Of a stretch of 64,000 bases of DNA, positions 1 to 64,000 are shown one piece after another. The first letter of the stretch is position 1. The number at the start of each line of letters is the position of its first letter. Below the pieces are notes generated by a model. That model was not told the origin of the DNA, did no database searches, and worked only from the letters and a program-made list of their open reading frames with translations. Source of the stretch: Alcanivorax limicola (GTDB taxonomy: Bacteria; Pseudomonadota; Gammaproteobacteria; Pseudomonadales; Alcanivoracaceae); the NCBI RefSeq assembly GCF_019931215.1, contig NZ_JAIOUB010000003.1, forward strand, positions 434,001 through 498,000, given 5' to 3'. The position numbers were made by a program, and so were the translations under genes.

Positions 1-363
1 AACGGCGAAGCCATACCCCGGGAACACCTGAATACCCACACGGCGGGACGCCTGCAGGAAGACCTCTACATCGAGACGCTGGGGGAGGCGGTGCACCTGG
101 CGCGCAACGAGTCCGTCGTGAATCGGTTCACAGGACAGCGCGTCTCCCGGTCGGAAGATAATGACTGGGAGGTGCCAGACGGGCATTATTTCATGGTCGG
201 GGACAATCGCGATAACAGCAGCGACAGTCGTATCTGGGGTGCTGTATCCGAAGATCTGATTGTCGGCAAGGCGTTCATGATCTGGATGCACTGGCGTCCG
301 GGGCTTTCCGTGCCGAGTTTTTCCCGCAACGGCGCGATTGACAAGGTGGAGACAGTAGAATGA
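1..363 (+). CDS. lepB: Signal peptidase I, C-terminal part (gene runs off the left edge)
   Basis: Signal peptidase I is the inner-membrane serine/lysine protease that cleaves signal peptides from exported proteins. The reading frame is open from base 1, so the 5' part with the membrane anchor and the catalytic Ser and Lys lies outside the window. The visible 120 residues contain the conserved box E, GDNRDNSSDSR, followed by WGAV, which is diagnostic for this family. The stop codon overlaps the start of the DUF4845 gene as ATGA, so the two are translationally coupled. In many gammaproteobacteria lepB heads the rnc-era-recO cluster, as here. Confidence 0.96.
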   Translation, partial: NGEAIPREHLNTHTAGRLQEDLYIETLGEAVHLARNESVVNRFTGQRVSRSEDNDWEVPDGHYFMVGDNRDNSSDSRIWGAVSEDLIVGKAFMIWMHWRPGLSVPSFSRNGAIDKVETVE

Positions 364-737
364 TAACAAGACCATCGCGTATGCAAGGGCTGTCCATGAT
401 CAGCTGGATGCTCATACTGGTTATTGCTGTGGTGCTGGGCACCGCTGCAATTCGCATCATTCCTGCTTATATGGAATATGGCACCATCAATACAGCCATC
501 AACAATACCATGCAGGATAACCGCATCGGCATGCAGTCTGATCAGGAGATTCGTCAGGCGGTGGGGCGTCGATTCGACATCAACAATGTCAGTTCGATTT
601 CCGCCAATGATGTCGCCATCAGCAAGCAGGGTGGCATGCTGTATGTGTCCATCGATTATGAGGTGCGGGAGTCACTTTTCGGCAATGTCGATCTGGTGAT
701 ATCGTTCCAGAAGGATTACGAGCGAAGCATTCGCTAG
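360..737 (+). CDS. DUF4845 family small membrane protein
   Basis: A 125-residue protein with one hydrophobic segment near the N-terminus (about residues 12-30, ISWMLILVIAVVLGTAAIRI) followed by a short probably periplasmic domain. Its size and its place between lepB and rnc match the DUF4845 family, which has no established function. The start overlaps the lepB stop (ATGA). A role linked to signal peptidase I is only suggested by the constant neighbourhood. Confidence 0.85.
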   Translation: MITRPSRMQGLSMISWMLILVIAVVLGTAAIRIIPAYMEYGTINTAINNTMQDNRIGMQSDQEIRQAVGRRFDINNVSSISANDVAISKQGGMLYVSIDYEVRESLFGNVDLVISFQKDYERSIR

Positions 738-740
738 TGA

Positions 741-807
741 TTGACACGGGGTCACTGATAACAGGATCACTGACTGATGCAAAGCGATCAGTCACGGATA
801 TGCCGTT
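741..807 (+). promoter_or_regulatory. rnc leader with inverted repeat, possible RNase III autoregulation site
   Basis: The 70-base gap upstream of rnc contains the 8-bp inverted repeat TGACTGAT (771-778) and ATCAGTCA (787-794) with an 8-base loop. Just upstream the motif TCACTGA occurs twice with a 15-base period (752 and 767). In E. coli the rnc leader forms a stem-loop that RNase III itself cuts, lowering its own expression. That this hairpin does the same is inference. Confidence 0.4.
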
Positions 808-1515
808 ATGAATGAGCTGGCACTTTCCCGTCTCAGCAATCGTCTGGGTCATGTGTTTTCAGACAGCACTCTGTTGCAGCAGGCCCTGACCCATCGCAGC
901 GCACATCGCCAGCGTAATAATGAGCGTCTGGAGTTTCTGGGCGATGCCCAACTCGGGCAGATTATCGCGCGCTGGCTGTTTGACCATTTCCCTGACGCAT
1001 CCGAAGGCCAGTTGACACGCATGCGTGCCGCACTGGTGCGGGGACAGACACTGGCTGAAGTGGGCCGCGAACTGGACCTGGGCAGCTGCCTGGTGCTCGG
1101 TTCCGGCGAGATGAAAAGTGGTGGCCACCGGCGTGATTCCATTCTGGCAGATACGCTGGAAGCGGTGATTGGCGCTATTGTGCTGGATGCCGGTGCGGAA
1201 GCCTGCCGTGAAAGGGTGCTGGTGTGGTTTGCCAGTCGCTTGACGCAAATATCCCCCCAGAGCAGCGGCAAGGATGCCAAGACACGTCTGCAGGAGCTGT
1301 TGCAGGCGCGGCAGAAGCCGGTGCCGGAGTATGACGTCATGGCCGTGCACGGGCAGGCGCCGAAACAGCAGTTTGAAGTGCGCTGCCAGCTGGCGGCCCA
1401 CGACCAGGCGTTTACCGCCAGCGGCGCCAGCCGTCGTCGGGCCGAGCAGGCGGCGGCAACGCTGGCGCTGACGTGGCTGGAAACCGAATATTCCGAGGAC
1501 AGGCAGAATGACTGA
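808..1515 (+). CDS. rnc: Ribonuclease III
   Basis: RNase III cleaves double-stranded RNA, including the rRNA precursor. The 235-residue length is normal. Residues about 10-155 form the RNase III domain with the signature [13 protein letters not shown] (the usual form is [11 protein letters not shown], so the catalytic Glu and Asp remain while the following residues differ) and the second acidic motif [11 protein letters not shown] double-stranded RNA-binding domain covers about residues 155-230. The gene ends 8 bases inside era, consistent with a coupled rnc-era-recO transcript. No strong ribosome-binding site is visible, and the leader carries a hairpin. Confidence 0.97.
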
Positions 1516-2419
1516 CGCAGTATCCACCACGCCCGCTCGCCGTTGCGGGGTAGTCAGCATCATTGGCCGCCCCAACGTGGGTAAATCCACGCTGATGAAT
1601 CACCTGATCGGGCAGAAGATCAGCATCACCTCGCGCAAGCCCCAGACTACCCGCCATCGTATTCATGGCATTCTCACCCGGGATGATTACCAGATCGTGT
1701 TTGCCGACACGCCTGGCATTCACCAGGACGCCCAGCGTGAGTTGAACAAGAGCATGAACAACGCCGCGCTCACGGCACTGGCGGATGTGGACCTGGTCTG
1801 CTTCATGGTCGACAGCACCAAATGGACCGAGGCCGACGAGCATGTGCTGGCACTGCTGGCGCGCGTCGAAGTGCCGGTGATTCTGGTGATCAACAAGATT
1901 GATAATCTGGAAGACAAAGCGGTACTGCTACCGCACATCCAGAAGCTCAGCGCGCAACTCGATTTTGCCGAGGTAGTGCCGGTGTCAGCGCTGGGCGGCC
2001 ATAATCTCGACATGCTTGAAGCGACCATTGCCAAACGGTTGCCGGAAGGCGATTTCTGGTACAGCGAGGACCAGATTACTGATCGCAGCCTGCGCTTCAT
2101 GGCCGCAGAAATGATTCGCGAAAAAGTCTTTCGCCAGCTCGGCGAAGAGCTGCCGCACCAGATCACCGTCGAGGTAGAGCTGTGGGAGGACTCCCCCAAG
2201 GTGACGCATATCGCTGCGGCCATTCTGGTGGAGCGGCGCGGCCAGAAAAAGATCCTGATTGGCGCTGGCGGTGATCGCATCAAGAAGATAGGCACCGAAG
2301 CGCGGCATGACATAGAAGCGCTGATCGACCGCAAGGTAATGCTGCAGCTCTGGGTCAAGATCCGTTCCGGCTGGTCGGATGATTCCCGTGCGCTGCGTTC
2401 GCTGGGTTATGACGACTGA
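1508..2419 (+). CDS. era: GTPase Era
   Basis: Era is an essential GTPase that assists maturation of the 30S subunit near the 3' end of 16S rRNA. All G motifs are visible: G1 GRPNVGKST (about residues 21-29), G3 DTPGIH and G4 NKID. The C-terminal KH RNA-binding domain contains the glycine-rich loop [12 protein letters not shown]. The 303-residue length fits the family. Start ATG overlaps the end of rnc. Confidence 0.98.
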
Positions 2420-3083
2420 CGGCGACAGTGGTGGCCTGGAACAGGTCTGGGTGCTGCACACCCGGCCGTATCGTAATACCAGTCTGATTCTCGAATTGTT
2501 CGGTGAGCGCCGTGGGCGCATCGGTGCCGTAGCACGCAGTGGCAGGAAAAATCATCTGTTACAGGCGTTCCGCCCGTTGCGAGCCGACTTCCACGGGCGC
2601 GGAGAATTGCTGACGCTGGGACATTGCGAAGCGGAAGGCCCCGCGCTGCCATTGACCGGGCGCGGATTATTTTGCGGCCTTTACCTCAACGAACTGCTCA
2701 CCCGATTGCTGCATCGCTTCGATCCGCACCCCGAACTGCTCTCACCCTATGTGGTCACGCTGAGTGCGCTGGCGCAGGATGGCGTGCCCCAGGATGTCCT
2801 GCTGCGGCGTTTTGAGCTCACGCTGCTGGACGTGCTCGGATATGGGCTGGCGCTGGAGCAGGACGCAAACGGTGCCCCGGTGCGCGCCGATGGCACCTAT
2901 CAGCTTGATCCCCATCAGGGTCTGCTGCCCGCGCGCGAGGGCTGGCCCGGCAATGACTTGCTGGCTATCGCTGCCGATGCCTGGCACGACAGCGCCAGGC
3001 GTACTGCGCGTCAATTGCTGCGTGCCGCCCTGGCCCCGCATCTGGGCAGCAAACCGCTGATGAGCCGCGAACTGTTTCGTTGA
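2409..3083 (+). CDS. recO: DNA repair protein RecO
   Basis: RecO works with RecF and RecR to load RecA on gapped DNA and anneals single strands. The 224-residue product begins with an OB-fold region ([18 protein letters not shown]) and continues with the helical RecO domain. I chose ATG at 2409, which overlaps the era stop by 11 bases, rather than the upstream in-frame ATG at 2379, because the protein then begins just ahead of the conserved OB-fold. Position directly after era is the classical arrangement. Confidence 0.93.
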
Positions 3084-3164
3084 TCCTGTTTCAACTCCGC
3101 ACGACCCGGGGCGCGCTGAGGGTTTATACTTGTGGTACATAAACCGTGTCACAGGGTAATTCAC

Positions 3165-3902
3165 ATGCAACGCGTTCTTCTCGGCGTCAACATCGACCAC
3201 ATAGCCACACTGCGCCAGGCGCGCGGTACGATGTATCCGGAGCCGGTGCAGGCCGCGCTGATCGCGGAACAGGCGGGTGCCGACGGCATTACCGTGCACC
3301 TGCGTGAAGACCGCCGCCATATCAACGACCGGGATGTGGCGCTGCTGATGCAGACCGCGCAGACGCGCATCAATCTGGAGATGGCAGCTACCGAGGAAAT
3401 GGTGGGTATTGCTTGCCGGTTGCGGCCACCGCATTGCTGCCTGGTGCCGGAACGACGGGAAGAACTGACCACCGAAGGTGGCCTCGATGTTGTCGGTAAT
3501 CTCAGCGCAATGAAAGACGTTTGCGCACGCCTCAATGACGCCGGCATCCAGGTATCCCTGTTCATTGACGCCGAGCCCGCCCAGATCGAAGCAGCGGTGG
3601 CGTGCGGTGTCGCCGCTATCGAATTGCACACCGGGCAATATGCCGAGGCGGCCGATGAAACGGAGCGACTCAGCGAGCTGCGTCGTATCCACACCGGGCT
3701 GGATCTGGCCAAGGAAAATGGCTTGATCGTCAACGCCGGGCATGGCCTGCATTATCACAACACGCAGGATATCGCGGCGCTGCCGGGCATCCATGAACTG
3801 AACATCGGCCACGCGATTATTGCGCGGGCGGTGCTCACCGGCCTGGATGAAGCGGTGCGCAGCATGCGCACGTTGATAGATCGCGCGGCGGGCCAGGCAT
3901 GA
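3165..3902 (+). CDS. pdxJ: Pyridoxine 5'-phosphate synthase
   Basis: PdxJ condenses 1-deoxyxylulose 5-phosphate with 3-amino-2-oxopropyl phosphate to make pyridoxine 5'-phosphate, the last ring-closing step of vitamin B6 synthesis. The 245-residue TIM-barrel protein starts with the family signature [13 protein letters not shown] and carries [14 protein letters not shown] and the C-terminal GHAII motif. ATG 3165 is preferred to the in-frame GTG at 3132 because the family begins within a few residues of LGVNIDH. The stop overlaps the acpS start (ATGA). Confidence 0.97.
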
Positions 3903-4282
3903 TTGTCGGCGTCGGCACGGATCTGGTGGCGGTTGCCCGCATGGCCGCTGCCTGTGAGCGCCGTGGCGCCTCGCTGGCGGAGCGGCTGTTGCATGAGGAC
4001 GAGCTGCGTATCTGGGCTGCCCACAAGGACCCGGTGCGCTGGCTGGCGAAGCGCTTCGCTGCCAAGGAAGCCTTGCTGAAGGCGCTGGGCACCGGGCTGC
4101 GTCGGGGGCTGAGCTGGCGTGATATCGCGGTACTGCCGGATGAGCTGGGGCGGCCTGAAGTCTTCTGGTTCGGCGCTGGCGCGGCGCGGCTGGAACACAT
4201 GGGCGGCTGCCGCACCCATGTGTCCATCAGCGATGAGAAGGATTATGTCTTGTCGTTCGCGATAATCGAATCCGGCGCCTGA
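3899..4282 (+). CDS. acpS: Holo-[acyl-carrier-protein] synthase
   Basis: AcpS transfers 4'-phosphopantetheine from CoA to apo-ACP. The 127-residue protein has the typical start [15 protein letters not shown] with the Mg-binding Asp and the second motif [18 protein letters not shown]. It is translationally coupled to pdxJ. Its last 40 bases overlap the 3' end of the convergent gacS-like gene. Confidence 0.97.
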
Positions 4283-7032
4283 GCCTGCAGGGTTTCGATT
4301 TCCATCAACAGGCGGGTTACTGCCTGGTCCCGCGTTTGCGTGTCTGCGCCGGTCTTCAACGCTTCCTCCAACAGGCGCGCCGCGAGTTCAAGCCGGGGTG
4401 CGCCGCAGTAGCGGGTGGCGCCATGCAGTTTGTGCACGCTCTCCAGTAACGCATCCAGGTTCTGCGCTTCGGCCTGGGTGCTGATGCGCGGTGCTTCCTG
4501 GCCCAGACTGTCTATCAGCATGGTGTGCAGCTCCTGCGCCAGCGCAGGGCGGTCCCCGGAACGGGTGAGTGCGAGTGCTGCATCGAACACTGGCGGGGCG
4601 CCCTCGGTCAGCGCAGCCTCCGCTATAGGCCCTTCCGGTTCCTGCGGTGCTGCTGCAGGTTCGACATCCAGTATTTCGGCGGATCGCAGCAGGTTGCCGG
4701 CGGGCGTATTGCGCACCACCCACTTTTCCAGCATGTGGCGCAGATGGCCTTCGTTCACCGGTTTTGACAGGTAGTCGTCCATGCCCGCCTTGAGCAGCGT
4801 CTTGCGCTCGCTGGCCATGGCATGGGCCGTGAGGGCGACGATGGGAGTATGCCGCTTGTCGTGCTCCATGGCGCGGATTTCGCGCGTTGCCTGCAGGCCG
4901 TCCATCTCCGGCATCTGGATATCCATGAATATCAGATCAAACAATTTGTCGGCAAAGGCCGCGACGGCTTCCGCGCCACTGTTGCAGACACATACACGCA
5001 CGCCCATTTCTTCCAGGAAGACCTGGGCCAGCCGCAGGTTGCCGGGGTGATCGTCCACCACCATGACGTCCAGATCCATGGCCGGGCGTCCATCACCGAT
5101 GCGTTGTCCGCGTACCTCCTTTTCCTGACCGCTGAGTTCCAGCAGCGCGTCGTACAGGCGCATGCGCGTGGCCGGCTTGCCGAGCACGCGATTGAGGTGC
5201 TGGAAATCAGGCAGCTGCCGGCTCAGACGGTCGGCCTGGTTGCACAGTACCACCAGCGCGCGCTGATGATCGCCACACAGCTGCGCCACCGTGCGCTTGA
5301 CCAGCGCGTCCTGATCGTGGCCCGGCGGCATGCCGACGATAAATACATTGGCGTCCGGCAAGGCATCCTGATCCAGCAGCGGCAGCAGGGCGTCCAGGGC
5401 CTGCAGGGTGATGACCTCGATGCCCCAGGCGCGCAGCATGTGGTACAGCCCCAGCCGGGCGTGTTCGTTGGGCTCGATCAAGACCGCCGAGGTGCCGCGA
5501 AAGGCGCGGAAGCTGTCGGTGACCGGCGAATGTTCATCGATTTCCACGCGCAGGGTGAACCAGAAGGTGGAGCCGCGTCCGGGGGCGCTCTCCACACCGA
5601 TCTCACCACCCATCTCCTCCACCAGCCGCTTTGAAATCGCCAGCCCGAGGCCGGTGCCGCCCATGCGTCGCACTGAACTCTGGTCCACCTGGGTAAAGGC
5701 GCTGAACAGCTCTTTCTGCATGTCATCGGTAATGCCGCTGCCGGTATCGGTGACCGCCACCTTGATGGTGGCCATATGCTCACGCTCTTCTTCCAGCATG
5801 GCGCGCACCACCACCGAGCCGCGGTCGGTGAACTTGATGGCGTTGTTGACCAGGTTGGTGAGTACCTGACGAATGCGCAACGGATCACTGAGCAATTGCA
5901 GCGGCACATCCGAGTAGATGATGGCGGCCTGTTCCAGGCTTTTTTCCTGAGCCAGCGGGGCCAGCATGGTCTGCACTTCCTCGATCAGATCGTGCAGGTT
6001 GAGCGGCACGCGATCCAGGCTCAGCTTGCCGGCCTCGATTTTCGAGAAATCGAGAATATCGTTGATGATCGACAGCAGGGCCTCGGAAGACTTGCGAATG
6101 GTGCTGAGGTAATCACGCTGGCGCGGGCTCAGGTCGGAGCGTAGCAGCAGACGGGTAAAGCCGATGATGCCATTGAGCGGTGTGCGGATTTCATGGCTCA
6201 TGTTGGCCAGGAATTCAGATTTGATCTGGCTGGCCTTGAGTGCCTGTTTGCGCGCCATGTCCAGCTCGATGTTCTGGATTTCGATGGTTTCCAGCGTCTC
6301 GCGCAGATCTTCAGTGGCCTGATCGACATTCTGTTGCAGTTCGGCCTGTGCTTCATCCAGCGCGGCGGCCATGGCATTGATGGTGCGTTCAAGCTGGCCG
6401 AGCTCGCCACCGGCGCCGGTGTGCACGCGACTGTGCAGTTTGCCCTCACGGATTTTTTGCAGCGTATCGGTGAACGCGGTCATCGGCGCCGTCATCCGGC
6501 GGCTGAAACGCAGCGCCGGGATCAATGCCAGCCCGATAATGGTCAGGGTGCTGAGCACCAGTGTCAGTAGTGTTTCCAGCATTTCAATGCGCTGGCGGGC
6601 GCCGGAGAACTCGATTTCCAGCACTCGCTCAGGTTCGGCTTGCAGTTGGCGGCGCCAGCGCCAGGTGTCCCGGGCGGGCAGGATATGCGTGTCCGGCGCC
6701 AGGCTGCTGAAGGTCAGATCATCGCTGGCCAGCGGGCGCATGCGCGGGCCGGTGTGATACGCCTGATCACCCTGGCGCAGCGTCGCCGCGCGCACGTCCT
6801 GTTCTTCCAATAGCGCTTGCATGACCGTGCGATGGCCGTGCAGATCACTGGCGTCCAGCGCCTGCAGGCGGGCGGCGTAGCTGTCGAGAATCAGGCGATG
6901 CAGGTTATGGGTATTGTCACGAATCTCGCTGAGGCGGCTGGCCAGCACGTAGCCGCCCAGCGTCAGCGCGGCAATGACCACCGGCACCGCCGTGAGCAGC
7001 AGAATACGGGTGCGCAGATTGATATCAGTCAT
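4243..7032 (-). CDS. gacS: Hybrid sensor histidine kinase of the GacS/BarA type
   Basis: GacS/BarA phosphorylates the response regulator GacA/UvrY and so controls the Csr/Rsm small RNAs. The 929-residue protein has two membrane segments (about 9-31 and 155-177) around a periplasmic region, then a HAMP segment, the dimerisation/phosphoacceptor motif [11 protein letters not shown] with His280, the ATPase lobe ([25 protein letters not shown]), a degenerate receiver-like segment (about 500-640) without a recognisable phosphoacceptor Asp, a true receiver with Asp704 in [11 protein letters not shown], and a C-terminal HPt domain with His867 in VHKLHG. This order is characteristic of GacS/BarA. The gene overlaps acpS tail to tail, and a tandem repeat lies directly upstream. 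Confidence 0.9.
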
Positions 7033-7037
7033 TGTTG

Positions 7038-7088
7038 TTGTGCTGCATGGTTGTGCCGCATGTTGTGCTGCATGAGCTGTGCCGCATC
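7038..7088. repeat. Imperfect tandem repeat, 25-26 bp x 2, upstream of gacS
   Basis: Four short units lie head to tail: TTGTGCTGCATG (7038), TTGTGCCGCATG (7051), TTGTGCTGCATG (7063) and CTGTGCCGCATC (7077). Because units 1 and 3 match, and units 2 and 4 are similar, the arrangement is best read as two copies of a 25-26 bp unit. The array starts 5 bases upstream of the gacS start codon, so it would be in its leader or promoter. Confidence 0.85.
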
Positions 7089-7167
7089 CAGAGTCTGTCC
7101 CGCATTATGCATGGCCACGCCCGCGGCTTCATCCCCGGCACAGGCAGAGTGCACATTCGTTACGGAC

Positions 7168-7197
7168 CTCGCCGACAGATACCTTGCCGACAGACAC
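7168..7197. repeat. 15-bp tandem repeat x 2 upstream of cysM
   Basis: CTCGCCGACAGATAC (7168-7182) is followed at once by CTTGCCGACAGACAC (7183-7197); 13 of 15 positions match. It lies about 40 bp upstream of the cysM start. Confidence 0.75.
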
Positions 7198-7236
7198 CGC
7201 TAGCGGCGGCGGCCCCGTGTCCCTACAATTGCGCAC

Positions 7237-8142
7237 ATGAGCTACCCAACCATTGAATCAACCGTCGGCAATACCCCCCTGGTGCGGCTGCAGCGCATGC
7301 CCGGTGAGACCAGCAATACCGTGCTGGTGAAGCTCGAGGGTAACAACCCCGCAGGCTCGGTGAAAGATCGCCCGGCGCTGAACATGATCCTCAGGGCCGA
7401 GCAGCGCGGCGAGATTCGCCCCGGTGACAGGCTGATCGAGGCGACCAGCGGGAATACCGGCATCGCCCTGGCGATGGCCGCCGCCATGCGCGGCTATGCC
7501 ATCCGGCTGATCATGCCCGCCAATCAGAGCCAGGAACGCCGGGATGCCATGGCCGCCTACGGCGCTGAACTGGTGTCCGTGAGCAAGGAAGAGGGCATGG
7601 AGGGCGCGCGAGACCTGGCCCAGGCGATGCAGGCCCGTGGCGAGGGCAGGGTGCTGGACCAGTTTGCCAATCCGGACAACCCCTTGGCGCACTATGAAAC
7701 CACGGGGCCGGAGATATGGCGGGATACCGGCGGCCGCATTACTCACTTCATCGCCTCCATGGGCACCACCGGTACCATCATGGGCGTGTCGAAATACCTG
7801 AAGGAGCAGAACCCGGAGATCGAGATCATCGGCCTGCAACCCACCGATGGCGCCCAGATTCCCGGCATCCGTCGTTGGCCGAAAGCGTATTTGCCGAGCA
7901 TTTTCGACGCCAGCCGGGTAGACCGGGTGGTGGACATGAGCCAGCAACTGGCGGAAGAGACCATGCGCCGCCTGGCGCGGGAAGAAGGCATCTGCTGCGG
8001 CGTCTCCTCCGGCGGCTCGGTGGCCGCAGCACTGCAGCTCTCCCGCGAGGTCGAGAATGCCGTGATTGTGGCCGTCATCTGTGACCGGGGGGACCGTTAT
8101 CTCTCCACCGGCGTTTTCAACCGCGATGCCCCTGCGCCCTGA
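7237..8142 (+). CDS. cysM: Cysteine synthase B (O-acetylserine sulfhydrylase)
   Basis: CysM makes cysteine from O-acetylserine with sulfide, or thiosulfate for the B-type enzyme, using pyridoxal phosphate. The 301-residue protein has the PLP lysine Lys43 in NPAGSVKDR, the substrate loop TSGNTGIAL and the phosphate-binding GTTGTIMG. The length, the short C-terminus and the sequence TGPEIWRDTGG favour CysM over CysK. It lies next to rlmD and relA, the same neighbourhood as in Pseudomonas. Confidence 0.94.
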   Translation: MSYPTIESTVGNTPLVRLQRMPGETSNTVLVKLEGNNPAGSVKDRPALNMILRAEQRGEIRPGDRLIEATSGNTGIALAMAAAMRGYAIRLIMPANQSQERRDAMAAYGAELVSVSKEEGMEGARDLAQAMQARGEGRVLDQFANPDNPLAHYETTGPEIWRDTGGRITHFIASMGTTGTIMGVSKYLKEQNPEIEIIGLQPTDGAQIPGIRRWPKAYLPSIFDASRVDRVVDMSQQLAEETMRRLAREEGICCGVSSGGSVAAALQLSREVENAVIVAVICDRGDRYLSTGVFNRDAPAP

Positions 8143-8187
8143 CAGGGTGTGGCGTCGTGCAGTAGCAGGATCAGCATCATGTACCCA

Positions 8188-8223
8188 ACCCCCGGTTTGA
8201 CCCGTACCCCCCTGTTGACGCGG
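8188..8223. repeat. Degenerate 18-bp direct repeat between cysM and rlmD
   Basis: ACCCCCGGTTTGACCCGT (8188-8205) is followed by ACCCCCCTGTTGACGCGG (8206-8223). About 13 of 18 positions match, so this is a weak member of the set of spacer repeats seen in this window and could be chance. Confidence 0.4.
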
Positions 8224-8234
8224 GGGCAGTCCTG

Positions 8235-9572
8235 ATGGGCCGCCGCCGCAGCCGTCGCAAGTCACTGCCCGAGGGCAGCTTTCCCGCCGTCATCGAGGCG
8301 CTCGGCCACGACGGGCGCGGTATCGCCCGTATTGACGGCAAGACCACCTTTATTGCCAATGCCCTGCCCGGCGAAACAGTGCAGTTCCGCTACAGCTGGC
8401 AGCGTCGTCGTTTCGATGAAGGTTATGCCACCGAGGTCAGCAATCCTTCCCCGGATCGCGCCGAGCCGCCGTGCCAGCATGCCGATATCTGTGGCGGCTG
8501 CAGCCTGCAACACATCTCACCGGCAGCGCAGCTGCGCATGAAGCAACAAGTGCTGGCAGAACAATTGCAGCATTTTGGTGGCCTGGCGCCGGAGCAATGG
8601 CTGGCGCCGCTGACCGGACCACTGACCGGCTATCGCGGCAAGGCACGACTCGGGTCGCGCTATGTGGATGCCCGTGAGACCGCCATGGTGGGGTTTCGTG
8701 AGAAGCGCAGTAATTTCATCGCCGATATCAGCCGCTGCGAGGTGCTGGTGCCGGAGGTGGGCGGGGCGCTGATGGCCCTGCGCGAATTACTGAACGGGCT
8801 GGATGCCCGCCGCGATATCCCGCAGATCGAAGTGGCCGCCGGCGATGACGCCGTGGCACTGGTGTTTCGCCATATGCGACCCCTGAGTGCCGCAGACCAG
8901 CAGCAGCTGGTGGATTTCTGCCGCGAGCGCGGCTGGCACTGTTACCTGCAACCGGGCAATGAGTCCACGGTGCATCGCATCTGGCCGGCGGAGGGCGCCT
9001 CACGGCTGCATTTCTCTCACCCTGCCTCGGACATGACCCTGGCGTTCCATCCCAACGATTTCACCCAGGTGAACCGCGAGATCAATCAGCGTATGGTGCC
9101 CCTGGCACTGGATTTGCTTGATGTCGGCGCGCAGCACCGGGTGCTGGATCTGTTCTGCGGCCTGGGCAACTTTACCCTGCCACTGGCACGTCGCGCTGGC
9201 CGGGTCGTGGGTGTCGAGTTGAGCGAGACCATGGTGGAGCGCGGCTACGAGAATGCCCGCCTCAATGGTCTCGAGAATATCGAATTCCATGCCTGGGACC
9301 TGAGCCAGGATATCAGCGGCCAGCACTGGGCCGCGGAGCGCTTTGACCGGGTGCTGATTGATCCGCCGCGCAGCGGCGCCCTTGAAATGGTCCGCCTGAT
9401 GCCCCAGTTCGGGGCGCAGAAACTGGTTTACGTCTCCTGCAATCCGGCCACACTGGCCCGGGATGCCGGCGAACTGAAAGCGCTGGGCTACCAGCTCACC
9501 CGCGCCGGTGTGATGGACATGTTCCCCCACACCACCCACGTGGAGTCCGTGGCGCTCTTTGAGCGGCGCTAG
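8235..9572 (+). CDS. rlmD: 23S rRNA (uracil-1939-C5)-methyltransferase
   Basis: RlmD (RumA) methylates U1939 of 23S rRNA using S-adenosylmethionine. The 445-residue protein has an N-terminal TRAM domain (about 18-75), the iron-sulfur cysteines in CQHADICGGCSLQH, the SAM-binding motif DLFCGLGNFTLPLA, the DPPRSGA motif and the catalytic cysteine in SCNPATLARD. It sits between cysM and relA, a common gammaproteobacterial arrangement. Confidence 0.96.
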   Translation: MGRRRSRRKSLPEGSFPAVIEALGHDGRGIARIDGKTTFIANALPGETVQFRYSWQRRRFDEGYATEVSNPSPDRAEPPCQHADICGGCSLQHISPAAQLRMKQQVLAEQLQHFGGLAPEQWLAPLTGPLTGYRGKARLGSRYVDARETAMVGFREKRSNFIADISRCEVLVPEVGGALMALRELLNGLDARRDIPQIEVAAGDDAVALVFRHMRPLSAADQQQLVDFCRERGWHCYLQPGNESTVHRIWPAEGASRLHFSHPASDMTLAFHPNDFTQVNREINQRMVPLALDLLDVGAQHRVLDLFCGLGNFTLPLARRAGRVVGVELSETMVERGYENARLNGLENIEFHAWDLSQDISGQHWAAERFDRVLIDPPRSGALEMVRLMPQFGAQKLVYVSCNPATLARDAGELKALGYQLTRAGVMDMFPHTTHVESVALFERR

Positions 9573-9635
9573 TTTTCGAGGGCGAGCCGGGCTGACGTCG
9601 TTGGCCTTGCCCGCCTTCAGCAGGGAGTGAACAAC

Positions 9636-11888
9636 ATGGTTACCGTCCGCCGCCAGCCGCCGCTGGCCGGAGAGTACACCGATCTGCCGAGCTGGCTGGC
9701 CAGTGTTGCCGAACGCTGCCAACTGCCCGATACAGACCTGCTGCAGCAGGCCTGTGAGCGTGCCCGCCAGTGCGAACAGGCCGGCGACCAGGCCGGCCGC
9801 CGCTGGCCCTATGGTATCGGTTGTTACCGCATCGGCCTGGAAATGGCCGAGACCCTGGCGGATCTGCGTGCAGATGGCGAAATCCTGCCTGCGGCAGTGC
9901 TCTACCGCTCCGTGCGTGAAGGCCACCTGTCACTCCTGGAAGTCGAGCGCGAGTTCGGCGAAACCATCGCCCGGCTGGTGGAAGGTGTGCTGCGCATGGC
10001 TGCCATCAGTGCGGTACTCAACCCCACTCGCAAACCGGTGCTCGGCCAGCAGGAAGGGCAGCTGGATAACGTGCGCAAGATGCTGGTGGCAATGGTCGAC
10101 GATGTGCGCGTCGCCTTGCTCAAGCTGGCTGAGCGAACCGTCATCATCCGCGCACTGAAAGATGCCGATGAAGAGCGCCGCCGCAAGGTCGCCCGGGAAA
10201 TCTTCGACATCTACGCACCCCTGGCACACCGCCTGGGGGTGGGCCAGCTCAAATGGGAGCTGGAGGATCTGTCGTTCCGCTACCTGCAACCCGGTGCCTA
10301 TAAAAAGATAGCCCGGCTGCTGGACGAGAAGCGCCTGGACCGGGAAGCGTATATCGAGAGCGTTATCGATGACCTGAAAGGGCATCTGGAGCGTTACGGT
10401 ATTCACGGAGCACAGGTGGATGGCCGTGCCAAGCACATCTACAGCATCTGGCGGAAGATGCAGAAAAAGCATCTGGATTTCTACGAAGTCTACGACGTGC
10501 GCGCGGTGCGCATCCGCGTGCCGGATGTCCGGGATTGCTATGCCGCACTGGGGATTGTGCATTCCCTGTGGCAGCACGTGCCGAAAGAATTCGACGACTA
10601 TATCGCCACCCCGAAAGAGAACGGTTACCAGAGCCTGCACACCGCCGTGGTGGGCCCCGAGCGCAAGATGCTTGAGGTGCAGATCCGCACCTTCGACATG
10701 CACGAGGATGCCGAGCTGGGGGTATGCGCTCACTGGCGCTACAAGGAAGGCGCCGCCCGCCGCAAGGGCATCGAATACGAAGACAAGATCGCCTGGCTGC
10801 GCCAGGTGCTGGAATGGCACGACGAACTGGGCGAAGCCAGCCTGACCAACCTGGTCGAGGATTTCCGTACCCAGGAGCGCGGCCAGCGGGTCTATGTCTT
10901 TACCCCGGACGGCCATGTCGTGGATATGGAAGCCGGCGCCACGCCGGTGGATTTCGCCTACCAGATTCACACCGAAGTGGGCCACCGCTGCCGGGGCGCC
11001 AAGGTCAACGGCCATATCGTGCCGCTGAACTACACCCTGCGCACCGGCGAGCAGGTGGAGATTCTCACCACCCGCGAGGGCGGCCCCAGCCGGGACTGGC
11101 TGACGGCGTCGCTGGGCTATGTGCACAGCGCCTCCACCCGGGCGCGTATCCAGCAATGGTTCAAGCGCCAGGATCGCAGCACCCACATCAGTCAGGGCCG
11201 CGCCATTCTCGAGCGCGAGCTGTCACGCCTGGCGCTGGGGCAGCTGGATCTGGACAAGCTGGCCCCGCAATTCAACCTCAAGGCCGGTGAAGACGTCCTC
11301 GCGGCGCTCGGGGCCGGGGACCTGCGGCCCGCGCATGTGGTGAATCATGTGCAGGGCCTGCTGGAGGCGGACGAGACCCAGCAGGAGCTGGAGTTCATCC
11401 CGCGCAAGCCGGGCAAGGACCTGCGCAAGGACGGCGACAGCGACATCACCATCGAGGGCGTCGGCAACCTGCTGACGCACATCGCCGCTTGCTGTCAGCC
11501 GATTCCCGGCGACCAGATCATGGGCTACATCACCCACGGTCGCGGCGTCACCGTGCACCGCGCCGATTGCCCCAACCTGCTGGCCATGCAAGCCGATGAT
11601 CCGGTGCGGGTGATCGAGGTGAGCTGGGGGCATGCAGACCGCATCAGTTACCCGGTGGACATCTACGTGCGCGCCTGGGACCGCCAGGGGCTGCTGCGGG
11701 ATCTGTTGTCGGTACTGGCCAATGAGCGCGTCAATGTGACGGCGGTGCATACCGAATCCCATGTGGATGACAACACGGCGACCATGCTGATGACCATCGA
11801 GATATCGACTCTGGGCAATCTGGGCAAGGTGCTGGCGCGCATGGACCAGTTGCCCGGCGTACTGGAAGTCCGCCGCTACAAGAAGTGA
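9636..11888 (+). CDS. relA: GTP pyrophosphokinase RelA
   Basis: RelA makes (p)ppGpp on stalled ribosomes in amino acid starvation. The 750-residue protein has a degenerate N-terminal HD region (about 40-190, without the catalytic HD pair, so hydrolase activity is unlikely), the synthetase domain with YDVRAVRIRV and ENGYQSLHTAV, a TGS domain (VYVFTPDGHVVDMEAG), a zinc-finger/CC region with the ACCQPIPGD motif, and a C-terminal ACT domain. ATG 9636 is chosen over GTG 9627 because AGGGAG precedes it at good distance and the start MVTVR resembles E. coli RelA. Confidence 0.96.
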   Translation: MVTVRRQPPLAGEYTDLPSWLASVAERCQLPDTDLLQQACERARQCEQAGDQAGRRWPYGIGCYRIGLEMAETLADLRADGEILPAAVLYRSVREGHLSLLEVEREFGETIARLVEGVLRMAAISAVLNPTRKPVLGQQEGQLDNVRKMLVAMVDDVRVALLKLAERTVIIRALKDADEERRRKVAREIFDIYAPLAHRLGVGQLKWELEDLSFRYLQPGAYKKIARLLDEKRLDREAYIESVIDDLKGHLERYGIHGAQVDGRAKHIYSIWRKMQKKHLDFYEVYDVRAVRIRVPDVRDCYAALGIVHSLWQHVPKEFDDYIATPKENGYQSLHTAVVGPERKMLEVQIRTFDMHEDAELGVCAHWRYKEGAARRKGIEYEDKIAWLRQVLEWHDELGEASLTNLVEDFRTQERGQRVYVFTPDGHVVDMEAGATPVDFAYQIHTEVGHRCRGAKVNGHIVPLNYTLRTGEQVEILTTREGGPSRDWLTASLGYVHSASTRARIQQWFKRQDRSTHISQGRAILERELSRLALGQLDLDKLAPQFNLKAGEDVLAALGAGDLRPAHVVNHVQGLLEADETQQELEFIPRKPGKDLRKDGDSDITIEGVGNLLTHIAACCQPIPGDQIMGYITHGRGVTVHRADCPNLLAMQADDPVRVIEVSWGHADRISYPVDIYVRAWDRQGLLRDLLSVLANERVNVTAVHTESHVDDNTATMLMTIEISTLGNLGKVLARMDQLPGVLEVRRYKK

Positions 11889-11905
11889 TACCCGCAGGAG
11901 ACGCT

Positions 11906-12703
11906 ATGACCGACGCTCATGTTATTGAAGAGATGCTCACCGTCATGGCGCGCTTGCGTGATCCCGAGAACGGCTGCCCCTGGGATCTGCAGCAGACCTT
12001 CGCCAGTATCGCCCCCTACACCGTGGAAGAAGCCTTTGAAGTTGCCGATGCCATTGCCGCGGGCGACCACGACGGCCTGCGCGATGAGCTGGGTGATCTG
12101 CTGTTGCAGGTGATCTTTCATGCGCAGATGGCCCGCGAGCAGGGCCTGTTCGATTTCGATGACGTCACCCGGGGGCTGATCGACAAGATGGTACGCCGCC
12201 ATCCCCACGTCTTCGGCGACCGCCAGGGCGCCTCCCTGGCCGAGATCAAGGATACCTGGGAAGCTACCAAGGTGGCCGAGCAGGCCGCCAACGGCCAGGT
12301 GCGAGAGAGCCAGCTGGACGGCGTGCCCGCCGGGCTACCCGCACTGCAGCGCGCCGCCAAGCTGCAGAAGAAGGCCTCCCGGGTGGGTTTCGACTGGGAT
12401 CAGGTGACACCGGTACTGGCGCAGGTGCGCGCCGAGCTGGACGAGCTGGAAGCCGCCATGGCGGCTGGCGAGGCTGACGCCATCACCGATGAGCTGGGGG
12501 ATGTGCTGTTTTCTGTGGTCAATCTGTCAAGGCACTTGCGCACCGATGCCGAGCAGGCCCTGCGCGGCGCCAGCCACAAGTTCGAAAGGCGCTTCCGGCT
12601 GATGGAGCAGATCATCGCGGAGCAGGGCGCATCGCTGGCCGGGCAGGACCCGGTGCAACTCGACGCCCTGTGGCGTGAGGCCAAGCGCCGTGGCGGCGCC
12701 TGA
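11906..12703 (+). CDS. mazG: Nucleoside triphosphate pyrophosphohydrolase MazG
   Basis: MazG hydrolyses nucleoside triphosphates to monophosphates and pyrophosphate, and in E. coli it lowers the effect of (p)ppGpp. The 265-residue protein carries two MazG domains, each with the metal-binding EExxE...ExxD pattern: EEAFEVADAI...DELGDLLLQ and ELDELEAAM...DELGDVLFS. ATG 11906 is used because AGGAG lies 5 bases upstream. It follows relA by 17 bases, so the two are probably co-transcribed. Confidence 0.95.
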   Translation: MTDAHVIEEMLTVMARLRDPENGCPWDLQQTFASIAPYTVEEAFEVADAIAAGDHDGLRDELGDLLLQVIFHAQMAREQGLFDFDDVTRGLIDKMVRRHPHVFGDRQGASLAEIKDTWEATKVAEQAANGQVRESQLDGVPAGLPALQRAAKLQKKASRVGFDWDQVTPVLAQVRAELDELEAAMAAGEADAITDELGDVLFSVVNLSRHLRTDAEQALRGASHKFERRFRLMEQIIAEQGASLAGQDPVQLDALWREAKRRGGA

Positions 12704-12784
12704 CCGGCACAAGTTCCCGCTTCACAAAAACTTCATACAACAGCAACTTGAAGGTCATCCTTGATTTCCATAATTCACGCCAGT

Positions 12785-12801
12785 CGCAGCATGTTGCTGC
12801 G
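12785..12801 (+). promoter_or_regulatory. Hairpin in the leader of the first porin gene
   Basis: CGCAGCA-TGT-TGCTGCG forms a perfect 7-bp stem 40 bases upstream of the porin ATG. It is probably in the 5' leader, where porin mRNAs often carry stability or small-RNA target structures. A weak TTGAAG (12748) and CATAAT (12769) upstream may be promoter elements, but their 15-base spacing is poor. Confidence 0.35.
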
Positions 12802-12841
12802 TCATAAATGATTGCAGAAGCCTGATCGAGGGAGAATCTGA

Positions 12842-13870
12842 ATGAACAAGAAGCTGCTTGCCATTGCTGTGGGGGCCATCGTTGCCATGCCGGTCGCTGC
12901 CATGGCAGACATTACCGTATACGGTCGTGCCAACATTGCGCTGGATTATCTGGATGATGGGGCCGACTACAGCGAGCTCAACGTGTCCAGCAACTCCTCC
13001 CGTCTGGGCTTTCGCGGCCAGCGTGAAATCGGTGATCTGACTGCGATCTTCCAGATCGAGCAACAGATCGACTTCAACCAGGGCAGCACCGAATTCTCCG
13101 GCCGTGATACCTTTGCCGGCTTCCGCGGTAACTTCGGTATGTTCCGTGTCGGTCAGTTCGATTCACCGTTCAAACGCGCCCGCGGTCCGGCAGATCTGTT
13201 CAACGCTCAGGTTGGTGACATGCGTAACCTGACTCGGGTTGGCCAGGCTCGTTTCGATGAGCGGAACCCGAACACCCTGCATTACCAGACACCAAGCTTC
13301 GATGGCCTGCAGTTCAACATTGCCTACTCTGTGCATGAAGAAACTGAAAATGGCGATGACGCCAAGGAAGACGGTATCAGCGCGTCTGTAACCTACAAGA
13401 ATGGCGGCTTTGATTCGGCACTGGCTTACGAGACGTTTGGTGAGAACACAGGCCGCGGCGAGCGTAACGCAGTGCGTCTGGCTGTTGCCTATCAGCTGAC
13501 GGATCCCCTGAAGCTGGTCGCGTTCTACCAGATGGTTGATTACAAGGACGATGTACAGGTGGTTGACGACCGTCTGGACAGCGATACCTTTGGCGCTGGT
13601 GCGGAGTTCAAGCTGACCTCCCAGACCGCCCTGCGTGGCATGTACCTGACTCGCACCACAGATGAAGATGATTATGATTCTGATCTGGTCGCAGTGGGTG
13701 TCGAGCATCGTCTGGACAGCGCGGTACGCGTATACGCCAACTACGCGATGATGATGAACGACGATAATATTGCACTGACGCCCTGGCAGCAGGGTCGTAC
13801 TGTTCGTGCAGGCGCTGTGGCAGGTGAAGATGCCAGCGGTCTCTCCGTCGGCTTCCGTTACGACTTCTGA
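12842..13870 (+). CDS. Gram-negative general porin (first of cluster)
   Basis: A trimeric 16-strand porin of the outer membrane, which lets small hydrophilic solutes diffuse in. The 342-residue precursor has a clear signal peptide, probably cut after Ala22 (PVAAMA), and mature sequence starting DITVYGRANIALDY, typical of the porin_4/OmpC-like family. It has the porin segment SSRLGFRGQREIGDLTAIFQ and ends in aromatic Phe (GFRYDF), the signal read by the Bam complex. AGGGAGA precedes the start. A strong terminator follows. It is a paralogue of the porin at 15205. Confidence 0.93.
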   Translation: MNKKLLAIAVGAIVAMPVAAMADITVYGRANIALDYLDDGADYSELNVSSNSSRLGFRGQREIGDLTAIFQIEQQIDFNQGSTEFSGRDTFAGFRGNFGMFRVGQFDSPFKRARGPADLFNAQVGDMRNLTRVGQARFDERNPNTLHYQTPSFDGLQFNIAYSVHEETENGDDAKEDGISASVTYKNGGFDSALAYETFGENTGRGERNAVRLAVAYQLTDPLKLVAFYQMVDYKDDVQVVDDRLDSDTFGAGAEFKLTSQTALRGMYLTRTTDEDDYDSDLVAVGVEHRLDSAVRVYANYAMMMNDDNIALTPWQQGRTVRAGAVAGEDASGLSVGFRYDF

Positions 13871-13917
13871 ACGGCTGACACGCATAATCTGATGCGCTGT
13901 TAGTATCTGCTTACTTT

Positions 13918-13946
13918 AAAAGCCCGGCTACGCCGGGCTTTTTTTG
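13918..13946 (+). terminator. Rho-independent terminator after the first porin
   Basis: AGCCCGGC-TAC-GCCGGGCT is a perfect 8-bp GC-rich stem followed by a run of seven T, 50 bases after the porin stop. Confidence 0.93.
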
Positions 13947-14030
13947 TTCTGGAATCCTTTCAGTGGAACCAGTGCGCCCCATCAGGGAGCACGACACAGC
14001 TGGGTTGACAGCCATGCACTGTATTGGGGC

Positions 14031-14059
14031 TTCACATATCTGTCATGTCGCCATATATT
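14031..14059 (+). promoter_or_regulatory. Candidate sigma-70 promoter of the second barrel gene
   Basis: TTCACA (14031-14036) and TATATT (14054-14059) are separated by exactly 17 bases, and each hexamer differs from consensus at one position. Transcription would start near 14066, about 60 bases before the ATG at 14127. The predicted leader begins with the inverted repeat TTCAGCT (14065-14071) / AGCTGAA (14085-14091). Confidence 0.5.
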
Positions 14060-14126
14060 CGTAGTTCAGCTGCGAACGTCAGGTAGCTGAATCGGACATG
14101 ATATTGACTCATCAAAGGACTACATA

Positions 14127-14861
14127 ATGAAAAAGACGTACCTTGCCTTGGCTGTTGCCGCCGCCCTTTCTGCCGCTTCCGGTGTCGTACAGGCACAAGA
14201 CTACAACGTGGAGATCGGCGCTTCCTACATCGATTTCGACGGGGATGATCACGCACTCAAGCTTGACGCTACTTTCCATTTCGAGACCGTAAATACGGCA
14301 GGCAGGCCTCTTGCGGAAGCCGCGTTTATGGGACGTAACAATAACGTCTCCGCCTTTTACGCCACCCGTGATGACGCTGATATTGATAGATTCGCTATAG
14401 GCGGCGAATTCTGGCTTGACGATATTTACCTCTCCGCGACGTATATGGATGAAAGCGGAGACAACTCTGATGATGAGAGCAGCTATGAGCTGCGCGTCGG
14501 TTATATGGTAGGTGATGATTTCCTGGTCAGCCTGGGTTACGAAGACGGTGACGAGCGTGATGATGAAACCATCAGCCTGGCCGCCAAGTACGTTGGCCAG
14601 ATCGGTGACAACTTCATCAACGTGGAAGGTGGCATTGCCAGCACTGATGGCGATAACCTGTTCTCATTGGCCGGGGATTACTACTTCACTCGCGAATTCA
14701 GCGCCGGCCTGCGGTTGGCAGAATCGGATGTGAGTGGCGTCAAGACTCGGTACGGTATTGCTGCACGCTATTTTGTAACCCCGACGATCAGCGGCGAAAT
14801 CGAGTATCTGACGCAAGACAGCGTAGATGAGTTTACACTGCGCGTCGCTGCCCGTTTCTGA
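14127..14861 (+). CDS. Outer-membrane beta-barrel protein, putative porin
   Basis: A 244-residue precursor with a signal peptide probably cut after Ala23 (SGVVQA). The mature part consists of alternating short polar and hydrophobic stretches rich in Asp, Gly and Tyr, and ends in Phe (RVAARF), as expected for an outer-membrane barrel of about 10-12 strands. It is smaller than the two flanking general porins and not clearly homologous to them. Substrate and function are unknown. It has its own promoter and terminator. Confidence 0.8.
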   Translation: MKKTYLALAVAAALSAASGVVQAQDYNVEIGASYIDFDGDDHALKLDATFHFETVNTAGRPLAEAAFMGRNNNVSAFYATRDDADIDRFAIGGEFWLDDIYLSATYMDESGDNSDDESSYELRVGYMVGDDFLVSLGYEDGDERDDETISLAAKYVGQIGDNFINVEGGIASTDGDNLFSLAGDYYFTREFSAGLRLAESDVSGVKTRYGIAARYFVTPTISGEIEYLTQDSVDEFTLRVAARF

Positions 14862-14923
14862 TATCAAGTGATCTTGTGACGGTGGTTTGAGCTGGTCACA
14901 GCACAAGAGCCGTCTGCAGTAAG

Positions 14924-14955
14924 AATGCCCGCCGGGAAACCTGCGGGCATTTTTA
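14924..14955 (+). terminator. Rho-independent terminator after the second barrel gene
   Basis: AATGCCCGC (14924-14932) pairs with GCGGGCATT (14943-14951) around a 10-base loop, and a short T run follows. It lies about 60 bases past the stop codon. Confidence 0.85.
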
Positions 14956-15079
14956 TTGTAGTGCTCAGGGTGATGATCTGGATTTGTAAAATTTCATTGA
15001 ATCGCTTTTTCACATCTGCTTCATCTCCTGCCCTGCACCCTGATCCGCTGTGCTTGCCCTCGTTTTCCGGCTCATGCGC

Positions 15080-15171
15080 GTAACAAAAAAGCCACACGAA
15101 GGTCTTTTGTTACAAATCATTTTGTCATACATTCGAAACATCGGTATGCAGGTACCGATATCAATATTGAT
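15080..15171 (+). promoter_or_regulatory. Dense operator-like region upstream of the third barrel gene
   Basis: Three inverted repeats lie in 92 bases: GTAACAAAA (15080) with TTTTGTTAC (15105-15113); ATCGGTA-N6-TACCGAT (15140-15159); and the perfect 12-bp palindrome ATCAATATTGAT (15160-15171), which begins right after it. Between them, TTTTGTTACA and ATTCGAAACATC resemble the elements of OmpR boxes in front of E. coli ompF and ompC. OmpR control is inference. The remainder of the 343-bp gap (14956-15079) shows nothing recognisable. Confidence 0.5.
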
Positions 15172-15204
15172 GAGGACCACAAGAAATATCTGGGAGATCT
15201 CAAA

Positions 15205-16290
15205 ATGAAAAGAAAGCTGCTTGCAATTGCTGTGTGCGCTGCTGTCGCAGCCCCGGTATCCGCGATCGCAAATACTGAACTGTATGGGCGAATCAATCTT
15301 TCAATCGACCATTTCGACGGTAAAGAAACAGGTGTTCCTGGTGGTATTGGTTACGATGAAGAGGGCGGTACCTACCAGCTGAACTCGAATAAATCCTATT
15401 TTGGTGTTCGCGGCGGTGCTGACCTGACTGCGGGGCTGCGCGGGTTCTATCAGCTGGAGTTCGGCGTATTTGTTGATGAGGGCGCACTGGCGCCGGGCGT
15501 GGATATCTTTACGTCGCGCAACAGCTTCCTTGGTCTGGAAGGTGGCTTGGGTTCGGTGCAGGCTGGCCGTTTTGATACGCCGCTGCGCGCAATGGGTGCC
15601 CAGGTCGATCAGTTCCGCGATATCCGTTACGGTGATTCTGCGAACCTTGTTGCCGGCGAATGGCGCCCGGACAATATCATCCAGTACACCTCCCCGAAAA
15701 TTGCAGATATGCTCACGATCGCCGTAGCGACAGTCGCTTCCGAGAACCAGGCTGATGCAACAGATAGCGGGAACACCAACAACAAGTTGTTCGACACGCT
15801 CTCCGTATCCGCCATGCTCGATTTCGGTGATTTCTATGCGGGTGTGGGCTACGACAAGAATAACTTCGGCACGCAGAACGTCAGCGGTCTCTATCTCAAT
15901 GACGACATCTATTCCGATACGGGTGTCAGCATATCAAGCCTCGATCTCGGGCTGAGCAACGATATCTATCGTGTAGTGGCAGGTATCAACATGGACGCTC
16001 TGGAAATCGGGCTTCTGCTTCAGCAGGCTGAGGATGTCAGCGATTCAGACAACAAGAATCGCTCCTACATGCTGAGCGCTGGCTTTGAGCTGACCGACAT
16101 GATCAAACTGAAAGCCCAGTATGGCGAAACGGATTTCCGCGCTACTGATATCAAGGCGCGCCAGGCGACGCTCGGCGCAGATTATATGCTTGGCCAGCAA
16201 ACCAAAACCTTCATCTACACCACACGTCAGGAAGTGGATGGCGACCGCCACTTCGCAGTGGTCGGTATCGGTGCAGAACATCGCTTCTGA
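15205..16290 (+). CDS. Gram-negative general porin (third barrel of the cluster)
   Basis: A 361-residue porin precursor with signal peptide (MKRKLLAIAVCAAVAAPVSA, cut about residue 22) and mature start TELYGRINLSIDHF. It carries the porin segments FYQLEFGVF and SFLGLEGGLGSVQAGRFDTPL and ends in Phe (AEHRF). The signal peptide and fold match the porin at 12842, so the two are paralogues. GGGAG precedes the ATG. The upstream gap holds several inverted repeats, suggesting complex regulation. Confidence 0.93.
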   Translation: MKRKLLAIAVCAAVAAPVSAIANTELYGRINLSIDHFDGKETGVPGGIGYDEEGGTYQLNSNKSYFGVRGGADLTAGLRGFYQLEFGVFVDEGALAPGVDIFTSRNSFLGLEGGLGSVQAGRFDTPLRAMGAQVDQFRDIRYGDSANLVAGEWRPDNIIQYTSPKIADMLTIAVATVASENQADATDSGNTNNKLFDTLSVSAMLDFGDFYAGVGYDKNNFGTQNVSGLYLNDDIYSDTGVSISSLDLGLSNDIYRVVAGINMDALEIGLLLQQAEDVSDSDNKNRSYMLSAGFELTDMIKLKAQYGETDFRATDIKARQATLGADYMLGQQTKTFIYTTRQEVDGDRHFAVVGIGAEHRF

Positions 16291-16307
16291 TACAACCTGA
16301 AGAAAGA

Positions 16308-16336
16308 AAAAGGCCCGCATCAGCGGGCCTTTTTTT
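16308..16336. terminator. Bidirectional terminator between porin and fabB
   Basis: AGGCCCGC-ATCA-GCGGGCCT has an A run on its left and a T run on its right, so it can stop transcription from the porin (+) and from fabB (-), which converge here. Confidence 0.92.
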
Positions 16337-16365
16337 GTGCGAGCTTTTCATTGCGCTTGCAGATT

Positions 16366-17580
16366 TCAGTCCTGATAACGCCGGAACACTAGCGACGCAT
16401 TGGTGCCACCAAAGCCGAAGCTGTTGGAGAGCACCTGGTTGAGCTGGCGTGCCTCGGTCTGGCGCAGGATTGGCATGCCGTCGGCAGCGTCGTCCAGTGT
16501 GTCGATATTGGCGGAGCCGGCCACGAAGCCTTCCTGCATCATCAGCAGGCAGTAGATGGCTTCTTGCACGCCGGCTGCACCAAGAGAGTGCCCGGAGAGG
16601 CTCTTGGTGGAGCTGATCGGCGGCATGTCGTCGCCGAAGACGTTGCGGATGGCTTTCAGTTCGGCCAGATCGCCCACCGGGGTGCTGGTGCCGTGGGCAT
16701 TGATGTAGTCGATGGGGCCGTCCAGGCCGGCTATGGCCTGCTGCATGCAGCGTGTGGCGCCTTCGCCACTGGGGGCGACCATGTCCAGGCCGTCGGAGGT
16801 GGCGCCGTAGCCGACCAGTTCTGCATAGATTTTGGCGCCACGGGCTTTGGCGTGTTCGAGTTCTTCCACCACCAGCATGCCGCCGCCGCCAGCGATCACG
16901 AACCCGTCCCGGGCTGCGTCGTAGGCGCGAGATGCCTTGTCCGGTGTGTCGTTGTACTTGGTGGAGAGCGCGCCCATGGCGTCAAACAGTACGCTCATGG
17001 TCCAGTGCTCTTCTTCACCGCCGCCAGCGAAGACCACATCCTGCTTGCCGAGCTGTATCTGTTCCATGGCGCTGCCGATGCAATGGGCGCTGGTGGCACA
17101 GGCGGAAGCGATGGAGTAGTTGACGCCCTTGATGTGGAAGGGCGTGGCCAGGCAGGCGGAAACAGTGCTGGCCATGGTACGGGTGACCATATAAGGGCCG
17201 ACGCGCTTGACGCCGCGCTCCCGGGCCGTATCCGCAGCTTCCACCTGATTCGCGGCGGAAGCGCCGCCGGAGCCGGCGATCAGGCCGGTGCGCAGGCTGG
17301 AAACCTGTTCCTCGGTGAGTCCAGCGTCAGCGATGGCGTTTTGCATGGCGACATAGGCATAGGCTGCCGCGTCGCCCATGAAGCGGCGCGCCTTGCGATC
17401 AATCAGGGCATCCAGGTCGATGTCCGGGTAGCCGGCAACGTGACTGCGCAGGCCCTGCTCCTGATATGCCTCTTTCAGACGAATGCCGGAGCGCCCGTCG
17501 CGCAGTGCGGTGGTGACGGTGGCAGGATCATTGCCCAGGCAGGAGACGATGCCCATACCGGTGATTACGACTCTTTTCAT
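16366..17580 (-). CDS. fabB: 3-oxoacyl-[ACP] synthase I (beta-ketoacyl-ACP synthase)
   Basis: FabB elongates acyl-ACPs and is required to extend the cis-3-decenoyl intermediate that leads to unsaturated fatty acids. The 404-residue protein begins [13 protein letters not shown] and has the catalytic Cys161 in [10 protein letters not shown] and the two His motifs [11 protein letters not shown] and [13 protein letters not shown] start at 17580 rather than at the upstream in-frame ATG (17661), because this matches the family start. It follows fabA by 10 bases, forming the fabAB operon. Confidence 0.97.
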
Positions 17581-17590
17581 TGCCAGTACC

Positions 17591-18109
17591 TCAGAACCCT
17601 TCTGTGGAAGTAAACAGACCAACGCGCAGATCCTTGGCGGCATAGATTTCCCGCCCGTCAACGCTGACGGTGCCGTCTGCCATGCCCAGAATCAATTTAC
17701 GGGCGATGATGCGCTTGATATTCAGCTGGTAGGTCACTGTCTTCGCGGTGGGCAATATCTGTCCGGAGAATTTCACTTCGCCGACGCCCAATGCACGGCC
17801 GCGGCCCGGATGGCCCAGCCACCCCAAGTGAAACCCGACCAGTTGCCACAACGCGTCAAGGCCGAGGCAGCCCGGCATCACCGGATCACTCTCGAAATGG
17901 CATTTGAAAAACCACATCTCCGGATCGATATCCAGTTCGGCGCGAATTTCACCCTTGTTATAGAGGCCGCCTGTGTCGCTGATGTGTGCAATACGATCGA
18001 TCATCAGCATGTTGGGCAAAGGCAGGCGGGCATTGCCCGGGCCAAATAATTCGCCGTGCGCGCAGGCGAGCAGGCCATCCCGGTCGTAGCTGTTTTGTCG
18101 TTGTGTCAT
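17591..18109 (-). CDS. fabA: 3-hydroxydecanoyl-[ACP] dehydratase/isomerase
   Basis: FabA dehydrates 3-hydroxydecanoyl-ACP and isomerises the trans-2 product to cis-3-decenoyl-ACP, the branch point of anaerobic unsaturated fatty acid synthesis. The 172-residue hotdog-fold protein has the active-site His71 in [14 protein letters not shown] and Asp85 in GLDALWQ. A good AGGAG site precedes the ATG. Its presence with fabB is limited to gamma- and some alphaproteobacteria. Confidence 0.97.
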
Positions 18110-18231
18110 CGGGCTGTGTGTCTCCTAACAATAAGTCTTGCCGGGTGTTACAAGGGCTGCCTCTGATACTGACAGACGCTGTGGTGAATCATGCGAAACA
18201 CCGGCGACGTGTCATTGACCAGGGCGCGGGT

Positions 18232-18256
18232 ATCATAGCAAAGCGCCTGTGACAGG
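18232..18256 (-). promoter_or_regulatory. Candidate fabAB promoter with small palindrome
   Basis: On the minus strand TGC-TATGAT (18240-18232) reads as an extended -10 element. No good -35 is present, but the perfect odd-centred palindrome CCTGTGACAGG (18246-18256) occupies that place and could bind a regulator. FabR, FadR or DesT control is known for fabAB in other species; assignment here is speculative. Confidence 0.35.
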
Positions 18257-18625
18257 GGTTGGTTCGCAGGTTGTTGAATTATGTCAGGGTGTTTCGGCCG
18301 TGGCATGCTGCAACAAGGCCGGTACAGGGCCTGCGGCAAATTGTCGCAGAGCACGCCCCAAAGCGGCCTTTCAGTGGCGCAAGGGATTGAAAAAGAATGG
18401 GTTTTGCACCAAGCTAGGCGGCCCCCGAGGCGGTGAACTACAAGGCAATGGCGCTGTGTCAATGGTGCTGATGTCTGGCTGGTACACGCCGACCCGCCAA
18501 GCCTGCTCAGGCTATCCGCGCAGCGTGCTGATAGCAGGGGCCGTTCGACGGGCATTGAGCCCGGTGGCCCCGCAGGGCCCCGGCAAGCACATCACCGGGC
18601 TGAGCAAAGCCCCCAAGGAGCATGC
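18257..18625. other. Gap between fabA and ccmF with no recognised gene
   Basis: Within the 516 bp separating the divergent fabA and ccmF I see no recognisable gene, RNA or repeat. The longest plus-strand reading frame (18249-18629) gives a Gly/Cys-rich product with no known motif and no resemblance to CcmE, which normally precedes CcmF. Confidence 0.6.
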
Positions 18626-20608
18626 GTGACAGCGGAACTGGGACATTTTGCAGTCTGGATGGCGCTGACGTTGGCCGTGTTGCAGGCATCATTGCCGTTA
18701 GTGGGGGCATGGCGTGGCAATGCGGCGCTGATCGCCACGGCGCGACCGCTGGCTATCATGCAGCTCGTACTGCTCTCCGGCGCCCTGTTCGCACTCGGCT
18801 ACGCGTTCTACTTCAATGATTTCACGCTGACCTATGTCGCCGGGCATTCCAACTCCCAGATGCCCTGGGGTTATCGCCTGTCCGCGATCTGGGGCGGTCA
18901 CGAAGGGTCGTTGTTGCTGTGGGTGTGGATGTTGGCCGGGTGGGGCGCCGCTGTTGCCTGGTTCAGCCGGTCCGTGCCCAGCGACATGGTGGTGCGGGTG
19001 CTGGCGGTGATGGGCATGATCAGCATCGGCTTTCTGGCGTTCATGCTGTTCACCTCGAACCCGTTTGACCGCACGCTCCCCTGGTTCCCGATCGACGGCG
19101 CGGATCTGAACCCGCTGTTGCAGGATCCCGGGCTGATTGTGCATCCGCCCATGCTCTATATGGGCTATGTCGGTTTCTCTGTTGCCTTTTCATTTGCGGT
19201 GGCGGGGTTGTTGGCCGGCCGGCTCGATCCTGCCTGGGCACGCTGGGCGCGCCCCTGGACCACCGTTGCCTGGGCTTTTCTGACCATCGGTATCGCGCTG
19301 GGCTCCTGGTGGGCTTATTACGAGCTTGGCTGGGGTGGCTGGTGGTTCTGGGACCCGGTGGAAAATGCCTCGTTGATGCCATGGCTGGCGGGCACAGCGC
19401 TGATTCATTCCCTGGCGGTATCGGAAAAACGCAACATGTTCCGGGCCTGGACGGTGCTGCTGGCGATCCTGACATTTTCCCTGAGCCTGCTCGGCACCTT
19501 CCTGGTGCGTTCCGGCATTCTGACGTCGGTGCATGCATTCGCCAATGATCCCGAGCGCGGCCGCTTCATTCTCATTTTCCTGGCGCTCGTGGCGGGTGGT
19601 TCGTTGGCGTTGTTCGCCCTGCGGGCACCGTCCCTGCGCAGCACGTCCGGCTTCAAGATGCTGTCGCGGGAAGCGTTTTTGCTGGGCAACAATCTACTGC
19701 TGCTCACCGCGACGGTGGTGGTGTTGTTGGGCACGCTGTTCCCGTTGGTCGGCGACGCCATGAACGTGCGGATTTCCATCAGTGGGCCTTACTTCAACGC
19801 CTTCTTTGTGCCGCTGACACTGCTGCTGATGGCGATACTGGTGCCGGGGATGCTGAGCAGCTGGAAATCCCAGCGCCCGGATGCCCTGTTGAAGCGCCTT
19901 TACGTGCTCGTGCCTGCGGCCATTATCGGCGGCCTGATTGCGAGCTGGCTGCCGGGTGGCACGGCGTGGCTGGGCACACTGGGCTTTATTGCGGTGGCCT
20001 ATGTGGTGTTTGCGCACATTGATGATGTGATACGCAAGGCACTGGCGTTCCGCGCGGGTTTCTTCAGCGGCTTGCGCCGTTTGTCACTGGGCTATAAAGG
20101 CATGGTGCTGGCCCATTGCGGTCTGGCATTGCTGGTGGCGGGTGTGATCATGGTGACGCACCACGAGATCGAGCGCGATGTGCGGATGGTGCCCGGTGAT
20201 ACCGTCAATGTGGGGGGCTACGATTTCCATTTTGCAGATATCGGTCATCGCGAAGGGCCGAACTTTGATGCCATTCGCGGTGTGTTCGAAGTGACCCGCA
20301 ATGGTCGTGCCGTGACCACCATGTATCCGGAAAAGCGCACTTATCGTGTCGGTGGGCAGGTGATGACCCAGGTCGCGCTGCGTCCCGGCGTGTTGCAGGA
20401 TCTGTATGTGGCCCTGGGTGAACCGCTGGATGCCCCGGGCGCCTGGGCGGTGCGGGTCTACTTCAAGCCGGGCGTGCGCTGGATCTGGGGCGGCGCGCTG
20501 CTGATGGGGCTTGGCGGGATGCTGGCGGTGGCGGACAAGCGTTATCGCAAGCCTTCTCAAGGGGCGGCGCCGGGGGCAGCAACAGGCACGCAGGAGAAGC
20601 TCGTATGA
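18626..20608 (+). CDS. ccmF: Cytochrome c maturation heme lyase subunit CcmF
   Basis: CcmF receives heme from holo-CcmE and, with CcmH, attaches it to apocytochrome c on the periplasmic side of the inner membrane. The 660-residue protein is strongly hydrophobic with many membrane segments and holds the tryptophan-rich signature WGGWWFWDPVENASLMPW. The start is GTG, preceded by AAGGAG at 5 bases. It overlaps ccmG by ATGA. The usual upstream genes ccmABCDE are absent from the window. Confidence 0.96.
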   Translation: MTAELGHFAVWMALTLAVLQASLPLVGAWRGNAALIATARPLAIMQLVLLSGALFALGYAFYFNDFTLTYVAGHSNSQMPWGYRLSAIWGGHEGSLLLWVWMLAGWGAAVAWFSRSVPSDMVVRVLAVMGMISIGFLAFMLFTSNPFDRTLPWFPIDGADLNPLLQDPGLIVHPPMLYMGYVGFSVAFSFAVAGLLAGRLDPAWARWARPWTTVAWAFLTIGIALGSWWAYYELGWGGWWFWDPVENASLMPWLAGTALIHSLAVSEKRNMFRAWTVLLAILTFSLSLLGTFLVRSGILTSVHAFANDPERGRFILIFLALVAGGSLALFALRAPSLRSTSGFKMLSREAFLLGNNLLLLTATVVVLLGTLFPLVGDAMNVRISISGPYFNAFFVPLTLLLMAILVPGMLSSWKSQRPDALLKRLYVLVPAAIIGGLIASWLPGGTAWLGTLGFIAVAYVVFAHIDDVIRKALAFRAGFFSGLRRLSLGYKGMVLAHCGLALLVAGVIMVTHHEIERDVRMVPGDTVNVGGYDFHFADIGHREGPNFDAIRGVFEVTRNGRAVTTMYPEKRTYRVGGQVMTQVALRPGVLQDLYVALGEPLDAPGAWAVRVYFKPGVRWIWGGALLMGLGGMLAVADKRYRKPSQGAAPGAATGTQEKLV

Positions 20609-21153
20609 TGCGCTATCTCTGGGGGCTGATCCCGTTGGCGGTGTTTGCTGCGCTGGCGTTGCTGCTCAATGACGGGTTGGGGCGCGATACGGAAACCCTG
20701 CCGTCCGCACTGGTGGGCCGCCCGGTCCCGGATTTCGATTTGCCTGCGCTGGCATCGGCGCAGGACAGTTACGATCAGTCACTCTTTAATGGTCGCTGGT
20801 CACTGCTGAATGTCTGGGCGACCTGGTGCCCCACCTGCTATGTAGAGCATCCCTATTTTATCGAGCTGGCCCGTTCCGGCGTGGCAATCGTGGGTCTGAA
20901 CTACAAGGACAACGACGACAAGGCGCGCAATTATCTGGCTGAGCTGGGTAATCCCTATACGGAAGTGCTGGTGGACAAGCGCGGGACGCTGGCGCTGGAT
21001 CTGGGCGTGTACGGCGCCCCGGAAACCTTTCTGATCAACCCGGAAGGCAAGATTCTGTTGCGTCATGCCGGTGAAGTGAACGCCCGCGTCTGGGAAGAAA
21101 AATTTGTGCCGTTGATGACAGAGCATGCGGCGCAGGAGGGGGGTACACCATGA
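20605..21153 (+). CDS. ccmG: Thiol:disulfide interchange protein CcmG/DsbE
   Basis: A periplasmic, membrane-anchored thioredoxin-like protein that reduces apocytochrome c or CcmH before heme attachment. The 182-residue protein has an N-terminal anchor (about 5-22) and the redox motif WATWCPTCYVEHP with Cys75 and Cys78, as well as the cis-Pro region GAPETFLI. Start and stop overlap its neighbours in the ccmFGHI operon. Confidence 0.96.
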   Translation: MMRYLWGLIPLAVFAALALLLNDGLGRDTETLPSALVGRPVPDFDLPALASAQDSYDQSLFNGRWSLLNVWATWCPTCYVEHPYFIELARSGVAIVGLNYKDNDDKARNYLAELGNPYTEVLVDKRGTLALDLGVYGAPETFLINPEGKILLRHAGEVNARVWEEKFVPLMTEHAAQEGGTP

Positions 21154-21617
21154 TACTGAGTGCGGCCTTGAAGAAACAAACCCTGCGCTACTGGCTGGTG
21201 CTGTTGTGCAGCGTACCGCTGCTGGCGCTGGCGGCCATTGATGTCTATGAGTTTGATACGCCGGAGCAGGAGGCTCGCTTTCGCAGCCTGACCCAGGAAC
21301 TGCGTTGCCCCAAGTGCCAGAACCAGAGCATTGCCGATTCTGACGCGGACATTTCCGGTGACATGCGCGCGCGAACTGCCCAGATGATTCGTGAAGGGCA
21401 TACGGATCGCGAGGTTGTGGATTTTTTCCGTGAGCGCTACGGCGATTTCGTCAGCTATCGGCCGCCGTTTGATGCCACCACGCTGTTGCTGTGGCTGGGC
21501 CCCGGCATTGTGCTGCTGGCCGGCGGTATTCTGGTCATACGGTTGCTACGTCGGGCCAGCGCTGCGGCGGATAAAGAAGGCGCCGCTGCGGATAATGAAG
21601 AGGATGTAAACCAATGA
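21150..21617 (+). CDS. ccmH: Cytochrome c maturation protein CcmH (N-terminal type)
   Basis: CcmH keeps the apocytochrome c thiols reduced for heme ligation. The 155-residue protein has a signal or anchor segment (about 13-29), the conserved LRCPKCQNQSIADS motif with Cys53 and Cys56, and a second membrane segment near residues 110-132. It corresponds to the short form; the TPR half of the long E. coli CcmH is the separate ccmI gene that follows. ATGA overlap on both sides. Confidence 0.95.
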   Translation: MILSAALKKQTLRYWLVLLCSVPLLALAAIDVYEFDTPEQEARFRSLTQELRCPKCQNQSIADSDADISGDMRARTAQMIREGHTDREVVDFFRERYGDFVSYRPPFDATTLLLWLGPGIVLLAGGILVIRLLRRASAAADKEGAAADNEEDVNQ

Positions 21618-22645
21618 AGCTGCTGCTCCTGTGTGCCGGCCTCGTCGTACTGACTGTGCTGTGGTTGCTGTGGCTGTGGGCCCGTGAGGCGCACCGCGAA
21701 GGGCAGGCGCTGCCGCTGCCGATACTGTTGAGCGGTATTCTCGCCCCGGTGCTGGGTGTGGTGGTGTATGTCGGGCTGGGGTATCAGCAGGATACCGGTG
21801 ACTGGTTGGGCGACTATCAGGCCCTGCACCCGGTGGCTTCACAGCTGATCGCCGGGCAGCCGCCGGCGGCGCTGCCGCAGGACATTCCGCCTGCTGCACT
21901 GGTGCGTGTGTTGCAGCGCCAGTTGGTGATCTCGCCGTCAGTGGAAGGGTGGTATGCGCTGGGGCTGCTGTACGGGCAGTTGGGCGCGCCCAACATGGCG
22001 GTGGAGGCCGGGCGTCGGGCCATGGCCGGGCAGCCGGGGAGTGTTTCTGCGCGGATGCTGGTGGCCCAGAACCTGATAGAGGAGCGCGAGGGGCGGATGA
22101 GCGATGAAGCCCTGGCGTTGTTGCGTGGCGTGATCGCAGATCAGCCGCAACATGATGGTGCCTGGATGCTGCTGGGCATGGGCGCGAGCCGCAACCGGGA
22201 TTATCCGCTGGCAGAAGAGGCGTGGACCGAGCTGCTACGGCGGCATGGTGAGGGCGAGGCGGCGTCGGTGCTGGAGCGTAGCCTGGCGTTCGCTCGCAGT
22301 CAGCAAGCCAGCGCCGAGCGTTTTGCCGATGTCAGCATCCGGGTTACCACGGAGGGCGATGTCCCGCCGGGGGGCTCGTTGTTTGTATTTCTGCGTGATC
22401 CGGCCGAGCCCGGTCAGCCCCTGGCAGCGCGGCGGGTATTGGCAGAGCGCTTCCCGGTACGCGTGACCTTGCGCGCCCAGGACTGGCTGCAGGCCTATCC
22501 GGACAAGGACAGCGAGGTGGTTGCCGGTGCCCGCTACAACCCGGCCCCGGCGGCGGGGGTGGATCAGGCACCGTTTGATGCCCCCCACGTCGGCTTTTCC
22601 CGTGGCGAGGTAGAGGTCAGGCTGCAGCGTCGCGACGCGCTCTGA
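21614..22645 (+). CDS. ccmI: Cytochrome c maturation protein CcmI (TPR)
   Basis: CcmI presents apocytochrome c to the CcmF/CcmH heme lyase. The 343-residue protein has two N-terminal membrane segments (about 2-18 and 34-52), then tetratricopeptide repeats around residues 120-235 (YALGLLYGQLG..., WMLLGMGASRNRDYPLAEEAW) and a C-terminal beta-rich domain beginning VSIRVTTEGDVPPGGSLFVF. It is last in the ccmFGHI operon. The 343-residue length is shorter than some homologues. Confidence 0.9.
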   Translation: MKLLLLCAGLVVLTVLWLLWLWAREAHREGQALPLPILLSGILAPVLGVVVYVGLGYQQDTGDWLGDYQALHPVASQLIAGQPPAALPQDIPPAALVRVLQRQLVISPSVEGWYALGLLYGQLGAPNMAVEAGRRAMAGQPGSVSARMLVAQNLIEEREGRMSDEALALLRGVIADQPQHDGAWMLLGMGASRNRDYPLAEEAWTELLRRHGEGEAASVLERSLAFARSQQASAERFADVSIRVTTEGDVPPGGSLFVFLRDPAEPGQPLAARRVLAERFPVRVTLRAQDWLQAYPDKDSEVVAGARYNPAPAAGVDQAPFDAPHVGFSRGEVEVRLQRRDAL

Positions 22646-22682
22646 AACCTGCGTCACCGGGGCATCTTAGACCATGTAATGA

Positions 22683-23429
<747 letters not shown>

Positions 23430-23470
23430 CATGTCATGTGTGATAAACATCAGCGATGATGTTCAATGAA

Positions 23471-23495
23471 AAGGGCCTTTCGAGGCCCTTTTTTG
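23471..23495 (+). terminator. Rho-independent terminator after adk
   Basis: AAGGGCCT-TTCG-AGGCCCTT is an 8-bp stem closed by a stable UUCG tetraloop and followed by six T. Confidence 0.93.
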
Positions 23496-23649
23496 TGGGA
23501 CATGGCACTGGCCTTCACTTTTTTACATTTCCGGCATGGCGAAAACGCCCGCATGACCCGGTCCAATACGTTTTCCTGCTTTTCCCCCGGGAACCTTTGG
23601 TCTAGGCTTGCGTTCCATCCGTTATACCCACTCCCAACGCAGGTCAGGC

Positions 23650-24369
23650 ATGACAGCTGTTGTCGAAGAAAATACTGTTCTCGAATTCAAGGGCCGCATG
23701 TTGATGATGACGGTCCTCCATCTGAAAACCCTGGACGCCGATGTACTGCGCGAGCAGCTTGATCGCAGCCTGGCGCAGTCGCCGGACTGGCTGCGTGAAG
23801 TGCCTATCGTGCTGGACCTGCCCGGCGATGACGTATCGGTGGTGGCTCTGGCGCTGATTCTGGATCTGTTGCGCGACCGCGACATGAATCTGGTGGCGGT
23901 GGCCGCGTCTGCGGCCGTGGCCGAGCCGGAAATCCGGGCGCTAGGCCTGGGGGTGGTGACACTCGCCAGCGCGCGACCGGTGCGTGCAGACGCTGAGCCG
24001 GCAGCGGCGCCAGTGGCGGCAAGCCGCGAGCCCCGGGCAGAGACATTGGTGGTGGATCAGCCGGTGCGCTCTGGCCAGCAGCTCTACAGCCGTGGCGACA
24101 TGATTGTGCTGGCGCCGGTGGGCACCGGTGCAGAGTTGCTGGCGGAAGGGCACATTCATGTTTATGGCAATCTGCGCGGGCGGGCCATCGCCGGCGTGCG
24201 TGGCGACACGAGCGCCCGGGTGTTCTGCCAGCAGCTCAATGCCGAACTGATTTCCATTGCCGGGCATTACCAGGTTGCTGAAGATCTGCCCGAGGAATTC
24301 CGCGGGCAGGCGGTACAGATAGGGCTTGATGGCGAAGTGATGCAGTTCTCATCCCTGCGCCGCAGCTGA
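23650..24369 (+). CDS. minC: Septum site-determining protein MinC
   Basis: MinC inhibits FtsZ polymerisation away from midcell. The 239-residue protein has the N-terminal FtsZ-inhibiting domain (about 8-105), a variable Ala/Arg-rich linker (about 108-140) and the C-terminal right-handed beta-helix with YSRGDMIVLAPVGTGAELLA and HVYGNLRGRAIAG, which binds MinD. ATG 23650 preceded by AGGTCAGG is preferred over 23608. First gene of minCDE. Confidence 0.96.
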   Translation: MTAVVEENTVLEFKGRMLMMTVLHLKTLDADVLREQLDRSLAQSPDWLREVPIVLDLPGDDVSVVALALILDLLRDRDMNLVAVAASAAVAEPEIRALGLGVVTLASARPVRADAEPAAAPVAASREPRAETLVVDQPVRSGQQLYSRGDMIVLAPVGTGAELLAEGHIHVYGNLRGRAIAGVRGDTSARVFCQQLNAELISIAGHYQVAEDLPEEFRGQAVQIGLDGEVMQFSSLRRS

Positions 24370-24425
24370 CAATTTGTTTACGGGCAATCCGTTTATGAGG
24401 GCCGACAGCCGCTGTTGGCCAGTTT

Positions 24426-24459
24426 CTTACCAAGGCCAAATGCTTACCAAGGAGAGTAT
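24426..24459 (+). repeat. 17-bp direct repeat that supplies the minD ribosome-binding site
   Basis: CTTACCAAGG occurs at 24426-24435 and again at 24443-24452, a period of 17. In the second copy the sequence reads on into AAGGAG, the minD ribosome-binding site. It belongs to the set of short spacer duplications in this window. Confidence 0.55.
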
Positions 24460-24461
24460 GT

Positions 24462-25280
24462 GTGACGAAAATCGTGGTTGTGACATCCGGCAAGGGTGGT
24501 GTCGGTAAAACCACCACCAGCGCGGCGCTGGCCACCGGGCTGGCGCTGCGGGGTTTCCGTACGGCCGTGATTGATTTCGATGTGGGCCTGCGAAATCTGG
24601 ATCTGATCATGGGCTGCGAGCGCCGTGTGGTCTACGACCTGGTCAACGTCATCAATGGCGACGCCAATATCCGTCAGGCGCTGATCAAGGACAAACGGGT
24701 GGATAACCTGTTCATCCTGCCGGCCTCACAGACGCGGGACAAGGATGCGCTGACCCAGGAAGGGGTCGAGAAGGTGCTCAATGCCCTGCGCGATGACATG
24801 GCGATGGATTTCATCATCTGTGACAGCCCGGCGGGTATCGAGAAAGGCGCTCTGATGGCGGCTTACTTCGCTGACGAGGCGGTTGTCGTGACCAATCCGG
24901 AGGTGTCCAGTGTGCGTGATTCGGATCGCATGCTGGGCATCCTGGCCAGCAAGACGCGCATCGCGGAGCAGGGCGGCGGCGATATTCCTGCGCGCCTGTT
25001 GTTGACGCGCTACTCCCCGGAACGGGTCCTGCGCGGGGAAATGCTCTCCGTGGAAGATGTGCAGGAAATCCTGGCGGTGGAATTGCTGGGCGTGATCCCG
25101 GAATCCCAGGCCGTACTGAATGCCAGTAATGCCGGTAGCCCGGTGATCCTGGACACGGATTCTGACGCGGGCCAGGCCTACCTGGACGCGGTCGCCCGTT
25201 TTCTGGGCGAAGATCTCCCGCATCGCTTCCTGACAACCGGCAAGAAAGGCCTGCTGGGCCGTCTGTTTGGAGGGCAGTGA
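24462..25280 (+). CDS. minD: Septum site-determining ATPase MinD
   Basis: MinD is a membrane-binding ATPase that recruits MinC and is released by MinE, giving pole-to-pole oscillation. The 272-residue protein has the deviant Walker A motif GKGGVGKTT at residues 10-18, the Walker B/A' region VIDFDVGLRNLDL and a C-terminal amphipathic membrane-targeting helix (KKGLLGRLFGG). The start is GTG with AAGGAG upstream; an out-of-frame ATG lies 4 bases before it. Confidence 0.98.
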   Translation: MTKIVVVTSGKGGVGKTTTSAALATGLALRGFRTAVIDFDVGLRNLDLIMGCERRVVYDLVNVINGDANIRQALIKDKRVDNLFILPASQTRDKDALTQEGVEKVLNALRDDMAMDFIICDSPAGIEKGALMAAYFADEAVVVTNPEVSSVRDSDRMLGILASKTRIAEQGGGDIPARLLLTRYSPERVLRGEMLSVEDVQEILAVELLGVIPESQAVLNASNAGSPVILDTDSDAGQAYLDAVARFLGEDLPHRFLTTGKKGLLGRLFGGQ

Positions 25281-25540
25281 TGAGCATTTTCAGTTATCTG
25301 CTGCCGAAAAAGCAGCGCACCGCCTCGGTGGCCAAGGAACGCCTGCAGATCATCGTGGCGCGGGAGCGCAGTATGCGGGGTGGGCCGGACTACCTGCCGC
25401 AGTTGCAGGAGGAATTGCTGGCGGTTGTGCGGAAATATGTCCCGGTATCGCCGGAGTCGGTGAATGTGCAGGTGGATCGGGATTCCGGATGTGAAATTCT
25501 GGAACTCAATATTACCCTGCAGGACCATCAGGACACCTGA
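25280..25540 (+). CDS. minE: Cell division topological specificity factor MinE
   Basis: MinE stimulates the MinD ATPase and restricts MinCD to the poles. The 86-residue protein has the N-terminal membrane/MinD-binding segment (MSIFSYLLPKKQRTASVAKE) and the C-terminal topological domain. ATG 25280 overlaps the minD stop; a GTG directly before it is less likely. Confidence 0.97.
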   Translation: MSIFSYLLPKKQRTASVAKERLQIIVARERSMRGGPDYLPQLQEELLAVVRKYVPVSPESVNVQVDRDSGCEILELNITLQDHQDT

Positions 25541-25572
25541 CGTCTGCGGACAATAGAGACCGGCCAGGCACG

Positions 25573-25607
25573 AAGGCGGTACAGCACAAGCTGTACCGCC
25601 TTTTTTC
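25573..25607 (+). terminator. Rho-independent terminator after minCDE
   Basis: A 13-bp perfect stem (25573-25585 with 25590-25602, core GGCGGTACAGC) closed by an ACAA loop is followed by six T. Confidence 0.95.
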
Positions 25608-25919
25608 TTTCTGTTGTTCTCTGAGGCGAATAAAGGTGACGAATATTGTCACTTCAGGGGGTATTAAAGAGGCGTGATGCGCTGGAATGCATTAAAGGAA
25701 AAACCGTGTTGCGGGGTAATCAGTTCGGTAGAGAGATGCGACAGGTTTTAATCCCGGTGATCATTTTCGGGGGCTCATTGGCGGCTTGAGCGGGTCGAAA
25801 TCGGATATTTTTTCTATTTCATATAAATGTTGGCTAATTTATATACCAACTGATTTTTTTTTATGCTACTTTCCAACCGTTGCAGTACCAAAACAATGCA
25901 ATAGCTTAGGAGATCGATC
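25608..25919 (+). promoter_or_regulatory. AT-rich leader of the H1-like gene with near-palindrome
   Basis: This 312-bp gap contains no gene. Its right part (25800-25870) is far richer in A+T than the rest of the window and has several TATA-like runs (TATAAA at 25822, TTATAT at 25839), so it likely holds the promoter, although I cannot place a convincing -35/-10 pair. Near the left end, GTGAC-GAATATT-GTCAC (25636-25652) is a 17-bp near-palindrome that could be an operator. TTAGGAG precedes the start codon. Confidence 0.4.
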
Positions 25920-26756
25920 ATGGCTCGTGTGGCTAAGAAAACCGCGACCCGCAAAAAGGCAGCTGCTCGCAAGACCGCTGCTCGCAAAACAGTAGCCGTC
26001 AAGAAACCGGCAGTTCCCAAATCCATAACCAATGCCGAAGCAAAGGTGAAGATGCAGCAGAAAGTGCTGGATCAAGCCGACAAGAAAGTAGCCGGCGCTA
26101 CCTCCAAACTCGCTACCCAGCGCAAGAAGGTTGATGCAGAGAACGCCAAACTGGCGAAACTCCGCGCTGACCTGAAGGCCAAGCGTGAGAAAGCCCGTAA
26201 AAATGGCACTCAGGCCGCCAAACGTGCTGTCGAGGCGGCCCGCGCGAAAGTCAGCGCTGCCTCCCTGAAGTCCAAGGAACTGCGCGACCAGATGAAACTG
26301 GTCCGTGGTGAGCTGGCGGCAGCGAAGAAGCTGGTGACCCGTGAGCGCAAGAAGCTGCGTACCGCCGAGCGTAACTACGCTACCAAGGTGCGTGCCCAGG
26401 CTGCCAAGGACGCCAAGAAAGAGAAGGCTGACCAGAAGAAGGCAGCCGCCAAAGCCAAAGTCGCTGCGCGTAAAGCAGCCGCCAAGGTAAAGGCCGCTGA
26501 GCGTAAAGCTGCTGCCAAGGCCAAGAAAGCTGCGGCCAAGGCGAAAAAAGCGGCGCGTAAAGTGAAGGCGAAAGCCAAGAAAGCGGCAACCCCGCGTAAA
26601 GCCAAGGCGGCAGCGCCGCGCAAGAAGGCAGCACGCAAGGGCCCGGCTCGCAAGAAGAAAGCCGCCGCTCGCAAGGCGCCTCGCAAGACCCCGGCCCGGA
26701 AGAAAGCCGCTCGTCGCGGTCGTCCGCCGAAGGCCAAGGCCGCTTCAGCCAGCTGA
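25920..26756 (+). CDS. Histone H1-like lysine/alanine-rich DNA-binding protein (AlgP-like)
   Basis: A 278-residue very basic protein composed largely of Lys, Ala and Arg. Residues 1-35 hold repeated ARKTAARK-type units; about 40-160 is a predicted long helix or coiled coil rich in Lys, Glu and Gln; about 165-278 is a tail of KAAAKAKKAA-type repeats ending in RRGRPPKAKA, an AT-hook-like RGRP motif. The composition matches AlgP (AlgR3) of Pseudomonas and eukaryotic H1 tails, so binding to DNA is very likely. Target genes are unknown. It has its own AT-rich leader and terminator. AlgP homology is inferred from composition, which can mislead. Confidence 0.75.
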   Translation: MARVAKKTATRKKAAARKTAARKTVAVKKPAVPKSITNAEAKVKMQQKVLDQADKKVAGATSKLATQRKKVDAENAKLAKLRADLKAKREKARKNGTQAAKRAVEAARAKVSAASLKSKELRDQMKLVRGELAAAKKLVTRERKKLRTAERNYATKVRAQAAKDAKKEKADQKKAAAKAKVAARKAAAKVKAAERKAAAKAKKAAAKAKKAARKVKAKAKKAATPRKAKAAAPRKKAARKGPARKKKAAARKAPRKTPARKKAARRGRPPKAKAASAS

Positions 26757-26782
26757 TTAGCGGTTTGTACATGCAACAACAG

Positions 26783-26808
26783 AAAACCCCGCCTCGGCGG
26801 GGTTTTTT
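26783..26808 (+). terminator. Rho-independent terminator after the H1-like gene
   Basis: CCCCGCC-TC-GGCGGGG flanked by A and T runs (six T). It may also serve mobA from the other side because of the A run. Confidence 0.92.
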
Positions 26809-26851
26809 GTTGTTGTGTAATTTGGTAACACTCAGGTCTTCAATACGGCCA

Positions 26852-27430
26852 TCAACGCGGCCATTCCTGCGGCGTGTTGAGGTTGCGAAACGCATCGGCG
26901 GGCGCTGGTAGCACCACCTCCCTGACCGGTTTTTCTGCCAGCCAGCCATGCACACTGCGTTGGCCGCTTTCCAGATACGCTGACAGGTCGTCCCGCCAGC
27001 GATCTCTGTCCAGACACATGCAAAGTGGCTGCAGCCGTTCGCCATCGTGGAGGATGGCTATATCGCTGTCAGTGTGCCGCGCTTGCAGCAGCACCGAGGG
27101 CAGGTTGTCCGGCAGCCATGGCATGTCGCAGGGCACGACCAGGCACTGGCGGTGTGCAGCATGGGGCAGGCAGGCGTCGATACCGGCCAGTGGTCCCTGA
27201 AAGCCGCCGTGGCGGTCCGCGCAGACCCGTGCCCCCAGTTGGCGATACACCTCCTCATTGCGATTCGCACTGATCAGCGCATCGCCGTGCCCGCCAAAGC
27301 GCGCCAGCAGGTGGGCGACCAGCGGCTGGCCGTCCAGGGGTAGCAGACCCTTGTCGGCGCCCTGCATGCGATTGCCGGCGCCGCCGGCGAGGATGATCAG
27401 GGAGTAATGGTTGTCGCGACCGTCTGTCAT
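26852..27430 (-). CDS. mobA: Molybdenum cofactor guanylyltransferase
   Basis: MobA attaches GMP to molybdopterin to give the MGD cofactor of DMSO-reductase family enzymes. The 192-residue nucleotidyltransferase has the signature LAGGAGNRMQGADKGLLPL near the N-terminus (about 14-32) and the metal/GTP region VVPCDMPWLP. It is a single gene here, divergent from yoaA. Its presence implies molybdoenzymes elsewhere in the genome. Confidence 0.95.
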   Translation of the reverse strand: MTDGRDNHYSLIILAGGAGNRMQGADKGLLPLDGQPLVAHLLARFGGHGDALISANRNEEVYRQLGARVCADRHGGFQGPLAGIDACLPHAAHRQCLVVPCDMPWLPDNLPSVLLQARHTDSDIAILHDGERLQPLCMCLDRDRWRDDLSAYLESGQRSVHGWLAEKPVREVVLPAPADAFRNLNTPQEWPR

Positions 27431-27486
27431 AGCAGTTCCAGCGCCTCATGGCGCAATGACGCAATAATATTGTGCCGGGCCCGCGC

Positions 27487-27515
27487 TTGGGTCGGTCCCC
27501 GGCATCCGTTATGCT
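27487..27515 (+). promoter_or_regulatory. Candidate promoter of the yoaA-tsaB operon
   Basis: TTGGGT (27487-27492) and TATGCT (27510-27515) with a 17-base spacer lie 45 bases upstream of the yoaA start. The hexamers match consensus only in part. I see no LexA box. Confidence 0.35.
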
Positions 27516-27559
27516 CTCGCAATTCGGAGTGAGAGCGCCATCATGACAGGAGCAAGTGA

Positions 27560-29539
27560 GTGAGTCAGGTCAGAGACGTGCTCCGCGACGGTGAGCGCTT
27601 TGCGGCGGCGATTCCCGGTTTCAGTGCCCGGGCACCGCAGCTGGATATGGCAGCAGCGGTAGAAAGCGCGCTCGCCGACCTCTCGACCCTGGTGGTAGAA
27701 GCGGAAACCGGCACCGGCAAGACGTTGGCCTACCTGGTGCCCGCGTTGCTGGCGGATGGCCCGACGATTGTGTCCACGGGCACCAAGAGTCTGCAAGACC
27801 AGTTGTTCTTCAAGGATCTGCCGGTGGTGGTCAAGGCGCTCGGCGTGCGCCGGCAGGTGGCACTATTGAAAGGCCGGGCAAATTATCTTTGCCCCTATCG
27901 GCTGGCGTTGCATCGTGAGGAGGCCCGCTTTCTGACGCGGGAAACGGCCGAGCAACTGCAGATCGTCAATCATTGGGCGCAACGCACACGCACCGGCGAT
28001 CTTGCTGAGTTGCAGGAGCTGCCCGAAGACGCCCCGGTCTGGCCCTGGGTGACCAGCACGACGGACAATTGCCTGGGTCAGGATTGCCCCAGCTACAGCG
28101 AATGCCCGTTGATGAAGGCGCGCCAGAGCGCCCAGGAAGCGGACCTGGTGGTGGTCAATCACCACCTTTTCTTTGCTGACGCGGCGCTCAAGGGCGAGGG
28201 CGTGTCGGATCTGCTGCCCAGCGCCAACGCGGTGATCTTCGATGAGGCGCATCAGTTGCCGGATGTGGCCGCCAGTTTCTTTGGTGAATCTGTCAGTGCG
28301 CGACAGATTACGGAATTGACCCGTGACCTGCTCAGCGAAGCGAGCCATACGGCCGCGGACTTGCAGTCGCTCAACAGCCTGTGTGCCGCCACAGACCGCT
28401 GTGTAGCGGATCTGCGTCTCGCCATGGGCGAAGAGGGGCGGCGTGCGCCCTGGAACGAGATAGCGAGCCTGCCGGCGGTCAACGAGGCGGTCAACGCGCT
28501 GCTGGCGCAACTGGAGGAACTGGACGGGGCGCTGGAACCGTTGCACAAGACCACCCGAGGCATGGACAGCTGCTGTCGCCGTGCCCGGGAGCTGCAAACC
28601 AGCCTGCGACGGCTGGTTGCCGCTGCGGATCCCCAGCAGGTTTACTGGTTCGAGAATTTCCGCCGGGCGTTCATGCTGCATGCGACACCGCTGACCGTGG
28701 CGGACGCCTTCGACGCCCATCGGGCCCGGCATCGCTGCGCCTGGATTTTTACCTCCGCGACGTTATCGGTGGCCGGTAATTTTCAGCATTTTACCGAGCG
28801 CCTCGGGCTCGGCCAGGCGACCACGCTGCGGCTGGAAAGCCCCTTCGATTTTCGCCGTCAGGCGGTGTTGTACGTGCCGGAAGACCTGCCGATGCCGGAT
28901 TCGCCCGATTATACGCGCGCTGTGGTGGATGCCATGCTGCCGGTTATCCGGGCGGCGGGTGGGCGAACCTTCTTTCTGTTTACCAGTCACAGAGCATTAC
29001 GCGAGGCGGCGCAGTTGTTGCGCTCGCGGCTGGATTTTCCGTTGCTGGTCCAGGGCGAGGCCGGTCGTCGCCAATTGCTGGAACAGTTTCGCAACCTGGG
29101 CAATGCGGTGTTGCTTGGCGCAGCCAGTTTCTGGGAAGGTATCGACGTGCGCGGCGATACGCTCAGCTGCGTCATTATCGACAAGCTGCCGTTCGGATCC
29201 CCCGGCGATCCGGTCGCTGCTGCGCGGATCGACAATATCCGCCAGCGCGGTGGCCAGCCGTTCCGTGATTTCCAGTTGCCGCAGGCGGTGCTGACACTGC
29301 GCCAGGGTGCAGGGCGTCTGATTCGCGACCCTTCGGACCGCGGGCTGCTGGTTGTGGCGGATCCGCGTATTGTCAGTCGCAGTTACGGGCGTCTTTTTCT
29401 CGACAGCCTGCCGGGCATGACCCGCACCCGAAAGCGGGAGGTGGTGGAACGTTTTTTTCGTATGCTGCAGGCAGAGGATGCGCAGCGGATGCAGAACCTG
29501 AAGGATGAAAAGCCCACACATGAAAATACTGGCAATTGA
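27560..29539 (+). CDS. yoaA: DinG/XPD-family ATP-dependent DNA helicase YoaA
   Basis: A superfamily 2 helicase with an iron-sulfur cluster; YoaA of E. coli works in repair of stalled replication forks. The 659-residue protein has Walker A ETGTGKTLAY (about 51-60), four cluster cysteines (NYLCPYRL, then CLGQDCPSYSEC), the DEAH box VIFDEAHQLPD, and the C-terminal motifs ASFWEGIDVRG and RQGAGRLIRDPSDRG. The start is GTG with AGGAG upstream. It overlaps tsaB by 20 bases. Assignment to YoaA rather than DinG rests on length and sequence feel. Confidence 0.88.
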   Translation: MSQVRDVLRDGERFAAAIPGFSARAPQLDMAAAVESALADLSTLVVEAETGTGKTLAYLVPALLADGPTIVSTGTKSLQDQLFFKDLPVVVKALGVRRQVALLKGRANYLCPYRLALHREEARFLTRETAEQLQIVNHWAQRTRTGDLAELQELPEDAPVWPWVTSTTDNCLGQDCPSYSECPLMKARQSAQEADLVVVNHHLFFADAALKGEGVSDLLPSANAVIFDEAHQLPDVAASFFGESVSARQITELTRDLLSEASHTAADLQSLNSLCAATDRCVADLRLAMGEEGRRAPWNEIASLPAVNEAVNALLAQLEELDGALEPLHKTTRGMDSCCRRARELQTSLRRLVAAADPQQVYWFENFRRAFMLHATPLTVADAFDAHRARHRCAWIFTSATLSVAGNFQHFTERLGLGQATTLRLESPFDFRRQAVLYVPEDLPMPDSPDYTRAVVDAMLPVIRAAGGRTFFLFTSHRALREAAQLLRSRLDFPLLVQGEAGRRQLLEQFRNLGNAVLLGAASFWEGIDVRGDTLSCVIIDKLPFGSPGDPVAAARIDNIRQRGGQPFRDFQLPQAVLTLRQGAGRLIRDPSDRGLLVVADPRIVSRSYGRLFLDSLPGMTRTRKREVVERFFRMLQAEDAQRMQNLKDEKPTHENTGN

Positions 29540-30206
29540 AACGGCGACAGAGACCTGTTCGGTCGCGCTACTGGACAACGGCCAAGTGCTGGAGCATTTC
29601 GAGCTGGCGGCACGCCGACAGACAGATCGGGTGTTGCCGATGGTGGCTGCGCTGCTGGCCGAGGCAGGCGTCAGCCGGGGGCAGCTGGATGGCATCGCTT
29701 TCGGGCAGGGGCCTGGCGCGTTTACCGGTGTGCGCATCGCTGTGGCCGTCACCCAGGGGCTGGCCTATGCACTGGATCGCCCGGTGCTCGGCGTGTCGAC
29801 CCTGGCGTCGGCGGCGCTGGCGGGCTTCGACCGTGGTCTGTCAGGCCCGGCACTGATTGCCTTCGATGCGCGCATGGGCGAGCTTTACCTGGGCGCTTAT
29901 GAGCGAGTGGGTGAACACAAACTGAAAACGTTGCTGGTTGATTGCCTGGCACATCCGACGGCGCTGCCGTCATTGCCGCAGAACCTGCGCAGCGGGGGTG
30001 GTTCGGGCGGCGTACATAAGGCCGCCCTGCAGGCGGCGGTGCCCACACTGACCGAGTGGGACGAGACGGTCTGCCCCCGTGCCGGGACTGTGGCGCGGCT
30101 GGCGTGGGCAGGACTGGCGGCGGGTGAGGGGGTGTCCGCGCAGAATGCGATGCCGGTGTACCTGCGTGACCGGGTTGTCCATGCGGCGCCAGGCGCGAAG
30201 AAATAA
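29520..30206 (+). CDS. tsaB: tRNA threonylcarbamoyladenosine biosynthesis protein TsaB
   Basis: TsaB forms a complex with TsaD and TsaE that installs t6A at position 37 of ANN-decoding tRNAs. The 228-residue ASKHA-fold protein begins MKILAIETATETCSVALL and has the motif GQGPGAFTGVRIAVAVTQGLAY. It starts inside the end of yoaA, as is usual for yoaA-tsaB pairs. ATG 29520 is chosen over 29505 because it matches the family start. Confidence 0.95.
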   Translation: MKILAIETATETCSVALLDNGQVLEHFELAARRQTDRVLPMVAALLAEAGVSRGQLDGIAFGQGPGAFTGVRIAVAVTQGLAYALDRPVLGVSTLASAALAGFDRGLSGPALIAFDARMGELYLGAYERVGEHKLKTLLVDCLAHPTALPSLPQNLRSGGGSGGVHKAALQAAVPTLTEWDETVCPRAGTVARLAWAGLAAGEGVSAQNAMPVYLRDRVVHAAPGAKK

Positions 30207-30219
30207 CGGGGGTAAGCAG

Positions 30220-30729
30220 ATGACGGACCAAAACTATTCTGACGCTGGGTTTGATTGTGGGTCTGACGGCGAGTCTGCCCATCACTGGGACTATCCGGCC
30301 CCGCACATCGTGTCGCTGGTGGTGGGGGAGGATGTCATTGATCGCATGGACCATGCCAATAACACCGCTTACGTGCAGTGGTTCGAACTTGCCGCCTGGA
30401 GCCACACCGAGGCGCTGGGCCTGGGGTGGGATGCTTATACACGCCTCAATCGGGGATTCGTCGCCCGCCACACTGAAGTTGATTATTTGCGGCCCGCGCT
30501 GAAGGGCGATGCGCTCAGGATTGCCACCTGGGTGGTGTTCAATGACCAGCGCCTGAGTATGGAGCGTCATTACCAGATCGTGCGCGACAGCGACGGCGCC
30601 ACACTGGCTCGTGGCAGCACCCAATGGGTTTGTGTGGCGCTGGATACCGGCAAGCCCCGGCGTATGCCACAGGAATTCATCGATATCTATCCCAGTGAGG
30701 ATATCCGGCGGGAGCGTGGTGCCGGATGA
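30220..30729 (+). CDS. Acyl-CoA thioesterase, 4HBT hotdog family
   Basis: A 169-residue hotdog-fold protein whose motif DRMDHANNTAYVQWFE matches the 4-hydroxybenzoyl-CoA thioesterase/YbgC pattern, with the Asp-His-Asn segment that holds the catalytic acid. The substrate is unknown; acyl-CoAs are likely. ATG 30220 is used because upstream in-frame codons lie inside tsaB in another frame. It overlaps uppP by ATGA and is probably in the yoaA-tsaB-uppP transcript. Confidence 0.85.
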   Translation: MTDQNYSDAGFDCGSDGESAHHWDYPAPHIVSLVVGEDVIDRMDHANNTAYVQWFELAAWSHTEALGLGWDAYTRLNRGFVARHTEVDYLRPALKGDALRIATWVVFNDQRLSMERHYQIVRDSDGATLARGSTQWVCVALDTGKPRRMPQEFIDIYPSEDIRRERGAG

Positions 30730-31523
30730 GTTGGCTGCAAACATTCGTCCTGGCGATTATCCAGGGCCTGACAGAATTTCTTCCTGTATCCAGTTCTGCC
30801 CACCTGATTCTGCCGTCGCAGCTGCTTGGCTGGGAAGACCAGGGGCTGGCCTTCGACGTCGCCGTGCATATCGGTACCTTGTTCGCCGTGATCTGGTATT
30901 ACCGCCACAAGCTGATGGATATGACGCGGGGAGCGCTCAGCGGTGCGCGTACTCGCACCATCAATCCTGATCTGCGGCTTGCCTTGCTGATTGCCTGGGC
31001 TACATTGCCGGCTGTAGTGGTCGGTTTTCTGGGCAAGGACCTGATTGCCGAACATACCCGCTCTGTTGCCGTGATCGCCTCCAGCACCCTGGTATTCGGT
31101 GTCCTGTTATGGGTGTCCGACGTGATCGGTCGCCGCGAGATGACATTGATGGGAATCGGCCTGGGGGTGGCGACGCTGGTGGGGCTGGCCCAGATGCTGG
31201 CGCTGATTCCGGGCACATCGCGCAGTGGCGTCACGATCACGGCAGCACTGTTGCTGGGGTTGCGTCGCGATGATGCGGCCAACCTGTCGTTTCTGATGTC
31301 CATTCCCCTGATTCTCGGCGCCATCGTGCTGATGAGCTTCGATCTGGCGCAGGCCGAGCAGATATTCACCCTGGCGCAGTTGCTGGTGGCCAGTGTGGTG
31401 GCCGGCGTGGTGGCGTACCTCACTATCGGCTTCTTTATCGCGCTCGTAACCCGGCTGGGTATGCTGCCATTCGTTATCTACCGTCTGGCTCTGGGGCTTC
31501 TGCTGGTGGCGTTTTTCCTGTGA
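30726..31523 (+). CDS. uppP: Undecaprenyl-diphosphatase UppP (BacA)
   Basis: An inner-membrane enzyme that dephosphorylates undecaprenyl diphosphate so the lipid carrier can be reused for peptidoglycan; overproduction gives bacitracin resistance in E. coli. The 265-residue polytopic protein has the signature QGLTEFLPVSSSAHL near its N-terminus (the glutamate-rich catalytic motif) and PGTSRSGVTITAALLLG in the middle. Both are diagnostic. Confidence 0.97.
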   Translation: MSWLQTFVLAIIQGLTEFLPVSSSAHLILPSQLLGWEDQGLAFDVAVHIGTLFAVIWYYRHKLMDMTRGALSGARTRTINPDLRLALLIAWATLPAVVVGFLGKDLIAEHTRSVAVIASSTLVFGVLLWVSDVIGRREMTLMGIGLGVATLVGLAQMLALIPGTSRSGVTITAALLLGLRRDDAANLSFLMSIPLILGAIVLMSFDLAQAEQIFTLAQLLVASVVAGVVAYLTIGFFIALVTRLGMLPFVIYRLALGLLLVAFFL

Positions 31524-31543
31524 CGAGCATCCTGTGACAAGCG
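31516..31543. repeat. 14-bp tandem repeat spanning the uppP stop and rsmJ start
   Basis: TCCTGTGACGAGCA (31516-31529) is followed by TCCTGTGACAAGCG (31530-31543), 12 of 14 identical. The first copy contains the uppP stop codon, and the second contains the GTG start of rsmJ, so the present rsmJ start may have been created by the duplication. Confidence 0.75.
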
Positions 31544-32343
31544 CTGCACAAGCAAGTGCCGGCGTGGCATTGCTGCCTGATGCGCCGGGCGCGCTGCCCG
31601 GCGTGCGCGTGACCAGTGAAGCCGCAGCCGCCGCAGCGGGGTTTGCGCTGGTGATGGGCTACCGTGATGGCATGCTCAGCCTGTGGCGCCCGGAAGGGCG
31701 TGAGAAGCCGCTGACGGTAGATTTCGGCGCGGGCCGCATGGGCTATCGCCTGGCCGCCGAACGGGCCCGCCACGAGCGTCTTGTGCGGGCTGCGGGCAAG
31801 GTGGGGATGCCGGGCAGCAAAAACGAGGCGGCGGAACAGCCATCGGCCTCTGTGGTGCAGAAAGGCTTGCTGGTGGACGCGACCGCCGGGCTGGGACGCG
31901 ACGCGGCGCTGTTGGCTGGCGCAGGCTGGGAGCTGATCCTGCTGGAGCGGCAGCCGTTGCTGCACGCCATGCTGGTGGATGCCTTGCGGCGGGACCCGGA
32001 GATGGCCCAGCGTATGCAGCCGCTGCAGGTCGACAGTCTGGATTGGATGCGGGAGCGCTTGCACAGCGGCCTGCCGCGCCCTGAGGTGATCTGCCTGGAC
32101 CCGATGTTTCCGGAGCGGGAAAAATCTGCCGCCATCAAGAAGGATCTGCTCTGGTTGCAGCAGCTGTGCGGCGTGGCGCCGGAGGCGGATGAGGCCGCCT
32201 TGCTGGCGGCGGCCCGCGCACTGGCTGGCAAGCGGGTGGTGGTCAAGCGCCCCTTGCGTGCGCCACCGCTGGCCGGCGTTTCTCCCTCTCATGCCCTGCC
32301 GGGAAAAACCGTACGCTTTGATATTTATCTGACGCTGCCCTGA
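31534..32343 (+). CDS. rsmJ: 16S rRNA (guanine-1516-N2)-methyltransferase
   Basis: RsmJ (YhiQ) methylates G1516 of 16S rRNA with S-adenosylmethionine. The 269-residue protein has the SAM motif VDATAGLGRDAALLAGAGW (about residues 112-130) and CLDPMFPEREKSAAIKKD, which is specific for this family. The GTG start lies in a duplicated segment and has only a weak ribosome-binding site, so the true start may be further downstream. It ends tail to tail with plsB. Confidence 0.92.
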   Translation: MTSAAQASAGVALLPDAPGALPGVRVTSEAAAAAAGFALVMGYRDGMLSLWRPEGREKPLTVDFGAGRMGYRLAAERARHERLVRAAGKVGMPGSKNEAAEQPSASVVQKGLLVDATAGLGRDAALLAGAGWELILLERQPLLHAMLVDALRRDPEMAQRMQPLQVDSLDWMRERLHSGLPRPEVICLDPMFPEREKSAAIKKDLLWLQQLCGVAPEADEAALLAAARALAGKRVVVKRPLRAPPLAGVSPSHALPGKTVRFDIYLTLP

Positions 32344-32372
32344 GACAGCGCCGCCATCAGGCTGCGCTGTCT
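32343..32372. terminator. Possible shared hairpin between rsmJ and plsB
   Basis: AGACAGCGC (32343-32351) and GCGCTGTCT (32364-32372) form a 9-bp inverted repeat that spans the rsmJ stop and the last plsB codons. There is no T run, so termination by this element is uncertain. Confidence 0.3.
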
Positions 32373-34849
32373 GTGCTGGCGTGCTGCGCTTCGCACAGTC
32401 GTGTCAGCCGCACGATGCCCTGGCGCAGGTCCGGGCTGAGAATCCGTCGCGCTTCATCATCCATGGCCTGCAGGCGTTCATCAAAGCGCAGCAACCCGTC
32501 TTCGCCCACTTGCACCAGTTCGTAAACCTGAAGCTGATGAATAAAGTTGCGCAGCACCGCACGATCGAAGAATTCCGGTGAATTGAATTCGTACAGCAAA
32601 GACAGACGTTGTGCGGTCAGGTGGGCCAGTTCTTCCAGCGCATCTGCTGTCAGTCTTGCGTCGCCATGCTGCACCAGAATGCGAATTGTCAGGTAATAGC
32701 GCTCCAGCGCCTGGGCAACCGTCTGGCCGAGATGGCTGAGCAGATCGGAGGCCATGGTATGCAATGCGGCGCCACAAACGGTGTCACCGTTGTCGTGCAC
32801 CAGCTGTTGGCTGGCGAGTACGCCGAGGATATTTTCAACTGCCGCATCAATCTCGGCGGTGCCCTGCCAGTGCAGAAAATACTCCGAGCGGAAGAACGGG
32901 TACAGCAGGCGCACCAGGCGCTTGAGGTGGCTGCGGGGAATATCCCGGCCATCCCCCAGCAACGAACACACCAGCCCCGGCAGGACGAACAGATGCAGGC
33001 TGTTGTTGCGGATGTAGGCCATCTGCAATGCGGTCACCTGATCGGTGCTGATCAGATCGCCCATGGCATGCTCGATGCGATGGATGAACTGGTTATCCAG
33101 CCCGTAACGGATGATGGATTCCGGGTCGGTATCCGCCGTGGTGGTCGCGCTGCTGTAGGGGGCCTGTTGCAGCAGGCGGATATACAGCGCCAGCTGTTGG
33201 CGCAGCTGCACCTCGTCCATGGTGTGTTTGGGGGTTGCCAGCAACGCCAGGCTGAGCAGATTGACCGGGTTGGCCACCGCCGCTGCATTGATACGGGTAA
33301 CGACCTCATTGCCGAGATGCTCGACGGCGCTTTTGATGTCTGCGGGCAGCGTGCCCTGGGCGGGTGCCTCGCGCCATGACGGCGCTTGCTGGTCCAGAAA
33401 ATCCTTCAGCAGCAACGGGTCCCCGAAATTCACGTGCACCTGACCGAAATGCTTGCGCAGCACGGACAGGGATTTCATAAAGCCGAAGATGCTTTCTTTT
33501 TTCTTCTGCTGGCCGTGCATTTCGCCAATATAGGTACTGCCTTCAATCAGCTTTTCGTAGCCGATATATACCGGCACCAGTGCCACCGGTTTGCTGTGGT
33601 CGCGGATGAAACTCTGCACCGTCATGGCAAGCATGCCGGGGCGGGGCTTGAGCATGCGGCCACTGCGGCTGCGGCCGCCTTCAACAAAATATTCCACGGA
33701 ATAGCCACGGGTGAGCATGGTGTGCACATACTCATTGAAGACAGTGGCGTAGAGCGGATTGCCCTTGAAGCTGCGGCGCATGAAGAAGGCGCCGCCCCGG
33801 CGCAGGATGGTGCCGACGACGGGCAGGTTCAGGTTGATGCCAGCGGCAATGTGCGGCGGCACCAGGCCGTTCTTGTACACCAGATAGGACAGCAACAGAT
33901 AGTCTGCATGACTGCGATGGCACGGTACGTAGATCAGTTCGTGGTCGCTGGCCACGCTGTGCAGCTTGTCGATGTTGTAGGCGCGCAAGCCGCTGTACAG
34001 ACGATTCCAGACCCACTCCAGCACCACTTCGAGAAAGCGGATCACGGTGTGGGAATAGTCGGAAGCAATTTCCATGGCGTAGCGCCGTGCTTTCGCCTCG
34101 TGCTTTTCATAGGGTTCGCCGGCTTCTGCGGCGCTGGCGGCGATGACCTCGCGTACCGGTCCGCTTTCCACCAGTGAGGTCACCAGGGTGCGACGGTGGG
34201 ACAGGTCGGGCCCGATCATGGCCTCGCGCTGACGGCGGAAGTGCACTCGCAGAATGCGTTGCGTCTTGCGCACCGTCATTGCCGTACTGTTGTGTTCGTC
34301 GACCAGCTGGCGCAGGGACATGGGCTGGCTGAAGTTCAGGTACAGCTGCCGCCCCTGAGTCAGGATGATGAAGAATTTCTTGATGAAGCCGGGGGGCGAC
34401 CAGTTATCGGCAAAGATGATCTTCCACAGGGAGTTCTCTTTCTCCGGTCGCCGACCCCAGAACAGGGTAACGGGGATCAACTGAACATCCTGCTCCGGAT
34501 GTTGCGCCAGATTCTCGATGACCTGTACGAGGCGTCGCGGCGTGTCGCTGATGCGCTCCCGGCCCACCATGCGCTGGCGACGGTAAAGCGGGTAATAGCG
34601 TCGGCGTAGCGTCTTGCCTTCCAGCGGCAGCGCGTCCAGCGGGCTGGGCAGTCCCAGACGGCGGGCCTCGCGATCCAGCAGCAGCATGTCGGCCAGAGAG
34701 GCGTCACGCAGCACGTACATCACGGGCCGAGTGGGATCCAGCGCCAGTTCGCTGATATCCCTGGGCAGACTGGTCGTCTGAGTGCACCAGGTCAGAAACA
34801 GGCGAGCGAGAAAAAAGAAGAGGCGGTCGAGACCAAACCAGAATGTCAT
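32357..34849 (-). CDS. plsB: Glycerol-3-phosphate 1-O-acyltransferase PlsB
   Basis: PlsB makes lysophosphatidic acid from glycerol 3-phosphate and acyl-ACP or acyl-CoA, the first step of phospholipid synthesis. The 830-residue protein matches the large PlsB form (about 800 residues). The acyltransferase block I HX4D motif is visible in VPCHRSHADYLLLSY with His311 and Asp316, followed by the GGAFFMRRSF, FVEGGRSRSGRM and PVYIGYEKL motifs. No clear ribosome-binding site precedes the ATG. Confidence 0.97.
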   Translation of the reverse strand: MTFWFGLDRLFFFLARLFLTWCTQTTSLPRDISELALDPTRPVMYVLRDASLADMLLLDREARRLGLPSPLDALPLEGKTLRRRYYPLYRRQRMVGRERISDTPRRLVQVIENLAQHPEQDVQLIPVTLFWGRRPEKENSLWKIIFADNWSPPGFIKKFFIILTQGRQLYLNFSQPMSLRQLVDEHNSTAMTVRKTQRILRVHFRRQREAMIGPDLSHRRTLVTSLVESGPVREVIAASAAEAGEPYEKHEAKARRYAMEIASDYSHTVIRFLEVVLEWVWNRLYSGLRAYNIDKLHSVASDHELIYVPCHRSHADYLLLSYLVYKNGLVPPHIAAGINLNLPVVGTILRRGGAFFMRRSFKGNPLYATVFNEYVHTMLTRGYSVEYFVEGGRSRSGRMLKPRPGMLAMTVQSFIRDHSKPVALVPVYIGYEKLIEGSTYIGEMHGQQKKKESIFGFMKSLSVLRKHFGQVHVNFGDPLLLKDFLDQQAPSWREAPAQGTLPADIKSAVEHLGNEVVTRINAAAVANPVNLLSLALLATPKHTMDEVQLRQQLALYIRLLQQAPYSSATTTADTDPESIIRYGLDNQFIHRIEHAMGDLISTDQVTALQMAYIRNNSLHLFVLPGLVCSLLGDGRDIPRSHLKRLVRLLYPFFRSEYFLHWQGTAEIDAAVENILGVLASQQLVHDNGDTVCGAALHTMASDLLSHLGQTVAQALERYYLTIRILVQHGDARLTADALEELAHLTAQRLSLLYEFNSPEFFDRAVLRNFIHQLQVYELVQVGEDGLLRFDERLQAMDDEARRILSPDLRQGIVRLTRLCEAQHASTDSAA

Positions 34850-34965
34850 AGTATTTGTCGAGATATGGCCTGAAAAGGTGACGAAAGTGTAAACAAACGA
34901 GAGCTTCCGGCATAGCGGCGGGATATTTCAGGGTGTAACGCTGTGTGTTGTCTCGCCTGTTTCTG

Positions 34966-34987
34966 TGACCGACTGGTCATGTATGAT
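34966..34987 (+). promoter_or_regulatory. TGACC-N4-GGTCA operator and -10 element of the quinone oxidoreductase gene
   Basis: The palindrome TGACC-GACT-GGTCA (34966-34979) lies just in front of a TATGAT -10 element (34982-34987), 28 bases upstream of the ATG. A TTTCTG 16 bases before the -10 is a poor -35. The GACC-N4-GGTC core is that of NemR-type TetR operators. The same palindrome occurs at 53920. Confidence 0.6.
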
Positions 34988-35014
34988 GCCCGCAAACCGA
35001 TAAGGGAGAACCTG

Positions 35015-36034
35015 ATGAGAGCGGTACTACTGGAGCGATTCGGGCTGGACGGGCTGCGCGAGATCCGGGATGCCCCGGAGGCGAGCGCGCCTGCGCCCGG
35101 CGAGGTGCGGGTACGATTGAGCGCCGCGTCGCTGAACTACCATGATCTGGCAACGGTGCTGGGCATGGCCAACCCGAAGATGGCGCTGCCCCAGGTGCCG
35201 TTGTCCGATGGCGCGGGGGTCGTGGAGGCTGTAGGCGAGGGCGTCACGTCCCTGCGTGAAGGCCAGCGGGTGACTACCAGCTTTTTTCCCGCCTGGCAGG
35301 CGGGCGCGCCGGGGCTGGCCAAGCTGCGCCAGGTGACCGGCGAAACCGTGCCGGGCGCCATGCAGGAGTATCTGGTGGCACCGGCCGCGGCTTTTGTACC
35401 GACACCGGCGCATCTCAGCGATATCGAGGCGGCCACGTTGCCTTGCGCGGCGCTGACGGCCTGGCGCGCTGTGGTGGAAGAGGGCCAGGTGCGCGCCGGC
35501 AGTCGTGTGCTGATTCAGGGCACCGGCGGCGTCAGCCTGTTTGCGCTGCAGTTTGCCCACATGCTGGGGGCTGAGACTGTGGTGATTTCCTCCTCTGACG
35601 AAAAACTGGCCCTGGCCGAGGCACTGGGCGCGGATCATCTGATCAACTACACGGCCCAGCCGCGCTGGGGCCGCGCCGTGCGCGAGGCGTGTGGCGGTGA
35701 GGGCGTGGACATGGTGGTGGAGGTGGGTGGCGCCGGCACGCTGCCGGAATCACTCAGTGCTGTCACGATCGGCGGCCATATCTCGATGATTGGTGTGCTG
35801 ACCGGCGTGGCCAGCATGGTGCCCACGGCGAAAATCATGGCCATGAATGTGACGGTGCGGGGTATCACGGTGGGGCATCGTGAGCAGTTCGAGGCCATGA
35901 ACCGGGCGATCACGTTGCAGGCGCTCAGGCCGGTGATCGGGCAGGTATTTGGTTTTTCCGAGCTGGGCAAGGCGCTGGCGACGATGCAGGCGGCGACGCA
36001 TACCGGCAAGTTGTGCATTGATTTCGACCGTTGA
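35015..36034 (+). CDS. NADPH:quinone oxidoreductase-like medium-chain dehydrogenase
   Basis: A zinc-independent member of the medium-chain dehydrogenase/reductase superfamily. The 339-residue protein has the N-terminal GroES-like domain (LSAASLNYHDLATVLG) and a Rossmann domain with VLIQGTGGVSLFALQFAH (about residues 166-183). The zinc ligands of alcohol dehydrogenases are missing. The electron acceptor and substrate cannot be told. ATG 35015 has AGGGAGA upstream. The promoter carries a TetR-type palindrome, so induction by an electrophile, quinone or acyl compound is plausible. Confidence 0.85.
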   Translation: MRAVLLERFGLDGLREIRDAPEASAPAPGEVRVRLSAASLNYHDLATVLGMANPKMALPQVPLSDGAGVVEAVGEGVTSLREGQRVTTSFFPAWQAGAPGLAKLRQVTGETVPGAMQEYLVAPAAAFVPTPAHLSDIEAATLPCAALTAWRAVVEEGQVRAGSRVLIQGTGGVSLFALQFAHMLGAETVVISSSDEKLALAEALGADHLINYTAQPRWGRAVREACGGEGVDMVVEVGGAGTLPESLSAVTIGGHISMIGVLTGVASMVPTAKIMAMNVTVRGITVGHREQFEAMNRAITLQALRPVIGQVFGFSELGKALATMQAATHTGKLCIDFDR

Positions 36035-36083
36035 TGCGGTTGCCGGGTGTGCAGGTTTGGCCACAGCGGTGTGCTGATGCGAT

Positions 36084-36108
36084 ACTCGGGGAGCAGACTT
36101 CGGGGCAG
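36084..36108. repeat. Imperfect 12-13 bp tandem repeat before the TIGR04219 gene
   Basis: ACTCGGGGAGCAG (36084-36096) is followed by ACTTCGGGGCAG (36097-36108). Short and with small gaps, so it may be chance, but it fits the pattern of spacer duplications in the window. Confidence 0.35.
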
Positions 36109-36147
36109 TAATGCCCAAAAGAAATCACAACAAGGCGAGGACATCGC

Positions 36148-36891
36148 ATGATGCGCAAGACACTTATGGCCGCTGGCCTGGTTGCCCTGGCACCTGCCGC
36201 GCAGAGCGCCCCCCTGATTGATGTCTATGCGGGAGCCTATACCTGGAATGCCAGTCTCTCCGGCACCATTGCCTCCGGCAACGACGATATCGATATGAAA
36301 GATGATCTGGGCTACGGGCGTGAGCGGCAGAACGTGCTGTATTTCGGGCTCGAGCATGTTGTGCCAATGGTGCCGAATGTGCGGCTCAAGCATATGGTGA
36401 TGTCAGACTCCTCACGGAACACCATCGAGCGCAGTTTCCAGTTTGGTGGCGGTACTTTCGTGATTACGGATGAGGTGCAATCGGAATTCGATCTGGACAT
36501 GACGGACCTCACGCTCTATTACACGCCGCTGGACAATGTGGTGAAGCTGGATGTGGGTCTGAATGTGCGCCGTGTGGACGCTGATTTCCGTATGCGCAGC
36601 GGCGGCGATGACGGGCGCGAGACGGCGAAGGAAACCTTCCCGATGCTGCATCTGGCGGCGCGCGGCAATCTGCCTTTCAGCGGCCTCTACGCCGGTGCCG
36701 AGATCAATGCCATTCGTTATGACGGCAGCCGTGTCGAGGACTACACCGTCAAGGCGGGTTGGGTCTCGGATTTCCTGCTCGGCGTCGAGCTGGGCTACAG
36801 CCAGTTCAATGTCGAACTGGACGATGTCAGCGGTCTGGATACCGATCTGGAATTCGGCGGGCCTTACCTGGCGCTCTCACTGACATTTTGA
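36148..36891 (+). CDS. Outer-membrane beta-barrel protein, TIGR04219 family
   Basis: A 247-residue precursor with a signal peptide (cut about residue 21, AAQSA). The mature part, LIDVYAGAYTWNASLSGTI..., and the C-terminal ALSLTF with terminal Phe indicate an outer-membrane barrel. Start and pattern, including the DIDMKDDLGYGRERQN segment, match the TIGR04219 family as I remember it. The function is unknown. An in-frame ATG directly follows the first, so either may be used. Confidence 0.8.
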   Translation: MMRKTLMAAGLVALAPAAQSAPLIDVYAGAYTWNASLSGTIASGNDDIDMKDDLGYGRERQNVLYFGLEHVVPMVPNVRLKHMVMSDSSRNTIERSFQFGGGTFVITDEVQSEFDLDMTDLTLYYTPLDNVVKLDVGLNVRRVDADFRMRSGGDDGRETAKETFPMLHLAARGNLPFSGLYAGAEINAIRYDGSRVEDYTVKAGWVSDFLLGVELGYSQFNVELDDVSGLDTDLEFGGPYLALSLTF

Positions 36892-36930
36892 CGGGCCACG
36901 TTGGTCGGGCCACGATGGTCGGGTCGCCAG
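36892..36930. repeat. 14-bp tandem repeat, two copies plus a partial third
   Basis: CGGGCCACGTTGGT (36892-36905) is followed by CGGGCCACGATGGT (36906-36919), 13 of 14 identical, and then CGGGTCGCCAG. The repeat fills the start of the convergent gap between the barrel gene and the ParA gene. Confidence 0.85.
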
Positions 36931-36953
36931 GCCGGCGGTCCGGCACAGCGCGG

Positions 36954-37700
36954 TCAGAGCTTCAGCCTTTCCGCCAGTTCGAACCACAAGCCCCGGTACG
37001 CCCGCGCGGCGGGCGTATGCGGCGCAAACTCCCCCACGGGTGCGGCATGCTCGCCCATCTGTTCCACATGCGTTGAGTAGGGTATCCAGGTTTTCAGACG
37101 CTGGCGCATCAATGCGGGCGGTTTGACCAGCATTTCCACGTGCAGCAGACGCCGCCGGTCCACCATATTGAAGAACGGCAGCACCGTCAGGTGTTTGAAG
37201 GCTTTCTGGTCCAGCCACTGTACCACCTGCTCGAAGGCACGCAGTGACAGATGTGTGGGGATCACCGGCACCACCAGATAATCCGCTGCCGCAAAGATGC
37301 TCTCTGCCACCGGGCTCAGGGTTGGCGGGCAATCCAGCAGAGTCAGGCTGGTGGTTTCGCTCAGGGGGTCTATCAGGCGCTTGAGACTGCTGCGCCCGGC
37401 ACCGGGCTCGGCGAGCTTTAGGTCCAGATTGCGCAGGCTGATGTCGGCGGGGATAACGTCCAGGCCGGGCCAGCGGGTTTCCATGCGCAGATTGCCAATC
37501 TGCTGCTTGCCCTTGATCAGGCTGCCGGTCTTGTAGGGGCGGCTGCCATCCACGCCCAGATAGAAGCTGGCCGCACCCTGGGGATCGAGATCCCACAAGA
37601 GTGTGCGGTGTTTCCAGCGCGCCGCATGCCAGGCAATGTTGACGGCGGTGGTGGTTTTGCCGACACCGCCCTTGAGGTTGTAGAAGGCAATCGTATGCAC
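36954..37700 (-). CDS. Orphan ParA/MinD-family ATPase
   Basis: A 248-residue protein with deviant Walker A (LKGGVGKTTTAVNIAW, about residues 8-23), the A' motif WDLDPQGAASF and Walker B LLDCPPTLS, so a dimerising ATPase that positions a cargo on nucleoid or membrane. No parB, chemotaxis, flagellar or carbon-storage gene is adjacent; the neighbours are an outer-membrane protein and a divergent DUF4062 gene. The cargo is unknown. The start is GTG at 37700 with GGGAG upstream; an upstream ATG (37718) lies ahead of that site and is less likely. Confidence 0.9.
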   Translation of the reverse strand: MHTIAFYNLKGGVGKTTTAVNIAWHAARWKHRTLLWDLDPQGAASFYLGVDGSRPYKTGSLIKGKQQIGNLRMETRWPGLDVIPADISLRNLDLKLAEPGAGRSSLKRLIDPLSETTSLTLLDCPPTLSPVAESIFAAADYLVVPVIPTHLSLRAFEQVVQWLDQKAFKHLTVLPFFNMVDRRRLLHVEMLVKPPALMRQRLKTWIPYSTHVEQMGEHAAPVGEFAPHTPAARAYRGLWFELAERLKL

Positions 37701-37844
37701 TGTAAGCTCTCCCGGCACCCGGTATCAGCCTGTACTGTACCCCAAGCCGGTGATAATCGACCACACGGGAGGCGCTGTTGCGGATCAGGACCGGTCGAGC
37801 GAGCGCAATGCACCCGGCGCGCTGACTTGTGACCGGAGGGCAAA

Positions 37845-37870
37845 GTGGCTTTAATACGTGGCTTCAGAAC
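37845..37870. repeat. Weak 13-bp direct repeat in the parA/DUF4062 gap
   Basis: GTGGCTTTAATAC (37845-37857) is followed by GTGGCTTCAGAAC (37858-37870), 10 of 13 identical. Only weakly supported. Confidence 0.3.
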
Positions 37871-37945
37871 ATGTGACGCTATTCATATTTCAACGTCGCT
37901 GGCGGTGCAGTCAGGCCCGCCAGACGTCCGGTGACAGGAGCCCGC

Positions 37946-38968
37946 TTGAGTATCGAGCGCAAGTATCAGATTTTCGTCAGTTCGACTTACAGTGACTTGC
38001 CTGAGGCGCGGCAGGAGCTGATGCTGGGTCTGTTGTCCATGGGCATGATTCCGACGGGCATGGAGTTGTCGCCAAGTGAATCGAATAATCACTGGACGAT
38101 GATTCAGAAGCTGATCAACGAATGTGACTACTATCTGGTGCTGGTGGGCGGGCGCTACGGCACGCTGTCGCCGATCGGCCTCTCCTATACCCACCGCGAG
38201 TATGTCTACGCGGCGACCAAAGGGAAGCCGGTACTGGCGTTGCTGCATGATGCGCCCGACTTCTTGCCGCCGGAGCGGCGAGAAACCTCTCGCGAAGGGG
38301 ATGTGCGTTTCAATGATTTTCGCCAGCTTTTGCAACAAAAATGCCTGGTGCGTTACTGGAACGCTCCCACTGATCTGAGCGCAGCCGTACAAAAAGGGCT
38401 GCCGGCGCTGATCGAGAAATTTCCCGGATCGGGCTGGGTCAGGGCCACGGACTCCAGCGCCACATCAGAGCTGGAGGTGCGTGCGCTCAAGCAGCGCATT
38501 GAGGCCCTGGAGAGCGAGCGAGACGTCTTGACGCAAAGCATGCGGCCGCCGCTGGAGCAGCTGGCCCGTGGTGCGGATCAGGTGCTGCTGGGCTACAGCT
38601 GTAACGTGTTCGTGAAAGGGGATTGCAAGGTGACTGCGGCCCGCACCAGCATCAGCTGGGATCAGGTGATCGCCAGCGTGGCACCACAGATGCTCGACGA
38701 AGTATCAGAAATGGTGATGCGTCAGGCGCTGGAGGAGCACATCGCACCGCGCGCGCTCACCGATGTGCAGGTGCAGTGGCCCAAGGCTCATGCGGTGCGT
38801 AACGTCGTGCTGGACACCGACAGCTTCAATCAGGTCAAGATTCACTTGCGTGCGCTGGGCATGATCCGCAAATGCCCGCCACGCCCGGGGCGGTCGCAGA
38901 TCACCTGGCAACTGACCCCGCTGGGGGATCAGGCCATGACCCAGATACTGGCCCGCAAGCGCCGCTAG
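37946..38968 (+). CDS. DUF4062 protein with C-terminal winged-helix-like region
   Basis: The 340-residue protein starts with a DUF4062 domain (about residues 6-105: YQIFVSSTYSDLPEARQ, then HREYVYAATKGKPVLALL). DUF4062 is a TIR/SEFIR-like fold often fused to other modules in putative signalling or defence proteins; Glu85 in the HREY motif sits where TIR-type enzymes carry a conserved Glu. Residues 174-200 are a likely coiled coil, and 285-336 (DSFNQVKIHLRALGMI...WQLTPLGDQAM) look like a winged helix. The start is TTG at 37946, chosen because ACAGGAG lies 5 bases upstream and the protein then begins right before the domain. Divergent from parA. Activity unknown. Confidence 0.8.
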   Translation: MSIERKYQIFVSSTYSDLPEARQELMLGLLSMGMIPTGMELSPSESNNHWTMIQKLINECDYYLVLVGGRYGTLSPIGLSYTHREYVYAATKGKPVLALLHDAPDFLPPERRETSREGDVRFNDFRQLLQQKCLVRYWNAPTDLSAAVQKGLPALIEKFPGSGWVRATDSSATSELEVRALKQRIEALESERDVLTQSMRPPLEQLARGADQVLLGYSCNVFVKGDCKVTAARTSISWDQVIASVAPQMLDEVSEMVMRQALEEHIAPRALTDVQVQWPKAHAVRNVVLDTDSFNQVKIHLRALGMIRKCPPRPGRSQITWQLTPLGDQAMTQILARKRR

Positions 38969-39013
38969 TCTGCCCGGCGTGGTTCTGTCCGGCGTGGTTC
39001 TGCCCGGTGTGGT
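38969..39013. repeat. 15-bp tandem repeat x 3 between DUF4062 gene and proS
   Basis: TCTGCCCGGCGTGGT (38969), TCTGTCCGGCGTGGT (38984) and TCTGCCCGGTGTGGT (38999) follow each other without a gap. Copies 2 and 3 each differ from copy 1 at one position. The array begins at the first base after the DUF4062 stop codon and fills nearly all of the 51-bp convergent gap. Confidence 0.92.
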
Positions 39014-39019
39014 ATCGAC

Positions 39020-40738
39020 TCAGCGCTTGATGCGGCGTTCCAGGAAATCCAGCACCTCATCAACCGACAACATGGTGTTGTCGTCATCGCGGCGGGCGCG
39101 ATATTCCAGCTGTCCCTCATCCAGACCGCGTTCAGCGACGACGATGCGGTGGGGAATGCCGATCAGTTCGGCATCAGCGAGTTTCACGCCCAGGCGTTCT
39201 TTTTCCCGGTCGTCATACAGCACCTCGTAGCCAGCGGAGGTCAGATCCGCGTAGAGCTGCTCGCAGACTGCCTTCTCGCGTTCGCTTTTCTTCAGATTGA
39301 CCGGGATCAGTGCGATCTGGAACGGGGCAATGGCGTCAGGCCAGGTGATGCCGCGCTCGTCGTGATTCTGTTCAATGGCAGCGGCCACAACACGGGTCAC
39401 GCCGATACCGTAGCAGCCCATGGGCATGACCACGCTCTTGCCATTTTCGTCCAGCACGGTGGCTTTCAATGCTTCGGAGTACTTGGTGCCGAGCTGGAAA
39501 ATATGGCCCACCTCGATGCCCCGCTTGATGGTCAGCGTGCCTTCGCCATCGGGGCTGGCATCGCCCTCCACGACGTTGCGCAGATCAGCAATGTCCGCCA
39601 GGGGCAGATCGCGCTCCCAGTTGATGCCGAAGTAATGTTTGCCGTCCTGATTGGCGCCAGCGGCGAAATCGCTCATCAGCGCCACACTGCGGTCGATCAC
39701 GCAGGGGATCGGCAGATTCACCGGGCCGAGGCTGCCGGGGCCTGCACCAATGGCTGCGCGTATTTCGCCTTCGTCGGCGAAACGCAGCGGGCTGGCGACT
39801 TGTGGCAGTTTTTCGGCCTTGATGTCGTTGAGTTCGTGATCGCCGCGCACCAGCAGTGCAACCAGTTTGCTGCCCGTCTCCGGCGCTGCCGCGACCACCA
39901 GCGTTTTCACGGTCTTTTCCACCGGCAGTTTGAACTGTGCGACCAGCTCGGCAATGGTGCGGGCGTCGGGTGTATCAACCAGCGTCATGCTCTCGGCAGG
40001 CGCGGCGCGCTCCCCCGTTGCAACTGCTTCGGCCAGTTCGACGTTGGCGGCGTAGTCCGAGCTGTCGGAAAAGGCGATGGCGTCCTCACCGGAGGAGGCC
40101 AGCACATGGAATTCGTGGGAGGCGGAGCCGCCGATAGCGCCGGTGTCCGCCGCCACGGGGCGGTAGTCCAGGCCGAGGCGATCGAAGATGCGGCAATAGG
40201 TGTCGTACATGACCTGATAGGTGGCGGCCAGCGATGCCTGATCTACATGAAAGGAGTAGGCGTCCTTCATGATGAATTCCCGCGACCGCATGATGCCGAA
40301 ACGGGGCCGGATTTCATCACGGAACTTGGTCTGAATCTGATAAAAATTCATCGGCAGCTGCTTGTAGCTGTGCAGCTCGTTGCGCACCAGATCGGTAATC
40401 ACTTCTTCGTGGGTCGGGCCCAGACAGAAAGCATTGTCGTGGCGATCGGTGATGCGCAGCAGCTCCGGGCCATAGGCCGGGGCACGGCCGGATTCTTCCC
40501 ACAGTTCCATGGGCTGTACCACCGGCATCAGCACTTCCTGGGCGCCGGCGCGATCCATTTCTTCCCGGATGATCTGCTCCACCTTGCGCAGTACCCGCAG
40601 GCCCAGCGGCAACCAGTTATACAGGCCGGAGGACAGTTTGCGGACCATGCCGGCGCGCAGCATCAGCTGGTGGCTGATCACGACAGCGTCGGAGGGTGTT
40701 TGCTTGACGGTGGCCAGCAGGTAACGGGAGGTGCGCAT
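39020..40738 (-). CDS. proS: Prolyl-tRNA synthetase, bacterial type with editing domain
   Basis: Class II synthetase that charges tRNA-Pro. The 572-residue length is the bacterial form with the INS editing domain inserted between motifs 2 and 3 (about residues 225-405), which removes Ala-tRNA-Pro. Visible are motif 1 ([19 protein letters not shown]), motif 2 ([17 protein letters not shown]), motif 3 with [17 protein letters not shown], and the C-terminal anticodon-binding domain. ATG 40738 is chosen over 40783 because the family begins MRTSRYLL. Confidence 0.97.
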
Positions 40739-40785
40739 TGCCAAATCCTGATTGTCCGGTGAAAGACGGCCATTGTATGGCATCC

Positions 40786-40815
40786 CCGGCGTAAGTCCAT
40801 CCGGCGTCAGCCCAT
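40786..40815. repeat. 15-bp tandem repeat x 2 between proS and the thioesterase gene
   Basis: CCGGCGTAAGTCCAT (40786-40800) is followed directly by CCGGCGTCAGCCCAT (40801-40815), 13 of 15 identical, in the divergent promoter region of proS and the PaaI-like gene. Confidence 0.8.
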
Positions 40816-40905
40816 GCCAGGCGGGTCAGTCGAGCGCTGTTGCGGGCCCGGGGCGGGGGGTATGATGAGCGTCCTGTTATCGCAACCGAACCCGGGAGAG
40901 AACAC

Positions 40906-41310
40906 ATGCTCAGTGCGGAAGAAGTCGAGCAGATTATCTATAGCGGCTTGCCGGCAACAGCGGGTTCGGGATTGAAAGTGGAGCAGGCGGGCGAGCATCG
41001 CTCACGACTGCGTCAGCCGTTCAGCGACAAGATGATTCGGCCCGGCGGCACGCTGTCCGGCCCGACCATGATGGGGCTTGCCGATGCGGCGATGTATGCC
41101 GCGATTCTGGGGACGTTGGGGCGTCTGGAAATGGCCGTGACCCAGAATCTGAATATCAATTTCTTGCGCCGGCCGGCGCCGCGAGACCTGCTGGCGGAGT
41201 GCAGGATCATTCGTCTGGGGCGCCGCTCAGTGGTGCTGGAAGTGACGCTGTTCAGTGAAGGCGATGAGGCGCCGGTGGCCCACGTTACCGGTATCTACGC
41301 GCTGCCATAA
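40906..41310 (+). CDS. PaaI-type hotdog thioesterase
   Basis: A 134-residue hotdog-fold protein with RPGGTLSGPTMMGLADAAMYAAI, which fits the PaaI/YigI thioesterase pattern (HFxGxxxxLADxA, with Gly in place of His), and NINFLRRP, the second conserved strand. It probably hydrolyses acyl- or aryl-CoA. ATG 40906 has GGGAGAG upstream. It ends 7 bases from the convergent tamB. Confidence 0.85.
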   Translation: MLSAEEVEQIIYSGLPATAGSGLKVEQAGEHRSRLRQPFSDKMIRPGGTLSGPTMMGLADAAMYAAILGTLGRLEMAVTQNLNINFLRRPAPRDLLAECRIIRLGRRSVVLEVTLFSEGDEAPVAHVTGIYALP

Positions 41311-41317
41311 GCCTGTT

Positions 41318-44300
41318 TCAGCGCTCGGTACGGAAGATCAGGTCGATGGCGTTTTCGCGCGTATTGGAGCGTGTCTCCAGGCTCAGGCTGCGGCTCAGGG
41401 TGTAGCGCAGCATGACCGTGTTCAGCGCTTCGAAGAGGCCGATGCTGTAGCGCAGGTAAAGCCGTGACGACAGTTGTTTGCCGAGCATCAGTGCCGCTTC
41501 GTCCGCTTCGCCCTCGTTGTCCAGCCCCACTTCCACGCCCAGCTCCTGGCCCAGACGGTTGGTAATGAAATCCCCGCGCTCGATACCGTACAGAATAATC
41601 GCTTGCATGATGACCGCCGCGTCGGCATCGGAACCGCTGTCCAGCGGGCGCCCTGTGAGCAGATAGGACATCGCCTCGGTTTCTTCCATCGAGGGCTCGG
41701 AGAAAATGCGCGAGCGCGGGTCCTGCAGTGTGCCGCCAATGGCCAGGCCGGCGCGCACGTTATAGGCGGTGACGTGGCGCACGGCGACGATATCCAGCCC
41801 GGGGTTATCCGGCGGGCCCTGGAAAATCAGGGTGCCCCGTTCCACATGCAGATTCTGACCGTAGGCTCTGTAACGCCCATCCTCGATGCGAATTTCCCCG
41901 ATCAGGCGCGGGGTGCGTCCCGGCTTGTCCTCGATGCGCACCGCGCCAGCGAAGCGCGCTTCCAGGCCGAAACCCGAGATGCGGACACGATCACCCAGGC
42001 GCACCGTAATGTCGGTATCGATCTTCCACAGTGATGCCTCTTCCTCGTCGTCCTGGAGAATGACTTCATCCCGGGACACCGAGATGGCTTGCTGCGGCAG
42101 TTCCTGGGGCGTGAACATGGCGCGTGGCACGGTGACCTCGCCGCGAATGGTAACCAGATTGCGGGCAACACTGATATCCAGGTCCGGATTGATCTCCACA
42201 CGGGCGTCCGGTCGTTGCGCAGCGAGGAAATTCTCGCCCTTGATTTGCAGCCGCAATGGCCACGGCAGGGGTTCGCGCGTATCCAGGTCGCCGGTCAGGC
42301 GGATTTCGCCATCGCCAGAGCGCACCTGGCCGCTGAGGTCCAGCTCGCCGGAGCGGCGAGCGATGGCCATCAGATGGATGTCCTGCAGCGACAAGCCGAC
42401 TTCCGGCACATCGGCTGCGGCCTCATCCAGCACCAGTTGACCGCCGAAGCGCGGGGCGGACACCGTGCCGCTCAGTGTCAGATCGCCGCGCAGGCGCCCG
42501 CGAATATTGCGCAGGCTCGGGGCCAGTGCCTCCACCCAGCCGAGGTCGTCCAGATGAGTATGGAGGCTGCCATTCAGGCGCGTATCGTTGCCGGCCAGTT
42601 CGGCACGCAGGTTGGCGCGGGTGCCGCTGGTATCGTCCACGTCGAAGACGAGATTGGCATCCAGCAAGGTGTCTTGCAGGTCGATATGGGCGGAAAGGCC
42701 TCGCCACACCAGTTCATAGGGTTCGTCCCGACCACTGGAGAGCGCCAGGCGACCAGCGCTGACCTGCAGGTCGGCGTTGCCTGTGTTGCGGCCCTGCCGC
42801 TGTTGGAAACTGGCGCTGAGATTGATATGCCCCTCCAGCTCTGCGGCATCTTCGGGCAGTTCCCGAGCCAGATAGGCGAGTGACAGATTGCTGAGGTCCA
42901 GGCGGGCGTCAATCGGACCGCCGGCGCGCCAGTTGCCATCCAGGCACAGGCTGCTGTCTTCGGCCACCAGACAGGCCGGGGCGATATGTGCCGCTTCGGC
43001 CGAGAAGCCCAGCGCTGCGGGACGGTCCAGCTGCCACAGGCCTGATATCGGGCTGTCCACTTCCAGCGACCGAAGCATCCCTTGCCAGGCACGCAATTCT
43101 TTCAGCATGCCGGCTACCGCCCCCCGGGTGCTGCCCTGGGGGGCGGTGATATCCCAGTCGATGCGGTGGTCGCTGGCACTGCCATCGCCCCGGGTGGCCA
43201 CCCGCTCCAGCAACAGTTCGCCATCGCGCGTCAGCGCACCGGTGCTCAGGTTCAGGTTCATCACCGGTTCTTCGCTGCCGTTCCGTGCATCCACGGCCAG
43301 CAGCAGATCCTCGATGCGCCATCCTTCAAAACCTGCCAAGGGGGTGCTGATGCGGGCCTCCAGCATCGGGTTACTGCGGGTGCCGCGCACCCTGCCGTCC
43401 AGTTGCAGGGTGCCGTGCAGGCCGGGCCACAGGGCGGCCAGATCATTGCCTTCCAGGGCCAGCGTCAGATCCAGGCGCTGGTGCGCAGTGCCGCGCAGGC
43501 TGACACGGTTTGCGCCGGCGGCCAGACGCAGGTCACTGGTGATGCGGCTGTCGGTCAGGGCGTCATCCGCATGGCGCGCCAGTTGCAGGTGGCCACCGCC
43601 GCTGACGCGGTGCTGTCGCAGCGTGCCGCTGAGCTCGTTCAGTGCCAGACCCAGTGTCAGTTGCTGGTCTTCCAGACTGCCGTTGATGCGGGCATCCACC
43701 TGCAGCTGCCCGGGCATTTCCTGGATCAGCAGGCCCGGGTCGAAGTCGGTGATGGCCAGGTTCAGGTCCCAGCTGAGTGTGGGAGCCCAGGCCAGATCGC
43801 CCGAGATCAGAATATGACTCTCGGCGATGTCCAGCCTGGCTGTTTCGATGGCGAGGGATTGGCTGTCGCCCTCGGCCAGCAGGCTCAGGGTGATGGCCGG
43901 CAGATCCGGCAGGCTGGTGCCGCTGTCGAGTCGCAGACGGTAAGCCTCCGGTGTGCCGCGGATGGCGAGCGCGCCATCCGCCAGGGAAAGCGGCTGGTTG
44001 TCGGCACTGTAGAGGGTCAGGGCCTGCCAGCTGTTTTCCAGATCAAAGGCCAGCGGTTGATCGAACGGGCGCAGCATGCCGTCGCTGCGCAGGGCCAGCG
44101 GTGTGTGCAGGCGATGTTCAATGGCCAGCTCCGCCAGGGTACCGCGCACCCGGGCATCCGCCGTCGCCAGCAGGGGGGCGGCTTCTTCTGTATCGGCCGG
44201 AGCGTCCGGCCCTTCCAGTGTCTGACGTAGCGCATCAGGGACGGGGGCCTGCCAGTCAGCCCAGGTATCCAGGTGAAACGGTTGGTGCAGACCGAGCTTG

Positions 44301-44905
44301 CCGCCGAGGCTGATGCGATAGTCCCCCTGGCTGACAAACAGCTGTTGCAGGTGCAGTTGATCGCGGTCGGTGCTGCCAGCCAGCAATATGCTGTCGAGGA
44401 CGATGTCCGTGCCGTTGGCCAGCGTCAGTGTGAAATGCGTGACACTGGCGCCGTGAATCGCTATCGAGAGCGGCAGGTTGATGTCGTCCAGCTGATCGAT
44501 ATGAAAGGGTGTGGTGTCTGGCTCTGGCTCGGTGCTGTCCTCCTCGCCAGGGTGAAGGGTGATGTGCAGGCGTTCCGCGCGCAGGGTATTCACGGCCAGG
44601 CGGCGTTGCAGCAGCGCCGGCATCACCAGGGCAAGACTGAAGCGGTCGCTTTCCACCGTGAATGCCGGATGCGCATAGTGCACCCCCTCAAGCGTGATGC
44701 CGTGCAGCAGTGTGCCATCAATCTGCGCGATGCTGGCGGTACCCGGTGCGTAGCTCAGGGCGCGCTCAAGCAGCCAGCGGCTGCCGCCCTCGGTTGCCAT
44801 GGCTCCCAGCAGGATCAGTGGGCTGAGCAGCACCAGCAGCAGCATGGCCAGCAGGCCACGGCGTAGCCAGCGCATCAGCGCCTGCATGATGGATGCGGGG
44901 CTCAC
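41318..44905 (-). CDS. tamB: Translocation and assembly module subunit TamB
   Basis: TamB is an inner-membrane-anchored periplasm-spanning protein that works with TamA in outer-membrane assembly and is now thought to carry phospholipids to the outer membrane. The 1195-residue protein has one N-terminal membrane anchor (about residues 15-37), a long beta-rich AsmA/Vps13-like repeat region and a C-terminal DUF490 domain ending in the typical VGLDNEGE...RYSIGLFEALNTVMLRYTLS. The start is GTG, overlapping the tamA stop (GTGA). Confidence 0.94.
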   Translation of the reverse strand: MSPASIMQALMRWLRRGLLAMLLLVLLSPLILLGAMATEGGSRWLLERALSYAPGTASIAQIDGTLLHGITLEGVHYAHPAFTVESDRFSLALVMPALLQRRLAVNTLRAERLHITLHPGEEDSTEPEPDTTPFHIDQLDDINLPLSIAIHGASVTHFTLTLANGTDIVLDSILLAGSTDRDQLHLQQLFVSQGDYRISLGGKLGLHQPFHLDTWADWQAPVPDALRQTLEGPDAPADTEEAAPLLATADARVRGTLAELAIEHRLHTPLALRSDGMLRPFDQPLAFDLENSWQALTLYSADNQPLSLADGALAIRGTPEAYRLRLDSGTSLPDLPAITLSLLAEGDSQSLAIETARLDIAESHILISGDLAWAPTLSWDLNLAITDFDPGLLIQEMPGQLQVDARINGSLEDQQLTLGLALNELSGTLRQHRVSGGGHLQLARHADDALTDSRITSDLRLAAGANRVSLRGTAHQRLDLTLALEGNDLAALWPGLHGTLQLDGRVRGTRSNPMLEARISTPLAGFEGWRIEDLLLAVDARNGSEEPVMNLNLSTGALTRDGELLLERVATRGDGSASDHRIDWDITAPQGSTRGAVAGMLKELRAWQGMLRSLEVDSPISGLWQLDRPAALGFSAEAAHIAPACLVAEDSSLCLDGNWRAGGPIDARLDLSNLSLAYLARELPEDAAELEGHINLSASFQQRQGRNTGNADLQVSAGRLALSSGRDEPYELVWRGLSAHIDLQDTLLDANLVFDVDDTSGTRANLRAELAGNDTRLNGSLHTHLDDLGWVEALAPSLRNIRGRLRGDLTLSGTVSAPRFGGQLVLDEAAADVPEVGLSLQDIHLMAIARRSGELDLSGQVRSGDGEIRLTGDLDTREPLPWPLRLQIKGENFLAAQRPDARVEINPDLDISVARNLVTIRGEVTVPRAMFTPQELPQQAISVSRDEVILQDDEEEASLWKIDTDITVRLGDRVRISGFGLEARFAGAVRIEDKPGRTPRLIGEIRIEDGRYRAYGQNLHVERGTLIFQGPPDNPGLDIVAVRHVTAYNVRAGLAIGGTLQDPRSRIFSEPSMEETEAMSYLLTGRPLDSGSDADAAVIMQAIILYGIERGDFITNRLGQELGVEVGLDNEGEADEAALMLGKQLSSRLYLRYSIGLFEALNTVMLRYTLSRSLSLETRSNTRENAIDLIFRTER

Positions 44906-46695
44906 AGGTCTGGCCCCATGCTGATGTGCAGGCGGAAGGGATCACGGCCATCCGAGGGACGTGCCACATCAATGCGGATCGGGCCGATGGGGGAGCGCCA
45001 GCGTACCCCGAGTCCGTAGCCGTATAGCGCTTCGAAATCATTCAACGTGTCATACGCGTTACCCGCGTCAACAAATACGGCAACGGCCCAGCTGGGCAAA
45101 AACAGATAGTCGTATTCGATGCTGCCGGCGAGCAGGTGACGGCCACCGATGACATCGCCATCGCTGTTACGTGGACCGAGCCGTTGATAGCCGTAACCGC
45201 GCACGCTGTTGTCACCCCCGGCAAAGAAACGCACGGATGTGGGCAACTCAATGACCTCTTCGGCTTCCGTGGCACCTCCCTCGATGCGTGTTAGGATGCG
45301 GCCGCCGAGCAAGGGCATGACGGCTTTGGCGCGCCCGCGAACCTGAACAAAGGTGACTGACGATATGACACTGTCTTCCGCGCCGCGTATCTTGCCGCTG
45401 ACGGTCCAGCCTCGCGTCGGGTAGATCGGATGATTGCCGCGTGTGCGGGACAGCTCAAAACCCGGCATCAGCAGATCGGTACGATCCCTGTCACCGGATA
45501 TGGTGAAGAATTCACGCTCGAATTCCAGAGAGGTAGTGGCAATCCAGCCGGTACGCAGCTCGCGCAAATGCGCTGCGCCGACGCGGTAACGCTCGCTGAG
45601 GCTGGTGCCGGTGTCCTCGCGTTGGTAGCTGGATGACAGATTGACGCGCTCCCGGTTGGGATCATCCAGAGGGATTTCATAGTTGATACCGGCACCCGAG
45701 CGCACGGGCGAGGCTTCTATCTCGGTGTTGTAGCGGTGACCCCGGTCGTTGACGCGACGGTTTTCGTAACCCAGCCGGATACGTGGGCCGATATCGGTGG
45801 AAAAACCGATACCCGCCAGGTAGCCGTGCCGTGGCCGGGGTGTGGCGGTGACGTGCACCGGTATGCGCAAGGTGTCATCGTCAGGGTCTGTATCGATGCG
45901 CACCGAGCCGTAGTAGCCGCTGCCATTGAGTGACTGCTGCAGACTGATCAGTTGACGGCTTTCGAAATAATCGCCCTCGTTGAAGGGAATGAAGCGCACC
46001 GCCAGATCCTCTACCAACACACTCTGGTCCAGTGTGACGGCGCCAAACCGATAGCGCGGCCCGCTGTCGAGCGCCAGCCGTACATGGGCCTTGCCCGTGT
46101 CAATATCAACTTCGAGGCGGCTCTCGAGCAACTCGCTTTGCAGGTAGCCACGGTCCGCTGCCAGCCGCACCAGTGCCGTCTTCATGGCCTCGTAATCAGA
46201 ATGCCGGAGGGGGTCATCCTCGCGAATGCGCGGCTCACGCAGCAGTTGACGAAAGGCGAGGTCATCCTCGGCCTCGCCGGTAATGCGGATATCCACCTCA
46301 CCCACCGTGATGCGCTGGCCGGGTGTCACGGTCATCAGCAGACGCCAGCAACTGTTACGGCGTTCGAGTTCGGTGGTGATGTCGGTGCGGTAGTAGCCCA
46401 GCGCCCGCATGGCGTTGTCGGCGCGTTCACGGGCCGTGCGTAACAGCGCACGTTCGCGCCAGCTGGGCAGTTCACACGGTTCATTGGCGATGTTCACATG
46501 GGCGCGAATATTTTCTTGCACCTCATCGCTGCCCCCGCTGATCTGCATCACGGGCTCAGCCTGTGCGGCGGCTGTCGTCATCCACAGCACCGTCCCCCAT
46601 ACCACCACAGCGCCGAGGGCGCGCGCATAGCGCCGCCGGTTCGGACGCGATGATGTGGAAGTGGTGGACGACGTGCCCGTGAAGAGTAGCTGCAT
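44902..46695 (-). CDS. tamA: Translocation and assembly module subunit TamA (Omp85 family)
   Basis: An outer-membrane Omp85-type protein that acts with TamB. The 597-residue precursor has an N-terminal signal region (hydrophobic 26-45, TTAAAQA), three POTRA domains (to about residue 270), and a C-terminal barrel with the surface-antigen motifs FFAGGDNSVRGYGYQRLGP and the terminal segment GPIRIDVARPSDG...SMGPDL. The pairing with tamB is diagnostic. It is 46 bp away from no other start on its side; the upstream 188 bp holds its promoter, which I could not place. Confidence 0.94.
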   Translation of the reverse strand: MQLLFTGTSSTTSTSSRPNRRRYARALGAVVVWGTVLWMTTAAAQAEPVMQISGGSDEVQENIRAHVNIANEPCELPSWRERALLRTARERADNAMRALGYYRTDITTELERRNSCWRLLMTVTPGQRITVGEVDIRITGEAEDDLAFRQLLREPRIREDDPLRHSDYEAMKTALVRLAADRGYLQSELLESRLEVDIDTGKAHVRLALDSGPRYRFGAVTLDQSVLVEDLAVRFIPFNEGDYFESRQLISLQQSLNGSGYYGSVRIDTDPDDDTLRIPVHVTATPRPRHGYLAGIGFSTDIGPRIRLGYENRRVNDRGHRYNTEIEASPVRSGAGINYEIPLDDPNRERVNLSSSYQREDTGTSLSERYRVGAAHLRELRTGWIATTSLEFEREFFTISGDRDRTDLLMPGFELSRTRGNHPIYPTRGWTVSGKIRGAEDSVISSVTFVQVRGRAKAVMPLLGGRILTRIEGGATEAEEVIELPTSVRFFAGGDNSVRGYGYQRLGPRNSDGDVIGGRHLLAGSIEYDYLFLPSWAVAVFVDAGNAYDTLNDFEALYGYGLGVRWRSPIGPIRIDVARPSDGRDPFRLHISMGPDL

Positions 46696-46883
46696 CAGGT
46701 GCCTGTGCGCGTGAGTGGTGACAAAGCGTTGACGAAAGTGGCCTGCACAGGGCCGATGCTACACCTCGGCGAGGCCGACCCAAGTGAAGCGCGACAACTT
46801 AGCAGATACCGCTGACAGTTTGCAGTTCAGATCATCGGTAGAGAAGGGCAAACATTGAAAAAAACGAGGAAACAGCTGGGCCG

Positions 46884-47438
46884 TCAGTAATCACGAGAGT
46901 AGTCGTCGGCACTGGGGCGCTTTTTCAGGCGCCGTTGCAATGTCCGCCGGTGGATGCCCAGCGTGCGTGCGGCAGCCGATATATTGCCCTCATGCTCTTC
47001 CAGAACCCGTTGTATATGCTCCCACTCCAGGCGTTCCAGTGAGGGGGGCGCGCTGGGTAGCGACGGAGTTTCCGTATCGGGATTGGCGGACAGCGCGCCC
47101 AGAATCTCGTCCAGGCTGGCGGGCTTGGTCAGATAGTTGTGCGCCCCGCGCCGGGTGGCCGCTACCGCCGTGGGGATGCTGCCGTAGCCCGTCAGCATCA
47201 GTATCCGACACTTCGGGGAGTGGGCCAGTACCGGCTCGATCAGGTCGAGACCGTTATCGTCACCGAGATTGAGATCCAGAATCGCCGCATCCAGCGGCGC
47301 GCTTCTTGTTGCGAGCACCGCCCGGCATTCCTCCGCACATGACGCGATGACCACATCATGGTCGCGGCGGGTCAGCACCCGTTGCAACTGGGTGCGCAGC
47401 GCGTCGTCGTCCTCGACAACCAGAATCTGCTGAGTCAT
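46884..47438 (-). CDS. RegA/ActR/PrrA-type response regulator
   Basis: A 184-residue regulator with receiver domain (acidic pair DD at 10-11, phosphoacceptor Asp55 in AAILDLNLGD, Lys in LTKPAS) and a short C-terminal Fis-type helix-turn-helix, NISAAARTLGIHRRTLQRRL. The recognition helix GIHRRTLQRRLKKR is close to the conserved RegA/PrrA/ActR one, which controls redox-responsive genes. It overlaps its kinase by 4 bases. A run of seven T (minus strand) follows the stop. Symbol left empty because several names are in use. Confidence 0.88.
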   Translation of the reverse strand: MTQQILVVEDDDALRTQLQRVLTRRDHDVVIASCAEECRAVLATRSAPLDAAILDLNLGDDNGLDLIEPVLAHSPKCRILMLTGYGSIPTAVAATRRGAHNYLTKPASLDEILGALSANPDTETPSLPSAPPSLERLEWEHIQRVLEEHEGNISAAARTLGIHRRTLQRRLKKRPSADDYSRDY

Positions 47439-48697
47439 GCCTGTTCTCCGTCGGTCGGCGCCACCGGCTTGTCCGTGGTGGCCTGTTGCACCGGGGCGGT
47501 CAGGATAATACGGGCCTGGGTCCAGCGGCGATCAAAGTCCAGTTCAAGCTCGGCGCCGAGCGCCGCAAGGCTGGTTTCTACCAGCGCCAGACCGATACCC
47601 ATGCCGTTGCTCCCGGCATGTCGGCTTTGCGGCGTCTGCTGGCGTGGCCCATCGTCACTGATCTGGATGATGGTGCCGTTGGCACTGGTGGTGCAGGCAA
47701 TCAGCAGCCTGCCGGCGCCGGCATCGCAGGCGTTGTAGCCCAGATTGGCGAGCACGCGCTGCCAGGTGGTGGCGTCGGTGAGCAGCGGATCAAACGGGCC
47801 TTCCCAGGTCACCGTCAATGACGGGGCCAGGTGCTTCAGGGTTGCTGCAAGGTCCTGGCACAGTGCGGACAGCGGCTGTGGCGTATTCAGGGCTCCATTG
47901 TCGCTCCCCGGGGGACGCAGCAGCGCGGCGATGCGGCGGCTCAGTGCACTGATCTGGGTCAGATCTTCCCGGCAGTCGGCAGGCAGTTCCTCGCGGCTGG
48001 CCAGGTCTTCACTGAGCAGCAACAGGGTGGAGAGCGGCGTATTCAACTCATGAGCCCGGTCAGCGAGCGTCGCGCCGATCTGGTACATGCGCTCGCGCTG
48101 CAGCGCCAGGGTCAGGGCCGTGCTGTGGCTGCGCTGGGTTTGTTGTTGCGCTTGCCGGAGCAATTGGCCAAGCAGCGTCAGCAGCAGCGCCACCAGCGTA
48201 AAGGCCAGCCACATGCCCAGACCGTGATTGGGGTGCATGTCGTGCGTCAGCGCATGCAGGTGGGTGTCATGACGGGGCACCAGATGCCAGTGCAGGGTCA
48301 ATCCATAACCGGCGAGGGCGACCAGCGTCTGCATCAGGCTGGCCATCAGAGGCAGGGACATGGCGGCGATCAGGACGGGCAGCAGCAGATAGAACGCGAG
48401 CGGGTTTGAGGAGCCGCCGAGTTGGTGCAGCAGCGCCATGAACAGCAGTTGATCGAGCAGGATCTCGGCCCACAACAGCAGCCACTGGATGCGGCCCGTG
48501 CGATTGCGGGTGGCCAGAAAGAGCAGTGACGGAAGCCAGAGCAGGGCCAGCCAGAAAAGAGCCAGCACTGTGGGAACAGGAGAGGCGGCCTGCAGGTCGG
48601 CAACCAGATAAAGCATGCCCAGTGCGGTGACCAGGCCGCCGCGAAGAAACAGCAGGCGCCGACGCCAGGCGCGAGGATCGTTCCAGCTGGTCTGCAT
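47435..48697 (-). CDS. RegB/PrrB/RoxS-type redox sensor histidine kinase
   Basis: The 420-residue protein has six predicted membrane helices (about 20-180) and a cytoplasmic kinase core with the phosphoacceptor His216 in DRAHELNTPLSTLLLL. The segment GGSSNPLAF (about 94-102) matches the GGXXNPF quinone-binding motif of RegB, and Cys242 in DCREDL lies where RegB has its redox-active cysteine. ATP-binding motifs are NLGYNACDAG and GMGIGLALVE. It likely senses quinone pool redox state and phosphorylates the regulator encoded next to it. Confidence 0.88.
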   Translation of the reverse strand: MQTSWNDPRAWRRRLLFLRGGLVTALGMLYLVADLQAASPVPTVLALFWLALLWLPSLLFLATRNRTGRIQWLLLWAEILLDQLLFMALLHQLGGSSNPLAFYLLLPVLIAAMSLPLMASLMQTLVALAGYGLTLHWHLVPRHDTHLHALTHDMHPNHGLGMWLAFTLVALLLTLLGQLLRQAQQQTQRSHSTALTLALQRERMYQIGATLADRAHELNTPLSTLLLLSEDLASREELPADCREDLTQISALSRRIAALLRPPGSDNGALNTPQPLSALCQDLAATLKHLAPSLTVTWEGPFDPLLTDATTWQRVLANLGYNACDAGAGRLLIACTTSANGTIIQISDDGPRQQTPQSRHAGSNGMGIGLALVETSLAALGAELELDFDRRWTQARIILTAPVQQATTDKPVAPTDGEQA

Positions 48698-48805
48698 GGG
48701 GCTCCGGGAGGTGGTGGCGATGAGGCGGATATTGTACCCGGCTCAGGTGATTCGGGGGTGCGGCAATTTGCCTGGGGAGACAGCGGCGCGCCTCAGGGTG
48801 CCAGT

Positions 48806-49426
48806 TCAGCGCGCCAGGGTGGCGACCCCTTGCAACAGTTCACCAGCGAAGCCCGGCAGCTTCGGGTGGCGGCGACGTTGTAGCCCACGGGTGTCAAAAC
48901 CGGATTGCTGCAACAGCGTGCCGGTGTCTCGAGTCAACTGACAGCCGCAGGCGAGGTGCCGCCATACCGGATTGAGGCCATGCTGGATCAGGCGGGTGCT
49001 TTTGCGTTCGCTTTCCACATGCTCCAGCACCAGCAGCTGACCGTCGGGCTTGAGCACGCGAGCAATCTCGCGCGCCGCTGCCTCCCGGTCGGGAATGGTG
49101 CAGAACACCAGGCAAGCCACCACCGTATCAAAGCTGCAATCCTCGTAAGGCAGCGCTTCCGCACCGGCTTCGACAAGGTGAAAGCGTGTCGGGCGGGGCA
49201 GGCTCAGGGCATGCGCCCGGGCCCGCGCCAACATGGCCGCGCCGGGCTCAATGCCATGGATGTCGCTGGCATGGTCACGGTAGCGACTGAAGTTGGCGCC
49301 GGTGCCGACGCCTAGCTCCAACACCGTGCCACGCGCGCTGGCAAGCAGGGCATCCCGGTCCCGGTCAAGCGGGCGGGTGGCCCAGTCAAGCAAGGGCGGG
49401 AACAGGGTGTCGGCGTACCAGCTCAT
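48806..49426 (-). CDS. Class I SAM-dependent methyltransferase
   Basis: A 206-residue methyltransferase with SAM motif I VLELGVGTGANFSRY, an acidic loop GIEPG, motif II FDTVVACLVFCTIPD and ARVLKPDGQLLVLEHV, close to UbiE/COQ5 and phospholipid methyltransferases. The tail HGLNPVWRHLACGCQLTRDT matches a widely found METTL7-like group. The substrate is not known. Confidence 0.82.
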   Translation of the reverse strand: MSWYADTLFPPLLDWATRPLDRDRDALLASARGTVLELGVGTGANFSRYRDHASDIHGIEPGAAMLARARAHALSLPRPTRFHLVEAGAEALPYEDCSFDTVVACLVFCTIPDREAAAREIARVLKPDGQLLVLEHVESERKSTRLIQHGLNPVWRHLACGCQLTRDTGTLLQQSGFDTRGLQRRRHPKLPGFAGELLQGVATLAR

Positions 49427-49436
49427 GACTGCACCG

Positions 49437-50657
49437 CTATTCTACGTCCGGCAACGCGTAGTCCCGCGGATTTTCCATCATGTCCCGGTTCAATGGCGGG
49501 CTCAGGACGTTGGTCAGGTTATGGTCGGTAGTCCGGCTGAACCGCCGGCGATGGCGCTCGAAAGCGCGGAAGCTGCGGTAATGCTGGTCGTACAGATGAG
49601 CTTCCTGCAGGCGCTTGAAGGCGTACATGGTATCCAGCGCATCCATGGACCAGGTGGGTGTGTAGCGCGTTGCCCGGGTCAGGTAATCAATCGCCTGGTT
49701 GAGATCGCGCTTGCGGCTCATGTACATGATGGCGTTGGCGTATTCGTAATTGAGAATCGGAATATCCGGCGCCATTTCAAATGCCTTGGCAAAGGATTCA
49801 TCCACCACCACACTGCGTGCGCCATAGGTCATGCGGCCTGTCGCACGGCCCACGCGGCGCATGATATTGGCATCTACAGCAGCACGAAACGCATGACCCA
49901 GAGGATGATCCGGCTCAATCTCGACGATCTCCTCCGCATTATCCTTGATCAGACCGATATAGCCGCGCACCACGATGACGGGCACCGGAGACTCTTCTGC
50001 GATGCGGGCGATGGCGTAGGCGTGCCCGAGTTTGGTAAAGGCTACCAGCTCAGAGGCGATAGGATCGTCTTCCAGGCGGTCAACGAGATAGATATGTTCG
50101 CGGATGCGGTTGGCGGCATCCTGAAGCATCATGTATTTCTCGCTCTGACGGTCTGCCAGGTAAATGGCGTAGGTGATCTGCGAAAACATTGCCGGGTACA
50201 GGCCCATGATGCCGAGCTTGAGGCCGTCTTCACGGGCTTGCTGGAAGTCCCCGCGCAGAAACAGACGCCAGACCTCAACCAGTCGGCGGCTGAGATCCTC
50301 GTAACCGCGGAAGTTCTCCACATTTTCGAGAATTTCCGGGTGGTTGGAGCCCATGTACTCCAGATAGCCGGCGGACGGGAAGGGCGCACGGAGGCCGATC
50401 ATGAACTCGCCCCAGCGTGCTTCAATTTCTGCGGGTGAGTAATCGAAGAAGCGCTTGTTGTAGGGCACATCATTCCAGCGTGTCAGAAAGATGCGCTCAT
50501 CCACCGGAATATCGATATAGGACAGCTCTTCCGGGGTGACCTCATCCATCTCGTCGTCGGGACCGTCGTCGGTGAGGGCGTGTGCTTTCAGGGAGAGGGT
50601 GGTCGCAAGCAACAGTACAAGCCAGACCATGCTGGCAGCAGCAGGTTTTGTTTTCAT
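49437..50657 (-). CDS. Secreted protein of unknown function with TPR-like repeats
   Basis: A 406-residue precursor with a signal peptide (cut about residue 26, LKAHA) and an acidic N-terminal stretch (DDGPDDEMDEVTPEE). The remainder is helical and resembles TPR/SEL1-like solenoids (NYEYANAIMYMSRKRDLNQAIDYLTRAT). I do not recognise a family with certainty. ATG 50657 is chosen because the sequence then starts with the signal peptide; upstream codons give a non-membrane, basic stretch. The leader before it is long (about 200 bp) and AT-rich at 50855-50885. Confidence 0.7.
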   Translation of the reverse strand: MKTKPAAASMVWLVLLLATTLSLKAHALTDDGPDDEMDEVTPEELSYIDIPVDERIFLTRWNDVPYNKRFFDYSPAEIEARWGEFMIGLRAPFPSAGYLEYMGSNHPEILENVENFRGYEDLSRRLVEVWRLFLRGDFQQAREDGLKLGIMGLYPAMFSQITYAIYLADRQSEKYMMLQDAANRIREHIYLVDRLEDDPIASELVAFTKLGHAYAIARIAEESPVPVIVVRGYIGLIKDNAEEIVEIEPDHPLGHAFRAAVDANIMRRVGRATGRMTYGARSVVVDESFAKAFEMAPDIPILNYEYANAIMYMSRKRDLNQAIDYLTRATRYTPTWSMDALDTMYAFKRLQEAHLYDQHYRSFRAFERHRRRFSRTTDHNLTNVLSPPLNRDMMENPRDYALPDVE

Positions 50658-50914
50658 GTCGGGGCTCTTTTTAAGTCTTGTTTTATGTCTTGCAGGTCTT
50701 TTTTTTGTGATGTCGTGCTTCTTTTCGGTGCCTGAGCCCAGACATTGCCACAATCCCGGCCTCTTTGAACAGACCGTCCGGCGACCCGGGCAATCCCGGA
50801 GTGGCCCAGGGCGCGTTGTAAACCGCCATCAAGATGTGCCAAACGAAGAGTCTGTAATGATTTATATATAGATATCAGCGAGTTATTGATGCGCGGGGCG
50901 TGGTGCGAGGATGC

Positions 50915-50939
50915 CTGCCTTGCTCTGCGGGCAAGGCAG
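50915..50939. terminator. Hairpin downstream of the PA4642-family gene
   Basis: CTGCCTTGC (50915-50923) and GCAAGGCAG (50931-50939) form a perfect 9-bp stem 13 bases past the stop of the minus-strand PA4642-family gene. On the minus strand no T run follows, so it may be only a processing or stability hairpin. Confidence 0.35.
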
Positions 50940-50951
50940 CTTTTCGTCACA

Positions 50952-51245
50952 TTATTGTAAACGGCGCTTCAGAATGTCCAGGTAACCGGCGGACTGGGCA
51001 TGGTTGGCAATGATGTCTGCCAGGGTACGTCCGGCCGGGTCGGTGGCGCTGACGTTGCCACCGGCATCGGTGAAGATATCCAGGAAACGGTCGAAATCCT
51101 CTTCACGCAGGCTGCGGTAGGCACGTTGCAGCAGATGGAAATCTGCGTTCAGGCCGCTTTCAGGCTGGCCGCCGAGAAAGGCCCTGATCTGTTCGTCGGT
51201 CATCGGCTCGCCGATCACCTTCTTCTTGTCTTTCCGCTCACTCAT
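50952..51245 (-). CDS. PA4642 family protein
   Basis: A 97-residue soluble protein, MSERKDKKKVIGEPMTDEQI..., with the ending GRTLADIIANH...YLDILKRRL. It matches a small conserved Pseudomonas-type family (PA4642) with no known function. ATG 51245 has AGGAGAG upstream. It follows the ABC1-kinase gene by 50 bases and is probably co-transcribed. Confidence 0.8.
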   Translation of the reverse strand: MSERKDKKKVIGEPMTDEQIRAFLGGQPESGLNADFHLLQRAYRSLREEDFDRFLDIFTDAGGNVSATDPAGRTLADIIANHAQSAGYLDILKRRLQ

Positions 51246-51295
51246 GGGGATCTCTCCTGCTGGGGGCGGCATTATCCGGGGGTTGTGTCGGGGAT

Positions 51296-52570
51296 TCAAC
51301 CGTTGAGGGCGGGCCAGCGGAACGGGATGCTGTACCGGGTCATCAGGCCGCCCACGGTGATCAGCACGCGCACCATGGCCACGAACGGGTCTGGTATCCG
51401 CAAATGCAGGCGGCGGAATTCATCCATCAACGTGCGCAGGTTGCTGGCCAGTGTGGCGTCATGCTCGCGCGCGGCAATCAGCGCTTGCGACAGCAATGTC
51501 AGACGCGCTTCGTCGACGCCCCCGAAGCCGGCGGCCTCAAACAGGGGCAACAACGGTGTGCCATCGCTCTTCAGGAGTGCCATCAACAGGAGCGTATAGC
51601 GCTGCCGATCTTCCGCGCTGAGGTGTTCTACGGCGCCAAGATCCAGTACGGCCAGTGTCTTGCTGTCCATGGCAATGAAGTTGCCGGGATGAGGGTCGGC
51701 GTGGAACAGGCCGAACTCCAGTACCTGTTGCAGCGTGCTGTCCAGCAGCGTTTCCAGCAACGGCTTTATCCGGGTTTCGTCGTCGGCTTCCAGTATCTGG
51801 GACAGGCTGGGGCCTTCCATCCATTCAGTCACCAGCAGCCGCTCGCTGCACAACGCCGGAAACACCCGGGGCACGCGGATGTTCGGACCGTGGGGCAGAG
51901 CGGAGAATTCTTCCAGATGCCGGGCCTCCTCATTGAAGTCCAGCTCGCGCTCGGTGGTCGCAATCAGCTGGTTGACCACCTGGCGCAGATCAACCTCCCG
52001 CAACAGGGGGGCCAGCACGCGGGTCAGTGCCCGCAAGGCAGCAGCATCTTCGTGGAATTCCTGACGCACTCTTGGCAGCTGCAACTTCACCGCGACTTCG
52101 GTGCCGTCGGCCAGTGTTGCGCGGTGCACCTGGGCGATGGAGGCGGAGGCAACGGGGATGATGTTGAAGGCGCTGAACGTGCTGGCCCAGTCCTTGCCCA
52201 GCAATTCCTCCAGCCACGGCTGCACATCGTCAAAATGGGCGCTGGGCGCATCTTCGCGCAGGGCGGTGAAGGCGTCGATGTAAGGCGGGGGAAGCAGGTC
52301 TGGCCGGCAGCTCAGGAACTGGGCGAACTTGATCCAGGCGCCGCCGTTACGGCGGCAGAGCTCCGCCACGGCAGTTGCTACATCTTCGTGCAGTGGCATA
52401 CGCGCGTCTTCGTCTTTACTGCGCAGCAGATCCCGGTGTTGCCACAAGGCCTGCTGCAGCTGACGAATGGTGCCCAGAACGCGAATATAGCGGCCACGCC
52501 CGTGCCAGATCAGGCGTGGGGCGCTGATCCGGGTGCGGGCGGGCGATGCTGGCCCTGATGATGCTGGCAT
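51296..52570 (-). CDS. ABC1/AarF/UbiB-like atypical kinase
   Basis: A 424-residue ABC1-family protein kinase-like protein. Visible are the Ala/Ser-rich loop PVASASIAQVH, the ATP lysine region VAVKLQLP, FHADPHPGNF (catalytic loop) and LDLGAVEHL (DFG-like). The family's KxGQ motif reads KFAQ (GGAWIKFAQFLSCRPDLLP). UbiB members support ubiquinone synthesis; this one lacks the two C-terminal membrane helices of UbiB and is not in a ubiE-ubiJ-ubiB operon, so the role is open. Confidence 0.82.
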   Translation of the reverse strand: MPASSGPASPARTRISAPRLIWHGRGRYIRVLGTIRQLQQALWQHRDLLRSKDEDARMPLHEDVATAVAELCRRNGGAWIKFAQFLSCRPDLLPPPYIDAFTALREDAPSAHFDDVQPWLEELLGKDWASTFSAFNIIPVASASIAQVHRATLADGTEVAVKLQLPRVRQEFHEDAAALRALTRVLAPLLREVDLRQVVNQLIATTERELDFNEEARHLEEFSALPHGPNIRVPRVFPALCSERLLVTEWMEGPSLSQILEADDETRIKPLLETLLDSTLQQVLEFGLFHADPHPGNFIAMDSKTLAVLDLGAVEHLSAEDRQRYTLLLMALLKSDGTPLLPLFEAAGFGGVDEARLTLLSQALIAAREHDATLASNLRTLMDEFRRLHLRIPDPFVAMVRVLITVGGLMTRYSIPFRWPALNG

Positions 52571-52646
52571 ACTGACTCCCCGGTAGTGCCTCTTTATGAC
52601 ACAAATGCCGGGAGCGTGTCCAAAGTCACCGAACTGATGCTCTGGC

Positions 52647-53855
52647 TCAGAGCCCGAGCACCATTTTGGCGATGATATTGCGCTGAATCTCGTTGGAGCC
52701 GCCGTAAATGGTCGTGGCGCGGGTATTCAGATAGGTCGAGAGGACGGGCACGCCGCCCGCCGGGCCAACGGGCGTCACATCCCCGGCCTGTTTCGGGTCC
52801 AGTGCCGCTGGCTGCCAGACCTGGTTGTACGGCCCGAGTGCTTCGACCGCCAACTCGGTAATGTGCTGTGCCGCCTCCGAGCCGATGATCTTCAGCATGG
52901 AGGAAATGGCGCCCGGGTTCTGGCCGCCCTCCAGTGCTGACATGACTTTCAGTTCTGCGGCCTCCACGGCGCGCACATTGACTTCTGCGCGGGCCAGTTT
53001 GAGGCGGAACAGCTCGTCGTCGATGGCGCGCTCGCCAGCATGCCCCTGGCTTGCCAGATGCCGGACTTTCTGCAGCGAGACGTGCAGGCGTGGGCTGTAG
53101 GCCTGGCCGCCACGCTCGAACTCCAGCAGGTATTTGGCCACACTCCAGCCATCGTTTTCCTGACCCACAACATTGCTGACCGGGACGCGCACATCCTCGA
53201 AGAACACCTGGTTCTGTTCGTGCTCGCCACTGATGCTGATAATGGGGTCAACGGTCAGGCCGGGGGTTTTCATGTCCAGCAGCAGGAAGGTGATGCCTTG
53301 TTGTGGCTTGCCGTCGGAGCGGGTGCGCACCAGCAGAAACATATGGCTGGCGTGATGGGCGTAGGTCGTCCAGATCTTGGAGCCGTTCAGCACATAGTGG
53401 TCCCCGTCGCGCTCGGCCCGGAGTTTCAGTGATGCCAGATCGGAGCCGGATTGCGGTTCGGAATACCCCTGACACCAGAAGTGATCGCCGCTGAGCATGG
53501 GGGGCAAATAGGTCTGCTGCTGCGCCGTCGAGCCCTTGCCGATCAGGCAGGGGCCGCACATATCCAGGCCCATGGGCAGCAGGCGCGGCGCATCTGCGGC
53601 GGCCGTTTCCACCGCGTAAATATAGTGTCGCGTAATGCTCCAGCCGGTGCCGCCGAAGGCTTCCGGCCAGGAGGGCGCGGCCCAGCCCTTCTTCTCATGC
53701 AGAATGCGCTGCCAGGCCATGGCGGCCTCGAAATCCGCAAACACGCTGGTCATCAGGGCGCCTGCCCGGCGCAATGTTGGCGTGAGGTTGTCGTTGAGAA
53801 AATCCCGGACTTCTTCCTGGAACTGACGGTCGTCGCTGGAGAGCGTGAGTTTCAT
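52647..53855 (-). CDS. Acyl-CoA dehydrogenase family protein
   Basis: A 402-residue flavoprotein with all three domains of the acyl-CoA dehydrogenase fold, including the FAD/substrate strand WCQGYSEPQSGSDLASLKL, KIWTTYAHHASHMFLLVRT, and the C-terminal YGGSNEIQRNIIAKMVLGL. Substrate chain length cannot be read from sequence. ATG 53855 is chosen over 53876. Two bases of evidence on regulation: a 20-bp palindrome of TetR type lies about 65 bases upstream. Confidence 0.9.
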   Translation of the reverse strand: MKLTLSSDDRQFQEEVRDFLNDNLTPTLRRAGALMTSVFADFEAAMAWQRILHEKKGWAAPSWPEAFGGTGWSITRHYIYAVETAAADAPRLLPMGLDMCGPCLIGKGSTAQQQTYLPPMLSGDHFWCQGYSEPQSGSDLASLKLRAERDGDHYVLNGSKIWTTYAHHASHMFLLVRTRSDGKPQQGITFLLLDMKTPGLTVDPIISISGEHEQNQVFFEDVRVPVSNVVGQENDGWSVAKYLLEFERGGQAYSPRLHVSLQKVRHLASQGHAGERAIDDELFRLKLARAEVNVRAVEAAELKVMSALEGGQNPGAISSMLKIIGSEAAQHITELAVEALGPYNQVWQPAALDPKQAGDVTPVGPAGGVPVLSTYLNTRATTIYGGSNEIQRNIIAKMVLGL

Positions 53856-53919
53856 GATCTGGTGATCCCCGTGCATGGGCGGCTGGCGGATGAGCGCCTA
53901 AGGTACCAATCACGGATGG

Positions 53920-53939
53920 ATATGACCACTGGGTCATAT
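53920..53939 (-). promoter_or_regulatory. 20-bp TetR-type palindrome upstream of the acyl-CoA dehydrogenase gene
   Basis: ATATGACC-ACTG-GGTCATAT has perfect 8-bp arms around 4 bases. Its core TGACC-N4-GGTCA is the same as the one at 34966. It lies 65-84 bases upstream of the acyl-CoA dehydrogenase start, where a promoter is expected. Confidence 0.75.
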
Positions 53940-54012
53940 TGTCCGGGCAGACATTTCCGCCCAGCTTTTTGATGGCCTGCGTCAGGACAGGCAGGGTGGG
54001 AAGAGGAGGCAA

Positions 54013-54039
54013 TGGCCGGCCTGTGAAACAGGCCGGCCA
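54013..54039 (-). terminator. Hairpin terminator of the HU-like gene
   Basis: TGGCCGGCCTGT and ACAGGCCGGCCA form a perfect 12-bp stem with a 3-base loop, 11 bases after the HU-like stop. On the minus strand the following sequence is pyrimidine-rich (TTGCCTCCTCTTCC) but has no pure T run. Confidence 0.65.
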
Positions 54040-54049
54040 GAGGTGGTGC

Positions 54050-54457
54050 TTAGCTGATCGCCATATCTTTCAGTTTTTTCAGCGGGCGAATCTTGACCGC
54101 AGTGCTGGCCGGCTTGGCCTTGAACACGGTCTCTTCACCCGTGAAGGGGTTGATGCCCTTGCGCGCCTTGGTGGCCGGCTTTTTCACGGTGGTGATTTTC
54201 ATCAGGCCTGGCAGGGTGAACTGGCCAGCCCCACGCTTCTTGACGTGACCTTCGATGATGCTGGTCAGCTCTTCCATTACCGCAGTGACCTGCTTCTTGG
54301 TCAGGCCAGTGGATTCAGCGATGCTGGCGGTTACCTGGGTCTTGCTCATGGGTTCGGTGATCGCCTTGACCTTGCGAGCAGCGGCCGGAGCGGCAGCCTT
54401 GGCAGCGGGTTTCTTGGCGACGGTTTTCTTGGCAGCAGCTTTCTTTTTAACGGCCAT
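54050..54457 (-). CDS. HU-family DNA-binding protein with lysine/alanine-rich N-terminal tail
   Basis: A 135-residue protein: residues 1-32 are a Lys/Ala/Pro tail (MAVKKKAAAKKTVAKK...), and 37-135 form an HU/IHF-type domain with MSKTQVTASIAESTGLTKKQ and the DNA-binding arm region ARKGINPFTGEETVFKAKPAS. The combination of an H1-like tail and an HU fold is found in some bacteria. It has its own promoter and terminator. Together with the H1-like protein at 25920 it is the second lysine-rich nucleoid protein in the window. Confidence 0.88.
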   Translation of the reverse strand: MAVKKKAAAKKTVAKKPAAKAAAPAAARKVKAITEPMSKTQVTASIAESTGLTKKQVTAVMEELTSIIEGHVKKRGAGQFTLPGLMKITTVKKPATKARKGINPFTGEETVFKAKPASTAVKIRPLKKLKDMAIS

Positions 54458-54508
54458 GGATTTGCGTACCCCTGTCTGAGTTGCTGTTTTACGGTGTGTT
54501 CCGCGCCT

Positions 54509-54537
54509 GTTATATGCGATGAAGCTGGTGTCAGCAA
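54509..54537 (-). promoter_or_regulatory. Candidate promoter of the HU-like gene
   Basis: On the minus strand TTGCTG (54537-54532) and TATAAC (54514-54509) are separated by 17 bases. The -10 matches consensus at five of six positions. The leader would be about 45 bases. Confidence 0.5.
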
Positions 54538-54726
54538 GCGTTCGGACCCTGTTTTTCAGGGTTTTTTTGCAATTTCGGGTGGTTGAGAGGCGGTCCAGCG
54601 GATACAGGTGCGCCGGGTTACTGCCGTATAGCGCGCCGGCATGGCTGCCCGCCGGGTGAGTCGCTATACTATGCCGCCTTTCGCGGCCCTGATGCCGCGC
54701 CGTCTGATCCAGCGGAACGAGATGTT

Positions 54727-56493
54727 ATGCGAAGCCATTATTGCGGTGATTTGAGAGCCTCCCACGACGGGGAGCAGGTGACCTTGTGCGGTTGGGTGCA
54801 TCGCCGCCGGGACCATGGCGGGGTGATCTTCCTCGATCTGCGTGACCGGGCTGGCCTGGTGCAGGTGGTTTTCGATCCGGATACCGTCGAGGCATTTGCC
54901 CTGGCCGACAGGATGCGCAGCGAATACGTGGTGCAGGTGCAGGGTCTGGTGCGCCTGCGCGACGAGGCAGTGCGCAACAGCCGCATGACCACCGGCGACA
55001 TCGAAGTGCTGGGCACGGGGCTGACCCTGCTCAACACCTCCGAGACACCGCCTTTCGAGCTGGACGAGCACAGCCAGGCGGGCGAGGAAGTGCGCCTGAA
55101 GTACCGTTACCTGGATTTGCGCCGGCCGGAAGTGCTGGCCAGCTTCCGCTTCCGCTCGAAGCTCACCGCTGCCGTGCGCAGCGCGCTGGAAGAGCAGGGC
55201 TTCATGGATGTGGAAACACCGATCCTGACCAAGGCGACTCCGGAAGGCGCGCGGGACTATCTGGTGCCCAGCCGCACCCATCCGGGCAGCTTCTTTGCGC
55301 TGCCGCAATCACCGCAGCTGTTCAAACAGTTGTTGATGGTGGCCGGCTTTGATCGCTACTACCAGATCGCCAAGTGTTTCCGCGACGAAGATCTGCGCGC
55401 GGATCGTCAGCCCGAATTTACCCAGATCGACCTTGAAGCATCTTTTGTCACGGAAGACGACATCATCTCGATCACCGAAGCGATGGTGCGCAAGGTGTTT
55501 GCGCAGCTGCTGGACGTGACGCTGCCGGAATTTCCGCGCATGCCTTTCGCGGAGGCCATGCGCCGCTTCGGGTCGGACAAGCCGGACCTGCGCATTCCGC
55601 TGGAGCTGGTGGATATTGCTGACTTGCTGGCGAGTGTGGATTTCAAGGTCTTTGCCGGCCCGGCCAACGATCCGAAGGGGCGCGTTGCTGCGCTGCGGGT
55701 ACCGGGTGGTTGCGAGATGAGCCGCAAGGAGATTGACGAGTATACGAAGTTTGTCAGCATCTACGGTGCGCGCGGGCTGGCCTACATCAAGGTCAACGAT
55801 CTGACAGCAGGCAATGACGGTCTGCAGTCGCCGATTCTGAAGTTCCTGACGGACGATGCCATCGCGGGCATTCTGGCGCGTACGGGCGCGCAGACCGGCG
55901 ACCTGATTTTCTTCGGTGCGGACAAGGCAAAAGTCGTCAACGAAGCGCTGGGTGCACTGCGTGTGCGCGTCGGCCACGACCGCGGTCTGGTCGAGGGTGA
56001 CTGGGCGCCGCTGTGGGTGGTGGACTTCCCGATGTTCGAGGAAGACGACGATGGCCACTGGGCGGCGTTGCATCACCCCTTCACCATGCCGTCCTGTTCG
56101 GCGGAAGAGCTGGCGGCCAATCCCGGCGCCGCCCTGTCCAAAGCCTATGACATGGTGCTCAACGGCACGGAGCTGGGTGGCGGTTCCATCCGTATCCACG
56201 AGTCGGCCATGCAGCGGGCGGTCTTCAAGGCGCTGGGTATCAGCGATGAAGAAGCCGAGGAGAAATTCGGTTTTCTGCTGGACGCACTCAAGTTCGGCGC
56301 GCCGCCCCATGGTGGTCTGGCCTTCGGCCTGGATCGCATGGTGATGCTGATGACCGGGGTGGATTCCATCCGTGATGTGATTGCCTTCCCGAAAACCCAG
56401 ACTGCTGCCTGCCCGCTGACCCAGGCCCCGGCAGAGGTGGCCAGTCGTCAGCTGCGCGAGCTGGGCATCCAGCTGCGCAAGGCAGACGTCTGA
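54727..56493 (+). CDS. aspS: Aspartyl-tRNA synthetase
   Basis: Class IIb synthetase that charges tRNA-Asp. The 588-residue length is the bacterial form with the GAD domain inserted (about residues 285-415). Present are the anticodon-binding OB-fold ([24 protein letters not shown]), motif 2 ([20 protein letters not shown]) and motif 3 ([15 protein letters not shown]). ATG 54727 is chosen because the family starts MRSHYCG; upstream in-frame sequence is Pro/Gly-rich and not conserved. A TATACT element at 54665 may be the -10. Confidence 0.97.
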
Positions 56494-56538
56494 TACGTAC
56501 ATATTAAGTCGATGCACAGATAAAAGAATGAGGTTGCC

Positions 56539-57279
56539 ATGGCCGGCCACAGCAAATGGGCGAATATCAAACACCGCAAGGCGGCGCAGGATGCCAAGCG
56601 GGGCAAGGTCTTTACCAAGCTGATTCGTGAAATCACGGTGGCAGCACGGCTCGGCGGCCCGGAGCCCAATGACAACCCGCGCCTGCGCGCGGTGGTGGAC
56701 AAGGCGCTCACCGCCAACATGACCCGCGACACCATTGATCGGGCCATCAAGCGCGGTGTCGGTGCGGATGACGGCGCCGACATGTCCGAGATCACCTATG
56801 AGGGCTATGGGCCCAGCGGCGTGGCGGTGCTGGTGGAAACCATGACCGACAACGTCAACCGCACGGTGTCGGATGTGCGTCACGGCTTCACCAAACACGG
56901 CGGCAATCTGGGCACCAATGGTTCGGTGGCCTATCTGTTCTCCAAGCGCGGCGAGATCATTCTCGAGCCGGGCCCGGAAGAAGACACCTTGCTGGAGCTG
57001 GCCCTGGAGGCTGGTGCAGAGGATGTGCAGACCCACGAAGATGGCTCCTATACCGTGATCACTGCCGCCGATCGCAGTTTTGGCGAGGTGGTGGATGCGC
57101 TCAAGGCGGCGGGTATCGAACCGGCTAATGCCGAGGTGACCATGCACCCGAGCACCGAAGCCGAGGTGGATGGCGATACCGCCGCCACCGTGATGAAAAT
57201 GATTGATCACCTGGAAGACCTGGACGATGTGCAGAATGTCTACACCAACGTCCGTCTGCCGGATGACTTCGAGCTCTGA
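56539..57279 (+). CDS. yebC: YebC/TACO1-family probable transcriptional regulator
   Basis: A 246-residue protein beginning with the invariant [22 protein letters not shown] in part; the three-domain YebC family helps translation of proline-rich stretches or binds DNA, depending on the member. It lies between aspS and ruvC, a very common arrangement in gammaproteobacteria. Confidence 0.96.
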
Positions 57280-57348
57280 ATCCGAGCGTGCGGCGCGGCG
57301 CGGCAAGCGGGCCTTGCATACTGTCCATAAGTTGAGTATCAATGCCGC

Positions 57349-57867
57349 ATGACACGGATACTCGGCATTGACCCTGGTTCCCGGTTTACCGGTTACGGCC
57401 TGATTGATCAGGTTGGCCAGACGTCGCGCATGGTCGCCTGCGGCACTATTGCCACCAGCGGCGATGACATCGCCCCCCGGTTGGGCCAGATCTTTCGCGA
57501 GTTGGCCCAGGTGGTGGACCTGCACAGCCCGGTGGAAGTGGGCATCGAGAAAGTCTTCATGGCACGCAATGCCGATTCGGCGCTCAAGCTGGGCCAGGCC
57601 CGTGGGGCTGCCATTGCTGCGGTGGTCCAGCATGATCTGCCGGTATTCGAATATTCCGCCCGGCAGGTCAAGCAGGCGCTGGTAGGGCGTGGCGGTGCCG
57701 AAAAACAACAAGTGGCGCAGATGGTCTGTTATCTGCTGGGGCTCGAGAAGGCCCCGCAGGCGGATGCTGCTGACGCGCTGGCCATCGCCATCTGTCATGC
57801 CCACATGCGTGTGACGCTGGCACGCATGGCCGGCGCGACTGCCATACGACGAGGACGGATCCGATGA
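57349..57867 (+). CDS. ruvC: Holliday junction endonuclease RuvC
   Basis: RuvC resolves Holliday junctions by symmetric nicking. The 172-residue protein has the catalytic Asp8 in [13 protein letters not shown], Glu in [20 protein letters not shown], and the C-terminal acidic pair in [14 protein letters not shown]. The ribosome-binding site is weak. It overlaps ruvA by 4 bases. Confidence 0.97.
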
Positions 57868-58481
57868 TTGGACGTTTGCGCGGCATCCTCATAGAAGCCC
57901 GCCCGCCGCAATTGCTGGTTGAAGTGGGCGGCGTGGGCTACGAAGTCGAGGCCCCGATGACCGCCTTTTACCAGCAGACCCCGCCGGGCCAGGAAATCCT
58001 CCTGCACACCCATCTTGTGGTGCGTGAAGATGCGCAACTGCTGTACGGTTTTATTGATCGCTTCGAGCGTGAGCTGTTTCGGGCGCTGATCAAGGTGAAC
58101 GGCGTTGGCCCGAAGATGGCGCTGGGTATCCTCTCGGGTATCGAAGCCGCGCGACTGGTACGCTGCATCGAAGAGCAGGATACGACCTCACTGGTACGCG
58201 TGCCTGGCATCGGCAAGAAGACAGCAGAACGCCTGGTGATCGAGATGCGCGACCGGATCGGTCGCCTGGAAGGCACTATTGCGATCACCGGCGCGGCCGG
58301 CGCATCGGCGCCGGCCGGTAGCGCACGGCAGGACGCGGTGGCGGCGCTGGAGGCGCTGGGATATCGCCCCAGGGATGCGGAGCAAGCGCTGGCGAAAGTG
58401 CTGGACGCAGGGGCTGATGATCACAGCAGCCTCGATAGCGCTGAGTTGATTCGCCTGGCGCTGAAGAATCTTGCGCGATGA
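57864..58481 (+). CDS. ruvA: Holliday junction branch migration protein RuvA
   Basis: RuvA tetramers hold the Holliday junction for RuvB. The 205-residue protein has the N-terminal OB-fold ([20 protein letters not shown]), the helix-hairpin-helix region ([15 protein letters not shown] and [16 protein letters not shown]), and the C-terminal RuvB-contacting domain after a flexible linker. Coupled to ruvC by ATGA. Confidence 0.97.
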
Positions 58482-58520
58482 CCTGCATGCGGCAACGACA
58501 GTTTGCCCCCGGGAGTGATC

Positions 58521-59576
58521 ATGGAGACTGAACGGATTATTTCTGCAGAGACCGGCCCGGGTGACGAGCAACTGGAGCGGGTGATTCGTCCGGCGAGCCT
58601 GGCCGATTACCGTGGCCAGCCGAAAGTGACCCAGCGCATGGAGATCTTTATTGATGCCGCACGCATGCGCAAGGAAGCGCTGGATCATACGCTGCTGTTC
58701 GGGCCGCCCGGCCTCGGCAAGACCACACTCGCGAACATTATCGCCCGGGAAATGGGCGCAGACCTGAAAAGCACCTCGGGCCCGGTGCTGGAAAAAGCCG
58801 GCGACCTGGCGGCACTGCTGACCAATCTCGAGCCCGGTGATGTGCTGTTCGTGGACGAGATTCATCGTCTCTCTCCCGTGGTGGAGGAGATTCTTTATCC
58901 GGCCATGGAAGACTATCAGCTGGATATCATGATCGGTGAAGGGCCTGCCGCGCGCTCCATCAAGATCGAACTGCCGCCGTTTACCCTGGTGGGCGCGACC
59001 ACACGCGCCGGGCTGCTGACCGCGCCGTTGCGGGATCGCTTCGGTATTGTCCAGCGCCTGGAGTTCTATTCGGTGGAGGATCTGACCGGTATCGTCACCC
59101 GCTCCTGCGATATTTTTGCCTTGAGCGTGGAGCCGGAGGGGGCCAGTGAGATTGCCCGCCGCGCCCGGGGCACGCCACGGATTGCCAACCGTCTGCTGCG
59201 CCGGGTGCGGGATTACGCCGAAGTGCGTGGCGATGGACGTATTACCGGTGACATCGCGCGCGCTGCGCTGGATATGCTGGAAGTGGATGCCTGTGGTCTG
59301 GACGGCACCGACCGGCGTCTGCTGCTCACCATGATGGAAAAATTCGATGGCGGCCCGGTCGGGCTGGAAAGTCTGGCCGCCGCGCTGAATGAGGATGCGG
59401 GGACGCTGGAGGAAGTGGTCGAGCCCTATCTGATCCAGCAGGGGTTTATCCATCGCACGCCGCGCGGGCGTCAGGTGACCAACCATGCCTGGCGACATTT
59501 CGGCCTGCGGGCGCCGGAGCGCAATAATGTGGGCGGCGTTGGCGGGGCGAGTGCCGGTGATCTCTTTGACGTCTGA
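58521..59576 (+). CDS. ruvB: Holliday junction branch migration ATPase RuvB
   Basis: RuvB is the hexameric motor for branch migration. The 351-residue AAA+ protein has Walker [13 protein letters not shown], Walker [11 protein letters not shown], sensor 1 VGATTRAG and the arginine finger region [10 protein letters not shown], followed by the winged-helix domain. ATG 58521 with GGGAG upstream is chosen. 39 bases separate it from ruvA. Confidence 0.97.
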
Positions 59577-59636
59577 GTGCCTGGCGGTGAGATGGCGGAG
59601 GCCGTTTAACACTTTTTTCGATAAACGGCGGGTTTT

Positions 59637-60059
59637 ATGACCAAAAATCAGGAATTTACACTCCCTTTGCGCGTCTATATCGAAGACACTGACGCCGGTG
59701 GGATTGTCTACTACGTGAATTACCTCAAATTCATGGAGCGCGCGCGGACCGAGTTTCTGCGCACACTGGGGTATCAGCACTACGGGCTGGCGGAAGAAGA
59801 CTTCCAGTTTGTGGTGCATTCCTGTGCAGTGCGTTACTTGAAGCCCGCACGTATTGATGATGCCTTGAGTGTCACCGCCCGCCTGAGCAAGGCGGGGCGG
59901 GTGGCGCTCGATTTCGTTCAGCAGGTATGGCGGGGCGAGGAACTGTTGTGCGAAGCGCAGGTCAAGGTGGCCTGCGTGCGGGCCAGTGACATGCGCCCGC
60001 GCGGTTTGCCGGCACCTTTGCAGGCCGCGATGCAGGCTCAGGTTATTCGCCACGCGTAA
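59637..60059 (+). CDS. ybgC: Tol-Pal-associated acyl-CoA thioesterase YbgC
   Basis: A 140-residue hotdog thioesterase that belongs to the Tol-Pal gene cluster and acts on acyl-CoA or acyl-ACP at the inner membrane in E. coli. The motif YIEDTDAGGIVYYVNYLKFMERARTE contains the catalytic Asp and Tyr of the family (given here in two parts: YIEDTDAGGIVYY and VNYLKFMERARTE). Its stop codon lies inside a perfect tandem duplication. First gene of ybgC-tolQRAB-pal. Confidence 0.95.
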   Translation: MTKNQEFTLPLRVYIEDTDAGGIVYYVNYLKFMERARTEFLRTLGYQHYGLAEEDFQFVVHSCAVRYLKPARIDDALSVTARLSKAGRVALDFVQQVWRGEELLCEAQVKVACVRASDMRPRGLPAPLQAAMQAQVIRHA

Positions 60060-60083
60060 GAACAACGACGCGTAAGAACAACG
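60052..60083. repeat. Perfect 16-bp tandem duplication across the ybgC stop
   Basis: ACGCGTAAGAACAACG occurs at 60052-60067 and again at 60068-60083 without any difference. The first copy contains the last ybgC codon and the TAA stop, and the second copy is a decoy of the same end. Confidence 0.95.
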
Positions 60084-60088
60084 ATATG

Positions 60089-60110
60089 TCATTGTCTGGT
60101 CATTGACTGA
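60089..60110. repeat. 11-bp direct repeat upstream of tolQ
   Basis: TCATTGTCTGG (60089-60099) is followed by TCATTGACTGA (60100-60110), 9 of 11 identical. The second copy includes TTGACT, which could act as a -35 element for tolQ. Confidence 0.5.
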
Positions 60111-60146
60111 CGGGACGCTGTGAAACGGTAACAGGAGACGGGGTAG

Positions 60147-60836
60147 ATGGCAGAAACAGATAGCATGTCGATGTGGTATCTGATTGCCACGGCGGATTTG
60201 CTGGTGCAGCTGGTGATGCTGCTGCTGGTGGTCTTGTCGGTGGCATCCTGGGCAATGATCTATACACGCTACCGCATTATCGGCCGAGCCCGGCGTGCCG
60301 GTGCGGCCTTTGAAGAGCGTTTCTGGTCAGGCGAAGACTTGTCGACGCTGTATCAGAAGGTCAAGAAAGAGCCGGACCCGGACAGCGGGCAGGAAGCGAT
60401 TTTTCGTGCCGGCTTCCAGGAATTCGTACGCCTGTCGAAAAACTCCCGCGATGCCGAAGCGGTCATGGTTGGCGCCCAGCGCGCCATGCGCGTGACGCTG
60501 CAACGCGAGCAGGCGCGCTTGACCACCTCCTTGCCCTTCCTGGCCACCGTGGGTTCCACCAGCCCTTATATCGGCCTGTTCGGTACCGTCTGGGGCATCA
60601 TGAATTCGTTCCGCGCACTGGCCAATGTCAGTCAGGCGACCCTGACCGTGGTCGCGCCGGGTATCGCCGAAGCACTGATCGCGACGGCAATGGGGCTGTT
60701 TGCGGCCATTCCTGCGGTCGTGGCCTATAACCGTTACGCCTCCGCCACAGACAGCCTGATCGGCGACAGTGAAATGTTCGCGGAAGAGTTTTCCTCGATC
60801 CTGCACCGGCAGGCCCACGGCCGGGGAGAAGCCTGA
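60147..60836 (+). CDS. tolQ: Tol-Pal system inner-membrane proton channel subunit TolQ
   Basis: TolQ, with TolR, uses the proton motive force to energise TolA during outer-membrane constriction. The 229-residue protein has three membrane helices (about 16-40, 133-155 and 172-195) and the MotA/TolQ/ExbB motif TVGSTSPYIGLFGTVWGIMN. GGAGACGG lies before the ATG. It overlaps tolR by one base (TGATG). Confidence 0.97.
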   Translation: MAETDSMSMWYLIATADLLVQLVMLLLVVLSVASWAMIYTRYRIIGRARRAGAAFEERFWSGEDLSTLYQKVKKEPDPDSGQEAIFRAGFQEFVRLSKNSRDAEAVMVGAQRAMRVTLQREQARLTTSLPFLATVGSTSPYIGLFGTVWGIMNSFRALANVSQATLTVVAPGIAEALIATAMGLFAAIPAVVAYNRYASATDSLIGDSEMFAEEFSSILHRQAHGRGEA

Positions 60837-61264
60837 TGGTCAAGGTCCGTCCTCCGCGCAAGCTGGTGGCCGAGATCAACGTCGTGCCGTATATCGACGT
60901 CATGCTGGTGTTGCTGATCGTGTTCATGATCACTGCGCCCATGCTTACGCAGGGGATTCAGGTGGATCTGCCGCGCAGCAGCAGTGAGCCGCTTGTCACC
61001 GATGATGAGCCGGTGATCATCAGCGTGCAGCGAGACGGCGGCTACTTTATCAATGTCGGGGAAGATCAGCAGAGCACTGCCACGCTGGATACCGTGCGTG
61101 GTCATGCCCTGCGTATCCAGCGCAATGCACCGCAGACCCTGTTCCTGGTAGAAGGGGACAAGGACGTCGCATACGGCAAGGTGATCGAGCTGATGTCGGC
61201 CTTGCAGGGCGCCGGCATTGATCGCCTGGGGCTGGTGACGGAACCGCCGGACAAGGCCAACTGA
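60836..61264 (+). CDS. tolR: Tol-Pal system protein TolR (ExbD family)
   Basis: The 142-residue ExbD/TolR family protein has one membrane helix (about 18-38, VPYIDVMLVLLIVFMITAPM) with the essential Asp in PYIDVML, and a periplasmic domain. It forms the proton channel with TolQ. Stop and start overlap as TGATG on both sides. Confidence 0.97.
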   Translation: MVKVRPPRKLVAEINVVPYIDVMLVLLIVFMITAPMLTQGIQVDLPRSSSEPLVTDDEPVIISVQRDGGYFINVGEDQQSTATLDTVRGHALRIQRNAPQTLFLVEGDKDVAYGKVIELMSALQGAGIDRLGLVTEPPDKAN

Positions 61265-62034
61265 TGAACTGGCGTGATGGTGCACCGGCGATTGCGGTCT
61301 CCCTGACACTGCATCTGGCGGTGGTGGGTGTGCTGACCCTGAACTGGGCGAGTTCGCCCAAGGTGGATATCAAGCCGCGCAGTGTGCCTCATGTGCAGGC
61401 CGTTGTGGTGGAGCGTCCCGCACCACAGCAGCCTGCTGCCCGGCCTCGTCCGCAGCCACAGCCTCGTCCACAACCCCAGCCGAGACCGCCTGAACCGAAA
61501 CCCGAGCCGCCGAAGCCGGAAGTGCAGCGGCCGGAACCGAAGCCCGAACCGAAACCTGAGCCAGCGCCTCAGCCCAGGCCGGAGCCAAAGCCCGAGCCAA
61601 AGCCTGAGCCCAGACCGGAATTCAGCCAGCCGGACTTGTCGGAATTGCTGGCTGAGGAAGAGATGGCCATGGCCCAGCAACAGGCAGAGCGTGAGGCCAG
61701 CGCGGAGACGATAGTCAGCACAGATGGTGCGTCCATGGGCGATGATTCGGAAATGGCGGGTTATCGGCAGGCGATTCAGGCTGCGGTCAGCAGGCGCTGG
61801 AGCCGGCCACCCAGTGCGCGCAACGATATGGAACTGGTGCTGCGGGTCCGTTTGGCGCCGGGTGGCGATGTCGTCAATGTGTCAGTCAGAACACCCAGTG
61901 GCGATCATGCGCTGGATCGTTCCGCGATGGCTGCGGTCAGAAATGCGAGCCCGTTACCAGTGCCGAGCGGGCGCGATTTTGAAAATTTTCGTGAATTTGA
62001 TTTCCTGTTCCGGCCGGAGGATATGCGGTTGTGA
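61264..62034 (+). CDS. tolA: Cell envelope integrity protein TolA, proline-rich linker form
   Basis: TolA links TolQR to Pal and TolB across the periplasm. The 256-residue protein is much shorter than E. coli TolA (421). It has an N-terminal membrane segment (about 9-27), then a Pro/Lys/Glu/Arg/Gln repeat region at about 51-119 ([26 protein letters not shown]) instead of the long Ala-rich helix, and a C-terminal domain (about 160-256, with [14 protein letters not shown] and [16 protein letters not shown]). The Pro-rich linker resembles TonB. Identification rests on the gene position and C-terminal domain. Confidence 0.93.
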
Positions 62035-63323
62035 GAAAGTTGATGAAGAATTTGGTCATGACGTGCCTGTTGTTGGGGTGCACAACACTGGTGCACGCCA
62101 ATCTGGTGATCGAGATCACTCAGGGGCGTGATGATGCGCTGCCGATTGCGGTGGTGCCGTTTGCCAGTTCCGGGGGGCAGCCCGAGGAAGATATCGCCGC
62201 GATCATTGCGGCGAACCTGCATCGCAGCGGGCAATTTCGTCCGCTGCCTGCGGAGGACATGCTGAGTCGTCCGAGCCGCGGTGCCGACATCATCTGGCGC
62301 GATTTCCGCGTCATGCAGTCGGAATATGTGGTGGTCGGGCGCAGTAACCGGCTGGAGGACGGCCGCTATCGTGTGGAGTACGAACTGCACGACGTGGCGC
62401 GCGGCGCTCAGATGGTCGCCGCCAGCTACACGGGTAGCGCCAGCCAGCTGCGAGATATGGCGCATTCGATATCAGACAAGGTGTTCGAGCAGCTGACCGG
62501 GATTCCCGGCGTGTTCGGCACCAAGATTCTGTATGTGACCATGAATGAACGGCGTGAGCATCCGTTTGAACTGCAGTATGCGGATGCCGATGGGCACCGG
62601 GCGCAGACTATTCTGCGCAGCCGTCAGCCCATCATGAGTCCGTCCTGGTCACCGGATGGCAGCCAGGTCGCCTATGTATCGTTTGAGGGCGACGGGCTGC
62701 CGAAAATCTATGTGCACAACCTGGCCAGCTCCGAGCGCAGGGTGGTAGCCCGGGAGTCGGGCATTAACGGGGCGCCGGCGTGGTCGCCGGACGGTACGCG
62801 TCTTGCATTGACCTTGTCACGGGACGGTGCGCCGGAGATCTACACGCTGGACCTGAGCACGGGTCGCCTCGTGCGCAGGACCAACAGCCGCGCTATTGAT
62901 ACAGAGCCGCGTTGGCTGCCGGACGGTGAATCACTGGTGTTCACCTCCAGCCGGGGTGGCGGTCCGCAGATCTATCGCATGGACCTGCGGGACAACACGG
63001 TGCGGCGTCTGACCTTCGAGGGGCCTTACAATGCCCGCCCGGATGTCACACCCGACGGACGGTACCTGGTTTTCGTGCATCGTCGTGATGGGCGCTTCCA
63101 GATTGGCGTACAGGATATGCGACGCGGTACCTTCAATGTGCTGACCGCATCAAATATGGATGAATCCCCCAGTGTTGCGCCAAATGGAACTATGATAATT
63201 TATGGCACACAGCAAGGGGGGGCAGGTGTTCTCGAGGCCGTATCCATTGATGGACGGGTGAGGGTGGCACTGCCTTCGAAGGAAGGTGAAGTTCGTGAAC
63301 CGGCATGGTCGCCGTTTATGTGA
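62031..63323 (+). CDS. tolB: Tol-Pal system periplasmic protein TolB
   Basis: TolB is a periplasmic six-bladed beta-propeller protein that binds Pal and releases it for movement. The 430-residue precursor has a signal peptide (cut about residue 24, LVHA), an N-terminal domain, and WD40-like propeller repeats of the form [33 protein letters not shown] and [11 protein letters not shown]. The start is GTG, overlapping the tolA stop; an in-frame ATG at 62043 is an alternative. Confidence 0.97.
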
Positions 63324-63402
63324 CCCTGGTGGTTCAGGACAAAAAAGAGTTTAAACAAAGGTTTTTTCAGACCTACCAATGGTAACAACAGGAGTTCTAT
63401 CA

Positions 63403-63978
63403 ATGCGCGCTTCCACGTACAACCGTCTTTTCATCGCTGTGATCGGGTCCGCCATGCTGGCCGCCTGCTCCAGCACGCCGACCGAGGATGACACCTCTGC
63501 CACTGATCAGCAGCAGGTCGAACGTGAGGCTGATACCCGTCCCGTGACTCCGGCACAGCCGACTCGCCCGGACTACAGCCACATTCCCCTGACCGCCGAG
63601 GGTTACCACAATCATCCGTCTCACTACGACGGCACCACTGACAGCCGCATCGTGTACTTCGCATTCGATCGCTCTGAAGTGCCTGCCGCCGCATTCGACA
63701 CGCTGCGTGCCCACGCCAATCACCTGAAAGGCAACAGCAACGCTCGCGTCCGTCTGGAAGGGCATACCGATGAGCGTGGTACGCGCGAGTACAACGTAGC
63801 GTTGGCTGAGCGTCGTTCCAAGGCGGTCGAGCAGTTCCTGCGCGTGCAGGGCGTTTCTGCTTCACAGATCACCACTGTCAGCTACGGCGAAGAAAAGCCG
63901 AAAGCGCGTGGCTCTGACGAAATGGCCTACGCCCAGAACCGTCGCGTAGAGCTGAACTACACTGCTGGCCGTCCGTAA
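63403..63978 (+). CDS. pal: Peptidoglycan-associated lipoprotein Pal
   Basis: Pal is anchored in the outer membrane by lipid and binds peptidoglycan through its OmpA-like domain. The 191-residue precursor has a lipobox LAAC with Cys22, an acidic, Thr-rich linker (about 25-60), and an OmpA-like domain (about 75-190) with [29 protein letters not shown] and [14 protein letters not shown] 63403 with AGGAG upstream is chosen; an earlier in-frame ATG at 63379 would extend the signal peptide. Confidence 0.97.
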
Positions 63979-64000
63979 CATCAGGTCTGCAGATATCTCG

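What the first reader, a model, noticed from the sequence alone, without database searches (positions are those of the whole stretch)
36954..38968. Orphan ParA divergent from a DUF4062 protein
A positioning ATPase without ParB or a known cargo shares a 245-bp divergent region with a TIR/SEFIR-like DUF4062 protein carrying a probable winged helix. Neither is a housekeeping gene. The pair may be a two-gene module, perhaps for signalling or defence, and is the best candidate here for an undescribed system.
Basis: inference. Interest (0 to 1): 0.55.

Follow-up and report, generated by a model that had tools for sequence, protein, structure and literature searches.

The report
Core TIR-like NADase beside orphan ParA
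A bacterium related to the oil-degrading Alcanivorax carries a relative of a newly described anti-phage suicide enzyme next to a lone positioning ATPase; the two genes stay together within one bacterial family but were not found together elsewhere, so a shared job is possible but not shown.

Summary
A 248-aa orphan ParA (36954..37700, -) and a 340-aa DUF4062 protein (37946..38968, +) diverge from a 245-bp gap. The DUF4062 protein is not undescribed: it is a full-length homologue of Klebsiella KpSwz (9e-42; PDB 10wc), the portal-triggered NAD+-destroying Swarozyc defence protein of a May 2026 preprint. It keeps the catalytic Glu and the winged-helix domain, not the aromatic hairpin tip that grips the portal.

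By its relatives the host is Alcanivoracaceae. There the DUF4062 gene is core (45 of 46 genomes), under purifying selection, one clade, in a block AidB-ParA-DUF4062-proS; published Swarozyc is patchy. ParA is in 43 of 46, adjacent in 40. Outside the family the link was not found: adjacent in 0 of 13 genomes with both, and this ParA beside 0 of 47 other named DUF4062 loci. A two-gene module is unproven, although ParA and DUF4062 distances track each other within the family.

Unexpected: related copies in two other families lack the catalytic Glu (7 of 7 loci) yet persist in fixed places, hinting at a non-NADase role in this branch.

The parts
36954..37700 (-). orphan ParA/Soj-type deviant-Walker ATPase, 248 aa, GTG start (ORF open to 37718)
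   Evidence: AAA_31 4.8e-32; phrog_164 'ParA-like partition protein' 7.2e-50; phmmer 3.1e-23 to Soj 1wcv, KGGVGKT and DLDPQG aligned; start from family alignment
37701..37945 (.). divergent intergenic region, 245 bp; no block seen to be conserved across the family (129-458 bp in relatives)
   Evidence: output cut in the middle
37946..38968 (+). DUF4062 / Swarozyc-type protein, 340 aa, TTG start (ORF open to 37931)
   Evidence: Pfam DUF4062 1.2e-25; KpSwz 9e-42 over residues 7-341 of the 345-aa ORF; AF2 model pLDDT 87.5, pTM 0.49
37946..38440 (+). TIR-like/NDT-like domain, residues 1-165 of the TTG-start protein; catalytic Glu 85 (Glu 90 of the longer ORF)
   Evidence: fold matches span residues 4-165; Glu aligns with the residue mutated to Ala in KpSwz E97A
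38441..38560 (+). linker with long predicted helix (172-199), counterpart of the KpSwz stalk
   Evidence: function inferred from PMC13174449
38561..38965 (+). C-terminal auxiliary (AUX) winged-helix domain with beta-hairpin (tip KGDCK) and HAVRN motif
   Evidence: hhalign to KpSwz AUX 97.3%, E 2.3e-11
39020..40783 (-). proS (proline--tRNA ligase), the conserved neighbour on the DUF4062 side
   Evidence: NF006625 7.5e-256; within 600 bp of DUF4062 in 31 of 33 Alcanivoracaceae loci (rows)
36148..36891 (+). TIGR04219 outer-membrane beta-barrel gene beside ParA; this flank was found only in near relatives (L062, L167, L168)
   Evidence: 6.1e-63

Best explanation
Two proteins that most likely work separately and share a stable chromosomal neighbourhood. 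(1) The DUF4062 protein is a Swarozyc-type sensor-effector: a TIR-like NAD+ hydrolase, held idle in a head-to-head oligomer by its stalk, with a C-terminal winged-helix AUX domain that binds a ring-shaped or repetitive trigger. Binding would line up the AUX domains, pull on the stalks, reposition the TIR-like domains and destroy NAD+, stopping growth before phage release. Shown here: homology over the full length, catalytic Glu, predicted fold of both domains, purifying selection, core distribution. Inferred from KpSwz: NADase activity, oligomer, phage trigger. The trigger surface is probably not the same, because the aromatic hairpin tip of KpSwz is replaced by a conserved G-x-C-K tip. (2) The ParA is an orphan deviant-Walker ATPase, expected (from what is known of ParA proteins, not tested) to bind the nucleoid as an ATP dimer and position an unknown cargo. 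Its cargo is more likely something other than the DUF4062 protein, since 43 of 56 genomes outside the family that have this ParA type lack a detected DUF4062 relative.
For: DUF4062: KpSwz 9e-42; AUX-to-AUX E 2.3e-11; catalytic Glu in 21 of 21 Alcanivoracaceae rows; TIR/NDT fold; winged helix; mechanism of KpSwz from PMC13174449. Independence: 0 of 13 non-family genomes with both genes have them adjacent; co-occurrence outside the family not significant (odds ratio 1.97, Fisher p 0.095); 0 of 47 other named DUF4062 loci show a ParA match in the flanks held (tblastn 1e-6); L195 has DUF4062-proS-thioesterase without ParA; G002, in the window's genus, keeps DUF4062 without this ParA; no conserved intergenic block seen.
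Against: Within the family the pair is never split where both are assembled (31 of 31), even where the AidB side or the proS side is rearranged (L167, L168, L170). The DUF4062-ParA distance correlation is 0.984 over 17 loci, highest of 28 gene pairs and above TamA-TamB 0.959. Against a defence role: a core, slowly changing gene among housekeeping genes, AUX as conserved as TIR (0.644 and 0.636), and relatives without the catalytic Glu.
Confidence: 0.55

Rival explanations
1. A true two-gene module in Alcanivoracaceae: ParA is the partner of the DUF4062 protein, for example holding it on the nucleoid or in an inactive array, or being the guarded host component whose disturbance releases the NADase.
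For: Never separated in 31 of 31 loci and adjacent in 40 of 43 genomes (the other three have the genes on different contigs); distance correlation 0.984, partial 0.754 with six neighbours removed; first in the 26-locus, four-gene comparison, not first in 4.7% of bootstraps. Of the three family genomes without this ParA, G012 has a broken DUF4062 gene and G002 one on a long branch.
Against: No linkage found outside the family. The partial correlation is only third of 28, behind TamB-TamA 0.824 and AidB-thioesterase 0.797, a pair with no known tie. The raw correlation falls to third in the two-genus subset and second in one genus. G002 keeps an intact gene with its Glu. proS and AidB are nearly as stable neighbours.
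Confidence: 0.22
2. The Pseudomonadales branch of DUF4062 with the HAV-type AUX is not an anti-phage system but a housekeeping nucleotide-processing or regulatory protein, catalytic in some families and not in others.
For: Present in 45 of 46 family genomes; recurrent housekeeping neighbours in other families; catalytic Glu lost in 7 of 7 f6/f7 loci and in one more f6 genome, G278; best structural matches of the TIR-like domain are nucleotide N-glycosidases, Z 14.2 against 11.3 for SARM1.
Against: KpSwz and TEP1 are NADases (PMC13174449); Glu kept in all 21 Alcanivoracaceae rows; a Z difference of 3 does not tell the substrate; the f6/f7 rows lie on long branches and may have changed function alone.
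Confidence: 0.3

Closest known systems
Swarozyc, KpSwz of Klebsiella pneumoniae (DUF4062 TIR-like NADase; PMC13174449; PDB 10wc, 11cq, 11cv)
   Same: One protein with N-terminal DUF4062 TIR-like domain, catalytic Glu, stalk helix and C-terminal winged-helix AUX, aligned over query residues 7-341.
   Different: 31% identity; AUX hairpin tip KGDCK instead of the portal-anchoring Trp-Tyr; core gene among housekeeping genes with a divergent ParA; no activity tested.
Orphan ParA ATPases (PpfA, ParI, BcsQ, also McdA; passages of review PMC9178275)
   Same: Soj-like sequence, both lysines of KGGVGKT, no ParB neighbour.
   Different: No known adaptor or cargo; the best NCBIfam equivalog model scores far under its cut-off (79 of 180 bits).
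SARM1 and other TIR NADases; DNPH1-type nucleotide N-glycosidases
   Same: Same fold in the N-terminal domain.
   Different: Sequence identity under 20% in the structural matches; substrate of the window protein untested.

Membership tests
Swarozyc (bacterial DUF4062 defence protein) | DUF4062 domain | tested here: met
   PF13271 1.2e-25, 89.9 bits against cut-off 24.7
Swarozyc (bacterial DUF4062 defence protein) | catalytic Glu at the E97 position | tested here: met
   Glu85 (TTG numbering); 21 of 21 Alcanivoracaceae rows. Chain residue 84 is Ala, as in the E97A construct; the offset of 13 follows from W225 of the chain being W238 of the paper
Swarozyc (bacterial DUF4062 defence protein) | C-terminal AUX domain of winged-helix fold homologous to KpSwz AUX | tested here: met
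   hhalign 97.3%, E 2.3e-11; model and fold matches
Swarozyc (bacterial DUF4062 defence protein) | Trp-Tyr portal anchor at the hairpin tip (seen in KpSwz; not shown to define the family) | tested here: not met
   G-x-C-K tip in 21 of 21 Alcanivoracaceae rows
Swarozyc (bacterial DUF4062 defence protein) | patchy distribution and defence neighbours (typical in the preprint, not defining) | tested here: not met
   45 of 46 family genomes; neighbours PlsB, ProS, TamA/TamB
Swarozyc (bacterial DUF4062 defence protein) | portal-triggered NADase and abortive infection | not testable with these tools
   needs protein and phage assays
ParA (orphan) | deviant Walker A KGGVGKT with both lysines; Asp region DLDPQG | tested here: met
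   KGGVGKT and D38, L39, D40, Q42 invariant, P41 and G43 at 90% or more in 18 aligned rows; aligned with Soj
ParA (orphan) | no ParB beside it | tested here: met
   neighbours identified
two-gene ParA-DUF4062 system | linkage in genomes outside one family | tested here: not met
   0 of 13 genomes with both; 0 of 47 named loci

The most novel reading that the evidence does not exclude
A vertically inherited branch of the DUF4062/Swarozyc family has become a core gene of Alcanivoracaceae and works with the divergent ParA as a two-component switch: the ParA array on the nucleoid positions or restrains the NADase, whose conserved GxCK/HAV winged-helix domain reads an internal or ParA-linked signal instead of a phage portal. 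Relatives of this branch in two other families do a related job without catalysis.
Probability: 0.15. Interest if true: 0.7.

Novelty: new variant of a known kind. Interest (0 to 1): 0.42.

Why it matters
It separates two kinds of DUF4062 protein: the exchangeable, patchy phage-defence type and a slow, vertically inherited type. If the second kind is still a suicide NADase, a family of marine oil degraders (recalled ecology) carries a fixed abortive-infection gene; if not, it points to a cellular role for the domain that human TEP1 uses in the RNA vault (PMC13174449). The ParA association can be tested with one pair of deletions.

Tried and rejected
Rejected: 'undescribed system' for the DUF4062 gene, because the KpSwz structure and preprint exist. 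Rejected: linkage as a general rule. Rejected: a shared operator in the divergent gap; no conserved block was seen in 32 aligned gaps (the printed alignment was cut in the middle, so a short motif there could have been missed). Not supported: carriage of close relatives by phages or plasmids; the only two phage records match at 26%, the listed plasmid rows at 26-36%. Against that, PHROGs holds a family of unknown function that matches the DUF4062 protein over its whole length (phrog_15411, 1.9e-72), so phage-borne homologues of this architecture exist. Tried: PADLOC on both window genes gave only a P-loop match for ParA (PDC-M28B, 8.2e-8). Tried: PADLOC on five genes near the second copy in G019, one weak match (4e-4), no clear defence neighbour. 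Tried: repeats there, nothing array-like. Tried: a CHAD partner for the window's ParA; none in the genome at E <= 0.001. Tried: Foldseek and VIA-align against the PDB copy; KpSwz was not among the rows shown, perhaps because of the copy's April 2026 date; Foldseek's top rows mix TIR proteins with GTPases (EF-Tu, Ras) at like E-values, so that search alone would not settle the fold. Literature: 'Swarozyc' gave 0 papers although PMC13174449 uses the name, so that search is unreliable; Alcanivorax+antiphage+TIR gave 1 unrelated review; ParA+TIR domain+defense system+NADase gave 0; the preprint's main text has no 'ParA', 'Alcanivorax' or 'Pseudomonadales'. A claim of co-evolution was kept as suggestive only, because related rows inflate distance correlations and subsets rank it lower. 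The three confidences given are not exclusive and do not sum to 1.

Full report
Observation. Alignments to relatives set the likely starts at GTG 37700 for ParA (248 aa) and TTG 37946 for the DUF4062 gene (340 aa), which leaves a 245-bp divergent gap. Pfam names them AAA_31 (ParA type, 4.8e-32) and DUF4062 (1.2e-25). Identified neighbours are housekeeping-type genes: UppP, an RsmJ-like methyltransferase, PlsB, a zinc-type dehydrogenase, a TIGR04219 outer-membrane protein, ProS, a hotdog thioesterase, TamB and TamA.

What the DUF4062 protein is. phmmer against the PDB finds one significant relative, KpSwz (10wc, 11cq, 11cv), E 9e-42, query residues 7-341 of the 345-aa ORF. The preprint PMC13174449 (I read the summary, introduction, results and discussion, and searched passages; figure legends and supplements not read) reports that KpSwz is a TIR-like NADase activated by a phage portal, with catalytic E97, an autoinhibited dimer, and a winged-helix AUX domain whose hairpin tip (W238, Y239) anchors on the portal. 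In the PDB chain W225 corresponds to W238, so chain residue 84 is position 97; it is Ala there (the E97A construct) and Glu in the window protein. AlphaFold models: whole protein pLDDT 87.5, pTM 0.49; AUX alone 94.5, pTM 0.86. The first domain matches DNPH1-type N-glycosidases (4kxl_A Z 14.2, rmsd 2.4, 126 aligned) and SARM1 TIR (7cm7_A Z 11.3, rmsd 3.5, 133 aligned); a SelB GTPase scores Z 11.8 (4acb_A, rmsd 3.6, 143 aligned), so the structure alone does not single out TIR. AUX matches winged helices (MukF 9gm7_D Z 10.4, rmsd 2.9, 92 aligned; PadR and MarR proteins Z 9-10). AUX aligns to KpSwz AUX with hhalign E 2.3e-11. The hairpin is there (strands 212-223 and 226-237), but its tip is KGDCK, with no aromatic pair.

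Who carries it. Named relatives place the genome in Alcanivoracaceae (the genome itself is unnamed). In the 46 family genomes held, a match at E <= 1e-20 occurs in 45, and in 41 of 41 of good quality; the miss is a 64%-complete genome, and one further copy (G012) is broken. In a tree of 87 rows the 21 Alcanivoracaceae rows form one clade (SH-aLRT 99, quick search), apart from a 40-row clade of scattered copies from many phyla. Selection is purifying: dN/dS 0.051 (window against L167), and AUX is as conserved as the TIR part (0.644 and 0.636 mean identity over 34 rows). A class-wide search with AUX (369 genomes, E <= 1e-10) hit only this genome and one other of the same order. The preprint gives 1-15% of genomes and a patchy pattern for bacterial DUF4062. 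So this looks like a core, vertically inherited form. G019 in the same family holds a second copy (33%) that falls in the scattered clade, near what looks like a transposase gene (judged by eye): both modes in one genome. A PHROGs family of unknown function also matches the full length (1.9e-72), so this architecture occurs in phages too.

The ParA link. In the family, ParA (E <= 1e-50) is in 43 of 46 genomes; in 40 of these 43 it is the divergent neighbour, and in the other three (G321, G322, G326) the genes lie on different contigs, two of these ParA genes within 140 bases of the start of their contig. Among 33 Alcanivoracaceae loci (family assigned by me from titles and matches), ParA is adjacent in 31 of 31 with room for it (in L179 only its first part is on the contig); the other two are cut by contig ends. 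In the rows, proS lies within 600 bp of DUF4062 in 31 of 33, and AidB within 1 kb of ParA in 25 of 28. Thus AidB-ParA-DUF4062-proS is one conserved block, and ParA-DUF4062 is its firmest joint: it survives the changed ParA-side flank in the window, L167 and L168, and the loss of proS in L170.

Outside the family the link was not found. In 293 genomes of the order, DUF4062 (E <= 1e-15) is in 55 and this ParA type (E <= 1e-35) in 68; hits at 1e-35 to 1e-39, seven or so of the 68, may be ordinary chromosomal ParA. Twelve family genomes have both adjacent; 13 others have both and none adjacent, four of these about 300-520 kb apart on one contig and nine on different contigs of draft genomes. Co-occurrence outside the family is not significant (odds ratio 1.97, p 0.095). 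None of the other 47 named DUF4062 loci has a ParA match in its flanks (flanks up to 8 kb, some shorter). L195, outside the family, has DUF4062-proS-thioesterase and no ParA, so the proS link does not need ParA. ParA loci outside the family: 5 of 20 have a CHAD-domain gene just upstream in the same direction (one of the five tested with Pfam, the rest by clustering); no other family of neighbours recurs in more than 4 of 20.

Signs of a tie. Distances of DUF4062 and ParA correlate at 0.984 over 17 loci, highest of 28 pairs, above TamA-TamB (0.959); the partial correlation, 0.754, is third, behind TamB-TamA 0.824 and AidB-thioesterase 0.797, a pair with no known tie. The raw value stays first without the xenomutans group (15 loci) and in the 26-locus, four-gene set (not first in 4.7% of bootstraps), but is third in the two-genus subset and second in one genus. 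The three family genomes without this ParA are G002 (DUF4062 intact, Glu kept, long branch), G012 (DUF4062 broken, at a contig end of a draft) and G020 (64% complete, neither gene). This is suggestive only.

A core branch with members that lack the Glu. Across the order many DUF4062 copies share the AUX motif HAV (43 of 88 rows, including all 21 Alcanivoracaceae), and GxCK is in 30 of 88, 21 of them Alcanivoracaceae. Of 25 loci clustered (22 outside the family, plus G002, G012 and the second copy of G019), 6 have an agcS-type gene in the stretch (next to DUF4062 in 5) and 7 a pair of Nudix genes close by (one member of each cluster tested). In the two families coded f6 and f7, 7 of 7 loci examined lack the catalytic Glu (f6: V, L, M, L, L; f7: A, A), although an HA motif persists; G071's and G278's copies agree (A and T). 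Three further f6 genomes with a match (G028, G180, G296) were not examined for this. One f7 pair is 67% identical (dN 0.264; dS saturated). This weakens a pure suicide-enzyme view of the branch and is the most surprising item found.

Verdict. The DUF4062 gene is a new variant of a known kind, Swarozyc-like, with sequence and fold features met but activity and trigger untested. The ParA is an orphan ParA of unknown cargo. A joint module is possible inside this family and unsupported elsewhere.

Noticed in passing
L157, L158, L160, L162, L165 (f6) and L152, L076 (f7): DUF4062 copies with the catalytic Glu replaced (7 of 7), kept beside two Nudix genes and, in the five f6 loci, rnf/nth-type genes: possibly catalytically dead housekeeping DUF4062.
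   Followed up: partly
L129, L133, L135, L137, L146: The same orphan ParA type lies directly downstream of a CHAD-domain gene; CHAD domains bind polyphosphate (start of the abstract of PMC6537752 in the listing), so this ParA may position polyphosphate granules in those lineages. A word search of PMC9239181 on granule spacing finds no 'ParA'.
   Followed up: partly
L079:8565-9725: Second, mobile-type DUF4062 copy in genome G019, at the end of a run of about a dozen small same-strand ORFs and near what looks like a transposase gene; no array-like repeats found.
   Followed up: partly
L060 (G002) and L074 (G012): Family genomes without this ParA: in G002 a TetR-like (judged by eye) and two other ORFs lie between DUF4062 and AidB; in G012 the DUF4062 gene is broken (in-frame TAG and a frame change) at a contig end.
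   Followed up: partly
plasmid records: 163 of 181 plasmid records with a DUF4062 match are from Staphylococcus; the Staphylococcus rows listed (20-35 kb) match only about 57% of the query (residues 1-198), so they probably have another C-terminal part.
   Followed up: no
L200, L205 (Alloalcanivorax xenomutans, A. balearicus): The DUF4062 gene is faster here (52-54% identity to four congeners, where one reference pair keeps 79%); ParA is mildly faster, proS is not, but AidB and the thioesterase are too.
   Followed up: no
phrog_15411: A PHROGs family of unknown function matches the whole DUF4062 protein (1.9e-72), so full-length homologues occur in phage or prophage genomes.
   Followed up: no
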